Shown here piece after piece: positions 1-64,000 of a stretch of DNA of 64,000 nucleotides; position 1 is the stretch's first letter, and each line of letters opens with the position of its first letter. The notes beneath the pieces are model-generated. The model had not been told where the DNA came from, did no database searches, and saw nothing but the letters and a program-made list of their open reading frames with translations. Origin of the DNA: Evansella clarkii (lineage in GTDB: Bacteria; Bacillota; Bacilli; Bacillales; Salisediminibacteriaceae); assembly GCF_002019695.1 (NCBI RefSeq), contig NZ_KV917376.1, positions 1,139,293-1,203,292 of the forward strand, given 5' to 3'. The translations under genes were made by a program, and so were the position numbers.

Positions 1-200
1 AAACAAGAATATGATATCAAAATAACTCAATGAAGACAACGCTTTGTGTGAGTTATCCACAAAACTCTACCTATTGTGCTTTATTTTTGTCCACAGCACA
101 ATATACTGTGTAAAAATTGTCGAAACGTGCGTGGATAATTTGAAAAGTGTGTAGAAAGTTGTCCACAACTGAAATGGGCGGAAGTTCTAACTGAGTCAGC
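1..200. other. oriC-side DnaA-box cluster (dnaA upstream region)
   Basis: A perfect TTATCCACA box lies at 53-61. One-mismatch boxes lie at 87-95 and 159-167 (TTGTCCACA) and, on the other strand, at 130-138. A weaker one is at 148-156. In Bacillus the rpmH-dnaA gap carries such a cluster as part of oriC, with dnaA transcribed away from rpmH. That dnaA lies just left of the window is inferred from gene order. Confidence 0.75.
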
Positions 201-534
201 CGGGGAGACGGAAAGATAAAAATTATTTCTTCCAGGGAAGAGCAAAATAATGTGCAGAAGAAAAAAGAATAGTGAAACTTAAAGTAATGAGGGAGACAGC
301 AGAAGTAAAAGACCTCCTGGAGAAAAATATAATCAAGAAAACCATTCAATAACTTTTCAAATTTACAGTAGTAACGCTGCTGCACCGCTTTCTCAGTTGA
401 AGACGTATGAGAGGTAAGATTTAAGATTGCTATACAATAATGTAAGTAAGGAGATCCTCCTACAGATAAAGAGTTACTTATAGAAGAGAAAAAGAAGTAA
501 AAACAAAATACACAGTGAAAAACACATTAAAAAC
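201..534. other. non-coding stretch before the rpmH promoter
   Basis: AT-rich, purine-rich on the plus strand, with no convincing gene. The only long frame (71-385, minus strand) is low-complexity, rich in Phe and Leu, and overlaps the DnaA boxes, so I do not call it. The dnaA promoter or leader probably lies here on the minus strand, but I see no clear consensus. Confidence 0.4.
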
Positions 535-563
535 TTGACAATAAAGTGTGACTCTCATATAAT
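535..563 (+). promoter_or_regulatory. sigma-A promoter of rpmH
   Basis: Perfect -35 TTGACA (535-540), 17-bp spacer, perfect -10 TATAAT (558-563). Transcription should start near 570, about 45 nt before rpmH. Confidence 0.9.
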
Positions 564-615
564 TTACAAGACTGTCAAAAATGTATAGCGTAATTTCCTG
601 CAGGAGGTGTTATAG

Positions 616-753
616 ATGGGTAAACCAACATTTAATCCAAATAACCGTAAGCGTAAAAAAGTTCACGGTTTCCGTGCGCGTATGAGCACTAAAAACGGAC
701 GTAGAGTTCTAGCAAACCGTCGCCGTAAAGGAAGAAAAGTATTATCAGCTTAA
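616..753 (+). CDS. rpmH: 50S ribosomal protein L34
   Basis: A 45-residue, Arg/Lys-rich protein with the L34 core [12 protein letters not shown] and the C-terminal stretch [11 protein letters not shown]. It binds 23S rRNA in the large subunit. The ATG at 616 has a strong AGGAGGTG site 6-13 nt upstream. It is one residue longer than the usual 44-residue Bacillus form, beginning MGKPTFNPN rather than MKRTFQPN. It is the first gene of the conserved rpmH-rnpA-yidD-yidC-jag series beside oriC and has its own consensus promoter. It is too short to be picked up by ordinary ORF cut-offs. Confidence 0.97.
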
Positions 754-760
754 TTTTAAA

Positions 761-786
761 CCACTGACTTTTCAGTGGTTTTTTTT
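761..786 (+). terminator. hairpin between rpmH and rnpA
   Basis: Stem CCACTGA/TCAGTGG, 4-nt loop, then eight T. It would end or attenuate the rpmH transcript before rnpA. Confidence 0.8.
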
Positions 787-1117
787 CTGTGCCGGGAACC
801 AGCAGAGCAGCATGAAATTTGGGAATTGGTGGAACTTTTTGCCGAAATCGTGCATGAAGGAGAGGATCCCGGCCAGCTAAATAAGCTACCAGGGCAATCG
901 AACGCTTTTGAGTGAAAAATAACAGCTATATTCAACAAAGCTTAAAAAAAATGGAGAAACTGTGTAAAAAAGGTGCCTTTTTGGAAATCATTTAAGGAAA
1001 TAGCCGTTAACATGTAGCAGTTTTCTATTATTTTATTTATAATGTAACTTGGGTTCTAATCTATGGAAATAAACCGGAAACTGTTCTCAAGTGGAAAAGG
1101 TAATGAGGTGTTTTTAT
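787..1117. other. rpmH-rnpA gap with a coding-like remnant
   Basis: The gap has no intact gene. A start-less plus-strand frame at 796-915 reads as an acidic, helix-like peptide (for example IWELVELFAEIVHEGEDPGQ) and may be a gene fragment. The region just before rnpA is AT-rich and likely carries its promoter, though no consensus stands out. Confidence 0.35.
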
Positions 1118-1474
1118 ATGAAGAAAACAAACCGCTTGAAGAAAAATGAAGAATTTCAGAAAGTCTTTCAGCAAGGCACCTCTGTTGCTAACAGGCAATT
1201 TGTGGTTTATTTCTTAGGTAAAGAAGAACAAACAAATATCAGAATCGGTTTATCTGTAAGTAAAAAACTGGGGAACGCAGTAAAAAGAAATAAAATTAAA
1301 CGCCTTTTGAGGGAAGGGTTAAGAGAGTTCCTGCCGGAAATGAACAGCAATTTAGACCTGATAATAATTGCCAGAAAGCCGGCTGCTGAAATGGAACTTG
1401 AAGAGATAAGAAAATCTCTGCGCCACGTCCTTCATAAAGGCAGGCTGCTTCAGAAGTACAACAGGAGACGTTAG
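1118..1474 (+). CDS. rnpA: ribonuclease P protein component
   Basis: A basic protein of 118 residues (B. subtilis RnpA is 116) that binds the RNase P RNA and helps it remove 5' leaders from pre-tRNAs. It begins [13 protein letters not shown], carries the family signature [13 protein letters not shown] with the conserved RNR-like basic patch, and ends in a basic tail KYNRRR. I prefer the ATG at 1118, preceded by GAGGTG, over an upstream GTG at 1091 that lacks a ribosome site and adds nine unconserved residues. It lies 8-17 nt upstream of yidD, so the two are probably translationally linked. Confidence 0.95.
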
Positions 1475-1491
1475 AAGTTGAGGTGCTGATA

Positions 1492-1722
1492 TTGAAATGG
1501 TTCTTATTAAAAGCAATTCGGTTTTATCAGCGTTTCATTTCGAGATATACGCCGCCTTCCTGCCGGTTTTATCCTACCTGTTCTCATTACGGGATGGAAG
1601 CGGTACAGCGGTTCGGAGCAGCTAAAGGCGGATGGCTGACAATAAAGAGAATCCTTAAATGTCATCCATTTCATCCTGGAGGCTTTGATCCTGTTCCGGA
1701 GAAAACAGAAAAGAAACGATAA
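1492..1722 (+). CDS. yidD: membrane protein insertion efficiency factor YidD
   Basis: A small (76-residue) YidD-family protein. It has the hallmark [19 protein letters not shown] pattern near the start, then a conserved [13 protein letters not shown] stretch near the C-terminus. Family members sit at the inner face of the membrane through an amphipathic helix and help YidC/Sec insert membrane proteins. A TTG at 1492 is 6 nt after GAGGTG, which suits it best; a GTG at 1483 would add three residues (Val-Leu-Ile). Position between rnpA and yidC is the standard bacterial arrangement. Confidence 0.93.
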
Positions 1723-1919
1723 GTAAGATGATATTTGTTTATCATTCTGTGAAGGAAGTTCAAAAGTTAACAGCTATATTCGGATATTTTTTCTTCTTTC
1801 TGCATCTTGCTGTACAGCAGAGGGGAAAACAGTCATATTTTAACTTAGTTTTTGGACAAATTCTTTTTGAATGAGGATATATAATTTTTTTGCAGGTGGA
1901 AAGGTTAGGAGGACCGCAA

Positions 1920-2726
1920 GTGGCAAGAAAAATAAGTTTACTAATACTATTAGCAGGTTCAGTTCTGCTTTTGACGGGATGTTTTAATATAAATGAGCCG
2001 ATCAGAGCAGAGAGTGATGGAATTTGGGATCCGTATTTTGTATACCCGCTTTCCTGGTTAATGACTACTATTGCTGAGGCACTGGGTAACAGTTACGGCC
2101 TGGCGATAATTATTGTTACGATACTTCTTCGTATTCTGATTTTGCCATTAATGATTAAACAAACGAAGAGCACGAAGGCAATGCAGGCTTTGCAGCCGGA
2201 AATGCAGAAGCTTAGAGAGAAATACAGTGCAAAAGACCAGCAGACACAGCAAAAACTGCAGCAGGAAACGATGGCACTTTTCCAGACACATAATGTAAAT
2301 CCTCTGGCAGGCTGTTTGCCAATTTTTATACAGATGCCTATTTTGATTGGGTTTTACCACGCAATCATCAGAACGCCGGAGATTAACCCTCCAATAGATC
2401 CTTCAGCCGGAGGAGTTCCTCAAACCTTTTTATGGTTTGAACTGAGCAGTGCAGATCCATATTATATTTTACCGTTAATTGCAGGTGCGACAACTTACAT
2501 CCAGCAGAAGATGATGATGGTTACCGACAATCCGCAAATGAAGATGATGCTTTATTTAATGCCGATTATGATCATGGCTTTTGCAGCTTTCTTCCCATCA
2601 GCTTTAGCTCTATACTGGGTTATTGGTAACTTGTTTATGATCGTTCAGACGTACTTTATCACAGGACCGAATGTTGGAAAAGATAAGGAGCCACAACCTA
2701 AAACAGGGGGAGCGAAGAACAAGTGA
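1920..2726 (+). CDS. yidC: membrane protein insertase YidC (SpoIIIJ type)
   Basis: A 268-residue Gram-positive YidC/Oxa1 lipoprotein. The N-terminal signal ends in LLTGC, with lipidated Cys at about residue 21. About five membrane segments follow, including [20 protein letters not shown] with the conserved groove Arg, then a basic cytoplasmic loop and [16 protein letters not shown]. It inserts and folds membrane proteins; the SpoIIIJ form is also needed for the forespore channel in Bacillus. I choose the GTG at 1920, 7 nt after AGGAGG; a TTG at 1890 has no ribosome site. The stop overlaps the jag start by 4 nt. Confidence 0.95.
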
Positions 2727-3340
2727 GAAAAGTGACTGTATCAGGTAAGACGATTGAAGACGCGATTAATTCTGGTTTATCTAAACTTGATACAATCAGA
2801 GAAAACGTAGAAGTGAATGTGCTGGAAGAGCCGCAAAAAGGTCTGTTTGGTATACTTGGCGGGAAACCGGCCGTTGTAGAACTGCAAGTAAAACCCGATC
2901 CTGTAAAAGAAGCAATTGTCTTCCTGAGAGACACAATTAGTAAAATGGGTGTTGACGCAAGTGTTGAAAAAGAAGAGAGAAAAGAAGGTATCTTTCTTAA
3001 CATTACTGGTGTTGACATTGGAGTGCTGATTGGTAAACGGGGCCAGACACTTGATTCACTGCAATATCTGGTAAACCTCGTGGCAAACAAACATCATGGA
3101 AGTTACGTGAGAATATATCTTGATGCAGAAGGTTACCGTGAGAGAAGAAGAGAAGCACTGGAAACTTTAGCATTGAGGATCAGTAACAAGGCATTGCGTA
3201 CAAAAAGAGAAGTCAGGCTTGAGCCCATGAATGCCCATGAAAGAAAGATCATACACACTAAACTTCAAAATATTAAAGGCGTTTCGACCCATTCTGATGG
3301 GGAAGAACCTAATCGCCGAATCGTAGTCACGCCAGAATAA
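2723..3340 (+). CDS. jag: RNA-binding protein Jag/KhpB (Jag-N, KH, R3H)
   Basis: A 205-residue cytoplasmic protein. The Jag_N domain (about 1-50, [12 protein letters not shown]) is followed by a KH domain with [18 protein letters not shown] and a C-terminal R3H domain with ERKIIH. Jag/KhpB pairs with KhpA to bind many RNAs and is linked to cell shape and sporulation in relatives. The GTG start overlaps the yidC stop (GTGA), so translation is coupled. Its length matches the B. subtilis protein (about 208). A terminator follows directly. Confidence 0.95.
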
Positions 3341-3357
3341 CAGTCATAGATCTCAGG

Positions 3358-3396
3358 AAAATCACTTATGCCATAAGGTATAGGTGATTTTTTTTA
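3358..3396 (+). terminator. terminator after jag
   Basis: Imperfect stem AAATCAC..TATGCC / GGTATAGGTGATT followed by a run of eight T. Confidence 0.75.
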
Positions 3397-3443
3397 CAAA
3401 AATACGGACCTGATAGCCAGGTGCAGATACACTCATTTTAAAA

Positions 3444-3583
3444 ATATCCACAGAAGCCAGGTTGCTTATTGAAAACAGAGGGAAAATATAAAAATAAGAA
3501 TTATCCACATGTGGATATAATAAATTGTATTTGCCTAAGCTGAAAAGAGTGATATCTTTTATCCACAGCCTGTTTGTGGTATT
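3444..3583. promoter_or_regulatory. DnaA-box cluster between jag and mnmE
   Basis: Perfect TTATCCACA at 3501-3509 and 3559-3567, one-mismatch boxes at 3444-3452 (plus) and 3510-3518 (minus, abutting the perfect box as a palindrome), and a weak minus-strand box at 3575-3583. From memory, a DnaA-binding cluster near jag is known in B. subtilis, where origin-proximal clusters affect initiation. The cluster also sits where the mnmE promoter should be. Confidence 0.75.
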
Positions 3584-3668
3584 CTAATTATTTGGGAAGA
3601 TATATAAACATATCCAATATTTCTATATGTAAAATAAATGTAATTAATAACATGAGGAGGTGTAGGAA

Positions 3669-5045
3669 ATGGAATTGGATACGATTGCAGCGATTTCCAC
3701 ACCTATGGGTGAAGGCGCAATTGCGATAGTACGGCTCAGCGGTAAAGACGCCGTTGAAATAGCCGGCCGTTTATATAAAGGGAAAATCAGATTGGAAGAA
3801 GCAGCGACCCATACGATAAACTACGGCCATATCAGTGATCCGGCCACTGGAGAAGTAGTAGAAGAGGTAATGGTTTCTATATTGAGGGCTCCAAGAACTT
3901 TTACAAAAGAAGATATTATAGAAATTAACTGTCATGGTGGTATAGTATCGGTAAACAAAGTCCTTCAGCTCGTATTAAAAGAGGGTGCAAGGCTCGCTGA
4001 ACCTGGTGAGTTTACAAAAAGGGCTTTTTTAAACGGGCGAATTGATTTATCTCAGGCTGAAGGCGTGATGGATTTAATAAGATCCAAAACTGACAGGGCG
4101 ATGAAGGTAGCACTTTCACAAATGGAAGGGAAGCTTTCAACCCGAATTCAAAAACTCAGACAGGCTTTGCTGGAAACAGTAGCTCATGTGGAAGTGAATA
4201 TTGACTATCCCGAGTATGATGCAGAAGAAATGACACTTGATCTACTAAGGGAAAAATCAGAGTTTGTAAAAAATGATATTGAAAAGCTTTTACAGACTGC
4301 TCAGCAGGGAAAAATTCTTCGGGACGGTTTATCCACTGTTATAATTGGAAGGCCAAACGTTGGTAAATCCTCTTTGTTAAACAGTCTTGTCCACGATAAC
4401 CGTGCTATTGTTACGGATGTACCGGGAACTACACGGGATGTACTGGAAGAGTACGTTAATGTCAGAGGTGTCCCTTTGAGGCTTCTTGACACAGCTGGCA
4501 TTCGGGAAACTGAAGATGTAGTTGAAAAAATAGGGGTAGAGAGATCCCGAAAACTTGTAAATGAAGCTGAGCTTGTTCTCCTTGTTTTAAATTTTAATGA
4601 AGAACTTACTCCTGCCGATGAAGAATTATTTAGGATCAGTGAAGGCAGGGACAGGATAATCATTATTAATAAAACCGATTTGCCGCAGAACATCGATATG
4701 GACAGAGTAACAGAATTAAAAGAAGGACAGCCGCTTGTTACAACATCCTTACTAAAAGACGAAGGTCTGGATGAACTGGAAGAAGCAATAAAACAGCTGT
4801 TCTTCTCTGGTAATATTGAATCAGGCGATTTAACATATGTATCGAATTCACGGCATATTGCTTTGTTAAATCAGGCGCATACTACAATAAGCGACGCTCT
4901 TGAGGCAATTGAATCAGGAATGCCGGTGGATATGGTACAAATTGATATTACGAAAACATGGGACCTTCTCGGTGAAGTGATCGGTGACAGCGTTCATGAA
5001 AGCCTGATCGATCAGTTGTTTTCTCAATTCTGTTTAGGAAAATAA
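3669..5045 (+). CDS. mnmE: tRNA modification GTPase MnmE
   Basis: A 458-residue enzyme that works with MnmG to put the (carboxymethyl)aminomethyl group on wobble uridine 34. The N-terminal tetrahydrofolate-binding domain (about 1-118) is followed by a helical domain with the inserted G domain: P-loop GRPNVGKS at 227-234, GTTRD switch, DTAGIRET, and NKTD. The C-terminus is FCLGK, the family FC(I/L)GK end whose Cys is used in catalysis. The ATG has a strong GAGGAGGTG site. mnmG follows after 96 nt, the usual operon pairing. Confidence 0.97.
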
Positions 5046-5141
5046 TAAATAGCGCAGAAAAGCAGGTTCCCAGGCCAGCTGCAATTAAAATTTCTGATGA
5101 TCAGAAACTGGGTAACTAATGGGTAAAAGGAGTGATTTTTC

Positions 5142-7058
5142 ATGAATTATCACGGCGGAGACTACGACGTTATAGTGATCGGTGCCGGCCATGCAGGAGT
5201 TGAGGCGGGCCTTGCCGCAGCCAGAATGGGAGCGGACACCTTAATGCTGACACTTAATCTGGATGCCGTTGCATATATGCCCTGCAACCCTTCCGTAGGG
5301 GGACCGGCCAAGGGAATAGTAGTACGGGAAATAGACGCACTTGGCGGAGAAATGGGACGGAACATCGATAAGACTCATATTCAGATGAGAATGCTGAATA
5401 CAGGGAAAGGACCGGCGGTACGCGCACTGCGTGCTCAGGCAGATAAATATTTATATCAGCATGAAATGAAGAAGACAATTGAAGAAACTGAAAATCTTAT
5501 GCTCCGCCAGGGAATGGTGGAAGAACTTATCGTGGAAGACGGCGAGGTAAAAGGGGTAGTTACACAGACTGGCGCAAAATATAACGCTAAGACGGTAATT
5601 ATTACTACTGGTACCTATCTGAGGGGGAAGGTAATAATTGGCGACCTGGCTTATGAGAGCGGGCCGAATAATATGCAGCCTTCTGTGAATCTTTCTTATC
5701 ACCTTCAGGACCTTGGTTTTGAGATGGTTCGTTTTAAGACAGGGACACCTCCAAGAGTTAACAGTAATACAATTGACTACAGTAAAACAGAGATTCAGCC
5801 TGGAGATGATGTTCCAAGAGCATTCTCCTATGAAACAACAAAATATATTACAGACCAGCTTCCTTGCTGGCTGACTTATACGAATGAAGAAACACATCAT
5901 TTAATTAATAATAACCTTGACCGGTCCCCAATGTATTCGGGTATGATTGAAGGAACCGGCCCTCGTTACTGCCCGTCAATTGAAGATAAAATTGTCCGGT
6001 TTAATGACAAACCAAGGCATCAGGTCTTCCTTGAACCGGAAGGAAGAAATACGCAGGAAGTGTATGTACAGGGACTTTCTACGAGTCTGCCGGAAGATGT
6101 GCAGATGAAAATATTAAAAACCGTGCCTGGACTGGAAAATGCACGGATGATGCGTGCTGGCTATGCAATTGAATATGATGCAATGGTGCCAACGCAGCTT
6201 TGGCCATCCCTTGAAACAAAGAAAATAAAAGGGCTGTTTACTGCTGGACAGATTAACGGAACAAGCGGCTATGAAGAAGCTGCAGGCCAGGGAGTTATGG
6301 CGGGGATAAATGCAGCGCTTTCCGTGCAGGGGAAAGATCCGCTAATTTTGGACCGGTCGGAAGCTTATATTGGTGTACTGATTGATGACCTTGTTACTAA
6401 AGGAACTAACGAACCATATCGCCTGTTAACTTCCAGAGCGGAGTATCGCTTACTTTTACGCCATGACAATGCGGACCTCCGGCTGACTGAAACCGGCCAT
6501 AAGATCGGCTTAATAAGCGAAGAGCGATACGAGCGATTCCTGGAAAAGAACAGGGAAATCGATAAAGAGATTAAACGCTTAAAAAATACAGTTATTAAAA
6601 TGACTGATGAAGCGCAGAAGGTTATGGAAGAAGCGGGAACTGCCGCACTAAAGGACGCCATCAATGCGGCTGTACTGCTTAAAAGACCCGAAATAACATA
6701 CGGGCATGTAGCGAAGCTTGTGCCTCCGGAAGCACCTGTAAACGAAGATGTTGCGGAACAAGTGGAAATCCAGATAAAATATGAGGGATATATAGCGAAG
6801 CAGATGGAACAAGTAGAGAAACTAAAAAAGATGGAAAACAAGAAACTCCCTGAAGACCTTGATTACTCGGCTATAAACGGACTGGCAATTGAAGCCAGAC
6901 AAAAATTAGCGGAGGTGAAGCCATTATCAGTAGCTCAGGCTTCCAGAGTTTCCGGAGTTAATCCTTCAGACGTTTCTGTTCTGCTTGTATATTTGGAGCA
7001 GGGAAGACTAAAAAAAATCAACTCCAGTGAAGAATCTTCTTCTTCCTTAGCTGAATAA
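5142..7058 (+). CDS. mnmG: tRNA uridine-5-carboxymethylaminomethyl modification enzyme MnmG
   Basis: An FAD-dependent partner of MnmE, 638 residues (B. subtilis 628). The N-terminal dinucleotide-binding motif [14 protein letters not shown] is followed by the GidA signatures [11 protein letters not shown] and [17 protein letters not shown], and the helical C-terminal domain binds MnmE. It has an AAAGGAGTG ribosome site. It is 17 nt from rsmG, so mnmE-mnmG-rsmG reads as one unit. The C-terminal Ser/Glu-rich tail ([11 protein letters not shown]) is an extra compared with many homologues. Confidence 0.97.
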
Positions 7059-7074
7059 AGGTGGTAAAAATTCT

Positions 7075-7788
7075 ATGGAAGAAAATCAATTCAGAGAAGT
7101 GCTGGCAGAAAAAGGGATTGAGTTATCAGAGGAGCAGATGGAGCAATACAACAGCTATTACAGAACATTAACAGAATGGAATCAGAAGATGAACTTAACG
7201 GCAATAACAGAAAAAAATGAAGTTTATTTAAAGCATTTTTATGATTCTGTTTCTGTAGCTTTTTATCATGACTTTAACAAGCCGTTAAATATTGTAGATG
7301 TAGGAGCGGGAGCCGGGTTCCCGAGTATCCCGCTTAAAATAGCATTTCCGGATCTCCATGTAACTATTGTTGACTCCTTAAATAAGCGAATTACTTTTTT
7401 AAATGAGCTCGCCTCCATTCTGAATTTAAAAGGTGTAGCGTTTATTCATGACCGTGCGGAGTTATTTGGTAAAAATAAGAGCCATCGTGAAAAATATGAT
7501 ATTGCCATGGCCAGAGCTGTAGCAAGACTGCCTGTCCTTTCAGAATTATGTCTTCCTCTTGTTAAAAAAGAGGGATACTTCATTGCAATGAAAGGGGCAG
7601 GAGCACAGGAAGAAATTAATGATGCAGGAAATGCCTTTGAATTACTGGGAGGACAACTGAAGTCAGTGGACACCTTTCGTTTACCTTCTGAAAATAGTGA
7701 ACGCTCAATCATTAAAGTGGCTAAAGTGAGAAAAACTCCGAAGCAATATCCGAGAAAAGCAGGAACACCAAATAAAGAACCTTTATAA
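7075..7788 (+). CDS. rsmG: 16S rRNA (guanine-N7)-methyltransferase RsmG
   Basis: A class I SAM-dependent methyltransferase of 237 residues (usual 239) that methylates G527 of 16S rRNA; its loss gives low-level streptomycin resistance in relatives. The SAM motif [14 protein letters not shown] is at 74-87, with MNLTAI upstream and [11 protein letters not shown] further on, both typical of GidB. It follows mnmG with 16 nt between. A perfect parS lies 5 bp after its stop codon. Confidence 0.96.
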
Positions 7789-7793
7789 ATATC

Positions 7794-7809
7794 TGTTTCA
7801 CGTGAAACA
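7794..7809. promoter_or_regulatory. parS site (perfect palindrome)
   Basis: TGTTTCACGTGAAACA is an exact match to the 16-bp Bacillus parS consensus bound by Spo0J/ParB. It lies between rsmG and noc, 2.2 kb from parB. Confidence 0.95.
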
Positions 7810-7856
7810 ATTTTTAAAATTTATTATTTAAAGCCTCTTACTTCATTGGTGTATAG

Positions 7857-7862
7857 TATAAT
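7857..7862 (+). promoter_or_regulatory. possible -10 element before the noc leader RNA
   Basis: Perfect TATAAT 30 nt before the first arm of the structured element at 7892. No good -35 is seen at normal spacing, so this is tentative. Confidence 0.4.
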
Positions 7863-7891
7863 ATAGGTAATTAATATACTACTGCCAGAAA

Positions 7892-7983
7892 AATAGCACT
7901 GTGAAAGCAGGAGAGGGGCGGGGAAAGTAAGGTTTTACTCCCCAGCCAGGTGAAGCAACTATTGTAAGCTTAACAGTGCTATT
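7892..7983 (+). ncRNA. structured RNA element upstream of noc, class unknown
   Basis: An exact 11-bp outer stem (AATAGCACTGT at 7892-7902 with ACAGTGCTATT at 7973-7983) encloses a long hairpin: GGC 7917-7919 / GCC 7945-7947, GGGG 7920-7923 / CCCC 7940-7943, AGTAA 7926-7930 / TTACT 7935-7939, loop GGTT, with an AA bulge and an A bulge. A weak third hairpin AAGC/GCTT lies at 7953-7971. A further hairpin and T-rich stretch (CTGCTTAAGCAG at 8030-8041) precede noc. It could be a cis-acting leader or a free small RNA. It does not fit any riboswitch consensus I know. Confidence 0.5.
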
Positions 7984-8080
7984 AATAAGTAAGACTCCCA
8001 AATTTCCTGTTTCAATCAGTGGGTTCTTTCTGCTTAAGCAGGATTTTTATACAGAGGCATTTTCCTAAGGTGGTGTGGCA

Positions 8081-8926
8081 ATGAAACAATCTATCTCAAG
8101 ACTATTTGGGTTTAATGATAAAGCTGGAGAAAACGAAGAAAAGCTGGATATAGATAAAGAGCAGGTCCATGAAATTTCTGTTTCCGAAATCAAACCCAAT
8201 CGTTTCCAGCCCAGAACAGTGTTCCAGGAGGAAAAAATTGAAGAACTGGCACAGACAATTAAAACACATGGAATTATTCAGCCAATTGTCGTCAGGGAAC
8301 AGGACGGCCAGTATGAAATAATTGCAGGTGAGAGAAGATGGAGGGCAGTTCAGACGCTTGGTTGGGAAGAGATACCAGCCATCATTAAAAATTTTAATGA
8401 CTCTCAGACAGCCTCTGTTGCTCTAATTGAAAATCTGCAGCGTGAAGGTCTCACTTCTATAGAAGAAGCCGCAGCATATGCAAAACTTATCGAAATTCAT
8501 AACCTTACTCAGGAAAGCTTAGCTCAGCGGCTTGGGAAAGGGCAATCAACTATAGCCAATAAATTAAGGCTGCTGAACCTTCCGCAGTCTGTTCAGGAGG
8601 CGCTTCTTGACAGGTCGATAACCGAAAGGCACGCCCGGGCACTGATCGGACTAAAAGAAGCGGAACAGCAGGAGAAGGTATTAAATAAAATTCTTACTGA
8701 AGAGTTGAACGTAAAACAAACAGAGGAATTTATTAAAAAACTAAAAGAGGATAAGCCTAAGAAAAAGAAGCCTATCCGTAAAGGTGTTTCAAAGGATACC
8801 AGGCTTGCAATGAATACGATCCGGAAATCAGTTGATATGGTAGTTCAGACAGGGCTTGATATTGATACGGCTGAAGAAGAGCACGACGACTATTATCAAT
8901 TTACAATACGTATTCCGAAATCATAA
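8081..8926 (+). CDS. noc: nucleoid occlusion protein Noc
   Basis: A ParB-family DNA-binding protein of 281 residues (B. subtilis Noc 283). The N-terminal amphipathic peptide [11 protein letters not shown] is the membrane-targeting helix of Noc. Next come [10 protein letters not shown], the CTP-binding GERRWR motif (83-88), ENLQRE, and the helix-turn-helix [19 protein letters not shown] that reads Noc sites rather than parS. It keeps FtsZ rings off the nucleoid. ATG 8081 fits AAGGTGG with a 7-nt gap; a GTG at 8075 would be almost on top of it. It is separated from parA by a terminator, unlike a single operon. Confidence 0.95.
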
Positions 8927-8961
8927 CTAACATAATCTAATCCATGCAGTGATTAACAAGG

Positions 8962-8989
8962 CTCGCCAATTGGCGAGTTTTATTTTTAG
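8962..8989 (+). terminator. terminator after noc
   Basis: Perfect 8-bp palindrome CTCGCCAATTGGCGAG followed by TTTTATTTTT. Confidence 0.85.
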
Positions 8990-9241
8990 GGATAAAACCG
9001 AATGAAATCAGCTTCTGGCCATCTGATTTGTCAGCTGGCAGGCATGAAGTAACATTTTAAATTAAGCCTAAAGGACAATTTAGTTAAAAATTGCTTTTCC
9101 TGCAGGTCCGATTGACTTTTTCATGGTAAAATAAGTAGCAGTCCTGAATATTCAGTCAGGAAAGAAACATAATGAAAAAACCAATAGTTTAACAGATTAA
9201 AAGTAAACATAGAAGATACAAGAAAGCAGGTAGGTGAGAAA
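8990..9241. other. noc-parA gap
   Basis: No gene. It presumably carries the parA promoter. A TTGACT is present near 9113, but TAAAAT follows after only 9 bp, so I do not call a promoter. Confidence 0.4.
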
Positions 9242-10003
9242 ATGGGAAGAGTTATCGCCATAGCAAATCAAAAGGGAGGAGTGGGGAAAACTACAACTGC
9301 TGTAAATTTAAGTGCGTGTCTCGCTGATATTGGAAAGAGAACTCTTATCATTGATATTGATCCGCAGGGGAACACTACAAGCGGAGTCGGAATTGATAAA
9401 GGGGATGTAGACCTCTGTATTTATAATGTCCTTGTAGAGGATGAAAAAGCAAAAAACGTTATCCTGCCGACCAATGTGGAAAACTTATATTTACTGCCTT
9501 CCACTATACAGCTGGCAGGTGCAGAGATTGAACTGGTTCCTACCATTTCCAGGGAAGTGAGGCTGAAAAGGGCTATTGAACAAGTGAAAGATGAATTTGA
9601 TTATATAGTCATTGATTGCCCTCCTTCACTTGGATTACTGACAATTAATTCTCTGACAGCTTCAGATGCAGTATTAATTCCTGTACAATGCGAATACTAC
9701 GCCCTGGAAGGCTTGAGCCAATTATTGAATACTGTCCGTCTCGTGCAAAAACATTTAAATCATGAATTGGAAATAGAAGGTGTATTACTTACTATGCTTG
9801 ATGCCAGGACGAATTTAGGTATTCAGGTTATAGAAGAAGTGAAAAAGTACTTCCGGGAGAAGGTATTTAACACAATTATTCCCCGAAATGTCCGGCTCGG
9901 TGAAGCGCCGAGCCATGGTGAACCGATCATTACATATGATCCTAGGTCCCGTGGAGCTGAGGTATACTCTGAGTTAGCAAAGGAAGTGATAAGCCATGGC
10001 TAG
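9242..10003 (+). CDS. parA: chromosome partitioning ATPase ParA (Soj)
   Basis: A 253-residue Walker-type ATPase. The deviant Walker A motif KGGVGKT is at 11-17, with signature lysines K11 and K16, then DIDPQGN and the Walker B-like DYIVIDCPPSLG. It dimerises on DNA with ATP, is regulated by Spo0J, and in Bacillus controls DnaA activity and sporulation timing. AGGTGAGAA precedes the ATG. The stop overlaps parB by 8 nt. Confidence 0.97.
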   Translation: MGRVIAIANQKGGVGKTTTAVNLSACLADIGKRTLIIDIDPQGNTTSGVGIDKGDVDLCIYNVLVEDEKAKNVILPTNVENLYLLPSTIQLAGAEIELVPTISREVRLKRAIEQVKDEFDYIVIDCPPSLGLLTINSLTASDAVLIPVQCEYYALEGLSQLLNTVRLVQKHLNHELEIEGVLLTMLDARTNLGIQVIEEVKKYFREKVFNTIIPRNVRLGEAPSHGEPIITYDPRSRGAEVYSELAKEVISHG

Positions 10004-10844
10004 AGGTTTAGGGAAAGGCATCGGTGCCCTTTTTCCGGAAGCTTCCAATGACAAAGATGGCCAGGTTCAGGAAATTAAATTATCTGAAATGAGGCCAAAT
10101 CCTTACCAGCCGAGAAAAGTTTTCGAACAGGAGGCTATCGAAGAACTGAAAGTTTCCATCGAACAACATGGGATACTTCAGCCTCTTATCGTACGGAAAA
10201 GTATAAAGGGATATGAAATTGTTACAGGAGAAAGAAGATTCAGGGCTGCTAAAGCGGCAAAACTTAAAGTGGTTCCTGCTATTGTAAGAGAATTAACGGA
10301 ACATGAGATGATGGAGATTGCTCTAATAGAAAATTTACAGCGGGAAGATTTAAATCCTCTTGAGGAAGCAAAAGCATATCAGAAATTAATGGAACACTTG
10401 CAGGTGACACAGGAAGAACTGGCTAAAAAACTTGGAAAAAGCAGGCCGCATGTAGCAAATCATGTCCGCTTATTACAGCTGCCCCAGATCGCACAGGAGT
10501 TTATCGGAGACGGGAAGCTGTCTATGGGACACGGGCGCGCTTTACTAGGTTTAAAGAAGAAAGAAAAGCTGACGTCTCTTATACAAAAGGTTATCAATGA
10601 GAGACTGAGTGTAAGGCAGCTGGAAGAATTGGTCCAGCAGATGAACAATAATGTTCCACGTGAAACAAAAGAAAAGAAAAACCTTTCTCCATTTCTTCGT
10701 GAAAGAGAATCAAACCTGAAAAACTTTTTTGGCACCAATGTCCAGATAAAAAAAGGTAAGAAGAAGGGGAAAATTGAAATAGAATTCTTCTCTGATGAAG
10801 ACCTGGAGAGAATTTTAGAGCTTTTGGAAAAGGAAGAAGACTAA
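9996..10844 (+). CDS. parB: chromosome partitioning protein ParB (Spo0J)
   Basis: A 282-residue parS-binding CTPase clamp. It has the N-terminal ParA-activating peptide MARGLGKGIGALFP, NPYQPRK, the CTP-binding GERRFR motif (78-83), ENLQRED, a helix-turn-helix LAKKLGKSRPHVANHVRLLQ, and a C-terminal dimerisation domain. It loads at parS, spreads and recruits condensin. The coding sequence contains a parS site at 10652-10667, as B. subtilis spo0J does. The start overlaps the parA end, so expression is coupled. Confidence 0.97.
   Translation: MARGLGKGIGALFPEASNDKDGQVQEIKLSEMRPNPYQPRKVFEQEAIEELKVSIEQHGILQPLIVRKSIKGYEIVTGERRFRAAKAAKLKVVPAIVRELTEHEMMEIALIENLQREDLNPLEEAKAYQKLMEHLQVTQEELAKKLGKSRPHVANHVRLLQLPQIAQEFIGDGKLSMGHGRALLGLKKKEKLTSLIQKVINERLSVRQLEELVQQMNNNVPRETKEKKNLSPFLRERESNLKNFFGTNVQIKKGKKKGKIEIEFFSDEDLERILELLEKEED
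10652..10667. promoter_or_regulatory. parS site inside parB
   Basis: TGTTCCACGTGAAACA, one mismatch from the perfect palindrome. As I recall, it has the same variant form as the parS within B. subtilis spo0J. Confidence 0.9.
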
Positions 10845-10850
10845 GCAGGT

Positions 10851-10881
10851 GGTGACCATCCAACAAGATGGTCGCCTTTTT
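10851..10881 (+). terminator. terminator after parAB
   Basis: GGTGACCATC / GATGGTCGCC stem with a 6-nt loop, then five T. Confidence 0.85.
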
Positions 10882-10943
10882 AACAACATCGTTTTTCTCA
10901 TAACTAAATTTATAAGGAAGACATAGTCAGGAAGTGATATAAA

Positions 10944-12101
10944 ATGATTTATTTTGACCAGGCTGCTTCCAGTTTCCCAAAACCTGAGGGAGTTGCCAAA
11001 GCTATGGCTGAGGCTGTTTGCAATTATGGAGCTAACCCGGGAAGGGGCGGGCATGCTTTATCAAGGCAGGCTGCAGCAGTCATAGAAAAAACAAGAAAGC
11101 AACTGGCTGATATGTTTCATGCTGACCGGCACGAACGAGTATTGTTTTCGCAAAATGCTACAACCGCTCTAAATCAGGCAATACAGGGACTGGAGTTTTC
11201 CGATGGAGATGAGGTAATCACAACGAGTTATGAACATAACTCAGTGCGTCGGCCGCTGGAAAGAATAGCTGAGGAAAAAGGCGTAAAAATTATATATCTG
11301 ACCGGGGAGGAAGATGGGCGCTTTTCAACAGAGCAGCTGGCTTCTGTATTGACGAATAAAACTAAACTGGTAGCAGTTACACACGGTTCGAATCTTACAG
11401 GAACAATTCTGCCTATTGAAAAATGGGGAGACGTGCTAAAGGGCCATCCTGCCTTTTTTCTGGTAGATGCTTCTCAGACAGCTGGGGTATTACCAATTAA
11501 TATGAAAAAGAGCCATATTGATATGCTGGCTTTTCCAGGTCATAAAGGGCTGATGGGTCCACAGGGGACAGGGGTTTTGATTGTACAGTCTTCAGTCACT
11601 TCCTTGAGGCCGCTAATCACAGGTGGTACAGGCAGTCATTCCGAAGAGGTGAAACAGCCTGAGGAGTGGCCGGCAGGCTGGGAGAGCGGCACGTTGAATA
11701 CTCCTGGGATTGCAGGTCTGTCAAAAGGAATAGATGAAGTTTTAGAAAAAGGTATAAAGATGATTTATGAGCATGAAAGGAAACTGGCGGCCTATTGTAT
11801 TGGAAAATTAGAAGGTATAAATGAAACTGAACTCTTCGGTCCTGGCAAGGATGAAGAGCGGCTCGGAGTAGTTGCTTTTCGAATACCGGGCATCGATGTC
11901 CATGAGATGGCAATGATTCTTGATGAACATTATGGTATAGCTGTCCGGGCGGGTCTTCATTGTTCTCCATTAGCCCATGAGTATTGCCGTACAGGCGAGA
12001 CGGGGTTAGTCAGAGTAAGCTTTGGGCTTTATAACACCGAAGATGAAATTGATATATTTATAAATGCAGTAAGAGAAATAAAAGAAGGGTTATTAGGTTA
12101 G
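10944..12101 (+). CDS. class V aminotransferase, cysteine desulfurase-like
   Basis: A 385-residue PLP enzyme of the SufS/NifS-like fold. It starts MIYFDQAASSFPKP. The PLP lysine is in FPGHKGLMGPQGTG (K201), and a candidate persulfide Cys (C340) is in GLHCSPLAHEYC near the C-terminus. This pattern fits the stand-alone cysteine desulfurase family related to enterococcal EF2568, whose role is less defined than SufS or IscS. The DUF554 gene follows after 12 nt, so they are probably co-transcribed. No Fe-S scaffold gene is nearby, so a housekeeping Fe-S role is not supported here. Confidence 0.8.
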   Translation: MIYFDQAASSFPKPEGVAKAMAEAVCNYGANPGRGGHALSRQAAAVIEKTRKQLADMFHADRHERVLFSQNATTALNQAIQGLEFSDGDEVITTSYEHNSVRRPLERIAEEKGVKIIYLTGEEDGRFSTEQLASVLTNKTKLVAVTHGSNLTGTILPIEKWGDVLKGHPAFFLVDASQTAGVLPINMKKSHIDMLAFPGHKGLMGPQGTGVLIVQSSVTSLRPLITGGTGSHSEEVKQPEEWPAGWESGTLNTPGIAGLSKGIDEVLEKGIKMIYEHERKLAAYCIGKLEGINETELFGPGKDEERLGVVAFRIPGIDVHEMAMILDEHYGIAVRAGLHCSPLAHEYCRTGETGLVRVSFGLYNTEDEIDIFINAVREIKEGLLG

Positions 12102-12113
12102 GGGAGAAGAGGA

Positions 12114-12818
12114 ATGGTCTTAACTGGCACCATAGTAAATGGTATAGCAATAGTTTTAGGCGCCTGGATAGGAGTGAAGCTGAGGCGCTTTCCAGCTGAT
12201 ATGAAAGATACAATTATGAAGGCAATCGGGCTTGCAGTAATCGTGCTTGGAGTCACAATGGCGATGGAAGGGCAGTATTTTCTTTTAGTTATTTTAAGCC
12301 TTGCTATTGGCGCGTTGCTTGGGGAAAGGTGGAATATTGAAGGGAAGCTCAATGAACTGGGCCAGTTAATCGAGCGTAAAATGAGCAAGAGCGGAGACAG
12401 CAAAATTACGGAAGGTTTTGTCGCAGCCACTTTATTATATGTAGTAGGCGCAATGGCTATTATTGGAGCACTGGACAGCGGATTCAGGCAGGATCATTCT
12501 GTCTTGTTTACTAAATCAGTTATGGATGGTTTTTCAGCGGTTGTGTTTGCGGCTACATTAGGTATAGGAGTGATGTTTTCGGCTATTCCCGTAGTTCTAT
12601 ACCAAGGGGCGATTGCATTGTCAGCAACATTAATTGTTCAGTGGGTTCCGCAGGAGTCTCTGGATTTGTTTATTAGTGAAATAACTGCTGTAGGGGGAAT
12701 TATGATTATTGGTATAGGGCTGAACATTTTAGGAATTCCTAAAATAAGAATTGCTAATTTACTTCCCGCCATTTTAATAACAATTATTGGAGTGACAGTA
12801 ATTAGTTTGTGGTTTTAA
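12114..12818 (+). CDS. DUF554 family membrane protein (YdfK/YqgA-like)
   Basis: A 234-residue integral membrane protein with about six to seven hydrophobic segments. The N-terminus MVLTGTIVNGIAIVLGAWIG and the middle ATLLYVVGAMAIIGALDSG are typical of DUF554. Family function is not established; transport has been suggested. The ATG at 12114 has a GGGGAGAAGAGGA purine-rich site and lies 12 nt after the desulfurase-like gene. A strong bidirectional terminator follows. Confidence 0.85.
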   Translation: MVLTGTIVNGIAIVLGAWIGVKLRRFPADMKDTIMKAIGLAVIVLGVTMAMEGQYFLLVILSLAIGALLGERWNIEGKLNELGQLIERKMSKSGDSKITEGFVAATLLYVVGAMAIIGALDSGFRQDHSVLFTKSVMDGFSAVVFAATLGIGVMFSAIPVVLYQGAIALSATLIVQWVPQESLDLFISEITAVGGIMIIGIGLNILGIPKIRIANLLPAILITIIGVTVISLWF

Positions 12819-12829
12819 CAGCATTCATA

Positions 12830-12869
12830 AAAAGTGTTCCCAAATATAAATAAATGGGAACACTTTTTT
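12830..12869. terminator. bidirectional terminator between DUF554 gene and yyaC
   Basis: A 13-bp stem AAAAGTGTTCCCA / TGGGAACACTTTT flanked by A- and T-runs. It can serve both convergent genes. Confidence 0.9.
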
Positions 12870-12938
12870 ATTTACTTGAAGGAGTGACTAAACCCGGCAG
12901 TTTACTCGCAGTTTCACATATATTAATACTGGCAGAGG

Positions 12939-13559
12939 TCAACTGAAATTTTCCCGCTGTATTAGTGTAGTCAGCCAGCCAGGGGTACTGTCCCGCCAGC
13001 GGGCACTGCGTGCAAGAGCTCTCGAAATAATTTCCGCCATTTCCATTACGAAGGATAACCTTGTGTTCTGGAGAACCATAATTTCCATAAAGCCATTCAC
13101 GTTTACGATGCCGGTAATATGCATATTGCCAACGCTCGGAAGCTGTTTCTGAACGGCCGCACCTGGCCGGACAGGACCATCAGCCACAGTCATATACCCA
13201 ACACTGGAAGAACGGCCGAGACAGGCATCAATAGCAATAATAAAAGGATTCACATGCTGTGTTTCAATTTTATCAATAGTTTCCTGCAGGTTTTTTGCAT
13301 GGACAGGCTGTTTCAGAGTCCCATAGACAGTAAAGGAATTAAACCTTCTTTCCTCCAATTTTGTCCCTACAAGGGGACCAAGGCTATCACCTGTTGATCT
13401 GTCCGTGCCAATACAAACAACAACAATTTCCCTGGAAGGATCTTTAGGAAAAAACGAATATATTTTCTTAGCCATATCGCTGATTGCTAAAGGTTCTTCA
13501 ATATGGAAACGAAATGAGTTATTTTTCTTTTGCGGAAAAAGTTGTCCATAAAACATCAT
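12939..13559 (-). CDS. yyaC: spore protease YyaC (DUF1256)
   Basis: A 206-residue protein of the YyaC/GPR-like fold. Visible family motifs are VVVCIGTDRSTGDSLGPLVG, AIDACLGRSSSVGY, and a C-terminal half on binding the target. The family resembles the germination protease GPR and is made in the forespore; its exact substrate is unclear. The ATG at 13559 has GAGGG upstream. It is divergent from the yyaD-like gene, as in B. subtilis, where yyaC sits next to the spo0J-soj region. No clear sigma-F promoter could be read. Confidence 0.88.
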   Translation of the reverse strand: MMFYGQLFPQKKNNSFRFHIEEPLAISDMAKKIYSFFPKDPSREIVVVCIGTDRSTGDSLGPLVGTKLEERRFNSFTVYGTLKQPVHAKNLQETIDKIETQHVNPFIIAIDACLGRSSSVGYMTVADGPVRPGAAVQKQLPSVGNMHITGIVNVNGFMEIMVLQNTRLSFVMEMAEIISRALARSARWRDSTPGWLTTLIQRENFS

Positions 13560-13646
13560 ACAACCCTCATTTCATAAATAGTAATAACAGTATACGGATA
13601 AAATTATTAATCTATACGTCAAATAAAAGAAAAAGAGGGGAAAACT

Positions 13647-14675
13647 ATGTTGTTAGCAGGGTTAAAGTGGATGTTTCTGATTATTGGTACGATGATAGGT
13701 GCCGGATATGCTTCAGGGAGAGAATTATGGCAATTTTTTGGTACGGAAAGCACTTTAGCTATCATTCTGTTTTCTATTCTTTTCTTTATTTGCACGTATG
13801 TCATTATGGATGTGAGCAGACAGCGAAAAACGAAGCATTACATACCAGTTTTAAGAGAATTTATGGGTGCCAGGTTAACCGGCCTTTATGATGGGATGAT
13901 TGTTCTCTATTTATTCTCCACCACAGTAATAATGATTGCAGGTGGTGGTGCGACTCTGGAAGTCCTTCATATCCCGTACTGGTATGGTGTATTAATTATC
14001 TCGGGGTTACTCGTTATTCTGTTTATCTGGGGGATAAACGGGATGACTTCCATGAATGCTATGATTATTCCGGTCCTGATTACATTTTTATTAGGCACTT
14101 TATTTGTTTTTCAATGGACTTCGGGGTTTCAGCTTCATGTAGACGCAGGTAAGCAGAGTAACTGGCCTTCAGCCTTTACATTTACTGCCTTGAATATTCT
14201 CCCCTTAGTAGCTGTACTTGCAGCAATTGGCCATAAAATTAACCATAAAGGAGAATTATGGATTGCAAGTCTGGGAAGTGCCCTGCTCCTTGGATTTATA
14301 TCATTTCTGTATAACGAGTCTTTGCTGACTGTAGCTAACGAGGTGATGCTTTATGAGATTCCCTTGTTTGCTATTTTGAAACATTACCCGTACTTCATGG
14401 TGCTCGTAATGTCAGGGCTGTTATGGGCGGCGATTTACACAACTGCTGCATCAGGTCTGCTTGGCCTTTGCACCCGAATATCGGAGTATGTGAAAATACC
14501 GTTCTGGCAGCTTTCCTTTTTCCTTTTACTTTTAATGATTCCCCTGACAACAATAGGATTTGCGAAACTCATTGGAATTTTATACCCGCTGTACGGCATC
14601 TTGAATCTCTATATACTGGCAGCTATTTTACTTTATCCGATTACACACAGATTTGAGGATAAGCCGGTTAGTTAA
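13647..14675 (+). CDS. yyaD: YkvI/YyaD family membrane protein
   Basis: A 342-residue membrane protein with about ten hydrophobic segments. The first helix contains GTMIGAGYASGRELWQFF, a small-residue-rich break like those at the substrate site of APC-superfamily transporters. The family includes B. subtilis YkvI and YyaD; from memory, YyaD has been linked to the spore envelope. The position, divergent from yyaC with 87 nt between, supports orthology to yyaD. The substrate is unknown. AAAGAGGGG precedes the ATG. Confidence 0.8.
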   Translation: MLLAGLKWMFLIIGTMIGAGYASGRELWQFFGTESTLAIILFSILFFICTYVIMDVSRQRKTKHYIPVLREFMGARLTGLYDGMIVLYLFSTTVIMIAGGGATLEVLHIPYWYGVLIISGLLVILFIWGINGMTSMNAMIIPVLITFLLGTLFVFQWTSGFQLHVDAGKQSNWPSAFTFTALNILPLVAVLAAIGHKINHKGELWIASLGSALLLGFISFLYNESLLTVANEVMLYEIPLFAILKHYPYFMVLVMSGLLWAAIYTTAASGLLGLCTRISEYVKIPFWQLSFFLLLLMIPLTTIGFAKLIGILYPLYGILNLYILAAILLYPITHRFEDKPVS

Positions 14676-14770
14676 GGAGAAGATAGAAAATCCATTAATT
14701 CTTGTTAGCACATTAGTACAGTGCTGTAGTATAATTTCATAAATATGGTTTTGAAGAAGAAGGGAAGTGT

Positions 14771-14971
14771 ATGATCATGGGAGAGGGCGCTTATGTGTTA
14801 AATGATGTAGTAGAAATGAAAAAGCCTCATCCTTGTGGGGAAAACCGGTGGAAAATAATCCGTATGGGGATGGACATCCGGATTAAGTGTCTTGGATGCG
14901 ATCATAGTGTAATGCTCCCGAGAAAAGAATTCGCGAAAAAAATGAAACGGGTAATTGAACATCATGGGTAA
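14771..14971 (+). CDS. yyzM: DUF951 protein (YyzM)
   Basis: A 66-residue protein with the conserved core NDVVEMKKPHPCGENRW, MGMDIRIKCLGCDHSVM and an RKEF segment. The Cys residues (HPCG and CLGC) could hold a metal. The family is found across Firmicutes beside ychF; function is unknown. The start may be ATG 14771 or 14777. It overlaps the next gene by 8 nt, so the two are co-transcribed. Confidence 0.9.
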   Translation: MIMGEGAYVLNDVVEMKKPHPCGENRWKIIRMGMDIRIKCLGCDHSVMLPRKEFAKKMKRVIEHHG

Positions 14972-16979
14972 GGAAATTATCACTCAACATATATCAGCCT
15001 GCCCCTTAAACTGCTGGGATGCCTGCAGTTTTAAAGTAACTGTCGTAGATGGAAAAGTAAGCAAAGTAGAAGGCAATAAAGAACACCCTGTAACAGAAGG
15101 GAAAATATGCGGCAGAGGAAGAATGCTGGCAGAGAGAACAAACCATCAGGAACGGCTGACTGTTCCTTTAAAAAAGGTAAATGAAAGCTGGGAAGAGATA
15201 ACCTGGGAACAGGCTCTTCAGGAAATAGCAGGTAAACTGGATCATGCTAAAGAGCTGTTTGGTCCCACTTCTGTTTTACACAGCCATGATTATTCAAATA
15301 ATGGATTACTTAAAAATATTGATGAGCGGTTTTTCAGAGCATTTGGAGGCTGGACGAAGGTAGAAGGTAGTTTATGCTGGGGAGCCGGCATTGAAGCACA
15401 GGTCAGAGATTTCGGAAACAGCCTTGCACATGCCCCGGAAGATATCCTGAACAGCAGACATGTGGTTGTCTGGGGAAGAAACGTAGCCAGAACAAATATG
15501 CATCTTCTTGGATACTTGAAAAAAGCGAAGAAAAAAGGAATTAAACTCACTGTTATAGACCCTTACAGAAACCAGACAGCAGAGATGGCTGACCACTTTG
15601 TTTCTGTCAGGCCCGGGAGCGATGGTTTCCTGGCTGCAGGGATTATAAAAGCTGTCTTAAAGAGTGGCAGAGAAGATTATACATTTATTAAAGAAGCAAC
15701 TTATGGTTTTGAAACACTGAAAAAAGAACTGGATAGTGTAAGTCTTGAATTCATTCAGAGAACTACAGGGGTAAGCATTGAAGAAATAAACAGACTGGCT
15801 GAGATATATACTGAGCGTCCAGTTACAACATACGCAGGGCTAGGCATGCAAAGGTATAAAAACGGAGGGAATACCATAAGGCTGATTGACGCTCTTGGGG
15901 CAATTAGCGGCAATATTGGGATTCCGGGCGGCGGGGTAAACTATGGCAATCTGGCTGCAGGCCAAAGCTTTAATACAGCAGAGCTCGCTCTGCGCAGCAA
16001 AGAAGCGGAAATCAGAACTTTTACACGAATGAATCAGGCGGAGAAAATTCTTACAGCTACAGAACCGCCGGTGGAAGTGATCGTGGTGAGCAGAAGCAAT
16101 CCCCTCACACAGCTCCCAAACACTAATCTTGCAGAGAAAGCGTTTAAAAAAGCCGGTACCGTAGTGGTAATGGATCAATATATGACAGATACCGCAGAGG
16201 AAGCAGATTATGTTCTGCCAGTCACGTCCGTCTTTGAAGAAGAGGATATTTACTATGCTTCCATGTACCACAGCTATGCGAATTATGGCCCTAAGCTCTC
16301 GGAGCCGCCAGGACAAGCTAAGTCCGATTTGTGGATCTGGACACAGCTTGCTGAAAAACTGGGTTTTGGAGAATATTTTAACTACAGTTTAAGTGAATGG
16401 CTTTCTATAGGTACAGAAAGTTTAAGAAAAAAAGGCTGGTCTGTAGAAAAATTAAAAGAGCAAGGTTTTTTAAAGCTTCCTGTAAAGGAGATCCCATGGA
16501 GCAGCTTAAAGTTCCAGACACCTACAGGTAAATACGAATTCTACTCAAAGAGAGCGGAATCTATGAAAGAAGAAGGAGCTGTCCAGCTGCTGCACCCTTC
16601 TGAAGCAGGAGATACAGATAAGGAACTAGCTGAGAAATATCCGTATTTGCTGCTTTCTCTACATCCTTTGCGCTCGAACCACTCACAGCATTATTTACAC
16701 ATTAATGCTAGAGACTATAATGTAATTGAGGTTTCCAGTGACATTGCCGAAAACATAGATTTGAAGAATGATGATAATGTCAGAGTCTGGAACGAACGAG
16801 GAGAAATAACAGGCAAAGTGAAAATACAGCCTGGCCTTCACAGCTCGACACTTAATATAGACGAAGGAAGAGGAAAGAGGTTCGGAGGCAGTGTGAATGT
16901 CCTTACCCCGCATGGAGAATCGGATATGGGGCAAGGGAGTATCTTATATGACTGCCGGGTTAGTATAGAAAAGGCCTGA
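14964..16979 (+). CDS. yyaE: molybdopterin oxidoreductase (YyaE-like)
   Basis: A 671-residue member of the DMSO reductase superfamily. Cys13, Cys17, Cys21 and Cys49 form the N-terminal [4Fe-4S] site (CPLNCWDAC ... KICGRG). Later blocks VVVWGRN, VIDPYRNQTAEMAD, GNIGIPGGGVNYGN and the C-terminal beta-barrel bind the bis-MGD cofactor. No Tat signal or partner subunit is seen, so it is likely a cytoplasmic single-subunit enzyme of unknown substrate, like B. subtilis YyaE. ATG 14964 lies within the yyzM end; a TTG at 14955 would add three residues. Confidence 0.88.
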   Translation: MGKEIITQHISACPLNCWDACSFKVTVVDGKVSKVEGNKEHPVTEGKICGRGRMLAERTNHQERLTVPLKKVNESWEEITWEQALQEIAGKLDHAKELFGPTSVLHSHDYSNNGLLKNIDERFFRAFGGWTKVEGSLCWGAGIEAQVRDFGNSLAHAPEDILNSRHVVVWGRNVARTNMHLLGYLKKAKKKGIKLTVIDPYRNQTAEMADHFVSVRPGSDGFLAAGIIKAVLKSGREDYTFIKEATYGFETLKKELDSVSLEFIQRTTGVSIEEINRLAEIYTERPVTTYAGLGMQRYKNGGNTIRLIDALGAISGNIGIPGGGVNYGNLAAGQSFNTAELALRSKEAEIRTFTRMNQAEKILTATEPPVEVIVVSRSNPLTQLPNTNLAEKAFKKAGTVVVMDQYMTDTAEEADYVLPVTSVFEEEDIYYASMYHSYANYGPKLSEPPGQAKSDLWIWTQLAEKLGFGEYFNYSLSEWLSIGTESLRKKGWSVEKLKEQGFLKLPVKEIPWSSLKFQTPTGKYEFYSKRAESMKEEGAVQLLHPSEAGDTDKELAEKYPYLLLSLHPLRSNHSQHYLHINARDYNVIEVSSDIAENIDLKNDDNVRVWNERGEITGKVKIQPGLHSSTLNIDEGRGKRFGGSVNVLTPHGESDMGQGSILYDCRVSIEKA

Positions 16980-17012
16980 AACACAGATAACAGATTAAAA
17001 GATTCCTAACTC

Positions 17013-17078
17013 AAGGATTCCTTTAAAGCACCGGGAGCAAAAAAGCTCCCAGTGCCCGGAGGAAGCCTTGTTTTTTTT
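17013..17078 (+). terminator. terminator after yyaE
   Basis: Long imperfect hairpin: CAAGG-TTCCT-GCA-GGGAGC on the left arm, GCTCCC-TGC-AGGAA-CCTTG on the right, then a T-run. Confidence 0.8.
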
Positions 17079-17236
17079 ATTAAGTATCTCTATAATTGGT
17101 AAGGATGCGGTAACATCACTGAAATTTACCACATTAATATGAAATAGATTCATTTAAGATAAATAAATAAATTAAATTGCCGTTTATTTTGTTCATAGAG
17201 AGAAATTAAACAGCTTAATATAAAGGAGTATGAATT

Positions 17237-18337
17237 ATGGCATTAACAACTGGAATCGTCGGTCTGCCTAACGTAGGCAAGTCAACGTTATTTAATGCAA
17301 TTACACAGGCAGGGGCAGAGTCTGCCAACTATCCGTTTTGTACAATCGACCCAAACGTAGGTATTGTAGAAGTGCCGGATCATCGTCTGGACAAACTTAC
17401 GGAATTAGTAGAACCTGAAAAAACAGTGCCAACTGCGTTTGAATTCACTGACATTGCTGGTATCGTTGAGGGAGCCAGTAAAGGGGAAGGGCTGGGAAAT
17501 AAGTTCCTGTCCCATATCAGGCAAGTAGATGCAATCTCTCATGTCGTTCGTTGTTTTAATGATGACAATATTACTCACGTTTCCGGCAGCGTTGACCCAA
17601 TCAGGGATATTGAAGTAATAAACCTTGAGCTTATACTTGCTGATTTGGAAACCGTTGAAAAACGAATTGGTAAAGTTGAAAAACAGGCTAAACAAAAAGA
17701 TAAAGAGTCAATGATTGAATTTGAAGTGCTTTCAAAATTAAGGGGAGCCTTTGAAGATGAGAAACCGGCCCGAAGTGTGGAACTTACGAAGGAACAGGAG
17801 AAAATTGCTAAAGGACTTCATTTACTGACTATGAAACCTGTGCTGTATGCAGCAAATGTCAGTGAGGAAGAGCTGCTTGACGCGGACTCCAATCCTTATG
17901 TACAAAAGGTAAGAGAATTTGCTGCAGCAGAAAATTCCGAAGTAATTGTAGTCTGCGCAAAAATTGAAGAAGAAATAGCAGAGCTTGAAGGCGATGAAAA
18001 AGAAGAGTTTCTTAATGATCTGGGAATCGAAGAATCAGGTCTCGACAAGCTTATTAAAGCTGCTTATAATCTTCTTGGACTGGAAACTTACTTCACTGCA
18101 GGCAAACAGGAAGTTCGTGCCTGGACAATCCGCCAGGGGACTAAAGCTCCTCAGGCTGCAGGAGTAATCCATACAGACTTTGAACGTGGGTTTATCCGTG
18201 CTGAAGTAGTATCCTATGATGATCTGGTTTCAGCGGGATCCATGGCTGTTGCAAAAGAAAATGGTAAAGTACGTCTTGAAGGAAAAGATTATGTAGTAAA
18301 AGACGGCGACGTTATTCACTTCCGTTTTAACGTGTAA
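17237..18337 (+). CDS. ychF: redox-regulated ATPase YchF (Obg family)
   Basis: A 366-residue cytoplasmic P-loop NTPase. The G1 motif GLPNVGKS is at 9-16, followed by FTDIAGIVEGASKGEGLGNKF. A TGS domain with AGVIHTDFERGFIRAEV ends the protein. The lack of a standard NKxD fits the ATP preference of YchF. It binds ribosomes and influences translation and stress responses. It has a clear AAAGGAG site and is followed by a terminator, so it is monocistronic. Confidence 0.97.
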   Translation: MALTTGIVGLPNVGKSTLFNAITQAGAESANYPFCTIDPNVGIVEVPDHRLDKLTELVEPEKTVPTAFEFTDIAGIVEGASKGEGLGNKFLSHIRQVDAISHVVRCFNDDNITHVSGSVDPIRDIEVINLELILADLETVEKRIGKVEKQAKQKDKESMIEFEVLSKLRGAFEDEKPARSVELTKEQEKIAKGLHLLTMKPVLYAANVSEEELLDADSNPYVQKVREFAAAENSEVIVVCAKIEEEIAELEGDEKEEFLNDLGIEESGLDKLIKAAYNLLGLETYFTAGKQEVRAWTIRQGTKAPQAAGVIHTDFERGFIRAEVVSYDDLVSAGSMAVAKENGKVRLEGKDYVVKDGDVIHFRFNV

Positions 18338-18350
18338 ATTAAACAAGTCA

Positions 18351-18388
18351 AAAGAGACAGGCAGGGGCAATCCTGTCTGTCTCTTTTT
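18351..18388 (+). terminator. terminator after ychF
   Basis: AAAGAGACAG-CAGG / CCTG-CTGTCTCTTT stem followed by T-run. Confidence 0.9.
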
Positions 18389-18536
18389 GGGTTGGAAGTT
18401 TTTTTCAGATTGACCGGGGAGCTTTTCGTAACATTTCAAAGTAAGCACTCATCGGTTGGGACAAATTATTCAGTCGATTTAATAAATAGACGGAAAAACT
18501 CCATTTAATTGAATGGATTTCATATATAGGCTTTAA

Positions 18537-18833
18537 ATGAGAGAATTAACGGACATTACTTTTCGATTGCAGCGTAAGACGGCGGTGACTGTCTCTTCCT
18601 CTGCTCCTGCGGTTACTCGTCGCAAAAAGAGTTTTGCGAGCTTAGCTCCGTAGAATATCAGTCTAGACAACTCGACGCATTTGCGGTGAAGGAGATGCTC
18701 GTTCTTGCGGGAAAAGCATGGAGAAGCTGCAAATCCATTTTTGACGGCGTTCAGCCGGCAAAAATTAGTTGAAGCCGTGCCCGCAGAAAGCGTCCGTCTG
18801 AAGCGTAAATCGAACAACAAAGTAACTCAAAAC
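18537..18833 (-). repeat. dispersed repeat, copy 1
   Basis: About 300 bp of GC-richer DNA matching, in inverse orientation, the element at 26899-27195. Shared blocks include the segment around TTGTTGTTCGATTTACGCTT, GGCTGAACGCCGTCAAAA, CGACGAGTAACCGCAGGAGC and GGAAGAGACAGTC. It has no transposase and no convincing gene; open frames through it are low-complexity. It looks like a non-autonomous interspersed repeat of this lineage. Confidence 0.8.
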
Positions 18834-19010
18834 TTCCTCTTATTTCTTCCTAACAACACCTCCAGTCTGCAGAGAACCGGATAATCTCCGCTTATTTTAC
18901 TTTTAACTGATTACCTGGTGCAGGTTAAAACGGCTTATTTAAAGAAGAGTTAATAGAATCTTTTTGAAAAGGTCCAATGTAGTAAACACTAAATAAATAA
19001 TAAAAGAAAC
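18834..19010. other. gap between the repeat and the rpsF promoter
   Basis: AT-rich, with no gene or clear signal seen. Confidence 0.4.
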
Positions 19011-19039
19011 TTGTATAAACGATAAGCTTCTGCTATAAT
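19011..19039 (+). promoter_or_regulatory. sigma-A promoter of rpsF-ssb-rpsR
   Basis: TTGTAT (19011-19016), 17-bp spacer, TATAAT (19034-19039). The leader to rpsF is about 80 nt. Confidence 0.8.
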
Positions 19040-19069
19040 TGACAATTGCGAGCAATAACTGTATTTTTA

Positions 19070-19120
19070 TTTGCTCCTTGCTCTTATCTGCGAATAAGGG
19101 CCTTAGACCAAAAGGAGGTG
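19070..19120 (+). promoter_or_regulatory. possible autoregulatory leader of rpsF
   Basis: The leader holds a hairpin CTTAT-CTGCGA-ATAAG followed by GGCCTTAGACC. Bacterial rpsF leaders often carry an S6:S18-binding structure for feedback control. I could not confirm the full consensus by eye. Confidence 0.35.
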
Positions 19121-19127
19121 ACGAGAC

Positions 19128-19415
19128 ATGCGCAAGTATGAAATCATGTACATTGTACGTCCAAATCTTGAAGAATCTGCAACAAAAGAAGTTGTTGAAC
19201 GTTTTAACAAGGTATTAGCGGACAATGGCGCAGAAGTCGAAAACGTTGAGGAAAAAGGTAAGCGTCGTTTAGCTTACGAAATCGATGACTTCAAAGAAGG
19301 CTACTACGTGCTTTTACACGTAAACGCTCCATCTGAAGCTATTGACGAATTCAACCGTCTGATCAAAATCAACGACAACGTTATTCGTACTTTAGTTGTT
19401 CGTGATGACGAATAG
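19128..19415 (+). CDS. rpsF: 30S ribosomal protein S6
   Basis: A 95-residue S6 protein starting [12 protein letters not shown] with the conserved [20 protein letters not shown] strand. It binds S18 in the platform of the small subunit. It is the first gene of the conserved rpsF-ssb-rpsR operon, with AAAGGAGGTGA ahead of the ATG and 42 nt to ssb. Confidence 0.98.
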
Positions 19416-19457
19416 ATCATAAATAAGTATTATTTTTAATTCCGGGGAGGAGTTCGG

Positions 19458-19982
19458 ATGATTAACCGAGTTGTTTTAGTCGGCCGCTTAACGAAGGATC
19501 CAGAATTACGGTATACTGCTAATGGCATTGCTGTTGCAACTTTCACTTTGGCTGTTAACCGTCCTTTTTCCAATCAGCAGGGAAACCGGGAAGCCGATTT
19601 CATAAACTGTGTGATTTGGAGAAAGCAGGCTGAAAACGTGGCAAACTACCTGAAAAAAGGAAGTTTGGCAGGTGTTGATGGCCGCATTCAGACACGAAGC
19701 TTTGATAATAACGAAGGTCGCCGTGTATTTATGACAGAAGTTGTAGCAGAAAGCGTGCAGTTCCTGGAGCCACGTGGAGCATCTGGATCTGGCGGCGGAA
19801 ACCGTGAGCAGTATGGTTCTTATGACCAGGGTCAAGGCGGCAGCGGTTATCAAAATACTCCAAACCAGGGATCTGGACAAGGATTTGGCCAGCAAGGCGG
19901 TTCATCAGGAAACAGTAATGACGATCCGTTTGCCAATGATGGCAAACCAATCGACATTAACGATGATGATCTGCCATTTTAA
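19458..19982 (+). CDS. ssb: single-stranded DNA-binding protein
   Basis: A 174-residue SSB (B. subtilis SsbA 172). The N-terminal OB fold (about 1-110) contains [20 protein letters not shown] and [22 protein letters not shown] Gly/Gln/Ser-rich flexible linker follows, then the acidic tip DINDDDLPF that recruits partner repair and replication proteins. It lies between rpsF and rpsR as in most Firmicutes. GGGGAGGAG precedes the ATG. Confidence 0.98.
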
Positions 19983-20030
19983 AAAAATTAATGTTTTAAT
20001 ATAAAAAATGAATAAGAAGGAGGGGTTCCT

Positions 20031-20258
20031 ATGGCACGTCGTGGTCGTCCAAAACGCCGTAAGGTATGTTACTTTACAGTAAACAAGATCGAAAAAATTG
20101 ACTACAAGGACACTGACTTACTGAAGAAGTTTATTTCTGAACGTGGAAAAATTCTTCCTCGCCGTGTAACTGGTACTTCCGCTAAGTATCAGCGTCAGTT
20201 AACTCGCGCAATTAAGCGTGCACGTACGGTAGCATTGCTTCCTTACGTGAGTGAATAA
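20031..20258 (+). CDS. rpsR: 30S ribosomal protein S18
   Basis: A 75-residue basic S18 protein with the core [21 protein letters not shown] and [17 protein letters not shown]. It pairs with S6. It is the last gene of the rpsF operon, 48 nt after ssb, with AAGGAGG before the ATG and a terminator directly behind. A lone Cys (KVCYF) replaces the zinc-binding Cys set of some S18 forms. Confidence 0.98.
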
Positions 20259-20268
20259 TATAGTAATT

Positions 20269-20312
20269 AAAAGAAGCACAGCAGTGACGGACCTGCTGTG
20301 TTTCTTTTATTC
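20269..20312 (+). terminator. terminator after rpsR
   Basis: AAAGAAGCACAGCAG / CTGCTGTGTTTCTTT stem with T-rich tail. Confidence 0.9.
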
Positions 20313-20442
20313 ACTTTAAAATTCTCCGGACAGACATATATTACAGTAAACACTCTTAGAAGTTTTTGTTCTTTCAATTACTATCATGCTACAATAGTGA
20401 GCGAAACATTAATTTGACCAAACAGGAAACGAGGGAACATCT

Positions 20443-21381
20443 ATGGAACGCTCCCAGCTTATAAAAGAAGGAGCAATCTCATTAGGAGTATATTTGCTTT
20501 TTATTTTGATTACCTTGCTTGTGCCGGTGCTGGGCACATTTACATTACTTTTACTGCCGGTTCCTTTTTTACTATTCACCAATAGACATGGTCTCAGGAC
20601 AGCCATCTTTTTAGCGCTTTTTTCCCTTGCTGTTCTTTTTATCATAACCGGGCCATTTGCACTCCCGCTTATTCTCAGTACAGCTGCAGGAGGAATTGTT
20701 ACAGGGGAGCTGCTTAGAAGAAAAAAGCATGCGTTTGGAGCGCTGCTTGGGGGCTCTCTTGCTTTTATAGCTGCGATTTTAATTAATTATATTGGATCTA
20801 TAGTACTTTTAGGCATTAACCCAGTGGGTGAGATACAAAACGTACTTAGGGAATCTGTGGCTGCTTCTGAAGACATGCTTGGTTTTATGGGACCGCAAAA
20901 TGAAGAAGCGTTTGAAGCCGCATACCAGTTTATTACCCACCTGGGATATATAGCCCCTGTAATGTTTGTTATGTTCGGGGCAGGATACGCTTTTATAGTC
21001 CAGTGGATATCATCATTATGGATGAGGAAAAAAAGCGGCTATATCACTGAAAGATTTCCGCCGTTCAGAGAATGGAGCTTTCCTAAGTCGTTTATCTGGT
21101 ACTATTTGTTAACTTTTATTTTAATTTTTACAGATCCGGAAGAAGGCACAGCTCTGTTTATTGCAACAGCGAACTTAATGCCTCTCCTGGAAGCGGTAAT
21201 GATCATCCAGGGATTCGCTTTTATTTTCTTCTTTTTCCATAAAAAGGGGAGAAGTGTTGCTTTTCCAATTATAATTATGATAATAAGCTTTCTGTTACCA
21301 TTGTTGCTTACGGTGGTACGCATTTTAGGTATAATTGACCTAGGGTTTGATTTAAGAAAGCGTATGAACTCACAGAAGTAG
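20443..21381 (+). CDS. yybS: YybS family membrane protein (DUF2232)
   Basis: A 312-residue membrane protein with about eight hydrophobic segments, DUF2232 type. It begins MERSQLIKEGAISLGVYLL and its C-terminal part has the conserved PPFREWSFPKSFIWYYLL. Function is unknown; the fold resembles ECF-type membrane S components, but this is inference. It is always next to gdpP in Bacillus, here with 12 nt between, so it is the first gene of yybS-gdpP-rplI-(dnaB). Confidence 0.88.
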   Translation: MERSQLIKEGAISLGVYLLFILITLLVPVLGTFTLLLLPVPFLLFTNRHGLRTAIFLALFSLAVLFIITGPFALPLILSTAAGGIVTGELLRRKKHAFGALLGGSLAFIAAILINYIGSIVLLGINPVGEIQNVLRESVAASEDMLGFMGPQNEEAFEAAYQFITHLGYIAPVMFVMFGAGYAFIVQWISSLWMRKKSGYITERFPPFREWSFPKSFIWYYLLTFILIFTDPEEGTALFIATANLMPLLEAVMIIQGFAFIFFFFHKKGRSVAFPIIIMIISFLLPLLLTVVRILGIIDLGFDLRKRMNSQK

Positions 21382-21393
21382 GAGTTGTGAAAA

Positions 21394-23364
21394 ATGCCTA
21401 ATTTCCTTTTAAAAAGATGGCATGGCTATCATGTTATAGCTTTGTTAAGCGTGGCTGTGCTATTCACCGGAATATTAACTTATTACCAATGGCAGATTGG
21501 TCTTTTAGGCTTTTTCAGCTTAGCCGTAGTCTTCTATTTTATGATACGGGCAAAATCCCATTTTGAGGAAGATTTATCCTCCTATATCTCCACCCTCAGC
21601 TACAGGGTTAATAAGGCGGGGGAGGAAGCGGTAACCAACCTTCCTATAGGCATCGTCCTTTATAATGAAGAAGGGCAGATACAATGGGCTAACCCATATA
21701 TTACCGGTCTGCAGGAAAAGGATTGTGTTGGGGAACCCCTGGATTTTCTTGGAGACACTTTATCAGAAAAGCTGGATGAATCCGGTAATCAGTTTTTATT
21801 TTCAATAAAGGATAAAACATACCGGGTTGTGCATGAACCGAATGAACGTCTCCTCTACTTTTTTAATGTAACAAAAGAGCAGGAAATAAAGAGTTTGTTT
21901 GAGCGGGACAGGACAGTCATTGGTTTAATTTACCTTGATAATTATGATGAGGTAACTCAGGGGATGGATGACCAGCTGAGAAGTAAACTTTTAACTAATG
22001 TAACTGATACATTAAACCGCTGGTCAAAAGAGCATGATATCCTGCTTCGGAGAACGGCTTCAGACCGTTTTATTGCCGTTTTTAATGAAGCAGCCTTACA
22101 GCAGCTTGAAGAAGACCGGTTTACAATCCTTGATACAGTGAGGGAAGAAACCGGTAAAGAAAGCGTGTCATTGACTTTAAGTATTGGTATTGGAAGCGGC
22201 GAAACCACCTTACGGGAGCTGGGGAGTCTTGCCCAGTCCAGTCTGGACCTTGCGCTGGGGCGCGGTGGAGATCAGGTTGCCATTAAACAAATTAATGGTA
22301 AAGTTCGTTTTTACGGAGGAAAATCAAATGCTGTGGAAAAACGAACCCGTGTCAGAGCAAGAGTAATCTCCCACGCCGTGAGAGATTTTATCTCTGAAAG
22401 TGATAAGGTTATGGTAATGGGCCATAAAAACCCTGATATGGACTCTATAGGATCAGCGATAGGGATGCTTAAAATTGCTCAGGCAAACGGGAAGGAAGGC
22501 TATGTGGTCCTCGACCGGGATGAAATTAACCAGAGTGTCAGTAAACTTCTTGAAGAGATTGAGAATCATGAAGATCTCTGGGCTCATTTTATATCACCTG
22601 AGGAAGCACTTGAAGAAGCGACTGAAGATACGCTGCTTGTCGTTGTAGACACGCATAAACCGTCGCTTGTTATAGAGCCAAATCTTTTAGAGGATATAGA
22701 GAGAGTAATAGTCATTGACCATCACAGAAGGGGAGAAGACTTCATTCAGGACGCTGTCCTTGTTTATATGGAGCCATATGCCTCTTCGACTGCCGAACTG
22801 GTAACCGAATTGCTTGAATATCAGCCAGTCCCACCAAAGCTTGGAGTACTGGAAGCAACCGCCTTACTTTCCGGAATAATTATTGATACAAAGAGCTTTG
22901 CTATTCGAACCGGTTCAAGAACTTTTGATGCAGCTTCCTATCTGAAGAGCAAAGGTGCGGACACTACTCTTGTCCAGAAATTAATGAAAGAAGATCTTGA
23001 CCAGTATGTTAAAAGGTCAAAGCTTGTTGAGAGAGCCTCCATATATACCGGAGGAATGGCTATTGCAAAAGGGAATGAAGAAGAGTCTTATAACCAGGTT
23101 CTTATCGCCCAGGCTGCCGATACACTCCTGACAATGAATAATATAGTAGCTTCTTTCGTCGTCTCAAGGCTGAATGACGGAAGAATCAGTATAAGTGCCA
23201 GGTCGCTTGGCGAAGTAAATGTACAGGTTATAATGGAAATGATGGGCGGCGGAGGGCATCTTACCAATGCAGCAACGCAGCTGGATGATATTACTATTGA
23301 AGAAGCCGAAGATTTATTGAAAGATAAAATAGATAATTATTTTAAGGGGGATCAGTCGTCATGA
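21394..23364 (+). CDS. gdpP: cyclic-di-AMP phosphodiesterase GdpP (YybT)
   Basis: A 656-residue membrane enzyme (B. subtilis 659). Two N-terminal membrane helices lead to a degenerate PAS domain (about 80-150), a degenerate GGDEF domain (about 170-300), and the DHH/DHHA1 phosphodiesterase. Metal-binding motifs are [12 protein letters not shown] (H344) and DHH at 442-444, and GGGGH is near the C-terminus. It hydrolyses c-di-AMP to pApA and so sets osmotic and cell-wall homeostasis. The stop overlaps the rplI start (ATGA). Confidence 0.97.
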
Positions 23365-23804
23365 AAGTAATCCTTTTAAAAGATGTGAAAGGCCAGGGGA
23401 AAAAAGGCGATGTAAAGAACGTTTCTGAAGGGTATGCGAGAAATTTTCTGTTTAAAAACAACCTTGCTATTGAAGCAAACCAGGGCAATATGAAGACACT
23501 TGAAAAAAAGCAGGAAAGTGAACAGAAAAAAGCTGAACGTGAACAGGAAGAAGCTGAAAAGTTAAAAGAGGAACTTGAAAAGCTTACTATTGAAATGAAA
23601 GCTAAAGCCGGTGATAATGGCAGACTCTTTGGCGCAATTACTAATAAGCAAATTGCAGAACGACTGAAAAAGATGAAAATAAAGATCGACAAGCGGAAGA
23701 TTGAAATGGACGAACCAATCCGCAGTCTGGGATATACAAACGTAAATGTAAAACTGCATCCAAATGTAACAGGAACTTTAAAAGTGCACGTAACAGAAGA
23801 GTAA
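23361..23804 (+). CDS. rplI: 50S ribosomal protein L9
   Basis: A 147-residue L9. The N-terminal domain [19 protein letters not shown] with [12 protein letters not shown] binds 23S rRNA. A long charged helix (about 45-80, very rich in Glu and Lys) leads to the C-terminal domain with [14 protein letters not shown]. The ATG overlaps the gdpP stop by 4 nt, a coupled arrangement conserved in Bacillus. Confidence 0.98.
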
Positions 23805-23890
23805 TTAAGAAAAGCGCAAGCACTGGAGGCTAATGCGTCGAGACAACTCAAAGCATCCTCGAGGCGTACGTTGCTGAAGCTGGACATATT
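23805..23890. repeat. degenerate dispersed-repeat fragment
   Basis: The stretch after rplI has GAAAAGCGCAAGC, GCGTCGAGACAACTC and similar blocks that resemble the repeat families at 18.5 and 27 kb. It is short and diverged. Confidence 0.45.
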
Positions 23891-23943
23891 CTTAGAAAAT
23901 TATATTCATTTTTATTTTGCAAGGAAAAGAGGGAAAGAGGATC

Positions 23944-25308
23944 ATGAGTGATTTATTTGCTGATCGTACTCCACCGCAGAATATCGAGGCAGAGCAGGCG
24001 GTGATCGGAGCAATATTTATTGATGACCAGGCTCTTGTCACTGCTTCAGAACGCCTTGCTCCGGAGGATTTTTACCGGGCCGCCCATCAGCGAATCTTCA
24101 CAGTGATGCTGACGTTATCCCAAAGAGGCGAGCCGGTAGACCTGGTGACAGTGACATCAGAGCTGCAGACAAAGAAGTGGCTGGAAGAAGTGGGCGGGGT
24201 TTCTTATTTAAGTGACTTGGCAAATGCAGTTCCAACAGCAGCAAATGTAGGCTATTACAGTCAGATCGTTGAGGAGAAGTCTCTCCTTCGCAGGCTTATA
24301 CGAGTCGCGACAAACATAGCTACTGACGGTTATGCAGCAGATGAAGATGTAGATGCTATACTGAATGATGCAGAAAAAACTATTTTAGAAGTTTCACAGA
24401 AAAAAAACTCAGGTGCGTTTATACCGATCAAGGATGTTTTAGTTGAAGCCTTTGATAGGATAGAAATGCTGCAAAACAGTGCAGGGGAGATTACAGGGAT
24501 ACCAACCGGTTTCAATGAACTGGACAGAATTACAGCAGGATTTCAGCGGAACGACCTTATTATTGTTGCGGCAAGGCCTTCTGTAGGTAAAACGGCGTTT
24601 GCACTGAATATATCGCAAAACGTCGCGACAAAAACAGATGAGAATGTCGCTATCTTCAGTCTTGAGATGGGTGCAGATCAGCTGGTTATGCGTATGCTTT
24701 GCGCTGAAGGAAATATAGATGCCCAGAGACTGAGAACAGGAAAGCTGGAGGACGAGGACTGGGAGAAGCTCACAATGGCTATGGGTTCTCTCTCCAAAGC
24801 TGGTATATATATTGATGATACGCCTGGTGTGAAAGTTAATGAGATTCGGGCAAAGTGCCGCCGGCTTAAACAAGAGCGTGGTCTGGGAATGATTATGATA
24901 GACTATCTCCAGCTTATTCAGGGGGATGCCAGAAGCAGTGAAGGGCGTCAGCAGGAAGTTTCAGAGATTTCACGTTCTTTAAAAGGACTCGCGAGGGAAC
25001 TGGAAGTGCCGGTAATTGCCTTATCCCAGCTCTCCCGTGGAGTAGAGTCACGACAGGATAAACGTCCAATGATGTCCGACATTCGTGAGTCAGGAAGTAT
25101 TGAGCAGGACGCCGATATCGTCGCCTTCCTTTACCGGGATGACTATTACGACAGAGAAAGTGAGAAAAAGGATATTATCGAAATTATTATTGCTAAACAG
25201 CGTAATGGTCCTGTTGGAACGGTAGAGTTAGCTTTTGTAAAAGAATACAATAAGTTCGTTAACCTGGAACGGCGGTTTGACGAACAGGATATGCCGCCAG
25301 GAGCCTGA
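23944..25308 (+). CDS. dnaB: replicative DNA helicase DnaB (B. subtilis DnaC)
   Basis: A 454-residue hexameric helicase, the same length as the B. subtilis protein. The N-terminal DnaB domain starts PPQNIEAEQAVIGAIF. The RecA-like domain has Walker A RPSVGKTAF (K216), the MIDYLQLIQG Walker B block, and DIRESGSIEQDADIV. It unwinds DNA ahead of the fork. ATG 23944 follows AAAGAGGA; a TTG at 23917 would add nine non-conserved residues. A terminator follows. Confidence 0.97.
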   Translation: MSDLFADRTPPQNIEAEQAVIGAIFIDDQALVTASERLAPEDFYRAAHQRIFTVMLTLSQRGEPVDLVTVTSELQTKKWLEEVGGVSYLSDLANAVPTAANVGYYSQIVEEKSLLRRLIRVATNIATDGYAADEDVDAILNDAEKTILEVSQKKNSGAFIPIKDVLVEAFDRIEMLQNSAGEITGIPTGFNELDRITAGFQRNDLIIVAARPSVGKTAFALNISQNVATKTDENVAIFSLEMGADQLVMRMLCAEGNIDAQRLRTGKLEDEDWEKLTMAMGSLSKAGIYIDDTPGVKVNEIRAKCRRLKQERGLGMIMIDYLQLIQGDARSSEGRQQEVSEISRSLKGLARELEVPVIALSQLSRGVESRQDKRPMMSDIRESGSIEQDADIVAFLYRDDYYDRESEKKDIIEIIIAKQRNGPVGTVELAFVKEYNKFVNLERRFDEQDMPPGA

Positions 25309-25330
25309 GTTAGACAGGCTTCTTTTTTTT
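25300..25330 (+). terminator. terminator after dnaB
   Basis: GAAGCCTG-like stem AGCCTG / CAGGCT at 25302-25321 with a T-run; the left arm overlaps the last dnaB codons. Confidence 0.8.
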
Positions 25331-25361
25331 GTTTTTCTGACAAGTATAGCGGGATAACATC

Positions 25362-25400
25362 CACGAACGAAATATGGTAAATATCAATTTAATGTTCGTG
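25362..25400. promoter_or_regulatory. PurR operator (two PurBoxes) of purA
   Basis: CACGAAC at 25362-25368 and its inverse GTTCGTG at 25394-25400, each with A/T flanks (ACGAACGAAAT and AATGTTCGTG). Inverted PurBoxes upstream of purA match the Bacillus PurR arrangement, in which PRPP relieves repression. Confidence 0.8.
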
Positions 25401-25405
25401 TTTTA

Positions 25406-25434
25406 TTGACTTGAGCATTTTTTATTGATAAACT
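25406..25434 (+). promoter_or_regulatory. promoter of purA
   Basis: TTGACT (25406-25411), 17-bp spacer, TAAACT (25429-25434), directly downstream of the second PurBox. Confidence 0.7.
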
Positions 25435-25480
25435 AACTGTGGTTTTCATGTTTAGCGGGTTAATACAAATACTAAAATAA

Positions 25481-26797
<1,317 letters not shown>

Positions 26798-26898
26798 GTT
26801 ACAAAAATCAGGGGACGGAGCATATTTTCATTCGCTCTGTTCCCTGAATCAATTTCATAATTCAAGATTTTCAACTTTAATACGAAGATTATCTTAAA

Positions 26899-27195
26899 AG
26901 GTTACTTTGTTGTTCGATTTACGCTTCAGACGGACTCGTTCTGCGGGCCCGGCTTCAACATATTTTTTACGGCTGAACGCCGTCAAAATGGATTTTAAGC
27001 TCGTGCTTTTCCCGTCGGAACGAGCATCTTCTTCACCGCAAATGCATCGAGCCGCAGGAGCAGAACTCTTTTTGCGACGAGTAACCGCAGGAGCAGGTCT
27101 CTTTTGCGACGAGTAACCGCAGGAGCAGGTCTCTTTTGCGACGAGTAACCGCAGGAGCAGAGGAAGAGACAGTCGCCGTCTTACACTGCAATCGT
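26899..27195 (+). repeat. dispersed repeat, copy 2, with internal tandem repeat
   Basis: The same element as at 18537-18833, in opposite orientation. It contains three copies of a 32-bp unit (GCGACGAGTAACCGCAGGAG core starting at 27074, 27106 and 27138) where copy 1 has only one. Flanks contain no transposase. Confidence 0.8.
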
Positions 27196-27292
27196 AAAAA
27201 CGTTCGCCTTTTTTATACAAAGTCTATATATAAATTCATTCACCTGAATATCTTTTAATAACTTTTTCAGAAAAATTTTTTCGAAAAAACTA
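27196..27292. other. AT-rich gap before the tRNA promoter
   Basis: No gene seen. Confidence 0.4.
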
Positions 27293-27321
27293 TTGTATCT
27301 ATTTAAATATAATGTTATGAT
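27293..27321 (+). promoter_or_regulatory. promoter of the tRNA cluster
   Basis: TTGTAT (27293-27298), 17-bp spacer, TATGAT (27316-27321), about 26 nt before the tRNA-Glu gene would begin to be copied. Confidence 0.6.
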
Positions 27322-27353
27322 ATTACATGTCGCTAAGAAATGAAACATTTCCT

Positions 27354-27428
27354 GGCCCGTTGGTCAAGTGGTTAAGACACCGCCCTTTCACGGCGGTAAC
27401 ACGGGTTCGAATCCCGTACGGGTCACCA
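27354..27428 (+). tRNA. tRNA-Glu (TTC)
   Basis: Acceptor GGCCCGT pairs with ACGGGTC, anticodon stem CCGCC/GGCGG, loop CTTTCAC, T loop GGTTCGAATCC, encoded CCA. Confidence 0.97.
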
Positions 27429-27495
27429 ACTTTACAAATTATTATGGATAGTATATAATTACATCTATCGCTTGTTTCTGTAAATTATATTATTG

Positions 27496-27790
27496 TCCGT
27501 AAGCATAATATCGTCGCGGGTGGAGCAAGAAGCGATTCTTCTCCGAGTAAGCTGCGACTTGTCCCGACGTATGCACTTCGAAGCATAAGCTGGAAGAGAA
27601 AGGGACAGAATCACATCTTTGAAAAACATCATCCGAAACTTTCATATCGTCGCGGGGTGGAGCAACGAGCAAAGCATCATCGATTAAACATCGAGTTGTC
27701 TCGACGCATTCACATCGAAGCGATACTGTCAGAGGAAGAGACAGTCAAAAAGGCTTCCTGAAACGGCATCGTCCGTAAGCTTAATATCGT
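27496..27790 (+). repeat. tandem repeat carrying truncated tRNA-fMet 5' ends
   Basis: Two diverged units of about 136 and 140 bp. Each begins with the first 13-14 nt of the following tRNA-fMet (CGCGGG-TGGAGCA at 27515 and CGCGGGGTGGAGCA at 27651), preceded by a TATCGT flank also found before the true gene (27785-27790). The rest of each unit resembles the dispersed repeats (TTGTC-CGACG, TCGAAGC, GGAAGAGACAG). No complete tRNA can be folded from units 1 and 2. Confidence 0.75.
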
Positions 27791-27867
<77 letters not shown>

Positions 27868-27868
27868 A

Positions 27869-27944
27869 GGTCCCGTGGTGTAGCGGTTAACATGCCTGCC
27901 TGTCACGCAGGAGATCGCGGGTTCGATTCCCGTCGGGACCGCCA
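27869..27944 (+). tRNA. tRNA-Asp (GTC)
   Basis: Acceptor GGTCCCG/CGGGACC, anticodon loop CTGTCAC on stem CCTGC/GCAGG, encoded CCA; one base after tRNA-fMet. Confidence 0.97.
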
Positions 27945-28019
27945 TTTTTATTTTCTCTCATTTAGACAAGCTTAAAAAGAGAGAACCGGGCAGACTGGTT
28001 ATAATAAATAAATATGTAT

Positions 28020-28095
<76 letters not shown>

Positions 28096-28110
28096 CTTTT
28101 AACTTAATAC

Positions 28111-28186
<76 letters not shown>

Positions 28187-28199
28187 TTACATAAAATCA

Positions 28200-28227
28200 C
28201 CTATCCATACTCTGGATAGGTTTTTTT
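28200..28227 (+). terminator. terminator of the tRNA cluster
   Basis: CCTATCC / GGATAGG, 7-nt loop, seven T. Confidence 0.92.
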
Positions 28228-28368
28228 ATAAACTCACCAATGTTACCGCAATGTATCTTAATTATGTTTAATATGGTTTACATGATGGAGCAGGATTTTT
28301 TTAATATGGTAGAATATAAGGTAAGAAACAGAACAATCTGGTCTGTAATGACTACAGGAGTGGTTTAA

Positions 28369-29079
28369 ATGGATAAACAAAAAATTCTGGTTGTAGACGA
28401 CGAACAGCCAATTGCTGATATTTTAAAATTCGGGCTTGAAAAGGAAGGCTTTGAAGTTATTGTAGCCAATGATGGTAACGAGGCTGTAGAAAAAACGAAG
28501 CAGCATGTTCCTGATTTAATACTTCTTGATATAATGCTTCCTTACATGGATGGTATGGAAGTGTGCCGTGAAGTAAGAAAAACGTATGATATGCCTATTA
28601 TTATGCTAACAGCAAAAGATTCTGAAATCGACAAAGTGCTTGGACTGGAGTTCGGAGCAGACGATTATGTAACAAAACCATTCAGTACAAGGGAACTGGT
28701 TGCCCGTGTGAAAGCTAACCTCAGGAGGAACCAGCGTGCAAAAGAACCTGCCGACCAGGATAAAAAGGACATTGAAGTAGGGCCGCTGCTTATTCAGCCA
28801 GATGCATACCTTGTTACAAAGCGTGGAGAACCTATTGAACTTACCCACAGAGAATTTGAACTAATTTATTATCTGGCGAGACATCTTGGACAAGTTATGA
28901 CAAGGGAGCACCTTCTTCAATCAGTCTGGGGTTATGACTATTTCGGTGATGTAAGAACTGTAGACGTAACAGTGCGCAGACTCAGAGAAAAGGTAGAAGA
29001 TAATCCTAGCCATCCTGCATGGATAATTACAAGAAGAGGTGTGGGATATTATTTAAGGAACACAGATCAGGAGAATTAA
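28369..29079 (+). CDS. walR: response regulator WalR (YycF)
   Basis: A 236-residue OmpR-type regulator, essential in most Firmicutes, that controls cell-wall hydrolase genes. The receiver domain has the phosphorylation site in ILLDIMLP (D54) and [16 protein letters not shown]; the winged-helix domain has [14 protein letters not shown] and [13 protein letters not shown]. The ATG has CAGGAGTGG upstream. It is 4 nt from walK and heads the walRKHIJ operon. Confidence 0.98.
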
Positions 29080-29083
29080 ATGA

Positions 29084-30904
29084 ATGGACAGAATTAAGTT
29101 TCATAAATCAATACACGTTAAGATTGTGATTATATATGTACTTTTAATTTTGATTGCAATGCAGGTTATAGGGGTTTACTTTACGAGACAGCTGGAAGAC
29201 CAGCTGGTAAGTAATTTTCAGGAAACCCTGAGTGAGCGTGCAGAAGTTCTGGCATATAATGTGGCTCAGGAACTGGAGCGGGACGAGGAAGAAGCGGAGC
29301 GAAGCCTGCAGAGGCGCCTTAATGACCTTTTTACAAGCGTTTTTTTAATGGAGAATGCAGAGGTTCAGATTGTCGACAGCAATAATACCGTAATTATGGT
29401 GCATCCCCTTATTCGGGACAGTTCGAAACTAGGGATGCGAACAACAAATGTGAGAATTAAAAGAGCTCTTTTCGGGAATGAACAGCCGGAAATTGTCAGA
29501 GACAGTGAAACAGGGCATAGAACGCAAGTGATGGCCGTTTCCGTCAGGTCCGAAAATGAGGATATTATCGGAGCCATATATATAGAAGCTTCTATGGAAG
29601 AAATTTATGGGCAAACGAGGCAAATAAACCAAATTCTCTTTACAGGCACTACGATAGCCTTAGTGCTTACAGCCCTTTTAGGTATCCTGCTGGCCCGCAC
29701 AATTACAAGGCCGATTGTAGATATGAGAAGACAGGCAATCGTCATGGGACAGGGGAATTTTTCACGGAAAGTCCGGGTTTATGGAAATGACGAAATTGGG
29801 CAGCTTGCAATAGCCTTTAATAATTTGACGAGCAAACTGCAGGAGGCAAACGCAACAACGGAAGGTGAAAAAAGAAAGCTTTCCTCTGTTTTGACTCATA
29901 TGACGGATGGAGTAGTTGCAACTGACAAATTCGGCAAGATCATTTTAATGAATAAACGGGCCGAAGAAATGCTTGAGCGTAAACAGGAAGATGTTCTTAC
30001 CACAGAAATAACTAAAATTCTTAACCTCGATAAATTTATGACTCTGGATGACTTGTATGAAATTAGCGATCCTATATTACTTGATTTTGATAATGAAGAT
30101 GAAGAGATTATTCTGGAGGCGCACTTCTCAGTCATTGAAAGAGAAAATGGGGACAAAAATGGTTTGATCGCAGTGTTGCATGATGTCACTGAGCAGGAAA
30201 AGATAGAAGAAGAACGGCGGAATTTTGTAGCAAATGTCTCCCATGAATTAAGGACTCCGCTTACTTCAATGAAGAGTTACCTGGAAGCGCTGGCGGAAGG
30301 AGCCTTAAACGATCCGGAGATTGCACCGAGATTTATAAATGTCACCCAAAACGAAACGGAACGAATGATACGCCTTGTAAATGATCTCCTCCAGTTATCC
30401 AAAATGGATAATAAGGATTATCAGATGAATATGGATACAGTAGATTTAACTTCTTTCACTGAGCAGATTATTGAGAGGTTTGAAATGTCTACCAAGAATG
30501 CTTCAATAAATTTCAAAAAGAAGCTTCCGGGCAGAGAAGTTGCTGTTTATGGCGACAGGGATAAGCTTACTCAGCTTATGGATAATATTATTTCTAACGC
30601 TGTTAAATATTCCCCTGAAGGAGGGGTAATAACCTGTACAGTGAAAGAAGAAAAACAGAGGGTAGTTGTCAGTATTAAAGATGAAGGTGTCGGTATTCCT
30701 AAAGAGAACCTTCAGCATGTATTCGACAGGTTTTACAGAGTGGACAAAGCGCGTGCCAGAAACTTAGGGGGTACAGGACTAGGACTGGCAATTGCGAAGG
30801 AAATTGTACATGCACATGGAGGTTCCATCTGGGTAAGCAGTGAATGGGGGAAAGGAACTACTTTTTCCTTTAGTCTTCCTAGTGAGGCGGTGAGTGAAGA
30901 TTGA
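29084..30904 (+). CDS. walK: sensor histidine kinase WalK (YycG)
   Basis: A 606-residue membrane kinase. Order: membrane helix (about 10-30), extracellular PAS-like domain (about 35-180), second helix (about 183-203), HAMP, cytoplasmic PAS (about 265-370), HisKA with VSHELRTPLTSMKSYLEAL (H387), and HATPase with DNIISNAVKYSP, DEGVGIP and GTGLGLAI. It localises to the division site and phosphorylates WalR. The stop overlaps the walH start by 4 nt. Confidence 0.98.
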   Translation: MDRIKFHKSIHVKIVIIYVLLILIAMQVIGVYFTRQLEDQLVSNFQETLSERAEVLAYNVAQELERDEEEAERSLQRRLNDLFTSVFLMENAEVQIVDSNNTVIMVHPLIRDSSKLGMRTTNVRIKRALFGNEQPEIVRDSETGHRTQVMAVSVRSENEDIIGAIYIEASMEEIYGQTRQINQILFTGTTIALVLTALLGILLARTITRPIVDMRRQAIVMGQGNFSRKVRVYGNDEIGQLAIAFNNLTSKLQEANATTEGEKRKLSSVLTHMTDGVVATDKFGKIILMNKRAEEMLERKQEDVLTTEITKILNLDKFMTLDDLYEISDPILLDFDNEDEEIILEAHFSVIERENGDKNGLIAVLHDVTEQEKIEEERRNFVANVSHELRTPLTSMKSYLEALAEGALNDPEIAPRFINVTQNETERMIRLVNDLLQLSKMDNKDYQMNMDTVDLTSFTEQIIERFEMSTKNASINFKKKLPGREVAVYGDRDKLTQLMDNIISNAVKYSPEGGVITCTVKEEKQRVVVSIKDEGVGIPKENLQHVFDRFYRVDKARARNLGGTGLGLAIAKEIVHAHGGSIWVSSEWGKGTTFSFSLPSEAVSED

Positions 30905-32274
30905 TTATCGAACATGTTAAAACGGTCATTTTGTGGACCCTGATTCTAACCAGTATATTACTCACCTGGCTGATCTGGAACTATGAGCCGGCTTATACAG
31001 ATTTAGGAGAGTCGGAGTATATTGAAACAGAAGAGATAGGGGAAGAACGATCCTTTTCCGATATCATTTTGCCTGATCAGATAATCATTCATGAAGAAGA
31101 AGACAGGTACTGGATTCATCCCTTTAATGAGAACTATGAGAATATCATGGAAATACTGGGAGATGTTGAAGTTAACACCCTTATTAAAGCAGGAAATTCA
31201 GCAAGACCTCAGCAGGAGAATATTTATGAAGGACTTGAACTTACATTCCCAGGAAGATTACAGGCAGACTGGTTATTAGAAATGATGGAGTTTAAGGATC
31301 CGGCAATCCCTCTTTCTACAGTGGACCGGGTATTATTCTTTGTAAATCCCTCCTCTGCTGATTCTGATGTATCTGTCAGACTGTATTCTTTCGAGGAAGA
31401 AGAGGTTTATCAGGCTGGTGCAGGATTGTCTCTTAACGAAATGAACCAGTTGTTTTCCAGCTTTAATAATGAAAGAACGGCTGTAGAACCGCTGCTCCTT
31501 GATACATCTTCCGAAGATTTTCCGGAGATTCACTACGTGCCTTCAGAAACTATAAATATGACAGGTTATGTTTATCAAACGAAGCGTATAAGCCCGGACT
31601 CTATGATACAGCTTCTTTTCAGTGATCCGAGAAACGTGAAAATGTATTTCCCCGGAAATGGAGAGCAGCAGTATACTGATGGGAACAGGATGATCAATAT
31701 ACTGCAGAGTGAAAGTGAAAGAAACCGAATTCAGATTCTAGATTACTATCACCACACTGGTGCTCAGAATGAACAAAGCGACCGGTCGGCTGTACAAACA
31801 AGTCTGGAATTTGTGAACGGTCATTCAGGATGGACTGATAAGTATGTATTAGAAGACTGGCGGGAAAACGGCAACGACCGTGTTTTTTACCGGATGCACG
31901 TTAATGGACTTCCGGTCATACGTTCTGGGGCAAACCGGGAAGAGTATCATACGATTCAAATGAGCAGGACAGGGAACCAGATTACCGAATATGTCCGCCC
32001 ATTGTTTGAACTTCAGGAGGAACTTTCCCAGTCGGAGATAAGCCTTCCCTCATTTGAAGAAGTTCTGGAATACATTGAAGAGGATGATACACTGGTTTTT
32101 GAACTTATCGAAGATATAAGGATTGGCCACTATATGATTCAGCGTCAGTCTTACTTTTCTTTTGAACCGTCATGGTTTGTTAAACAACGTGGGACTTGGC
32201 AGCAAATTAATATTCGTGACGGTGGAAATGGAGAGCTGATCGACAGGGAGGCGGAACCAAGTGGATTGGAGTAG
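30901..32274 (+). CDS. walH: two-component system regulatory protein WalH (YycH)
   Basis: A 457-residue protein with one N-terminal membrane anchor (VILWTLILTSILLTWLIW) and a large external domain of the YycH family. With WalI it tunes WalK through membrane-helix contacts (repressive in B. subtilis). The TTG start overlaps the walK stop. The family is poorly conserved in sequence, so the call rests on topology, length and operon position. A near-perfect Noc-site-like palindrome lies inside at 31646-31659. Confidence 0.92.
   Translation: MIIEHVKTVILWTLILTSILLTWLIWNYEPAYTDLGESEYIETEEIGEERSFSDIILPDQIIIHEEEDRYWIHPFNENYENIMEILGDVEVNTLIKAGNSARPQQENIYEGLELTFPGRLQADWLLEMMEFKDPAIPLSTVDRVLFFVNPSSADSDVSVRLYSFEEEEVYQAGAGLSLNEMNQLFSSFNNERTAVEPLLLDTSSEDFPEIHYVPSETINMTGYVYQTKRISPDSMIQLLFSDPRNVKMYFPGNGEQQYTDGNRMINILQSESERNRIQILDYYHHTGAQNEQSDRSAVQTSLEFVNGHSGWTDKYVLEDWRENGNDRVFYRMHVNGLPVIRSGANREEYHTIQMSRTGNQITEYVRPLFELQEELSQSEISLPSFEEVLEYIEEDDTLVFELIEDIRIGHYMIQRQSYFSFEPSWFVKQRGTWQQINIRDGGNGELIDREAEPSGLE
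31646..31659. promoter_or_regulatory. candidate Noc-binding site inside walH
   Basis: ATTTCCCCGGAAAT, one mismatch from the Noc site ATTTCCCGGGAAAT. A chance match cannot be excluded. Confidence 0.4.
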
Positions 32275-33043
32275 GACAAAAACTATCTTTATAATTACTT
32301 TCCTGTTTTTAAATGTTTTTCTCGGTTATCAGTTTGCAGAGATTAGATCAGCTGAAAATATAGGAGTCCAGACAGAAAGTACCTTTCAGGATCTTATAGA
32401 GGAGTATAATATAGAATTTGAAATAGAAGAGGCTGAAGAAACACTTACAGGCTCTCCGATAAGCGGGATACCAAGGGGGATACCGTTAAATGTTCTGGAA
32501 GAGGAATATGCTTCTCAGTCGGCAGAACTAATTAACGAAACGCTTCATTCAGTGCTGGAAACTCCGTATCAGCTTACGGAGAATGACATTAGCGGAAGTG
32601 TAAATGCTTTTCTTGAGCAGTATGTCTATAGCGGCCAAGAGTATCACCTGGCCGGTTTCAATGAAGAAGAAGGATATCTCGGCCTCCACCAGACCTATGA
32701 AGGCAGGCCAATAGGGCATTATGAAGCAGGACCGGATCATATAAGGCTAATGGTAAATGAAGAATTAGAAATAACGGATTATTACCAGACATATATGGTC
32801 TTTAATGAAGAAGGCCAGGAGGAAGATCTCCTCACGCCTCAGCAGGTAATTGAGATACTTATAAACAATAATTATATTTCTGAGCTTGATAATGCAGTTA
32901 TTAGGGAAGCAATGCTTGGCTATTACAGTTTACTGGAAACAAGAGCAGATTTCAGGTTCTATATTCCTATGTGGAGAATCAGGGTTAATGACGAGTTTTT
33001 TTATATAAGTGCGATTGAAGGAGAAGTACAACCAATAGATTAG
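32261..33043 (+). CDS. walI: two-component system regulatory protein WalI (YycI)
   Basis: A 260-residue protein with a single N-terminal membrane helix (IFIITFLFLNVFLGYQF) and a YycI external domain ending with a motif around RFYIPMWRIRVNDEFFYISA. It forms a complex with WalH and WalK. The GTG start overlaps the walH end by 14 nt and has GGGAGGCGG upstream. Confidence 0.93.
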   Translation: MDWSRTKTIFIITFLFLNVFLGYQFAEIRSAENIGVQTESTFQDLIEEYNIEFEIEEAEETLTGSPISGIPRGIPLNVLEEEYASQSAELINETLHSVLETPYQLTENDISGSVNAFLEQYVYSGQEYHLAGFNEEEGYLGLHQTYEGRPIGHYEAGPDHIRLMVNEELEITDYYQTYMVFNEEGQEEDLLTPQQVIEILINNNYISELDNAVIREAMLGYYSLLETRADFRFYIPMWRIRVNDEFFYISAIEGEVQPID

Positions 33044-33058
33044 CCGGGGTGGAATTTA

Positions 33059-33853
33059 ATGAGTTTACGTTTCAGTGTGCTGGCGAGCGGCAGTACGGGA
33101 AATGCAATATATGTGGAGACCGATAACCAGCGTCTGTTAATAGATGCTGGTTTAAGCGGGAAGAAACTTGAAGAATGCTTTACAAAAGCAGGGCTTTCTC
33201 CGGAAAAACTTGATGGTATTCTGATTACTCATGAGCATAGCGATCATATAAAAGGGGCAGGTATAATGGCCAGAAGGTATAACCTTCCCATTTATGCCAA
33301 CGACAGAACATGGAAAGCTATGAAGAACCATGTTGGAGAACTGCCATTAGACCAGAAGTTCCACTTTGAAACTGGTGTAGTGAAAACTTTCGCTGACATG
33401 GATGTGGAATCTTTCGGGGTCTCTCATGATGCGGCGGAGCCGATGTTCTTTACCTTCCATAAGGATGGACGGAAACTTGCGATTGTAACAGATACAGGTT
33501 ATGTAAGTGAGCGAATAAAAGGCATAACTAAAGGAGCACAGTCTTTCGTTTTCGAGTCAAATCATGATATGAATATGCTCCGTATGGGGCGATATCCATG
33601 GAATGTTAAAAGGAGAATACTGGGTGATGAAGGGCACGTATCAAACGAAGATGCGGGTCTGGCTCTGGCTGATATTCTCACAGATGGGCCTGCTAACGTT
33701 TATCTTGCTCACTTGAGCCTGGATAATAACATGAAGGATATTGCGAGAATGACAGTTCAGCAGACGCTGGAGGATAAAGGGTTTGCAGTAGGCAGACAAA
33801 TAAAGCTGTATGATACTGACCCATACAGCCCTACTAGTCTGACTGATGTTTAA
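33059..33853 (+). CDS. walJ: MBL-fold hydrolase WalJ (YycJ)
   Basis: A 264-residue metallo-beta-lactamase-fold protein. The metal site [10 protein letters not shown] begins at residue 57, and VTDTGYVS and LAHLSLDNN carry further ligands. YycJ has double-strand DNA 5'-3' exonuclease activity and is tied to mismatch repair and to cell-wall/division coordination. It lies 15 nt after walI. Confidence 0.95.
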
Positions 33854-34033
33854 ATATATGTAATTTAAGAAAAAATAAATGTAATAAAAATGAAATAAAT
33901 TCGAAGCTATGTGAAAAATTTCCGAAAAATGCACAGAATTATAGACGGCTCACCTATAGAATTAGTAAAATAAATCTACCGTGGGTTAATTACACGACTT
34001 TTCTCATAAAGAGACAGAAGGAGGAGGGTTTGG

Positions 34034-35257
34034 ATGGGCTATTATGACAGTCATTATCAGCGGACATCTGCAAATGAAAAGCAGGGGGCCAAAAGGTCTG
34101 CTCTCTTTGCTTTTGCTGGTGCAGTGATAGGTGCGTTAATTGTTGTTTTTACCATTCCTGTACTTGCTAATAATGGGGTACTCCCGTATGATATAGTGCC
34201 GCAAGGATCTCAGGTGCTGGATACAGCAAATGACGAAATAGAAGAGTCTGCAGAAGACCAGCCTGCTAATACAGTGAACATAGCGATGAGTTCAGAAGTA
34301 ACAGAAGCTGTCGATGCAGTGTCGGATGCTGTAGTCGGAGTTATTAATATGCGGGACTCTACGGGATTCTTTACGCCTGGCGGAGAAGGAACGGGCTCCG
34401 GTGTAATTTATAAAGTTGAAGGTGACCATGCCTTTGTAGTGACGAACCAGCATGTAATTGCCGGTGCTAATGAAATTGAAGTTACTTTAAGTGATGGTTC
34501 AAGAGTACCAGCTGAATTAGTAGGGGGAGATATACTTACTGATCTTGCTGTTTTGACTATAAGCGCTGATGAAATAGATACTGTAGCGGATTTTGGGAAC
34601 TCTGATAATTTAAGGACTGGTGAACCTGCGATTGCGATTGGAAACCCATTGTCTTTTGAAGGATCTGTAACGCTTGGTATTATCAGTGCGACAGAAAGAA
34701 GCATTCCTGTGGATCTGAACCAGGATGGACGCCCTGACTGGGAAGCTGAAGTACTGCAGACAGATGCTGCTATAAACCCTGGAAACAGTGGTGGAGCACT
34801 TTTAAACATACAGGGAGAAGTGATTGGAATCAATTCGATGAAGATAGCCCAGCAGGCTGTAGAAGGAATTGGCTTCGCGATTCCATCTGCAATTGCACTT
34901 CCGGTAATTGAGGATCTTGAACAGTACGGTGAAGTACAAAGACCGCAAATGGGTGTCATGATACGATCCCTGCAGGAAATACCAAGCTATCACTGGCAGC
35001 AGACACTGGGACTCCCTGAGGAGGTCCGAAACGGAGTGTATATTGAAGATGTAGAGACAGGGTCCCCTGCCGATAATGCAGGACTCCAGGAAGGCGACGT
35101 TATTGTTGAACTGGACGGAACAGAGGTCAGAGACACTCATGATCTCAGGAAATTTCTTTATACAGAAAAATCAATCGGTGACAACATAACTGTAGGTTTT
35201 TATCGTCAAGGAGAAAGACAGGTAGCAGACCTTTCTCTTGAACAGCAAGTTTTTTAA
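34034..35257 (+). CDS. htrA: membrane-anchored serine protease HtrA/DegP-like (YycK)
   Basis: A 407-residue S1C protease. A short cytoplasmic N-terminus and a membrane helix (about 21-43) lead to the trypsin-like domain with triad His140 (TNQHVIAG), Asp170 (DLAVL) and Ser252 (GNSGGALL), then one PDZ domain (about 300-400). It handles misfolded secreted proteins. In Bacillus the walRKHIJ operon ends with this gene; here 180 nt separate it from walJ, so it may have its own promoter. GAAGGAGGAGGG precedes the ATG. A terminator follows. Confidence 0.95.
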   Translation: MGYYDSHYQRTSANEKQGAKRSALFAFAGAVIGALIVVFTIPVLANNGVLPYDIVPQGSQVLDTANDEIEESAEDQPANTVNIAMSSEVTEAVDAVSDAVVGVINMRDSTGFFTPGGEGTGSGVIYKVEGDHAFVVTNQHVIAGANEIEVTLSDGSRVPAELVGGDILTDLAVLTISADEIDTVADFGNSDNLRTGEPAIAIGNPLSFEGSVTLGIISATERSIPVDLNQDGRPDWEAEVLQTDAAINPGNSGGALLNIQGEVIGINSMKIAQQAVEGIGFAIPSAIALPVIEDLEQYGEVQRPQMGVMIRSLQEIPSYHWQQTLGLPEEVRNGVYIEDVETGSPADNAGLQEGDVIVELDGTEVRDTHDLRKFLYTEKSIGDNITVGFYRQGERQVADLSLEQQVF

Positions 35258-35260
35258 CGT

Positions 35261-35288
35261 AAGGAGAGACTTTTGTCTCTCTTTTTTT
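35261..35288 (+). terminator. terminator after htrA
   Basis: GAGAGAC / GTCTCTC with TTTT loop and seven or more T. Confidence 0.85.
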
Positions 35289-35316
35289 GTTTCATGATTT
35301 TATAAATGTAAACAAC

Positions 35317-35613
35317 TTATCCACAGCTTAGTGTGCATATCACATATGGAGGGTATGGTATACTATCAAATGAGTAAAACAGAGAAGAGTTTTCTGAAGG
35401 AGTGGGTAGTATGTATTACAGCTGTGAGGAGCATGTAGAGATTGCTCTTGATGAACAAGTTGATGACTCAGGGATGCCGCCTGAGCTGAAGAAAATAGAA
35501 CAAAACGAAGAGTTGTCCACAACCTGTTCTTTTTGTGAAAAACCGGCAATATACGCAGTGAAAGAGTAATTCCACAAAATACCTGTGTATATGTGGATAA
35601 GTTCTGTGGATAA
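35317..35613. promoter_or_regulatory. DnaA-box cluster before rlmH (yydA cluster)
   Basis: Perfect boxes at 35317-35325 (plus) and at 35592-35600 and 35605-35613 (both minus strand, 4 bp apart); a one-mismatch box TTGTCCACA at 35513-35521 lies inside the small CxxC gene; a weak one at 35568-35576. A DnaA cluster near yydA (rlmH) is known in B. subtilis. Confidence 0.75.
35411..35569 (+). CDS. small CxxH/CxxC protein (YyzF-like)
   Basis: A 52-residue protein, MYYSCEEHVEIALDEQVDD near the start and CSFCEKPAIYAV near the end. The CEEH and CSFC pairs could bind one zinc. This is the CxxH/CxxC family found between htrA and rlmH in Bacillus (YyzF in B. subtilis). Function is unknown. A GAAGGAG site lies 8 nt before the ATG. 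A DnaA box lies within its coding sequence. Confidence 0.88.
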   Translation: MYYSCEEHVEIALDEQVDDSGMPPELKKIEQNEELSTTCSFCEKPAIYAVKE

Positions 35614-35637
35614 CTACTGGAGTTAGGAGTTTTAGCT

Positions 35638-36117
35638 TTGAATATTAATATTATTGCTGTGGGTAAATTAAAAGAAAAATACCTGAAACAGGGTATTGAG
35701 GAATACAGGAAGAGGATATCAGCATATGCAAATGTGCAAGTCATTGAAGTAGCTGATGAAAAAGCACCCGAAAATATGAGTGATGCAGAAGCAGCCCAAG
35801 TTAAAGAAAAGGAAGGGGAAAGGATACTTAGTAAGGTACCTGAGGATTCACACGTCATTGCTCTTGCGATTAAAGGAAAAAAATGGACCTCAGAGCAGCT
35901 GGCCAAGGAATTAAACGACTCAGCTTTATATGGAAGAAGCAAGGTAACTTTTATTATCGGTGGTTCCCTTGGGCTTAGCGAACAAGTGTTAAAAAGAGCA
36001 GATATACATTTATCTTTCTCCGATATGACTTTTCCTCATCAGCTGATGCGGCTCATATTAACAGAACAAGTTTATCGTGCCTTTAAGATAAACAGAGGTG
36101 AACCGTACCATAAATAG
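35638..36117 (+). CDS. rlmH: 23S rRNA (pseudouridine1915-N3)-methyltransferase RlmH
   Basis: A 159-residue SPOUT methyltransferase (the same length as B. subtilis YydA). [20 protein letters not shown] opens it, and FIIGGSLGL plus [18 protein letters not shown] form the SAM-binding trefoil knot. TTG start at 35638 with TAGGAG upstream. Its 5' region carries the DnaA boxes described separately. Confidence 0.97.
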
Positions 36118-36207
36118 AGGAAAAAAGTTGTACAATGCAACAGTTCGTATCGATGTGAAATACTAATATTTCTTGTGCTGTTACTTATGATTTTTGGAGG
36201 GAAATAC

Positions 36208-36957
36208 ATGAATAAGGTTGCTATTATAACTGGTGCTGGTAGTGGTTTAGGACAGTCTACTGCTCTCCGTTTAGCTAAAGAGGGAGTAAATATCGTAGTA
36301 GTAGATGTAAATGAACAAGGTGGACAGGAAACAGTCGATCTGGTTAAGGAGCAGGGAGTTGACTCTTTTTTTGTTAAAGCTGATGTTTCAAAAAAAGAAG
36401 AAGTGAAAAATTATGTTGATAAAACAGTAGAACAGTTTGGAACAATTGATTATTTCTTTAACAATGCAGGCATTTCAGGGAGTGGTAAATTCTTTCTGGA
36501 TACAGAAGTTGAGGAAATAGACACGATTGTAGGCATTAACCTATTGGGAGCATTGTATGGTGTTCGTTATGTAGCTGATGTCATGCTGAAAAATGGTGGA
36601 GGTTCTATTGTAAACACAGCTTCAAGTGCTGGGGTCATAGGGCAGGACTCAGTTGTAACTTATTCTGCTACTAAGCACGGCATTGTTGGTATAACGAAAA
36701 GTATGGTTGCAGAATATGCTAAAGATGGGTTGCGGGTGAACGCGATTGCACCTGGGCCTACTGAAACCCCTATGGTAAAAGAATTCTATAAAGCAAATCC
36801 AGAAATGAAAGCAAATGCAACAGGTGGGATTCCGCAAAAACGTTTAGGTACTCCAGAGGAAGTAGCGGAACTTGTCACCTTTTTATTAACGTCTAAAGCA
36901 CAATATATTAATGGGGAGGTAATTCGTATTGACGGAGGGTTTACAAATACGAAGTAA
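36208..36957 (+). CDS. short-chain dehydrogenase/reductase
   Basis: A 249-residue classical SDR. Cofactor motif TGAGSGLG (8-15), NNAG from residue 85, and catalytic Ser-Tyr-Lys with YSATK (Y152, K156). Asp at the end of the second strand (VVVDVNE) points to NAD(H) preference. The substrate is not evident; fabG-like or glucose dehydrogenase-like roles are possible. ATG 36208 has TGGAGG 7 nt upstream; an upstream ATG adds 11 unlikely residues. Gene is monocistronic. Confidence 0.88.
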   Translation: MNKVAIITGAGSGLGQSTALRLAKEGVNIVVVDVNEQGGQETVDLVKEQGVDSFFVKADVSKKEEVKNYVDKTVEQFGTIDYFFNNAGISGSGKFFLDTEVEEIDTIVGINLLGALYGVRYVADVMLKNGGGSIVNTASSAGVIGQDSVVTYSATKHGIVGITKSMVAEYAKDGLRVNAIAPGPTETPMVKEFYKANPEMKANATGGIPQKRLGTPEEVAELVTFLLTSKAQYINGEVIRIDGGFTNTK

Positions 36958-36994
36958 ACGGATATAGAAAAATGACTATTGATGGTTAAAAATG

Positions 36995-37050
36995 GGGCTG
37001 TCTCCTAAGGTCATTAAATGACCGCGCATAAGGGGGACAGTTCTATTTTC
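36995..37050 (+). terminator. terminator after the SDR gene
   Basis: CTGTCTCCT ... AGGGGGACAG outer arms with an inner GGTCATT-A-AATGACC hairpin, then TTCTATTTTC. Confidence 0.65.
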
Positions 37051-37275
37051 TTCCTTTCCAGAGCACAAAGACCCTATGCGGGAGATCCCGTCAAAGTCCT
37101 CCTTAACAGATTGCAGATCTTTAGATATAGCAAAAGAATATATTTTATTACTAAATTCAGAAAAAACAGACTAAAGTCATAGGTCCTTTATTTATTTTTT
37201 CCCAATTGCTCCCAAACAAATTTTATTAGTGCTATGATAATTTTGTTATTACATAGTAAAAGGAGAAAATTGAAT

Positions 37276-38577
37276 ATGAAAAAAATAGCGTTATTCGGGA
37301 CAATCTTTACGGTACTATTGTTAGGGGCATGCGGGGATAGTGACACAGACGTTAATGAAGCGGCAAATGCTGCTGCTGAGGAAAACGAAAACAATAATGA
37401 AGCTGTTCCATCAGATACTGGACAAGAAGACAACAATGAAGCAGCGGAAACTGATTCAGAACAAAAAGATAATGATGAAGCTGTCGAATCTGACTCAGAA
37501 GAAGCAGCCCAGGATAATGGAACAGTCTTAAACCCATATATTGCGCAGGATTTAAATGCAGATGTGAAAGTTATATATACGAATACAAACCCTGGATTGC
37601 AACATTCTTTCAGTGGAGATGTAAGTATTCAAATCGACGAATATCAAATTGTACATGTATCTAATATGAATGAATCCAGTAAGGTGAATTTCGATGAAGA
37701 AGATGAGGGTTATGTCCTTACATATAAAATGACTTTGGTTAATAACTCTGATGAAGATGTGTATTACGCAGGGGGAGTTTCTTTACAGTCAGATGATGGG
37801 ATGGATTATATCATTCCGAGACAACATCTTGTGGACCGTGAACTCTGGCTCAAAGACGATAGTACAGAAGATTTTTCTCAGTACTCTGGAGGGGAAACCT
37901 TCACAGGAATGAACGCCCATTCGATGACAAAAGAGCAATTCGATAAACTAAGTTCTCCAACTTTAAAAATTGATGCATTCTTCCTTGATGATGATGTATC
38001 TCAGAAGATAGGCGAGGACGCTGTGTTTAAGATTCCGTTTAACGATGAGGGCGTTGAAAAAGCCGAGGTTTCATCACAGCTTTACCAGGATAAAATGGTA
38101 ACAGACAATATTGCGGACAAAGAAGTGTTTTTCGAAGAAACTGATCTTAATGAAACAGAGGATATTGAAGGTGTAAAAATAACGTTTAATGGCGTACAAT
38201 ATGCGAACGTGACGCCAACAGAGGCTTATAAAGAAAGTTTTTCGGATTTTGGAGACAGCGGAGTTGTAGCGATGACAGCGAAATTAACCGTTGAAAATGG
38301 AAGTGATACTCCAATAGATAAGTTTTTTGTAGACAGAAAACTGACCATAGATGAAAACCGCGGTACACTGTTCAACCAGGGAATGCTTGAACCTAGCTAC
38401 AACGGTACATTGAATCCCGGGGAAAAAGAAGAATTTCTGACTGTTTTCTTATTCAGAAAGGATGAGTTCGAGATATTTAATAAATTTGAGCTTCAGGTCG
38501 GTCCGCTGAAGGATAGTGAGGCAGCTCCATTATTTAAAGAAAAAACTGCTTCATTTAATGTGCCAGTTAATAAGTAA
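37276..38577 (+). CDS. lipoprotein with acidic linker
   Basis: A 433-residue lipoprotein; signal MKKIALFGTIFTVLLLGAC with lipidated Cys19. Residues about 22-90 are a low-complexity Glu/Asp/Asn/Gln linker with imperfect repeats of the type DNNEA and SEQKDNDEA. Two similar beta-rich halves follow (about 95-280 and 285-433), each with a stretch like ITFNGVQYANV or LTVENGSDTPI, recalling DUF4352/DUF5068-type lipoproteins. Function unknown. AGGAG precedes the ATG. The acidic linker fits a high-salt or alkaline environment (inference). Confidence 0.75.
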   Translation: MKKIALFGTIFTVLLLGACGDSDTDVNEAANAAAEENENNNEAVPSDTGQEDNNEAAETDSEQKDNDEAVESDSEEAAQDNGTVLNPYIAQDLNADVKVIYTNTNPGLQHSFSGDVSIQIDEYQIVHVSNMNESSKVNFDEEDEGYVLTYKMTLVNNSDEDVYYAGGVSLQSDDGMDYIIPRQHLVDRELWLKDDSTEDFSQYSGGETFTGMNAHSMTKEQFDKLSSPTLKIDAFFLDDDVSQKIGEDAVFKIPFNDEGVEKAEVSSQLYQDKMVTDNIADKEVFFEETDLNETEDIEGVKITFNGVQYANVTPTEAYKESFSDFGDSGVVAMTAKLTVENGSDTPIDKFFVDRKLTIDENRGTLFNQGMLEPSYNGTLNPGEKEEFLTVFLFRKDEFEIFNKFELQVGPLKDSEAAPLFKEKTASFNVPVNK

Positions 38578-38586
38578 CTTTAATTG

Positions 38587-38628
38587 AACCCTGTTCAGAA
38601 TGCCGCGTTCATCCTGGACGGGGTTTTT
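38587..38628 (+). terminator. terminator after the lipoprotein gene
   Basis: AACCCTGTTCAG / CTGGACGGGGTT stem and a T-run. Confidence 0.8.
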
Positions 38629-38816
38629 GTTGTCTCATAACCAGCACACTATTAGTTATTTAATGGTGGAAATGCAATCTATAAAGGAACAGATCCATCG
38701 AACACCAACCCAGCTGCGATACCTTTTCCTCTCCGGGAGTTTTTTTGATTTGGACGATTATGTGCTTATGCCATAATTCATTACAGTAGAATAACTAAAT
38801 GGAAAGATGATTGCCG
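38629..38816. other. non-coding, no signal seen
   Basis: No gene or clear signal. It precedes a decayed gene and may be part of the same remnant. Confidence 0.35.
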
Positions 38817-38975
38817 ATTAAAATTATAGTATTTGGCGCAACAGGTGGAGTAGGGTAATGGGTTTGAAATAACGGCTTTTGCCAGAACTCCAAAAAGTTA
38901 GAATTATCACAGGGTGGAGGCCTTTACTGATAATATAGATAGGGGAGTGAGGTAGTGTTCAGGGATTAGTAGTGT
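38817..38975 (+). pseudogene. remnant of an NAD(P)-binding (NmrA/YwnB-like) gene
   Basis: The frame at 38817 reads IKIIVFGATGGVG, the nucleotide-binding start of this family, and then stops. A different frame just downstream (38870 on) reads GFEITAFARTPKKL, the second beta-strand of the same fold. The sequence between them is shorter than in intact genes, and later codons fit only with further frameshifts. It is therefore a deleted, frameshifted remnant. Confidence 0.65.
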
Positions 38976-39022
38976 ATGAGAAAAAGAAGCAAAGGTATCA
39001 TTATAAAAGAAAAAGAGGGAAA

Positions 39023-39052
39023 ATACAGGGGATTGATCCTGTATATTTTAAG
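39023..39052 (+). terminator. hairpin before the par locus
   Basis: ATACAGG / CCTGTAT with an 8-nt loop and a short T-rich tail; it may insulate the iterons from upstream transcription. Confidence 0.5.
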
Positions 39053-39053
39053 T

Positions 39054-39210
39054 GTTTACAATAGTGTAAACAAGTAAACATAAATGTATTCAATTGTATT
39101 CATAATAGTATGCTTGTACACAAACCTGTTTACATGTTGGCATATAAGGGTTTTGGGAGCCTTTGGTAATGTATACATTATCGTATACTTGTATTCTATT
39201 TTGAATACGA
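39054..39210. repeat. centromere-like iteron array (parC/parN-like)
   Basis: About twelve copies of a 6-7 bp motif of the type TGTWTWC or its inverse: 39054 TGTTTAC, 39065 TGTAAAC, 39074 GTAAAC, 39085 and 39095 TGTATTC, 39108 GTATGC, 39116 TGTACAC, 39127 TGTTTAC, 39171 and 39183 GTATAC, 39191 GTATTC, 39203 GAATAC. Most are spaced 9-12 bp apart, one helical turn. It lies just upstream of the parM-like gene, where type II partition centromeres sit. Confidence 0.7.
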
Positions 39211-39221
39211 CTTTAGATTCA

Positions 39222-39250
39222 TTGACTGAATATTTTATTTTAGGTAACCT
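39222..39250 (+). promoter_or_regulatory. candidate promoter of parM-parR
   Basis: TTGACT (39222-39227), 17-bp spacer, TAACCT (39245-39250), just downstream of the iterons, so ParR binding could repress it. Confidence 0.5.
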
Positions 39251-39305
39251 TTTAATACATGGGGGAATAGTAGCCATGATATTTTAAGAGGAAGGTTTGA
39301 TCACA

Positions 39306-40490
39306 ATGAGTAAAAGCAGAATCGCTGCGGTTGATGTAGGAAATGATTCGCTGAAAGGACTTTTCGGAAAAGCAGACTTTGAACTTAATATACCTAACGT
39401 AATTGCACGGGACAGAGAGGACAGGCCTGTAATTGGCATTGAAGAACTTAATGATAAAGATCCCCTGGACGGAATACATATAAAGGTCCACTCCCCTGCC
39501 CTGAAAGAAAATAATGTAATTTACCGGGTTGGTAACCTGGCTGCGAAAAGTGATAATGCTGCAGAACTTGATCCAGGAAGCAGCAAATCTGAAGAAGACC
39601 AGACTCTGGTAATGCTTTTTGCATCCTTAGCACTGGATGCGGTAAGAGAAGAAAACTCAGATGTTTTTAAGCAGACTAATGGAGTTATTGATGCTAACTA
39701 TGTTTTAGGTACAGGACTTCCCCTTCGTGAAGTAAAAGAAGGAAAGGACGTAGGTTACCGGTCTCAGCTGTTAAGCTCTGTCCATCAGGTGGAGTTTCTC
39801 GTTACCCCGAAATACCAGGGAAAGAAGGTAAATATTAAGTTCGATGAGCTGAAAGTTTACCCAGAGGGCTTTGCGGCTTATATAAACTTAGTAATGGATA
39901 AAGAATTAAACATTATTAATAAGGATTTAATTGATAAGAGAATTCTTATCCAGGACATAGGAGGCTTATCGACAGATATTGCTGTAATTAAAAACCGGAA
40001 TGTTGATGATGATAAAGCACAAGGTTTTAATCTGGGTGTATCTGAAGCTCTGGAAGCTATCAGGGAAGAAATCAGAACAAAGCATGGCGTCGAATTAGAC
40101 AGCCGGCGGGATGTTGCAGATATTATTACAAAAAAGCAGGACAGGAATCATATTATGGTTAAAGGAAGCCGTACAAGCGTTCATGATATTACTGACCGGA
40201 TTTTACTGGAGCTTGCTAAGAAACAGTACCGCCATCTAAGAAATATGTGGCAAAAAAATTCACAGACTGAAATCTGCTATTTTGTAGGCGGAGGAGCAAC
40301 TGTGTTAAAAGATTACCTGAAAACGCTGAACAATAATTTAGACGGATATAATATTGGATTTTTTGAAGACGAAAAAGAAAGTATCTGGATGATGGCAAAT
40401 GCTTATTATAAACTAATCTATGATTTTTACAGAAAAAATATTCAAGAGGAACCTGCTAAAGACACGAATAAAAAGGTTGTAAAAAGTTAA
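39306..40490 (+). CDS. ParM/StbA-family actin-like ATPase
   Basis: A 394-residue actin-like protein. Phosphate-1 motif AAVDVGNDSLKG (D10, K17), phosphate-2 motif QDIGGLSTDIAVI (D217), and adenosine motif FVGGGATVL (G328-G330) are all intact. Such proteins form filaments that push plasmid copies apart. ATG 39306 follows GAGGAAGG; a TTG at 39297 is too close to that site. The next gene starts 12 nt later and looks like its DNA-binding partner; iterons lie upstream. No replication gene is nearby, so the locus appears chromosomal. Confidence 0.88.
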   Translation: MSKSRIAAVDVGNDSLKGLFGKADFELNIPNVIARDREDRPVIGIEELNDKDPLDGIHIKVHSPALKENNVIYRVGNLAAKSDNAAELDPGSSKSEEDQTLVMLFASLALDAVREENSDVFKQTNGVIDANYVLGTGLPLREVKEGKDVGYRSQLLSSVHQVEFLVTPKYQGKKVNIKFDELKVYPEGFAAYINLVMDKELNIINKDLIDKRILIQDIGGLSTDIAVIKNRNVDDDKAQGFNLGVSEALEAIREEIRTKHGVELDSRRDVADIITKKQDRNHIMVKGSRTSVHDITDRILLELAKKQYRHLRNMWQKNSQTEICYFVGGGATVLKDYLKTLNNNLDGYNIGFFEDEKESIWMMANAYYKLIYDFYRKNIQEEPAKDTNKKVVKS

Positions 40491-40502
40491 AAGGGTGATG
40501 AT

Positions 40503-41108
40503 ATGAAAAAGCAGGAGACCGGAATTCAGAGAGGCCAGGCAATAACATTCCGACTTCCTTCTGATACACCTGACCACATCCTCCAAAAGCTGCAAAGGCT
40601 GAAAGAAACAGAGCGGAGAAACTTTTCGAGCAAAATCGCCCAGTTTGTTTTAGAAGGAGTCAGCGATTCCTTAGGAAAGGAGAGGGAAACAGTAACAATT
40701 CCTCTTCCAAAGCAGCTAAGCAAAGAACAGCGTAACTGGCTGAAGCATACACACTCGGAAGCACTGCTGGGAAATGTGGTTTATCATTTATTGGCGGATC
40801 CTGTTCGGGCAGCTTCTGTATTAGCTTCCCTAAACAGTAATGCTCTAAGTATAGAGGAGGCTCTTTATTTACAGGAGGATGAAGCCGGAGAGGCGGCGGA
40901 AGACCATCATGCTGCTCCTCTCAGAAATACAGAGGAAAATGTTCTCTCTCCTCAGCTCACCCGGGTTGATAAGATTGATGAGGATCTGGAAAACTTCGAC
41001 TGGAACAAAGTAAGAGAAGAACAAGCCGCCACATCAGATAATGAAGCCGAGAAAGAGGAAAGTTCTGATGACTTACTTGGTGACTTTCTTGCTCAGATGA
41101 ATAAGTAG
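40503..41108 (+). CDS. ParR-like partner of the actin-like ATPase
   Basis: A 201-residue protein with no strong family match by eye. The N-terminus has a ribbon-helix-helix-like pattern: a basic strand QAITFRLPSD followed by two helices (about 20-55). A second basic segment (about 60-100) follows, and the C-terminal half is acidic and probably disordered, ending DDLLGDFLAQMNK, which could be the peptide that caps ParM filaments. This layout (DNA-binding N-terminus, acidic tail) matches ParR. Function is inferred from position and architecture. Confidence 0.65.
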   Translation: MKKQETGIQRGQAITFRLPSDTPDHILQKLQRLKETERRNFSSKIAQFVLEGVSDSLGKERETVTIPLPKQLSKEQRNWLKHTHSEALLGNVVYHLLADPVRAASVLASLNSNALSIEEALYLQEDEAGEAAEDHHAAPLRNTEENVLSPQLTRVDKIDEDLENFDWNKVREEQAATSDNEAEKEESSDDLLGDFLAQMNK

Positions 41109-41111
41109 ACC

Positions 41112-41142
41112 AAAATGACACTTTTTTAAGTGTCATTTTTTT
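41112..41142. terminator. terminator after parM-parR
   Basis: AAAATGACACTT / AAGTGTCATTTT with T-run; also usable by the convergent minus-strand gene. Confidence 0.88.
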
Positions 41143-41146
41143 ATCG

Positions 41147-41878
41147 CTAATGCCTGACAGGCGGAATAATTATATTCCTTTCATTCAGTAAAGAAACATG
41201 TAGTTCAAGGTCTCGTGTAACTGAGGCAAAAAAGATTCTTTTTATATTATGATATCCCTGAATTGCAAGCTGCTGTTTAAGCCAGTGCTCATCCACATTA
41301 AATTCCTGAAGCACATTTTTATAAACTTTTCCTTCTATAATGACAGGAAAAGAAATTGAGGGGGATTTTGCATTCAGTTCCAGGTCTTCCAGTGTCACTG
41401 ATCTTTTTTGTGCTTTTTTCAGTACGCTCAGTGCACCGTTCGGCTCGATGATTGCTGTTTCAACTTCCTTTATATCAAAAACATTCTTTTCTCTTAGCAT
41501 CTGCAGTATATTATCTACGGAGTAACGGATCTCTTTTAAGTTAGCAGTAATGAACTTTCCATTTTGTATAACAACAGTAGGTTCAAAGGTAATCAACTTG
41601 CCAAATTTTCGTTTAGATAACTTCCAGTTTGCAATAATTCTTTGAAAAATACCAAGAATGATTATGGCAACAGCGGTTGGGAAGTGGTGAATAGAAGGAT
41701 CAGCTATATCGGCACCAACTACAGCTCCTAATGTAACTATAATGAGAAAATCAAATACAGGTAATTCTCCTATCGCGCGCTTCCCCATAAAAAGAGTTAT
41801 AAACAATAATAAAGGAATAATAGTAATTATTCTGCCGGTAACCAGGAGGGAATCCTTTAGTAACTCCAACTTTTTCAC
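41147..41878 (-). CDS. DUF421 (YetF-like) membrane protein
   Basis: A 243-residue protein with three N-terminal membrane helices, including FMGKRAIGELPVFDFLIIV (the DUF421 signature GKRxxxELxxFDFL), and a cytoplasmic domain with SVDNILQMLREKNVFDIKEVE. The family includes YetF and YrbG/YkjA; function is not established. The GTG at 41878 has only a weak ribosome site. It is convergent with the par locus, from which a terminator separates it. Confidence 0.88.
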   Translation of the reverse strand: MKKLELLKDSLLVTGRIITIIPLLLFITLFMGKRAIGELPVFDFLIIVTLGAVVGADIADPSIHHFPTAVAIIILGIFQRIIANWKLSKRKFGKLITFEPTVVIQNGKFITANLKEIRYSVDNILQMLREKNVFDIKEVETAIIEPNGALSVLKKAQKRSVTLEDLELNAKSPSISFPVIIEGKVYKNVLQEFNVDEHWLKQQLAIQGYHNIKRIFFASVTRDLELHVSLLNERNIIIPPVRH

Positions 41879-41944
41879 CGCTTTCAGTATTGATTAGGAT
41901 AATTCAGTATTTATAACATTTTTTCCATAAAGACTGGATAAATA

Positions 41945-42577
41945 CTAGTTGTTCCTCTTCTGTCTGATCCACATTTCGGCAAGTATGAGATTCCCTGGGA
42001 GAGCGAGCCAAATGGCTCCAACATAACCAACTGTAAAATTATCTAATGTGTATCCTATCAAGGCGGACCAGATTCGAAAGGTCACAGCTGCTAAGGTTAC
42101 TGCATAACTCCTGTACATCCATTCCCGATGAAGGGGGATGTTTTTCTGCCTGATATAGTAATAAGCAAGATAAGTAGTAACCAGCCAGGAGATGGATAGC
42201 GCAAAAAAACCGAGCTTAGACAGAAAACCACCGAAGGCGTACAAGGATAAATAAACACCAGCCACCCCACTTATGGCTATAGCTATAACATATAATTTAC
42301 CCAGAGATCGATGTATGGAAAGTCTGCGGGACCTTGTTTTATTCAGAAGGAACTGAATGGGCCCAATGAGAATGGCAATAGATGCAGTAATAATATGAAC
42401 GTATAAAGCATACTTCCACGGCTTATGCTCCATGGTGTACATCTCAAGACCTTGGTCTATTATTATTTGATTTCCAGCTACAGGGTCTAAAACAAAATAC
42501 CTGATTAGAGAGGCTAAGCCAAGAGCTATCGCAGACAAAAAAACGAAGCCGGCAGCTATTTTGAAATACCAGTTCAT
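41945..42577 (-). CDS. DUF2306 membrane protein
   Basis: A 210-residue protein with about six hydrophobic helices. The family pattern HIITASIAILIGPIQF, RSLGKLYVIAI and HREWMYRSYAVTLAAVTFR is clear; the conserved histidines might bind heme or metal, but no function is proven. AAGGAG lies upstream of the ATG. It is 66 nt from the DUF421 gene and may share its transcript. Confidence 0.8.
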   Translation of the reverse strand: MNWYFKIAAGFVFLSAIALGLASLIRYFVLDPVAGNQIIIDQGLEMYTMEHKPWKYALYVHIITASIAILIGPIQFLLNKTRSRRLSIHRSLGKLYVIAIAISGVAGVYLSLYAFGGFLSKLGFFALSISWLVTTYLAYYYIRQKNIPLHREWMYRSYAVTLAAVTFRIWSALIGYTLDNFTVGYVGAIWLALPGNLILAEMWIRQKRNN

Positions 42578-42767
42578 TTAATTTAATCTCCTTTTCTGAT
42601 ATGGCTTCACAGCATTGCTCTGATGGGAACTGAACAGGCAGTTAGTTAATGACTGCCGGTAGTAAAAAAGCTAGCCAGGAGGCAGCCAGGAGGCATTCGC
42701 GAGGCCTGACAGGCTTAGTCTTACTTCATCCACGTCTCTCTTGATAAAATATGTTATGTGACGAAAA
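42578..42767. other. gap between the DUF2306 gene and ahpF
   Basis: No gene. A short direct repeat of AGCCAGGAGGC lies near 42672-42694. The promoter of the DUF2306 gene should be here on the minus strand. Confidence 0.35.
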
Positions 42768-42812
42768 AAAGAAGCCGCCTCCCTATCGTTTTGATAGGAA
42801 GTGGCTTCTTTA
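42768..42812 (-). terminator. terminator of ahpC-ahpF
   Basis: AGAAGCCACTTCCTATC / GATAGGGAGGCGGCTTCT on the minus strand with a T-run; can act both ways. Confidence 0.88.
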
Positions 42813-42833
42813 ATAAATTGCGTTATCTTTAAA

Positions 42834-44393
42834 TTATTTAGCCGCAGCACTTTCTGCTGGCGTTGTATTTCTAATCAGGTAATCGAATGCACCTAATGCA
42901 GCTGTAGCACCGGATCCCATAGAAATAATGATTTGCTTGTAGGCACTGTTAGTACAGTCTCCTGCCGCAAACACCCCAGGTACATTTGTAGCACCATGAG
43001 AATCTACGACGATTTCACCGAAACGATTACGTTCAAGAGTCCCGTCTAGCCAGTCAGTGTTAGGTACAAGCCCGATCTGAACGAATACCCCGGCTAATTC
43101 AATATGGTGTACTTCTTCCGTATCGCGGTCCATGTAAGAAATACCGTTTACTTTGTCATCGCCGGTAATTTCTTTCGTCTGAGCATTTTTAATTACAGTG
43201 ACGTTTGGCAGGCTGTTTAAGCGTTCCTGCAGCACTTCGTCAGCTTTCAGCTCAGGCATGAACTCAAGAACCGTCACATGGTTTACAATACCTGCAAGGT
43301 CGATTGCAGCTTCTACACCAGAGTTACCTCCACCGATAACTGCAACGTCTTTTCCTTCAAACAGAGGACCATCACAGTGAGGGCAGTAAGCTACCCCTTT
43401 GTTTTTGAACTCCTGTTCTCCAGGTACGCCTACATTGCGCCAGCGTGCTCCAGTAGAAAGAATCACGCTCTTACTTTTCAGAACAGCACCGTTTTCAAGC
43501 TCGATCTCAATTAAATCTTTTTTCTCCAGGCGTTTAGCACGCTGAAGTTTCATTACATCGATATCGTATTCTTTTACGTGCTCTTCCAGGCTTGCTGCAA
43601 GTTTTGGTCCTTCTGTGTACTTCTGGCTGATAAAGTTTTCAATGCTCAGCGTGTCCATAATCTGGCCGCCGAAACGGTCAGCTACGATACCTGTGCGAAT
43701 CCCTTTACGGGCAGCATAGATAGCAGAACTTGCACCCGCAGGACCGCCGCCGACAACGAGTACATCGAATGGATCTTTGTCAGCTAATTCTGATGCATCA
43801 GGGCCGCTTCCCAGCTGTGCAAGAATCTCTTCCACTGTCATTCTGCCGCTGCTGAATGATTCACCATTAAGGTAAACAGTTGGCACGGCCATAATGTCTT
43901 TGCTTTCTACCTCATCTTTAAAGGCAGCACCATCGATCATTGTATGGCAGATGCCAGGGTTAAGAACACTCATTAAGTTAAGTGCCTGTACTACGTCAGG
44001 GCAGTTTTGGCAGCTCAGGCTGATATAAGATTCAAAATGATATTCGCCTTCGATATTTTTGATCTGGTCGATAACATTCTGTTCTGCTTTAGGAGCTCTT
44101 CCGCTCACCTGCAGCAATGCTAAAACAAGCGAAGTGAACTCATGCCCTAAAGGAATACCAGCAAATACAATACCAGTATCTTCCCCTGGCCGGTTTACAC
44201 TAAAGCTTGGAGTTCTTTCCAGATTAGTTTTTTCAACAGTAATCCTGGAAGACATAGAAGCAAGTTCGTCGACAAGAGAGAGCATATCCTCAGAAACTTT
44301 ATCATTTCCTGCGCTTACTTTAAGAAGGACGTCCCCTTCCATAAGCTGCAAGTATTGGTTTAATTGTGATTTAATTTGCGGTTCAAGTACCAT
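42834..44393 (-). CDS. ahpF: alkyl hydroperoxide reductase subunit F
   Basis: A 519-residue FAD protein that passes electrons from NADH to AhpC. The N-terminal double-thioredoxin domain has the redox pair CQNC (C128, C131). The FAD site [14 protein letters not shown] starts at about 211; the second redox pair CPHC is at C337/C340; the NADH site [14 protein letters not shown] follows. It lies 12 nt downstream of ahpC in one operon. Confidence 0.97.
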
Positions 44394-44405
44394 TTATAAA
44401 ACTCC

Positions 44406-44969
44406 TTAGATTTTCCCTACCAGATCCAGGCTTGGCTTAAGTGTTTCGTCTCCCTCTTGCCATTTAGCCGGGCAAACTTCACCAGGGTTATTTCTTACAT
44501 ATTGTGCTGCTTTAATTTTATTTACAAGAGTACTTGCATCACGGCCGATGCCTTCAGCGTTAATTTCCGCAGCTTGTACTACACCGTCTGGATCGATGAT
44601 GAATGTACCGCGATCAGCAAGACCGGACACTTCGTTCAGTACATCAAAGTTACGGGAAAGTGTCTGTGAAGGATCACCGATCATAGCGTAAGTGATTTTT
44701 CCGATTGTTTCAGAGCTGTCATGCCAGCCTTTATGAGTAAAGTGAGTATCTGTAGAAGCTGAGAATACTTCCACTCCAAGTTCTTTCAAAGCAGCATACT
44801 CATTTTGAAGGTCTTCAAGCTCTGTTGGGCAGACAAAAGTGAAGTCTGCAGGGTAGAAACAAAGAACGCTCCACTGGCCTTTAAAGCTTTCTTCTGATAC
44901 CTCGATGAATTCACCATTTTTAAAAGCTTGTGCTGTGAATGGTTGTACTTCTGTTCCGATAATAGACAT
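44406..44969 (-). CDS. ahpC: alkyl hydroperoxide reductase subunit C
   Basis: A 187-residue typical 2-Cys peroxiredoxin that reduces H2O2 and organic peroxides. The peroxidatic Cys is C47 in FTFVCPTE, the resolving Cys is C166 in GEVCPAKW. It has a GGGAGGAATTT site before the ATG. First gene of ahpC-ahpF, behind a PerR-type operator and a TTGACA promoter. Confidence 0.98.
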
Positions 44970-45020
44970 GTAAATTCCTCCCGTTAATAGTGTTATTTAA
45001 AATACAACAATAATGTTTTG

Positions 45021-45035
45021 TTGTAATAATTATAA
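45021..45035. promoter_or_regulatory. PerR box of ahpCF
   Basis: TTGTAATAATTATAA, one mismatch from the PerR consensus TTATAATnATTATAA. It lies between the promoter and ahpC, where PerR would block transcription until peroxide oxidises it. Confidence 0.75.
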
Positions 45036-45045
45036 TTCGATATTT

Positions 45046-45074
45046 ATTATTATATAGTGTGTATTTTTTGTCAA
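45046..45074 (-). promoter_or_regulatory. promoter of ahpCF
   Basis: Minus strand TTGACA (complement of 45069-45074), 17-bp spacer, AATAAT (complement of 45046-45051). Confidence 0.6.
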
Positions 45075-45669
45075 GTAAACAGGGCTACTTTAGTTAAAAT
45101 TATCATATATTGTTGAACTGAGTTAAAAACACTGTGTTTTCACAAAAAGAAAAGTCAATAGTGACGGATTTCGCCAGTTTTATGTAAAAAAATATTTCTG
45201 AACATAATCACTCCGGTGCCCTGACTTTCTCAATTAATTAATTGATATTCTCATTTGAATATGATATCAAAATTGCAAAAAAATTCAAGTAAACTGACTT
45301 GCAAAGTTTAATGAGGGGAGAAAACAGGGGGCAGGAAGTATGACCTTTAATGAAAGAAGGAACAGTTACGACACAAATTCCCCATTCAATCTGGCTGTAT
45401 AAAATAAAAATCGGTGAGTTTTTGGGATTATTATACTGATATTCCTTGTTTTAAAGAAGTTTGGGGTCTTTACTCTTTTTTATGGGCGTTAAATAGTTTA
45501 TAATTATCAGATAAATAGTAGATATTTCACTATATAAATTATTATAATAGATTATGATATAGTTATAGTAGAAACGATAAAGAGATGTTCCTGGGTGGCG
45601 CCTGCTTTTTTGGACTTCTGAGCATGAGTGCCTGTCTTTTATTCAAATATTAGGATAAGGAAGGTTATA
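45075..45669. other. long gap between ahpC and mqo
   Basis: No gene beyond a 17-codon frame at 45340 that I do not accept. An inverted repeat TTGATATTC ... GAATATGATATCAA lies at about 45242-45272. The AT-rich run at 45500-45570 probably holds the mqo promoter. Confidence 0.4.
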
Positions 45670-47181
45670 ATGAGTAGCACACAGAAAAAAACAGACGTTA
45701 TCTTAATTGGTGCCGGGGTCATGAGTGCGACTTTGGGAGCGCTGCTGAAAGAGCTGGCACCTCAATGGGAAATTAGAGTTTTTGAGAAACTCGAAAGCGC
45801 AGGAGAAGAAAGCTCTAATGAATGGAATAACGCAGGTACGGGCCATGCTGCACTATGCGAGCTTAACTATACACCCGAAAAACCTGACGGGACAATAGAT
45901 ATTGCTAAGGCTGTAAAAGTGAATGAACAATTTCAGATTTCAAGGCAGTTCTGGTCTTATCTCGTTGACAGCAACCTGATTCACAATCCGGAAGATTTTA
46001 TTATGTCGATACCTCATATGAGTTTCGTACAAGGAAAGAATAACGTAACATTTTTAAAGAAACGTTTTAAAGCGCTTTCAGAGAACCCGCTTTTTGAGGG
46101 CATGGAGTTTTCTGATGATCCTTTAAAACTGAAGGAATGGATACCGCTTATTATGGAAGGCCGTTCCAGGGACGAGCACATAGCTGCAACAAAGATTGAC
46201 TCGGGAACAGATGTTAACTTTGGCGCATTAACACGTATGCTTTTTGCTCATTTGAAAAAGCAAAATGTTGAGGTGAACTACGAACATAGTGTAGAAGATT
46301 TTAAGCGGACAAGTGACGGGCAGTGGGACTTGAAAATCAGGAATCTGAAGACAAATCAGCTGGAGAACCACACGGCAAAGTTCGTCTTTATAGGGGCCGG
46401 TGGCGGAAGCCTGCCACTTCTTCAGAAAACTGGCATCCCTGAATCAAGAAATATTGGGGGATTCCCTGTTAGCGGCTTGTTTATGGCTTGCAAAAATCAG
46501 GATGTTGTGGAAAAGCATGAGGCGAAAGTATACGGAAAGGCTAAGGTCGGTGCTCCGCCTATGTCTGTTCCTCATCTCGATACAAGATATATTGATAATA
46601 AAAAATCTTTGCTGTTTGGTCCGTTCGCCGGATTCTCGCCTAAATTCTTGAAGACCGGTTCGAATATGGATTTAATAGGATCTGTAAAACCAACTAACGT
46701 AGTTACAATGCTTGCTGCCGGAGTTAAGGAAATGTCGCTGACAAAATACCTTATCCAGCAGGTAATGGCATCGAAAGAAAAACGTATGGAAGAGCTGCGT
46801 GAATTTATTCCTGATGCTAAAAGCGAAGATTGGGAGATAGTAGTGGCAGGCCAGCGAGTACAGGTTATCAAAGATACTGACGCCGGGAAGGGAACACTCC
46901 AATTTGGTACAGAAGTGGTCAGTGCAGCTGACGGGTCCGTAGCTGCATTGCTGGGAGCTTCTCCAGGAGCATCTACTGCGGTTCACGTCATGCTGGAAGT
47001 ATTAGAAAGGTGTTTCCCGGAACAAATCGAATCGTGGGAGCCCAAAATCAAAAATATGATTCCTTCATACGGTGTTTCACTTTCAGATAATCCGGAGCTT
47101 TTCAGAGAAATTAGTACTAACACAGCAGAAACGCTTGGTCTGAGTAATAAAAAGGAAGAAAGAGAACGTGTTTATAGTTAA
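45670..47181 (+). CDS. mqo: malate:quinone oxidoreductase
   Basis: A 503-residue FAD enzyme that oxidises malate to oxaloacetate and passes electrons to quinone, a peripheral membrane step of the TCA cycle. The FAD motif [17 protein letters not shown] is near the start; [20 protein letters not shown] and the C-terminal [10 protein letters not shown] block are family signatures. ATG 45670 follows AAGGAAGG; an earlier frame start at 45628 has no ribosome site. Two hairpins lie behind the gene. Confidence 0.96.
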
Positions 47182-47201
47182 ATTTCAATAATCATATTAA
47201 A

Positions 47202-47240
47202 AGAAGGGGGAGGGATATATGTCTCTTCCCCTTCTATATG
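47202..47240 (+). terminator. hairpin after mqo
   Basis: AGAAGGGG-AG / CTCTTCCCCTTCT stem; the tail is only moderately T-rich. Confidence 0.6.
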
Positions 47241-47257
47241 TTTATCCCACAGTAAGA

Positions 47258-47297
47258 TAAAAAGAGGTATGGAAGGATCCCCTTTCCATACCTCTTA
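47258..47297 (-). terminator. terminator of the minus-strand substrate-binding protein gene
   Basis: AAGAGGTATGGAAAGG / CCTTCCATACCTCTT on the minus strand then TTTATC. Confidence 0.8.
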
Positions 47298-47300
47298 TGA

Positions 47301-48899
47301 TTAGTTGATTGTTACATTTTGTAACTGATAAAGTCCGTTTGGATACATGTCAAAACCACTGATTTGGTCACTGACACCAGTGAGATATTCCTGGTGGTAA
47401 ATATAAAGCATTGGAGACTCTTCAATTAAAAGTTCCATAGCTTCTTCATATAAAGCAAGTCTCTGCTCTTCGTCGCTTTCTCTTCGCGCCTCTTCAATTA
47501 AGCTGTCCAGTTCCGCATTATCCATTTGAGTGCGGTTTCCTGCTGCCCCAATATTATCTGAATGGTAAAGCATGGACATAGGATAATCCGCATCTGCAGT
47601 GGCAGCAGAGAGACCGAGCATAAACATATCATGTTCTCCTCCTGCTGTCCTGTCTAAATATGCACCCCATTCAAATACTTCAATTTCAACATCAATATTA
47701 ACTTCCGCCAGCTGAGCCTGAACCAGCTCTGCTATATCCTGTCTTTCACGGTTGTCATTCGTCCAGAGGGTAGTCTCGAATCCATTTTCATAACCTGCTT
47801 CTGCGAGAAGTTCTTTTGCTGCCTCCGGGTCATATTCCATTTGTTCAACATTATCACTGTGTCCAAACACCGCCTCGCTCAGGGGGCCGAATGCCTGTAC
47901 ACCGAAACCTTCTAAAATTCCATCCATGATAACATCCTTGTCTACAGCTTTGTTGATAGCCTGGCGGACAAGTTTATTATCAAAAGGTGCTTTTTGTGTA
48001 TTAAATCCAATATAGGAAATACTCACGCTGTCACTCTGATGCATTCCTATTCCTTCTGTACCTTCTATACGGCTCACATCACTTGGTGAAACTGGGGAAA
48101 TGATATGGGCAGCCCCTGATTCAAGTTCCCCAACGCGTGTCAGATCCTCTGATACAACGGAGAATGTTACCTGATCAACTTTAGCTTCTTCTCCCCAGTA
48201 ATTGTCATTACGTGACAAAACGATGCTGTCACCGGAATTCCACTCTTCAAATGTAAAATAACCTGTTCCAATTGGGTTTTCATTTATATACTCTCCTGGC
48301 TGCCCGCCATCCTGAAAGGCTTCATAGTCAGCTTCGAGTACATCAAGGCTGATCATCGACGATCCATTATGGGCTAAATGAGCGGGAAGAGCAGCATAAG
48401 GGTACTCAGTCACAATTTCAACTGTATGCTCATCCACCACGTTAACTTCTTCAATAGACTCAAATAAAAAAGCATTTGGAGAACCAATCTCCTCATTAAG
48501 AACACGGTCAATGTTTGCTTTTACAACCTCTGCGTTGAACTCTGTGCCATCATGAAACTGAACGTCTTCCTGAAGGGAAAATTCCCAGGTAAGGTCGTCT
48601 GTTTGTTCCCAGGACGAAGCCAGGTTTGGCTGGAGATCCATATTCTCGTCGTGTTTAACTAAAGTTTCATAAATATTATATTGAACATTCCAGGACGGTA
48701 CATCATTTGAGTTATGAGGATCGAGATTCTGAGCGTCCGAAAGAACACTCAATATCAGGCTGCCTCCTTCAGTTCCTTCAGTTCCAGCATTATCATTTGC
48801 ATTGTTAGTAACTTGATCTTCAGGTTCACTTGCACAGCCTGCTAACACGGCAGAGAGTGAAAGTGCCAGAAGACCGGCCTTCAAACTAATTTTTATCAA
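47301..48899 (-). CDS. peptide/nickel-type ABC substrate-binding lipoprotein, paralogue 1
   Basis: A 532-residue SBP_bac_5 (DppA/OppA/GsiB-like) lipoprotein with lipobox SAVLAGC. Conserved blocks: LSDAQNLDPHNSNDVP, WEFSLQEDVQFHDGTEF, NPIGTGYFTFEEW, PFDNKLVRQAINKAVDK. I choose the TTG at 48899, 7 nt after GGGAGG; an ATG at 48914 overlaps that site. It is closely related to the proteins at 54268 and 56328. No permease or ATPase gene is near, so it must share a transporter encoded elsewhere. The ligand is unknown. Confidence 0.88.
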   Translation of the reverse strand: MIKISLKAGLLALSLSAVLAGCASEPEDQVTNNANDNAGTEGTEGGSLILSVLSDAQNLDPHNSNDVPSWNVQYNIYETLVKHDENMDLQPNLASSWEQTDDLTWEFSLQEDVQFHDGTEFNAEVVKANIDRVLNEEIGSPNAFLFESIEEVNVVDEHTVEIVTEYPYAALPAHLAHNGSSMISLDVLEADYEAFQDGGQPGEYINENPIGTGYFTFEEWNSGDSIVLSRNDNYWGEEAKVDQVTFSVVSEDLTRVGELESGAAHIISPVSPSDVSRIEGTEGIGMHQSDSVSISYIGFNTQKAPFDNKLVRQAINKAVDKDVIMDGILEGFGVQAFGPLSEAVFGHSDNVEQMEYDPEAAKELLAEAGYENGFETTLWTNDNRERQDIAELVQAQLAEVNIDVEIEVFEWGAYLDRTAGGEHDMFMLGLSAATADADYPMSMLYHSDNIGAAGNRTQMDNAELDSLIEEARRESDEEQRLALYEEAMELLIEESPMLYIYHQEYLTGVSDQISGFDMYPNGLYQLQNVTIN

Positions 48900-49560
48900 T
48901 TTTATTCCTCCCAAACTAGTATTCTTTCATTGAAAGTAGGGAATTTTCTGATTTCCGAGACAGTGAAATTTCCCTTTGTTATGTACCGCAATCTTTCATT
49001 GTCAGTTATTTTATATTGAAAGTAATTTATTTTACAATTTCCTGTAAACAAAACGAATATAAAATACTGAAAATAAAAAAAACGGCCTCTACTGAATTTA
49101 ATTTATTTTCGGACATTTGTAAAGGGGAACTGTTAAAACTAGCTTAAAAATGCAGGCAAATCTTAATATATTCATGTTTTTTGAAGGGAGACGAAATGAT
49201 GGAAAGAGGGGAGTTATGGAAATATTCCTTAATTCATCTTTTTTTAAGACGAGAGTAACCTCCTTAGCTAACGGTTCTGGACAACAAGTATATATACATA
49301 AATCTCCAATAAATATATAATACTGGAATAAGGATTTAGTAGGGAAAATGATTATGTTATTAGTTCAGAATAGCTTTAAAATTCATTTATAACAGAGATG
49401 TCGACCGAAGGGAAGTAAGAGCTGATGCCGCACTTGTACTCTGGAGTGAAAGCGAGTTTGTGCAGAGCTCATTACACACCTTATTTAAAGTAATTATGAC
49501 AATTCTGAGCAAAAGGGATACTCTTAGAATAATATTAAAGTCTTATATAAGGAGAAAAAA
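48900..49560. other. divergent promoter region, 660 nt
   Basis: AT-rich, no gene seen. It must hold promoters for the minus-strand substrate-binding protein and the plus-strand amidohydrolase. I could not read a confident consensus. Confidence 0.35.
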
Positions 49561-51972
49561 ATGCTTCCTGAAAAATTTCATTTGAGACATACAGCCATAA
49601 TCCTTGTCCCTTTGGCAGTTTTAGCAGTCATTACGGGGGTGCTGATAAATGCTGGCACTTCAGAAGAATCGGCAGCAGGAGTGTATAGTGAGAAAGGGTT
49701 TGATCCGATAATAGACCCGGTTTATGCGGAGGTAATAGCCTATTCCCCAAACCCGATAGTTGATATGTCAATAAAGGGTAATCAGGCCGCCTTATTATTT
49801 TATAACGAAGAAACGGATAATATAGAGGCAGGGTACGGAAATCTGGCTGATAATCTGCAGGATGTTAAGTTAGTCGATAAGTGGCCTGGAGAGGGAGGAG
49901 CAAAGGCATATATAACCTGGATTCCTTCCACAGAAAGCTTCCTAATAACATATTTCTCTGAAGAAGGCTGGAATATTGATAGATACAGTATGGAACACAA
50001 TACTAAAGAGCGAATCACCAGATTTGATTCAGGAGAGTTACAGAGCAGTCCTGAATTTGCTGATGATAGAGACCGTTTTTTCTATACTCAGCCTATGCCT
50101 GGTGAAAGACAAAAGACGACTATGCGAATGAACAACTTCTTTCTTGATGCACCGCTTGATATTTTTCAAATAAATGGCGCCTATCCGGATACTGATTTCC
50201 TGACTGAGATCGACGTTTCTCATGATAATAATAAGTTTGCCTATACAGTATATGAGGAGGAGAGCGGGACACATTCGCTTCATGTATATGATACATCTTC
50301 TGCTGCTGAAATTACTATTTCCGAACAGGGAAAGGATACGGGAGAACCTGCATGGTCGAAAGATGGAAACTTATTAGCGTATACACAAATAGATAAAGAG
50401 GGATGCAAGGCAGTATATATTTATCATATCTCTTCTGGGGAAAGCAGGCAGATTACAAAATCGGAAGGCCTGAGTTCTAATCCAGTATGGCTGGAAAGTG
50501 GAAAGCTGATTTTTTCCAGTATAACAGAAGGTAATTATCAAATTTATGAAGTGGACATTGCAAGTGCTTACCAAAATAAACTGGACGTTGATACAACAGC
50601 CGACGTCATTGCAGAGACAATCTATGACACAGTGATTCTTAATGGGACGGTAATCGACCCTGAGTCGGAAACATATAAGTTTGGCTATAATGTTGGCATT
50701 AAAAACGGGATTATTGCCTCCATCACTAAGGAAGAAATTAAGGGAGAGGAAACAATTAGTGCTGACGGGAAGCTTGTAACACCTGGTTTTATCGATATCC
50801 TCTCGTTTAACCCGAATGGTGCAGGAGAACATTTTAAAGTGATGGATGGCGTAACTACTCATCTTGGCATGCATGGAGCCGGCATTGAATTTAAAAGCAT
50901 GTTTAATAATCTTGAAAAAAGAGGGATGATTAATCACTTTGGAGGGGCAATACAGCACTCTCATATGAGAACAAGGCTTAATATTGGGAGATATGACCCT
51001 GCTTCAGCAGCACAAATTGAACAGATGAAAGCTATGACAGAGAGGGCTGCTGAAGAAGGTGCGATAGGAATTTCTTTCAGCCCCGAGTATTATCCTGGTA
51101 CGACAGAGGAGGAAATACTCGCGGTTATGGAAACGGGAAAAGAGTATAATTTAGTTTCCTTCTTCCATGTACGTTATTCCACGATGTTTGATGAAAAAAC
51201 GAATCTTGATGCAATTGAAGAAGTTATTGGTTACGCCCGGGAATTGCAGGTTCCTGTACAAATTCAGCATATAAACAGTACAGGCGGCACATTCTCAATG
51301 GCGGAATCCTTAAAGATGATCGACGAAGCCCGGGCAGAAGGGCTGGATATAACAATTGATCTGTATCCTTATGATTACTGGGCTACATGGGCGGATACGG
51401 CAAGGTTTGATGAAGGATTTAAAGAAAGATTTCAAATTGACTACGGGGATCTTCAGGTGGCTAATACAACGGAAAGGCTGACGGAAGAATCCTTCAGGCA
51501 ATACAGAAACCAGCGCACATTATTAATTGCGTACGGAATACCGGAAGAAGATGTAAAGCTTGCGATGAAGCCTGACTATGCAATGATCGGCAGCGATACA
51601 ATCATGGTTCCCCCTGATTTTAATAATCATCCACGAGGATCAGGGACTTTTGCCCGAACATACAGTAAATATGTTAAAGAGACAGAAACAATTCCTTTTA
51701 TGAAGGCGCTGCAGATGATGACGGTAAACCCTGTGGAAAGGCTGCAGGAAGCCGCCCCGGCTCTGAGAAATAAAGGCAGGCTGCAGGAAGGCATGGACGC
51801 GGACATTAACGTAATTGATTACGAAAATCTAAGGGATACAGCCACTCCTGAGAAGGTAGCCAGCTACTCAGAAGGAATAGATTACGTGCTTGTTGATGGG
51901 GAAATTGTTAAAGATCAGTCGGGTATTCGGGAAGGAATTCTGCCGGGCAAGACAATAAAAAGTGATTTTTAA
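49561..51972 (+). CDS. beta-propeller/D-aminoacylase-like amidohydrolase fusion
   Basis: An 803-residue protein. A membrane anchor (about 10-31) is followed by a TolB/WD40-like propeller (about 50-350; repeats such as DTGEPAWSKDGNLLAYTQ) and an amidohydrolase barrel (about 355-803). The barrel matches N-acyl-D-amino-acid deacylases: GFID, GVTT, HVR (H536), QH (H570), GSD (D679), HPRGSGTFAR. However, the usual HxH after GFID is Leu414-x-Phe416, and the usual Cys of GNCG is His438. The active-site metal arrangement must therefore differ, or activity is lost. The protein would act outside the membrane. The neighbouring substrate-binding proteins suggest a peptide or amino-acid scavenging role (inference). 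Confidence 0.78.
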   Translation: MLPEKFHLRHTAIILVPLAVLAVITGVLINAGTSEESAAGVYSEKGFDPIIDPVYAEVIAYSPNPIVDMSIKGNQAALLFYNEETDNIEAGYGNLADNLQDVKLVDKWPGEGGAKAYITWIPSTESFLITYFSEEGWNIDRYSMEHNTKERITRFDSGELQSSPEFADDRDRFFYTQPMPGERQKTTMRMNNFFLDAPLDIFQINGAYPDTDFLTEIDVSHDNNKFAYTVYEEESGTHSLHVYDTSSAAEITISEQGKDTGEPAWSKDGNLLAYTQIDKEGCKAVYIYHISSGESRQITKSEGLSSNPVWLESGKLIFSSITEGNYQIYEVDIASAYQNKLDVDTTADVIAETIYDTVILNGTVIDPESETYKFGYNVGIKNGIIASITKEEIKGEETISADGKLVTPGFIDILSFNPNGAGEHFKVMDGVTTHLGMHGAGIEFKSMFNNLEKRGMINHFGGAIQHSHMRTRLNIGRYDPASAAQIEQMKAMTERAAEEGAIGISFSPEYYPGTTEEEILAVMETGKEYNLVSFFHVRYSTMFDEKTNLDAIEEVIGYARELQVPVQIQHINSTGGTFSMAESLKMIDEARAEGLDITIDLYPYDYWATWADTARFDEGFKERFQIDYGDLQVANTTERLTEESFRQYRNQRTLLIAYGIPEEDVKLAMKPDYAMIGSDTIMVPPDFNNHPRGSGTFARTYSKYVKETETIPFMKALQMMTVNPVERLQEAAPALRNKGRLQEGMDADINVIDYENLRDTATPEKVASYSEGIDYVLVDGEIVKDQSGIREGILPGKTIKSDF

Positions 51973-52120
51973 AATTAAGCAGCCGTCAGGGAGATACTCT
52001 CTGGCGGTTATTTCATTATGGATGTTTTACACTTCATATAAAACCAGTGGCTTATCCCAGTGTTCGACAGCCTTCTTAGTCCCCCTTCGTTATAATTAAT
52101 TAAAAAACAGAGGAGGAATA

Positions 52121-52879
52121 ATGATGCGAGGAATATTTAAAACTTTTATCTTAATGTTAATTGTCTCTCTCTTTTTCGCAACAGATGCTTTTGCCAAGAG
52201 TGACCAGGCAAAAAATTCACTTGTGGCACTTGGAGACTCCATCCCCTTTGGGTACAATCTGGGGGAAAATAACAATGCTGCTCCGTACCGGGAAGCCTAT
52301 CCTTACATAGTAGGAAAGGAAGCAGATATGAGGGTGAGAAATCTTGGTGTACCAGGGTGGAGAACCGATCAACTGCTTGTCGCCCTGGAAACAGACCAGA
52401 AGTTCCGGCAGGCTGTAAGGCATGCTGATTATATTACCCTCAGTATTGGAAATAATGATCTGCTGCAGGCATTGGCGGTGGCCCAGCGATTGAGCGGAGG
52501 AGATTCGGGGTTATTTTTATATTATCTGAACGACGAAATTGAGAAAAGTAATATTTTTTACAATTTAGAGGAAATTGTCGGCGAAGTGCGAAGCCTTACC
52601 AGCGCCCCAATAGTTTTTTATAATATTTACAACCCATTCCAGACTTCCGATCCGCTTCATAGTGTAGGAGGTTTAGTCCTTCCTGGAATTAACCAAATGC
52701 TGGACGTCCAGGCGATATACCTAAATAGAGAGTATGGAGATGTGGTTGTGGTTGATGCTTTCACAGCATTCGGCAACAACCAGGCCGAATATGTGATAGC
52801 CGGTGACATTCATCCTACCCTTGCAGGCCAGAGAGTGCTCGCAGAAGCAGGGCTGCAGGCAATATCATTATTTAAATAA
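52121..52879 (+). CDS. secreted SGNH/GDSL hydrolase
   Basis: A 252-residue GDSL-family esterase/lipase. A signal peptide (about 1-26, ending DAFA) precedes block I ALGDSIPFG (Ser40), a block III-type LSIGNNDLL, and block V GDIHPTLAG (Asp229, His231). The fold is typical of lysophospholipase or acyl-esterase enzymes; the substrate is not deducible. AGGAGG precedes the two ATGs. A bidirectional terminator follows. Confidence 0.88.
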   Translation: MMRGIFKTFILMLIVSLFFATDAFAKSDQAKNSLVALGDSIPFGYNLGENNNAAPYREAYPYIVGKEADMRVRNLGVPGWRTDQLLVALETDQKFRQAVRHADYITLSIGNNDLLQALAVAQRLSGGDSGLFLYYLNDEIEKSNIFYNLEEIVGEVRSLTSAPIVFYNIYNPFQTSDPLHSVGGLVLPGINQMLDVQAIYLNREYGDVVVVDAFTAFGNNQAEYVIAGDIHPTLAGQRVLAEAGLQAISLFK

Positions 52880-52903
52880 TAGCAGCAGGGGAAATAAAGC
52901 GGA

Positions 52904-52945
52904 AGGGAAAAAACTGAGTCCGTAATCTAACTCAGTTTTTTCCCT
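52904..52945. terminator. bidirectional terminator between GDSL gene and mscS
   Basis: GGGAAAAAACTGAGT / ACTCAGTTTTTTCCC stem. Its right arm overlaps the last codons of the minus-strand channel gene. Confidence 0.85.
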
Positions 52946-53846
52946 TATAGTCTTTTAGGTGAACATTAACGGGCGGGGCTTCAACTACCTCAAACGTGGC
53001 GGATGCAAGATTAACTTTGTCTGAATGAGCTTCAAAATCCTGAAGTATTTCTGTGAAAAGCTGGTCTTTAATAATCCTTCTGAATTTATATTCAACGACA
53101 TACCGTAACGTGAATTCAGCCCAGTTGTCGTTTACTGCCAGAGTCACCATAGGTCTGGTAGTTGCATTTTCGATCCTGAACTTTCGAACCATGGTGTCCC
53201 AGTGCTGCTGAGTTTCTTCTGCATAGTTACCTACTGTATTCTCCGCTGCCTGGTTTATAATATGACGGGCCAGTTTGTAATCACTTCCGAATTTCACAGG
53301 GATTTTAATTTCGTCCCACAAAAACGGAAAATCGGTAGAATAATTATAAACAGGCTTCTGAAAAACAAAGCTGTTTGCTACCTTCACAATTCTTCCGTTA
53401 TATAAGTCGCCATCTACCCACTGGCCCGTTTCCATGATGGTCGTTCTTAAGATACCAAGATCAATGACATCTCCTGTAACTCCGCCAAGTTCGACACGGT
53501 CGCCGCTTTTAAACATTCCCCCTGCTAAGATAGTAAGCCATCCTGCGATACTGATAATTACTTCTCTCAGGGAAAAAGCAATTCCTGCGCTCGCCATCCC
53601 GAGAACAACAGTAATGCCTCCAATCATATCACTGTAAAGGACAGCTAAAAAAATCACCGCTGTAATGTATCCTAATATATTAACTGCCTTTCTTGCTCTG
53701 TACCAGTTTTCCTGTTCTTTTATGTAACGATGGATACTCTTTCTTATAAGCCGGATGGCAATCGTAATGATTATTAAGCCTGCCAGCGCCACAAGGAAAT
53801 TAGCCAGAGTTGTGTTAGTTATAAGAGTATCAAGTGATTCATCCAT
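52932..53846 (-). CDS. MscS-family mechanosensitive channel
   Basis: A 304-residue MscS channel that would release solutes on hypo-osmotic shock. About three membrane helices include the Ala/Gly-rich pore helix (VVLGMASAGIAFSLREVI), followed by the beta domain with GDRVELGGVTGDVIDLGILRTTI and an alpha/beta C-terminal domain. The ATG at 53846 is 8 nt after AAAGGA; an ATG at 53855 overlaps that site. The gene is convergent with the GDSL hydrolase. Confidence 0.9.
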   Translation of the reverse strand: MDESLDTLITNTTLANFLVALAGLIIITIAIRLIRKSIHRYIKEQENWYRARKAVNILGYITAVIFLAVLYSDMIGGITVVLGMASAGIAFSLREVIISIAGWLTILAGGMFKSGDRVELGGVTGDVIDLGILRTTIMETGQWVDGDLYNGRIVKVANSFVFQKPVYNYSTDFPFLWDEIKIPVKFGSDYKLARHIINQAAENTVGNYAEETQQHWDTMVRKFRIENATTRPMVTLAVNDNWAEFTLRYVVEYKFRRIIKDQLFTEILQDFEAHSDKVNLASATFEVVEAPPVNVHLKDYKGKN

Positions 53847-54267
53847 AAAAATCATCCTTTTAGAACATTTGATTGTCTCTAACCTTTACCCTTGCTGTAA
53901 ACTGCATAATCAGAGGGAAAGTTATTTTCCGTTCGGGATTACCGAAAATACAATGGCTAAAATATGGAATTTTCTATTTAACTATAATGTTTAAAAAACA
54001 GATAATTTTCTGTTAAATACTTTACATCCTGTGAAATTTATAGTAGGTTTGTATGTAATGTCTGTGGTACTTGTCCGTTTTTATGAAATCGTTATAGGTA
54101 CACAGTATTCCAGTTCTCCTGCTTCAAGGTTAGTTGTTTTCTTACATACTAAAGAATAATTTACAAGGAAAGTATTTTAAGAGAGTAAATTAATGGAAAC
54201 TAAATTTTCAGAAAAAACTGTACTTTGTGGGCGGGGGCAAAATAATCTTTAGTCAGAGGAGGATTCT
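53847..54267. other. promoter region before the second substrate-binding protein
   Basis: No gene. A CodY-like site AATTTTCAGAAAAAA (54203-54217, two mismatches) lies 50 nt before the next start. A weaker similar site is near 54004. Confidence 0.4.
54203..54217. promoter_or_regulatory. candidate CodY box
   Basis: AATTTTCAGAAAAAA against the consensus AATTTTCWGAAAATT. CodY often represses peptide-uptake genes in rich medium, so the location makes sense, but the match is imperfect. Confidence 0.4.
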
Positions 54268-55926
54268 ATGTTTAAAAGTAAGACATTAAAAGCAGGTATT
54301 TTTTCGGCAGCATTAACAGTTGTTCTTGCCGGATGTGCCCAGGAACCGGATGAAGGGGCAGTGGGTAACGCAAATAACGACGGTGGAACCAATGATAACG
54401 CCGCTAACGGGGAAGATGCAAATAATGATGGTGATGAGGCAGCAGGTGGAGGCGAAGGCGGAGACCTTGTTATTGCCACACTTTCTGACGCTAATATGCT
54501 CGACCCTCATTCAGCAAGTGATATTCCTTCAGGACAGGCAAACTCTAATATTTTCGAAACGTTAACGAAATACGATACGGATATGGAGCTTGAACCTCTC
54601 CTTGCGGAAGAATGGGAAGCCGTTGAAGAAGATGTATGGGAATTCAAATTAGTCGAGGGAGTTACTTTCCATGACGGCTCAGAATTTAACGCGGATGTAG
54701 TTAAAATGAATATTGAGCGAATTTTAGACCCGGAGCTTGCATCTCCAAGGGCTATTCTTGTTGATATCATCGATGAAGTTATTGTAGTGGATGATCATAC
54801 TGTTCAATTCAGAACGGAAGATCCTTTCGCTCCATTGCCGGCGCACCTGGCTCACTATTCTATTAGTATGATCAGCCCGGAAGTAATTGAGGAAGATTAT
54901 GCAAGAGTGGAAGACGGAGATCAGTACGGCCAGTATGTTAACGAAAACCCAATCGGAACAGGAGCTTTCAAATTTGAGAGCTGGGATACAGGCGATCAGC
55001 TTGTAATGTTAAAAAATGAAGACTACTGGGGAGAGCCAGCTCACCTTGATAGTGTAACTTTAAAAGTTGTTCCTGAGGATTTAACTCGTGTAGGTGAACT
55101 GGAAACAGGAGCAGCTCATGTAATCGATCCACTAACACCGAGCGATATGTCCCAGGTGGAAAACAGTGAAGGCATCGAAGTATACCAGCGAAGTGCCGCA
55201 AGTATTACTTACATGGGCTTTAACATGGAGAAAGAACCGTTTGATGATGAAAGGGTAAGAAGAGCAGTAGCTCTTGCTCTCGACAGGGAGTCCATGGTAG
55301 AGGGTATTCTAGAAGGTACTGGTGTAAGAGCAGTAGGGCCGATTAATGATACTCAGTTTGGGTTTAGTGAAAATGTAGATGCTGTTGAGCAGGACTATGA
55401 TGAAGCAAGAGAGCTGCTTGCTGAAGCTGGTTACGAAGACGGCTTCGACACTGTCATCTGGACTAATGACAGCAGAGAACGACAGGATATTGCCGAGCTG
55501 GCGCAGGCTGACTTAGCGCAAATTGGAATTAACGCAGAAATAAATGTAGTAGAGTGGGGAGCATATCTTGATGCAACCGGTGCAGGGGACCATGATATCT
55601 TTATTCTTGGTTTATCCCTTGGTACAGGAGATGCTGACTATCCGCTCCACATGCTCTTCCATTCTGAGAACGCCGGCCCTCAGGGTAACCGTTCGTTCAT
55701 GCAAGATGAGGAGTTTGACCAAATGCTTCATGAAGCAAGAATTGAGCAGGATGAAGATACTCGTTTAGCACTTTATGAAGATATCGTAAACTATCTGAAC
55801 GAGCAGTCCCCAATGGCCTTCCTTTATCACCCGGATCATATCATGGGTGTTGCTGATAATGTAGAAGGCTTCTGGGCAGACCCATCCGGCCTGTACCAGT
55901 TGAAAGACATTCAGCTGAATAACTAA
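54268..55926 (+). CDS. peptide/nickel-type ABC substrate-binding lipoprotein, paralogue 2
   Basis: A 552-residue SBP_bac_5 lipoprotein: lipobox VVLAGC, an Asn/Gly/Asp-rich flexible linker (about 30-62), then LSDANMLDPHSASDIPSGQ, the NPIGTGAFKFESW block, and WTNDSRERQDIAELAQADL. GAGGAGG precedes the ATG. It is very similar to paralogue 3 just downstream, and less so to paralogue 1, so a local duplication is likely. It has its own terminator, so it is monocistronic. Confidence 0.9.
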   Translation: MFKSKTLKAGIFSAALTVVLAGCAQEPDEGAVGNANNDGGTNDNAANGEDANNDGDEAAGGGEGGDLVIATLSDANMLDPHSASDIPSGQANSNIFETLTKYDTDMELEPLLAEEWEAVEEDVWEFKLVEGVTFHDGSEFNADVVKMNIERILDPELASPRAILVDIIDEVIVVDDHTVQFRTEDPFAPLPAHLAHYSISMISPEVIEEDYARVEDGDQYGQYVNENPIGTGAFKFESWDTGDQLVMLKNEDYWGEPAHLDSVTLKVVPEDLTRVGELETGAAHVIDPLTPSDMSQVENSEGIEVYQRSAASITYMGFNMEKEPFDDERVRRAVALALDRESMVEGILEGTGVRAVGPINDTQFGFSENVDAVEQDYDEARELLAEAGYEDGFDTVIWTNDSRERQDIAELAQADLAQIGINAEINVVEWGAYLDATGAGDHDIFILGLSLGTGDADYPLHMLFHSENAGPQGNRSFMQDEEFDQMLHEARIEQDEDTRLALYEDIVNYLNEQSPMAFLYHPDHIMGVADNVEGFWADPSGLYQLKDIQLNN

Positions 55927-55938
55927 TTAAGCGTGGAA

Positions 55939-55974
55939 CGCCGGGAAGGAGGATTATCCTTCCCGGTGTTTTTT
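55939..55974 (+). terminator. terminator after paralogue 2
   Basis: CGCCGGGAAGGA / TCCTTCCCGGTG stem, six T. Confidence 0.9.
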
Positions 55975-56327
55975 ATGTTTAGCAGATAGGGTATGAATAT
56001 CATATTCAGTTAGTGATAAGGGAAAGTAAATGTATAAACTATGCATAAAAACGTAGGGATATAATAATTTCAATTTATAAAAATAAAGTATTTAGTATAA
56101 AAATTAATAAAAACCCTTTACATAAGTTTATTAATATAGTAATTTATAAGTGTGTTACTAATATTAATTCATATATTTGAATAATGTTAGCGTGATATAA
56201 ATAATAAAGTTTAGTATTTTTCACTCGTTATTGCATTTTTTATACATAAATTATGCAGTCTGAATCTATAAGTAAACTTAATTAAAGAATAAAAATAGAA
56301 ATATCATTAGTGAGGAGCAAATTGACA
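55975..56327. other. AT-rich promoter region before paralogue 3
   Basis: About 350 nt of very AT-rich DNA with no gene. Possible curved A-tracts; no clear operator. Confidence 0.35.
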
Positions 56328-57947
56328 ATGGTTAAAAGTAAATTATTAGAAGCAGGATTATTTTCAGCAGCAGTAACTATAGGGCTGGCAGGATGTGCAA
56401 GCGAACCAGAAGAAGGAGCAACAGCAGAGGGGAACCTTAACACAGGTACAGACAATAATGTTAACCAGGACGATGCAGAAGGAGATAACTTAATTATTGG
56501 AGTGCAGTCGGACATAAGTCTTATCGACCCTCACTCTGCAAGTGATATTCCTTCCGGTCAGGTTAACTCGAGTATTTATGAAACTCTTGTAAAATACGAT
56601 ACAAACATGGAACTCGAGCCCCTGCTTGCAGAAGAGTGGGAAGCAGTGGAAGATAATGTATGGGAGTTAAAGCTCAGAGAAGATGTTAACTTCCACGACG
56701 GAAGCGAGTTTACAGCTGACGTGGTAAAAATGAATATTGAACGTATTTTGGATGAGGATGTCGCATCTCCAAGGGCGATTCTAGTTAATGTGATTGAAGA
56801 AGTTAATGTCGTAGATGACCATACAGTACAGTTTGTTACCGAGGTGCCTTTTGCGCCGCTTCCAGCCCATCTGGCTCATTATTCAATCGGAATGATCAGT
56901 CCGGAAGCTATTAAGGCAGACTATGAAGTAATGGAAGACGGAGAGCGCCCAGGCTCTTACATCAGCGAACACCCGTCTGGAACAGGGGCCTTCACTTTTG
57001 TCAGCTGGGACAGCGGCGACAAAATAGTACTCCAGAAAAATGAAGACTACTGGGGTGAAAATGCAAAGGTAGATACGGTTACACTGAAAGTAGTTCCGGA
57101 AGACCTGACGCGTATTGGTGAATTGGAAACCGGGGCTGTGCATATAGTTGATCCGGTCAGCCCAAGCGACATGTCCCATCTTGAAAATACGGAAGGCATT
57201 GGCGTGTATGAGAGAAACGCTGCAAGCATGTCATATTTAGGCTTTAATATGGAAAAAGAACCATTCGATGACCCGAAAGTCAGGAGAGCTGTCTCTATGG
57301 CTCTTAACAGAGAGGCAATGGTCGACGGTATTTTAGAAGGCTCCGGTGAAACAGCTGCAGGACCTGTGAATAATACAAACTTTGGATATAGTGAAAATAT
57401 CGAGCCGGTTCAGCAGGATTTTGAAGCGGCGAAACAGCTTCTTGCAGAAGCAGGTTACGAAGATGGTTTTGAAACAGAAATCTGGACGAATGACAGCCGG
57501 GAGCGCCAGGATATCGCTGAGCTTGCCCAGGCTGACTTAGCGCAAATTGGTATTGAGGCAAGTATACAAGTAGTGGAGTGGGGTACTTACCTCGATGCTG
57601 TTGACAGTGGAGAACCGCCAATGCATATCCTTGGTTTATCACTTGGAACTGGTGATGCAGACTACCCAATGCATATGCTCTTCCATTCGGAAAACGTAGG
57701 TTTAGGAAACGCCTCCTTCATGAAAGATGAGGAGTTTGACGAAATGCTTTACGAAGCAAGGGTTGAACAGGACGAAGATACAAGGTTAGCAATGTATGAA
57801 GAGATTACAGAATACTTGCTTGAGACAGCTCCGGCAGCATTCCTTTACCACCCGCAGCATATAATGGGTGTCAGCGACAGTGTGGGAGGGTTCTGGGCGG
57901 ATCCGTCAGGTTTGTATCAGCTTAAAGAAATTTCCCTGAACAACTAA
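56328..57947 (+). CDS. peptide/nickel-type ABC substrate-binding lipoprotein, paralogue 3
   Basis: A 539-residue homologue of paralogue 2 with identical motif order: lipobox IGLAGC, a linker, QSDISLIDPHSASDIPSGQ, NFHDGSEF, PSGTGAFTFVSW, and WTNDSRERQDIAELAQADL. ATG 56328 is 10 nt after GAGGAG; in-frame GTG 56310 and TTG 56322 are alternatives that would extend the signal peptide. It has its own terminator. The two tandem copies have different linkers and C-terminal details, which suggests some divergence in ligand. Confidence 0.9.
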   Translation: MVKSKLLEAGLFSAAVTIGLAGCASEPEEGATAEGNLNTGTDNNVNQDDAEGDNLIIGVQSDISLIDPHSASDIPSGQVNSSIYETLVKYDTNMELEPLLAEEWEAVEDNVWELKLREDVNFHDGSEFTADVVKMNIERILDEDVASPRAILVNVIEEVNVVDDHTVQFVTEVPFAPLPAHLAHYSIGMISPEAIKADYEVMEDGERPGSYISEHPSGTGAFTFVSWDSGDKIVLQKNEDYWGENAKVDTVTLKVVPEDLTRIGELETGAVHIVDPVSPSDMSHLENTEGIGVYERNAASMSYLGFNMEKEPFDDPKVRRAVSMALNREAMVDGILEGSGETAAGPVNNTNFGYSENIEPVQQDFEAAKQLLAEAGYEDGFETEIWTNDSRERQDIAELAQADLAQIGIEASIQVVEWGTYLDAVDSGEPPMHILGLSLGTGDADYPMHMLFHSENVGLGNASFMKDEEFDEMLYEARVEQDEDTRLAMYEEITEYLLETAPAAFLYHPQHIMGVSDSVGGFWADPSGLYQLKEISLNN

Positions 57948-57968
57948 AATAGTTTAAATAAGTTATAT

Positions 57969-58009
57969 GCCAGGTATGGATTAATAAATCCATGCCTGGC
58001 TATTTTTTA
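57969..58009 (+). terminator. terminator after paralogue 3
   Basis: GCCAGG-ATGGATT / AATCCAT-CCTGGC stem and a T-run. Confidence 0.9.
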
Positions 58010-58041
58010 TGGCTGAAGTCATAAGTAAAGGGGAGGATAAT

Positions 58042-58422
58042 TTGGCGAGATGGGTAGCTTTTCTTGCTGGCGCTTTATATATAGACTTTCTATTCCACAG
58101 CGGGTACGCCCACGGTTTTGGATTCGAGGCAACGACCATGGCAGGGAGGCTGGGAGCGCTCTTTTTTGTTCTGATTGTAACACTGCTTGTTTATTATATC
58201 TCTTATAAATTCTTCCCTCCTTCATTTTTTCATGGTGTTATCTTTGCTTCCGGTTTTTTCGCGAGCTTCGATATTATAGTCATTCACTGGGTATTTCAGC
58301 TCCACCGCCTCACATACGGGCCAGAAGTCGTTGTACTGGAACCTCTTCTCGTAATAGCTGGTATAGCTATGATCATTTTTTCTGTGAAACGGGAGAAGAA
58401 TTTGCAGGAAAGTGCACAATGA
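58042..58422 (+). CDS. small membrane protein, possibly DUF2243-related
   Basis: A 126-residue protein with four hydrophobic helices. The third has FASGFFASFDIIVIHWVFQLHRL, resembling DUF2243 proteins (FFDxxVxHxxLQxHH) in outline, with conserved Asp and His residues that might bind metal. I am not certain of the family. TTG 58042 is 5 nt after GGGAGG; an ATG at 58009 lies in the terminator tail and is unlikely. Confidence 0.6.
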   Translation: MARWVAFLAGALYIDFLFHSGYAHGFGFEATTMAGRLGALFFVLIVTLLVYYISYKFFPPSFFHGVIFASGFFASFDIIVIHWVFQLHRLTYGPEVVVLEPLLVIAGIAMIIFSVKREKNLQESAQ

Positions 58423-58541
58423 TAGAAACGGTTGAATAGTCAGGGGTAATTTTGAACATTTCATTTAAAGTGTACATGGGGCTGGTTTACAGAGAAGTAA
58501 AACAGTGTAAACCTTACGTAAAGCAGAAAGGAGCTGTGAAA

Positions 58542-59393
58542 ATGTCCGATAAGCCAACTGACAGGATTGTACCTATGACTTCCGTGGCGAGCGGCGCAGG
58601 CCATGCCGTATTGCCGGATGTTTATTTTCTCCCGGTTCAAATAGTGAACATCAGCTTTATTGGTGCAGCAGGCAGTAAGGATTGGATTCTCGTAGATGCA
58701 GGAGTACCCAAGTCCGGGAAAAAAATAATAGAAGAAGCAGAGGAGAGGTTTGGAAATGATAATCCTCCGAAGGCAATAATTCTCACCCATGGGCATTTTG
58801 ATCATGTGGGGGCTATTGATGATCTCCTGGAAAAATGGCAAGTGTCCGTTTACGCTCATAAATATGAATTGCCGTATTTAACAGGAAAGGAAAGTTATCC
58901 GGAACCAGACCCTACAGTAGAAGGGGGAGGTGTGGCAAAAATATCAAAGTATTTCCCGAATGAGCCAATCGATATTAGTGGAAGCGTGGAGCCTCTGCCA
59001 GAAGATGGTTCCATGCCTTTTCTGCCTGACTGGGAATGGGTGCACACACCAGGACATACGAAAGGGCATATCTCCTTATTCAGGCCATCAGATAAAGTGC
59101 TTATCGCAGGGGACGCTTTCGTAAATGTACGGCAGGATTCCATATACAAGGTAATCACCCAGCAAAGGGAGATTAACGGGCCCCCAACCTATTTTACCCC
59201 TGACTGGGAGTCAGCCCGGGAATCTGTAAAAATACTGAATGAGCTGAAGCCTGAAGCTGCTATTACTGGTCATGGCTGGCCGTTGGTCGGAGAGGAGCTC
59301 ACAGGGGGGCTTGAAAAGCTGGCAAATGATTTCGATAAAATAGCGGTGCCCGAAAAAGGTAAATATGTAGATAAAGATAAAAAGAGAGATTAA
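58542..59393 (+). CDS. metallo-beta-lactamase-fold hydrolase
   Basis: A 283-residue MBL-fold protein. The metal-binding motif THGHFDHVGAI starts at about residue 82; WVHTPGHTKGHISLF, AGDAF and AAITGHGWPLVG carry the remaining ligands. This is glyoxalase-II/RNase Z-like in outline; the real substrate is unknown. ATG 58542 is 8 nt after AAAGGAG; longer frames upstream have no ribosome site. A terminator follows. Confidence 0.88.
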   Translation: MSDKPTDRIVPMTSVASGAGHAVLPDVYFLPVQIVNISFIGAAGSKDWILVDAGVPKSGKKIIEEAEERFGNDNPPKAIILTHGHFDHVGAIDDLLEKWQVSVYAHKYELPYLTGKESYPEPDPTVEGGGVAKISKYFPNEPIDISGSVEPLPEDGSMPFLPDWEWVHTPGHTKGHISLFRPSDKVLIAGDAFVNVRQDSIYKVITQQREINGPPTYFTPDWESARESVKILNELKPEAAITGHGWPLVGEELTGGLEKLANDFDKIAVPEKGKYVDKDKKRD

Positions 59394-59413
59394 TAATGTG
59401 TAATGTTAGAATA

Positions 59414-59447
59414 GCAGGCCGGCAATATAACGGCCTGCTTATTTATT
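59414..59447. terminator. terminator between the MBL gene and the coiled-coil lipoprotein gene
   Basis: GCAGGCCG / CGGCCTGC with TTATTTATT tail; convergent genes may both use it. Confidence 0.85.
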
Positions 59448-59452
59448 GCTCC

Positions 59453-60451
59453 TTAAATTGTCCATCTGTCCACTGCAATACCTGTTAAATACCATTCCCC
59501 ATCAAGTTTTTCAAAGGCAAGTATAAGAGCCGCCCAATTCAAATCTTCCTCTTCCTCAGAGACATAGTATTCCATAAAGTCAGCATCCGGGTATACCTCT
59601 TCCACGTTTACAATAGTGTTCCCCCGGCTTTCCACTTCGTTATAATTTACTTCCTCAGCTGACCGGGAAAAATCCCGAATGTAGATATATTCCTCGTAGT
59701 ATTCTGCCGGTGTAAGCTCAATAGGGTGGCCGCTGCCGTCCTGGGTTCCCCAAATATATTCTTCCTCATCCTCCATGAGGTTCCGGACTTCTTCCCTGGA
59801 AAAGACAAGATGTTCTTCTGTATCAACATGTCCGTAAGGTGAAAAGCGAACTCCCTTTTCCGGGTGGACATGTGTCGCGACAGTGCCGAAGTCTTCATTC
59901 TCCAGCCCCGTTACTACAGAATCAGCCTTTTCCTGAATTTGTTCGTAATCCGAATCCCCATTTGCATCATTTCCGCCTTCTTCATTATAAGCATGGTCTT
60001 CGCTATTGTCGCCGCTCTCAGAATCCTCCTGCCGTCCCTGGGCTTCTTCGAGCTCCTCTTTCACAGAGGCAAGCTCATTTCTTTTCTGAGAAAGCTCTTC
60101 TTCTAATTCATTTAACTCATTTTGCACAGCCTGCAGCTCTTCTTCCGTACTCTCTTTGTCTTCTTCAACAGCGTTCAGCTCCTCTTCCTTCTCGTTGATA
60201 CGCTGTTCCAGTTCCTGCAGCTCTTCTTCTTTTGCCCTCAGTTCCTCCCGCTTTTCACTCAGTTCTTCTGTTACTTCATCCAGCTCTTCTTCAGCTGCAT
60301 TTAAATTCTCGCGTGTTTGGTTATTTTCCTGATTCGTATCATTGGTCCCGTCCTCGTCAGCCTGGTTATTACCGGCGGCACATGCGCTTAACAACAGTAT
60401 GGCTGTTAAACAGATCGCAGCGATCCTGACTGGTTTTTTCATTAGGGCCAC
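59453..60451 (-). CDS. coiled-coil lipoprotein
   Basis: A 332-residue lipoprotein: GTG start at 60451 with AAAGGAGG 8 nt upstream, lipobox LLLSAC (about residue 24). A Glu-rich coiled coil with LEEEL/EELQ heptads spans about 45-135. A spacer rich in Asp/Gly/Ser follows. The C-terminal domain (about 170-332), with THVHPEKGVRFSPYG and ALILAFEKLDGEWYLTGIAVD, resembles small NTF2-like domains seen in other Bacillus lipoproteins. Function unknown; a cell-envelope role is an inference from topology. Confidence 0.75.
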   Translation of the reverse strand: MALMKKPVRIAAICLTAILLLSACAAGNNQADEDGTNDTNQENNQTRENLNAAEEELDEVTEELSEKREELRAKEEELQELEQRINEKEEELNAVEEDKESTEEELQAVQNELNELEEELSQKRNELASVKEELEEAQGRQEDSESGDNSEDHAYNEEGGNDANGDSDYEQIQEKADSVVTGLENEDFGTVATHVHPEKGVRFSPYGHVDTEEHLVFSREEVRNLMEDEEEYIWGTQDGSGHPIELTPAEYYEEYIYIRDFSRSAEEVNYNEVESRGNTIVNVEEVYPDADFMEYYVSEEEEDLNWAALILAFEKLDGEWYLTGIAVDRWTI

Positions 60452-60678
60452 GCCCGTTACCTCCTTTAAAAAAATTTACAAATGATTACCCCTCAATTAA
60501 CGGACTGTTACAACTCCTTTTCCCATATGATATTCTGTAAAACTGGGAATGGATCTTATCATTTATAGGGAATGTGATTATTGCGTATCCTTATTCCGCT
60601 ATCTAGTTAATTTTCATGTTTTTTGAAGTTTTTAGGATCCTGGTTCCGTTATCGCTTTAGCATACGCTGATATCTAAG
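60452..60678. other. promoter region of the coiled-coil lipoprotein
   Basis: No gene seen. The minus-strand promoter should be close to 60452, but no clear consensus could be read. Confidence 0.35.
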
Positions 60679-60715
60679 GAAAAAACAAACAGACCAAATC
60701 CCAGGATTTGGTCCG
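60679..60715 (-). terminator. terminator of the M20 peptidase gene
   Basis: GACCAAATCC / GGATTTGGTC, with TTTGTTTTTT on the minus strand. Confidence 0.85.
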
Positions 60716-60753
60716 TTAGTGCTGTTATATATATTTCTGCTGCACGGACAATA

Positions 60754-62406
60754 TTAATCTTTTAAAAGATCCTGTATGACGTGATTCGTCAATGCAGGCA
60801 CTATCTCTAAAGAGTACTTAAGTTCCATACGCTCATATTGTTTGTGGGCATCCATCCCGTATGGCCCAATATTAATCACCGGGACATTAATGTCCCGGAT
60901 ATCCTGGTAATTCACATAATGTTTCGTTCCCCAGGCAGGGTTATTTGAGGACACAGCAGAAAGCCCTTCTTCGTCATCGCTTAACGCGACGAAGCTCATA
61001 TCTGAAATATATGGGAAGAAGCTTTTCGTGACAATCTTATGCTCGTATTCAGGCTGCATTGTTTCCACTGCATTTTCAAGTGCTTTAATTAATCTTTCTT
61101 CTTTATCATTTTTCCCGGTAACTTCAATTCTCGGCGAGTAGAGGGAAGAATAGAACATTATTATTGCAGGGTCTTTATCAGGCATCCATTTCCACGCTTC
61201 TTCGACTACTTTTGCTGCATACATTCTCGTATCAAGCGTTGCATCCAGCATCAGCTGTTCTTTAAATTGTTTCATATGAATGGTGTAACTTTCTCCGTGC
61301 TCTTCAGTTAAAAGCTTATCCATCTCTTCATATGTCATGACTCTCGATTTCCATGGCACTTCTGTATACGGCTGCCCGCTTGCTTTACTGAAAGCTTCGT
61401 ACTTTTCTCTGTAATCCGCCAATGCATTACTGAATGCTGTTTCAGCCTGTTTCCGGAGTTTCTCCAATACTTCCTTTGGCGACCATGAGTGTATGAAAAA
61501 ATTATAGTAAACGTATGCGGACAGGGCTGTTTGTACTGTATAAGCAGGCTTTAAATCTGTCTGTTTCAGCGAGACAGGCGGGACAGTCGTCTCTCCATAT
61601 GCTTCATTGCATAGTTCCGGATTGTAGCTGATCTGCTTTGTAAGCTCAGCAGCGATAAAATTAGGGTCAATCCCTTCAAAACACGAACCTACATGAGTTT
61701 CCGCACCGGTTATATAAAAAGAAGGTAAGAGTTTACCAACGGTGCCTTTATAAATATAGCGGTTTTCGTCTCCTTCGTATCTCGGGGAGACAAAGTCAGC
61801 ATTAATGGCCGCAATGTAGTCAAAGCTTTCCTGTTCCTTTAATGATTTAAGTTCCTTCAAAGCGGATAAGATACCGTGGGAGCTGTCTTCCTCGTCACAT
61901 TCGATGACGACGACAAGGTTACCTTCGAGCTCATCAGGATGCTCTGAATAGTATTTTAATAGATATAAGTGGCTGGCGATCCCGCTTTTCATATCGAGGA
62001 CGCCTCTGCCGAATAAATATTCCCCTGAATGGAGGTGGTCAGCTGCTTCGGCGGGAAGCTCCTCTTCTTTTAAGGCTTCCATTAATTCATCAGGGTTGCA
62101 TGCTTTATCCTTTAACTGGTTAAAATCTTCAACACCGACAGTATCCATATGGCCCATTAAAATGATTGCCTTATCACTTTCCTTTTTCGTACCCTTCACA
62201 TAAGCAATCACATTATATCGTTCCAATTCGTCTGCTATCGTCTGCTGTTTTATAATTTGACCGGGATGTTCCTGAAAATACGGGAACGAAGATATTAACG
62301 TATGTACAGCCTGGCTGATTTCCTTTTCTCCATCTGTATTTACTACACTTTCTATATTTACGAGTTGTTTTGTATAAAATAAAACATCGTTACGGCAGTT
62401 AAGCAT
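60754..62406 (-). CDS. M20 family peptidase, RocB-like
   Basis: A 550-residue M20/M25/M40 metallopeptidase. It has MGHMDTVG (H86, D88), a GRGVLDMKSG block (metal-bridging Asp), ECDEEDSSHG (catalytic Glu pair), and a C-terminal NIGPYGMDAHKQYER with the last His ligand. The length and shape fit RocB, an accessory protein of arginine use in Bacillus. No roc genes are adjacent, so the pathway is not confirmed. ATG 62406 follows AAAGGAG; a longer frame starting at 62445 lacks a site. Confidence 0.87.
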   Translation of the reverse strand: MLNCRNDVLFYTKQLVNIESVVNTDGEKEISQAVHTLISSFPYFQEHPGQIIKQQTIADELERYNVIAYVKGTKKESDKAIILMGHMDTVGVEDFNQLKDKACNPDELMEALKEEELPAEAADHLHSGEYLFGRGVLDMKSGIASHLYLLKYYSEHPDELEGNLVVVIECDEEDSSHGILSALKELKSLKEQESFDYIAAINADFVSPRYEGDENRYIYKGTVGKLLPSFYITGAETHVGSCFEGIDPNFIAAELTKQISYNPELCNEAYGETTVPPVSLKQTDLKPAYTVQTALSAYVYYNFFIHSWSPKEVLEKLRKQAETAFSNALADYREKYEAFSKASGQPYTEVPWKSRVMTYEEMDKLLTEEHGESYTIHMKQFKEQLMLDATLDTRMYAAKVVEEAWKWMPDKDPAIIMFYSSLYSPRIEVTGKNDKEERLIKALENAVETMQPEYEHKIVTKSFFPYISDMSFVALSDDEEGLSAVSSNNPAWGTKHYVNYQDIRDINVPVINIGPYGMDAHKQYERMELKYSLEIVPALTNHVIQDLLKD

Positions 62407-62530
62407 TATATAAATCTCCTTTACCTGGCTAATGTGATAAAACACTATTAATAGGACTATTATATAAGATTTTTTTGGGGATAGTAAGAAGGGAGAGTTA
62501 AAAAATGTAACTCTTAAAGTACTTCATAAA

Positions 62531-62572
62531 AAGAAAACTAGTACTCACTCTTAAAAAGTGAGTACTAGTTAT
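62531..62572 (-). terminator. terminator of the secreted-protein gene
   Basis: A 14-bp stem AACTAGTACTCACT / AGTGAGTACTAGTT followed, on the minus strand, by TTCTTTTTA. Confidence 0.9.
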
Positions 62573-62579
62573 TCAATAG

Positions 62580-63281
62580 TTATGGTCTTGATATTACATA
62601 CGTGTATTTTACCCCGTCAATTGTAATAGATTCATTTTTTGAATGCTGATTTTGACTAAGTGAACCAGATACATCGCTTTGATAAAGCTCTTCAGTACCA
62701 TTATCATATTGAGCAAATAAGTCATAAGTGACATTATAACCTGTTATATTTCCCCTAGGGTTTCTTGTTTCCGTTACTACAAAATTCTTAGCAACAAAAC
62801 CTGTAAGAGCTGCCACTGCTTCACTTTCTTTAAACTCCTGTTCTACAGAGTCATTACCAACAAAGGAAACATGGCTTTTACCAGCCTGCATAACAACGCT
62901 TGCTGTAATTTCATATGTTCCTGGAACTAAGCCTGTGAAAGAAGCTTCAGATACATAAAAGTCTGCCAGCTCTTCAGATCCCTCTTCTAGAGGAAGTGTA
63001 ACAAGGTTAGTTTCCCCTTCTTCTAATGTACCTTTGTCACTGGAATCTTCTTCAGATCCTAATTCTTTAAAACTCCATTTAACATCATAGCTGGAACCCT
63101 TCTTTTTTGTAACAGCTTCCAATTCAACACTCTCACCTTCATAAACTACTTCTACTAGTTCTGTAACTTGAAGACTGACATCAGCTTCTTTCTCTTTTGG
63201 TGCTGGACCTTTGGCTAATGCTCCTCCCGCGATTGAGAACAATAATACACCAGTTAATAGCGCTGCCCCTAGTTTTTTCAT
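62580..63281 (-). CDS. secreted protein of unknown function under a tandem RNA leader
   Basis: A 233-residue protein with a signal peptide MKKLGAALLTGVLLFSIAGG, cleaved after ALA at about residue 23. The mature part is acidic and strand-rich with Thr/Ser/Val-heavy segments (for example VPGTYEITASVVM), like an immunoglobulin-type fold, and has no Cys. No family is recognised. It is monocistronic: its own terminator follows, and the long leader holds the two 73-nt motif copies. The ATG at 63281 has AGAGGAG 9 nt upstream, and that site lies in a hairpin. Confidence 0.8.
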   Translation of the reverse strand: MKKLGAALLTGVLLFSIAGGALAKGPAPKEKEADVSLQVTELVEVVYEGESVELEAVTKKKGSSYDVKWSFKELGSEEDSSDKGTLEEGETNLVTLPLEEGSEELADFYVSEASFTGLVPGTYEITASVVMQAGKSHVSFVGNDSVEQEFKESEAVAALTGFVAKNFVVTETRNPRGNITGYNVTYDLFAQYDNGTEELYQSDVSGSLSQNQHSKNESITIDGVKYTYVISRP

Positions 63282-63292
63282 CTCTCATTTCT

Positions 63293-63328
63293 CCTCTTAG
63301 ATAAAAGTATTTTATAAAACCTAAGAGG
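63293..63328 (-). promoter_or_regulatory. hairpin that can hide the ribosome binding site
   Basis: On the minus strand CCTCTTAG (63328-63321) pairs perfectly with CTAAGAGG (63300-63293), with an inner ATAAAA/TTTTAT stem. Its right arm contains the AGAGGAG ribosome site (63297-63291). Its left arm overlaps the 3' end of the second motif copy (63323-63328), so the two structures compete. Confidence 0.65.
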
Positions 63329-63395
63329 GCCGGTTACACTAGTGGCTCCGTATTGCCCAAGTGTCCAGATAAAGGCAATACTTCATAGCTTCCCC
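63323..63395 (-). ncRNA. tandem leader motif, copy B (73 nt)
   Basis: Minus-strand copy nearest the gene. Stem TATTGCC/GGCAATA (complement of 63374-63380 and 63351-63357) closes the loop TTTATCTGGACACTTG. The 3' block AGTGTAACCGGCCCTCTT could pair with the loop (GGACACT with AGTGT-CC) as a pseudoknot and with the 5' AAGGGG as an outer stem. Confidence 0.65.
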
Positions 63396-63400
63396 TTTAA

Positions 63401-63473
63401 CAGAGGGCCGGTTACACTACCAGTTCCATATAACCCAAGTGTCCAGGTAAAGGTTATACTTCATCACTTCCCG
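63401..63473 (-). ncRNA. tandem leader motif, copy A (73 nt)
   Basis: Same length and layout as copy B, beginning CGGGAAG. The stem is TATAACC/GGTTATA (complement of 63452-63458 and 63429-63435): two base pairs differ from copy B on both sides, so pairing is kept. The loop TTTACCTGGACACTTG differs by one base; the 3' block AGTGTAACCGGCCCTCTG is nearly identical. Confidence 0.65.
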
Positions 63474-63704
63474 TGAAAACGTACAGTTCATCCTGTCCTT
63501 CTTGTGGCCACAATTATGTAAGGAGTACTGTATAAATTGTTTATAATTAGGGATAAGAGAAAAAGGTATAAAATTCCTTCGACACTTTAAGACGGCGATT
63601 TTATGATTTAGCAGATTTTTGTAAGTGATGAAAACCAGGAAAAAACAGAATTAATTAGTCGAAAAAGATAGCTGGAAATTATTCAATTATATTTAAATTT
63701 TATA
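63474..63704. other. divergent region before the merR promoter
   Basis: No gene. It should contain the minus-strand promoter for the tandem leader. A short palindrome TGTGGCCACA lies at 63503-63512. I cannot read a convincing -35/-10 pair. Confidence 0.35.
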
Positions 63705-63735
63705 TTGACCATCACGTAACGTGATGCCTTATATT
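63705..63735 (+). promoter_or_regulatory. MerR-type promoter and operator
   Basis: TTGACC (63705-63710) and TATATT (63730-63735) are 19 bp apart, the long spacer used by MerR regulators. The spacer begins with the dyad ATCACGTAACGTGAT, centred between the elements. This suggests autoregulation of the downstream merR gene. Confidence 0.8.
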
Positions 63736-63758
63736 TACATCAGAAGGGAGGCAAACAG

Positions 63759-64000
63759 GTGAACTATAAAGTAAAAGAAGTTGCCGATCTGGTTGGAATC
63801 AGCATCAGAACGCTTCACCATTATGATGAAATCGGACTGCTGTCGCCTGCAAAGATCACCGAAGCAGGCTACAGACTCTATTCGGAGGAAGACCTGGAAA
63901 TACTGCAGCAGATCTTGTTTTTTAAAGAGCTAGGTTTCTCGTTGAAAAAAATTAAAGAGATTATCAATAGCCCGAATTTCAACAGGGAGGAGGCATTACT
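63759..64000 (+). CDS. MerR family transcriptional regulator (cut by window end)
   Basis: The first 80 codons are visible. The winged helix-turn-helix KVKEVADLVGISIRTLHHYD is followed by EIGLLSPAKITEAGYRLYS and LFFKELGFSLKKIKEII, as in TipA/Mta-like activators that usually continue into a ligand-binding C-terminus outside the window. The GTG at 63759 has GAAGGGAGG about 9 nt upstream. The promoter with a 19-bp spacer supports the assignment. Ligand unknown. Confidence 0.9.
   Translation, partial: MNYKVKEVADLVGISIRTLHHYDEIGLLSPAKITEAGYRLYSEEDLEILQQILFFKELGFSLKKIKEIINSPNFNREEAL

Follow-up and report, generated by a model that had tools for sequence, protein, structure and literature searches.

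The window analysed here, a stretch of 64,000 nt from contig NZ_KV917376.1 of Evansella clarkii, carries close to its right end two similar RNA elements in tandem on the minus strand, repeated with a period of 78 nt. The original prediction, made from the sequence alone, had described two tandem 73-nt copies on this strand; the tandem and its position stood, and the 73 nt gave way to the 78-nt period. We refer to the upstream copy as A and to the downstream copy as B. The features of the locus, in the order of the minus strand and with the coordinates inside the aptamers checked by script, are:

63579..63584, minus strand: TGTCGA, conserved, resembling a Spo0A box
63540..63545, minus strand: TATAAA, candidate −10 box, conserved in position
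63504..63511, no strand assigned: palindrome GTGGCCAC, in the predicted early 5′ UTR
63397..63479, minus strand: aptamer A, c-di-GMP-II (RF01786, 67.9 bits, over the cut-off)
63470–63472 and 63403–63407, minus strand: P1 of A, 5′ strand GGG and 3′ strand CCCUC
63452–63458 with 63429–63435, minus strand: P2 of A
63438–63444 with 63410–63418, minus strand: pseudoknot of A
63392..63407, minus strand: linker CCCUCUGUUAAAGGGG, 16 nt, predicted to form a hairpin between the P1 3′ strand of A and the P1 5′ strand of B (folding, −5.1 kcal/mol; shuffle tests)
63319..63402, minus strand: aptamer B, c-di-GMP-II (RF01786, 72.0 bits, cut-off 53.5)
63392–63395 and 63321–63329, minus strand: P1 of B, 5′ strand GGGG and 3′ strand
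63374–63380 with 63351–63357, minus strand: P2 of B
63360–63366 with 63332–63340, minus strand: pseudoknot of B
63293..63328, minus strand: expression platform, a 10-bp hairpin predicted to hide the Shine-Dalgarno (SD) sequence, with the P1 3′ strand of B as left arm (folding; layout shared by related leaders)
63291..63295, minus strand: SD sequence AGGAG, its first three bases within the hairpin
62580..63281, minus strand: controlled gene, an open reading frame for a protein of 233 aa that has a signal peptide, as judged by eye, and matches neither a Pfam nor an NCBIfam family above the cut-off
62536..62570, minus strand: hairpin 3′ of the gene resembling an intrinsic terminator (consensus match only)

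Both copies matched the Rfam model RF01786 over its full length (model positions 1–84), A with 67.9 and B with 72.0 bits against a cut-off of 53.5. They are c-di-GMP-II riboswitch aptamers and thus belong to a known class; as both lie above the Rfam cut-off, a chance likeness was dismissed. The original prediction had assigned the copies to a class that it did not recognise, an assignment that does not survive the match of both copies to RF01786, the very outcome set beforehand as refuting, and a new riboswitch class is thereby ruled out. With the c-di-GMP-II-GCG model (RF03170) copy A scored 27.1 bits where 47.9 are required. Copy A was absent from the cmscan listing of the window and was found in the genome search, where its match overlaps that of B by 6 nt; most likely the overlap rule dropped it from the listing.

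In an ungapped comparison running from P1 to P1, A and B share 62 of the 81 positions; within the core they share 50 of 62. As predicted, the P2 stems (TATAACC/GGTTATA in A, TATTGCC/GGCAATA in B) differ at two base pairs and are completely paired in both copies, and the loop GGACACT is complementary to AGTGTaaCC in A and B alike, which yields the pseudoknot. The near-invariance claimed for the loop and the 3′ block was seen in the 16-nt loop, which contains one difference, and in the 18 nt TAGTGTAACCGGCCCTCT, which are identical in both copies; it did not extend to the first part of the 3′ block. The minimum free energy of the leader was ordinary (z = −1.28), and the folding energy of the whole leader was discarded as evidence.

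Relatives were sought with scans of 9 genomes of the genus (the own genome included), 35 of the family (30 matched), 397 of the order (146 matched), 398 of the class (85 matched) and two further families with 7 genomes each, and with a tandem-pattern search of the named genome collection, in which 3 contigs matched. In all, we found at least 11 loci with two adjacent aptamers:

GUGU-type, six loci: the window, G163, G103, G039, G233 and G453 (G233, from an uncultured Bacillaceae, and L024 are one locus by coordinates and sequence)
Clostridia, two loci: Anaerovirgula multivorans (L023) and Proteocatella sphenisci (L025)
Variant type, three loci: G496, G500 and G580, with copies under the RF01786 cut-off

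In the other 8 genomes of the genus that were scanned, one of them 76% complete, the tandem was not found. In all 11 tandems found the ends of the two models are spaced by −8 to +9 nt, and in 8 of the 11 they overlap; among the matches listed, no close pair with room for a terminator was seen by eye. cmscan, with its overlap rule as run, lost one copy in all six overlapping GUGU-type tandems, the window included, so that fused tandems can pass as single riboswitches. At the clostridial loci L023 and L025 the models are free of overlap, and there both copies were listed. The variant loci (L031, L032 and L033, corresponding to G496, G500 and G580) are GGUCGC/GCGA tandems that precede a similar 25-aa hydrophobic peptide; at the gathering score cmscan reported only copy B of L032, as c-di-GMP-II-GAG (40.8 against 40). 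Near the c-di-GMP-II tandem of L023, two c-di-GMP-I aptamers and one c-di-GMP-I-GGC aptamer were observed (1331–1602 and 6860–6941, minus strand). The host itself carries single c-di-GMP-II aptamers at C1:2543648–2543731 (L001), before a gene that reads as type IV pilin-like, and at C1:2581208–2581291 (L004), before a gene that reads as GGDEF-EAL; behind the latter, a terminator-like hairpin was seen by eye.

For the analysis of covariation, a regular expression was used to pick 54 aptamers from the loci collected here; several c-di-GMP-II matches, among them copy B of G103, copy B of G580 and L004, lie outside this set. Pairing was found in 97.6% of cells for P2, 99.7% for the pseudoknot and 90.7% for the inner 3-bp helix, and in only 64.7% for P1. 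Compensatory changes that keep P2 and the pseudoknot, of the kind first noticed between A and B, were present in the set: 11 of the 14 pairs had changed on both sides, and while the regular expression fixed several bases, which makes the invariance partly a product of construction, the pair combinations observed were not forced by it. None of 500 shuffles came up to the covariation score that the structure as a whole attains in these 54 aptamers. One pair of the pseudoknot occurs as G-C (30), A-U (19) or U-A (5), and the window has A-U where the Rfam consensus has G-C. This difference could be taken as a sign of another ligand, read by a new class or by a relative of c-di-GMP-II; given that the identical A-U pair is found in 19 of the 54 aptamers and that both copies match RF01786 at full length and far over the cut-off, we regard such a reading as extremely improbable.

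The SD hairpin was confirmed as the perfect 8-bp helix that had been predicted (63321–63328 with 63293–63300), which folds as 10 bp, and the folding energy of the platform segment is −12.5 kcal/mol. Since the P1 3′ strand of B, CCCUCUUAG, is at the same time the left arm of this hairpin, the full P1 of B and the SD hairpin share 8–9 nt and exclude one another, in agreement with the exclusion of copy B folding and SD hiding that was originally proposed. The same competition was found at seven further loci, so that it covers all six GUGU-type loci including the window and both clostridial ones. We searched the genomes of the order for the platform pattern TGTAACCGRCCCTCTTA...TAAGNGGAG and found it at 12 places in 11 of the 397 genomes, and nowhere with the reversed control. 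By eye, five of these places are tandem, six are single and one (G075) has a decayed remnant upstream.

Because the left arm of the SD hairpin doubles as the P1 3′ strand of B, c-di-GMP should switch translation ON. We modelled the switching by folding each leader with the P1 helices forced or free, in a version restricted to the strands and in a version comprising the whole leader; G500 was omitted, as its 4-nt linker bars both P1 helices at once. In the strand-only model of the window, the probability of an open SD was 0.34 with free helices, 0.34 with P1 of A, 0.73 with P1 of B and 0.69 with both; the whole-leader model gave 0.35, 0.33, 0.78 and 0.69, respectively. The SD is thus predicted to open upon formation of P1 of B. 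Among the 10 loci scored with the strand-only model, opening increased with B in 8; it was weak in L024 (0.39 with both P1 helices) and G453 (0.48–0.51), and in the whole-leader model of G453 it fell to 0.01 with B alone. G496 and G580 showed no opening in the strand-only model.

These cases bear on the notion that the switch follows OFF or other logic, with the SD staying hidden when B is bound, or with the ligand mainly taking up the SD-binding CCCUC of A. The P1 3′ strand of A (CCCUCU) is likewise anti-SD-like in sequence, and in the three variant-type loci P1 of B starts with just 2–3 pairs and no opening was predicted in the two that were scored. At the window, 8–9 nt in the arm of the SD hairpin are claimed by P1 of B and an open SD is predicted by the models; in C. 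difficile, class II elements work as ON switches according to the part of the literature consulted (PMC6200980). We therefore consider OFF or other logic unlikely, and ON-switching by B quite probable.

The aptamers are separated by the 16-nt linker, in which no terminator-like site, no gene start and no second platform were found. Nothing stands between the aptamers and one SD hairpin follows B, the layout of a dual-aptamer device with one platform; a platform of its own for each aptamer, as in a pseudo-cooperative arrangement, was not seen, the platform being fused to copy B only. Two independent riboswitches in series would be in line with the published classing of c-di-GMP-II doublets, as far as the available text of the review goes (PMC9481103). 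Against such a series stand the short linker, lacking both a terminator-like site and a gene, and the convention of a 2025 survey, in its accessible part, by which aptamers less than 20 nt apart are adjacent and share a single platform (PMC12452182), so that we hold it to be very improbable. That this locus is a c-di-GMP-II riboswitch of two fused aptamers, with a single platform that hides the SD, is well supported.

The possible pairing of the P1 3′ strand of A with the P1 5′ strand of B goes beyond the original prediction, as does the promoter-side module described below. If the linker hairpin formed, it would be predicted to exclude P1 of A as well as P1 of B. Ten linker hairpins were better overall than shuffles of the whole linker (Fisher p 8e-8). 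When the four end bases were kept in the shuffles, p was 0.0015, with the signal coming from L023, L025 and G496; in all six GUGU-type loci the complementarity beyond the four end bases was non-significant (inner-shuffle p 0.13–1.0). In these loci the complementarity may therefore just reflect the presence of two similar P1 helices. At L057 (G075) an upstream aptamer remnant, judged as decayed by eye, adjoins an intact aptamer (1531–1614, minus strand), and the linker hairpin is kept. That the hairpin has outlasted the decay of A is evidence against a strictly inhibitory linker.

Coupling from A to B was calculated from the same foldings. The strand-only model gave −3.3 kcal/mol in the window and negative values in 9 of 10 loci; the whole-leader model gave +0.5 kcal/mol in the window, meaning no coupling, and negative values in 8 of 10 loci. 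The two energy models thus disagree on A–B coupling at the window, and cooperativity through A appears somewhat doubtful.

B may be the only functional copy, with A a redundant or decaying duplicate that chance has preserved, although we consider this rather unlikely. The platform occurs with a single aptamer at 6 of the 12 places, and copy A of G075 has decayed (by eye). G163, a tandem, and G174a, a single aptamer, control proteins that are 54% identical. At the window, the in-register P1 of A consists of just three consecutive pairs, and A departs from 3 of the 28 columns that are conserved at ≥90% among the 54 aptamers, whereas B keeps all 28. However, two of the three departures restore a base pair: in the inner helix of A, U-A replaces a near-invariant C-G and is the sole U-A at this pair among the 54. 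With this compensatory double change, with 67.9 bits and with P2 and the pseudoknot intact, copy A looks maintained. At 5 of the 6 platform places that have two copies, both also appear intact, and two-aptamer layouts recur across several families and in Clostridia. A recent duplication of A and B was rejected as a general origin of the tandems; among five GUGU-type loci (G103 was left out, its copy B having been missed by the regular expression) A and B are mutual nearest relatives in G163 only.

The 13 platform leaders (the 12 places and G453) all stand before genes whose products have a signal peptide, as judged by eye, and several protein families are represented. The 233-aa protein resembles the secreted proteins behind related leaders at most weakly in sequence: MAFFT alignments gave 19–28% identity and BLAST just a 25-residue N-terminal match. 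Its only relative in the 35 family genomes was itself, and none was found in the plasmid collection. The structure model had a mean pLDDT of 46.8 and a pTM of 0.34, and was confident only for residues 157–233, which contain beta strands. In addition to the 54% shared by the proteins of G163 and G174a, those of G039 (tandem) and G365 (single) are 51% identical, which argues that the number of aptamers changes before orthologous genes, and makes G163/G174a a natural pair for gauging the contribution of a second aptamer. Behind the clostridial tandems L023 and L025 lie genes for large proteins that contain SdrD_B or SpaA domains, in agreement with the surface anchor proteins noted in the available part of the review (PMC9481103). 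For the 233-aa protein we infer a surface or biofilm role.

Upstream of the aptamers, the palindrome GTGGCCAC precedes the first aptamer in 10 of the 13 platform leaders (the window, L049–L052, L054–L056, L058 and L060), with a shuffle expectation of 0.01; it is missing from G039, G075 and G453. L055 and L060 are 87% identical, leaving about nine independent loci. In all 10 leaders TGTCGR starts 68–80 nt and TATAWW lies 31–41 nt upstream of the palindrome; the expectation for both is 0.003 of 10, with spacing ranges that were fixed after inspection of the leaders. Elsewhere in the upstream 100 nt the leaders have diverged, with a median of 0.31 for ungapped identity. We also looked at 42 aptamers that have no platform directly behind them: GTGGCCAC was found within 170 nt in 4, all of them copy A of platform tandems, and in none of the other 38. 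In its own genome, WNGTGGCCACNW occurs at 4 places compared with 13 for the reversed control, and the site in the window is the only one of the 4 without a frame of more than 90 aa across it. With TATAAA as the −10 box, the palindrome would sit roughly 20–28 nt into the transcript. The E. clarkii genome contains one Spo0A_C gene. The module of TGTCGR, −10 box and GTGGCCAC that these leaders have in common probably governs transcription, and the palindrome is possibly an operator in a Spo0A-linked promoter; among 15 of 474 literature matches, judged by title, nothing was found on GTGGCCAC as a bacterial operator. The palindrome with its fixed spacing to TGTCGR and TATAWW suggests that secreted proteins linked to c-di-GMP have a regulator so far unnamed.

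Taken together, we propose a translational c-di-GMP ON switch in which two c-di-GMP-II aptamers act on one platform, a reading to which we give a probability of roughly 0.8. In the absence of ligand, the P1 3′ strand of B would serve as the left arm of the SD-covering hairpin and little protein would be made. Binding of c-di-GMP to B would stabilise its P1, which would take up this strand and so uncover the SD. No platform belongs to aptamer A, whose P1 3′ strand could pair with the P1 5′ strand of B; ligand bound to A would then release the latter and should help P1 of B to form. Ligand binding, the ON direction in the cell and the help from A we infer.

A more far-reaching version of this switch, which we put forward tentatively and regard as doubtful, is a chain of alternative pairings running from the 5′ to the 3′ P1 strand of A, on to the 5′ and 3′ strands of B and finally to the SD. 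Ligand binding to the first aptamer would unlock the second, and true cooperativity would arise with one platform. The Spo0A-like box, −10 box, GTGGCCAC, one or two aptamers and the SD hairpin would then make up a cassette that is placed before different secreted-protein genes in different families. Such a cassette would combine a sporulation and biofilm regulator, a palindrome-binding factor and c-di-GMP at one gene and, to our knowledge, would be the first dual-aptamer c-di-GMP device of this kind.

Several known systems can be compared with the ON switch proposed here. Both copies share P1, P2, the inner helix and the pseudoknot with c-di-GMP-II (RF01786); the window differs by its fused aptamers with overlapping model ends, its A-U pseudoknot pair and its SD-hiding platform. 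In C. difficile, class II c-di-GMP elements are transcriptional ON switches, one of them acting also via splicing (PMC11477304, in the portion seen), and those described in the consulted part of PMC6200980 turn on adhesin and pilin genes. The models c-di-GMP-II-GAG and -GCG (RF03169, RF03170) belong to the same clan as RF01786, and G496, G500 and G580 are like c-di-GMP-II-GCG in their GGUCGC-type loop (GAUCGC in copy A of G580) and GCGA block; the copies in the window match RF01786 instead.

Tandem c-di-GMP-II riboswitches have been published before, with 59 doublets and 9 triplets in the excerpt available from the review (PMC9481103). Its Table 1, as read in flattened form, files them under multiple expression platforms; according to the same excerpt most of them precede genes for surface anchor proteins and they come mostly from Paraclostridium and its relatives, and some overlapping matches were discarded and treated as a single riboswitch (PMC9481103). 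The window shares the two c-di-GMP-II aptamers with these tandems, and L023 and L025 seem to be of the published kind, whereas the window has one platform, comes from Bacilli and, like its relatives, precedes small secreted proteins. In the sections seen of the 2025 survey, adjacent single-platform aptamers are enriched only in Pseudomonadota (PMC12452182). We found no fused single-platform c-di-GMP-II pair in the parts consulted of the literature on tandem and class II riboswitches; the tables of PMC12452182 may include such pairs.

A comparable layout is that of the glycine tandem riboswitch, in which two like aptamers share one platform and for which cooperativity has been reported, as stated in the accessible text of the review (PMC9481103). 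The original prediction had drawn this comparison, and it is apt for the layout; the likeness stops there, since the fold and the ligand of the glycine riboswitch are unrelated to those of c-di-GMP-II. If our reading is right, c-di-GMP would join glycine and guanidine-II among the ligands that two aptamers sense by way of a single platform (PMC9481103, Table 1 as available). What is new about the locus would seem to be the unusually tight packing of the aptamers and their shared SD switch, in a riboswitch class that is itself familiar.
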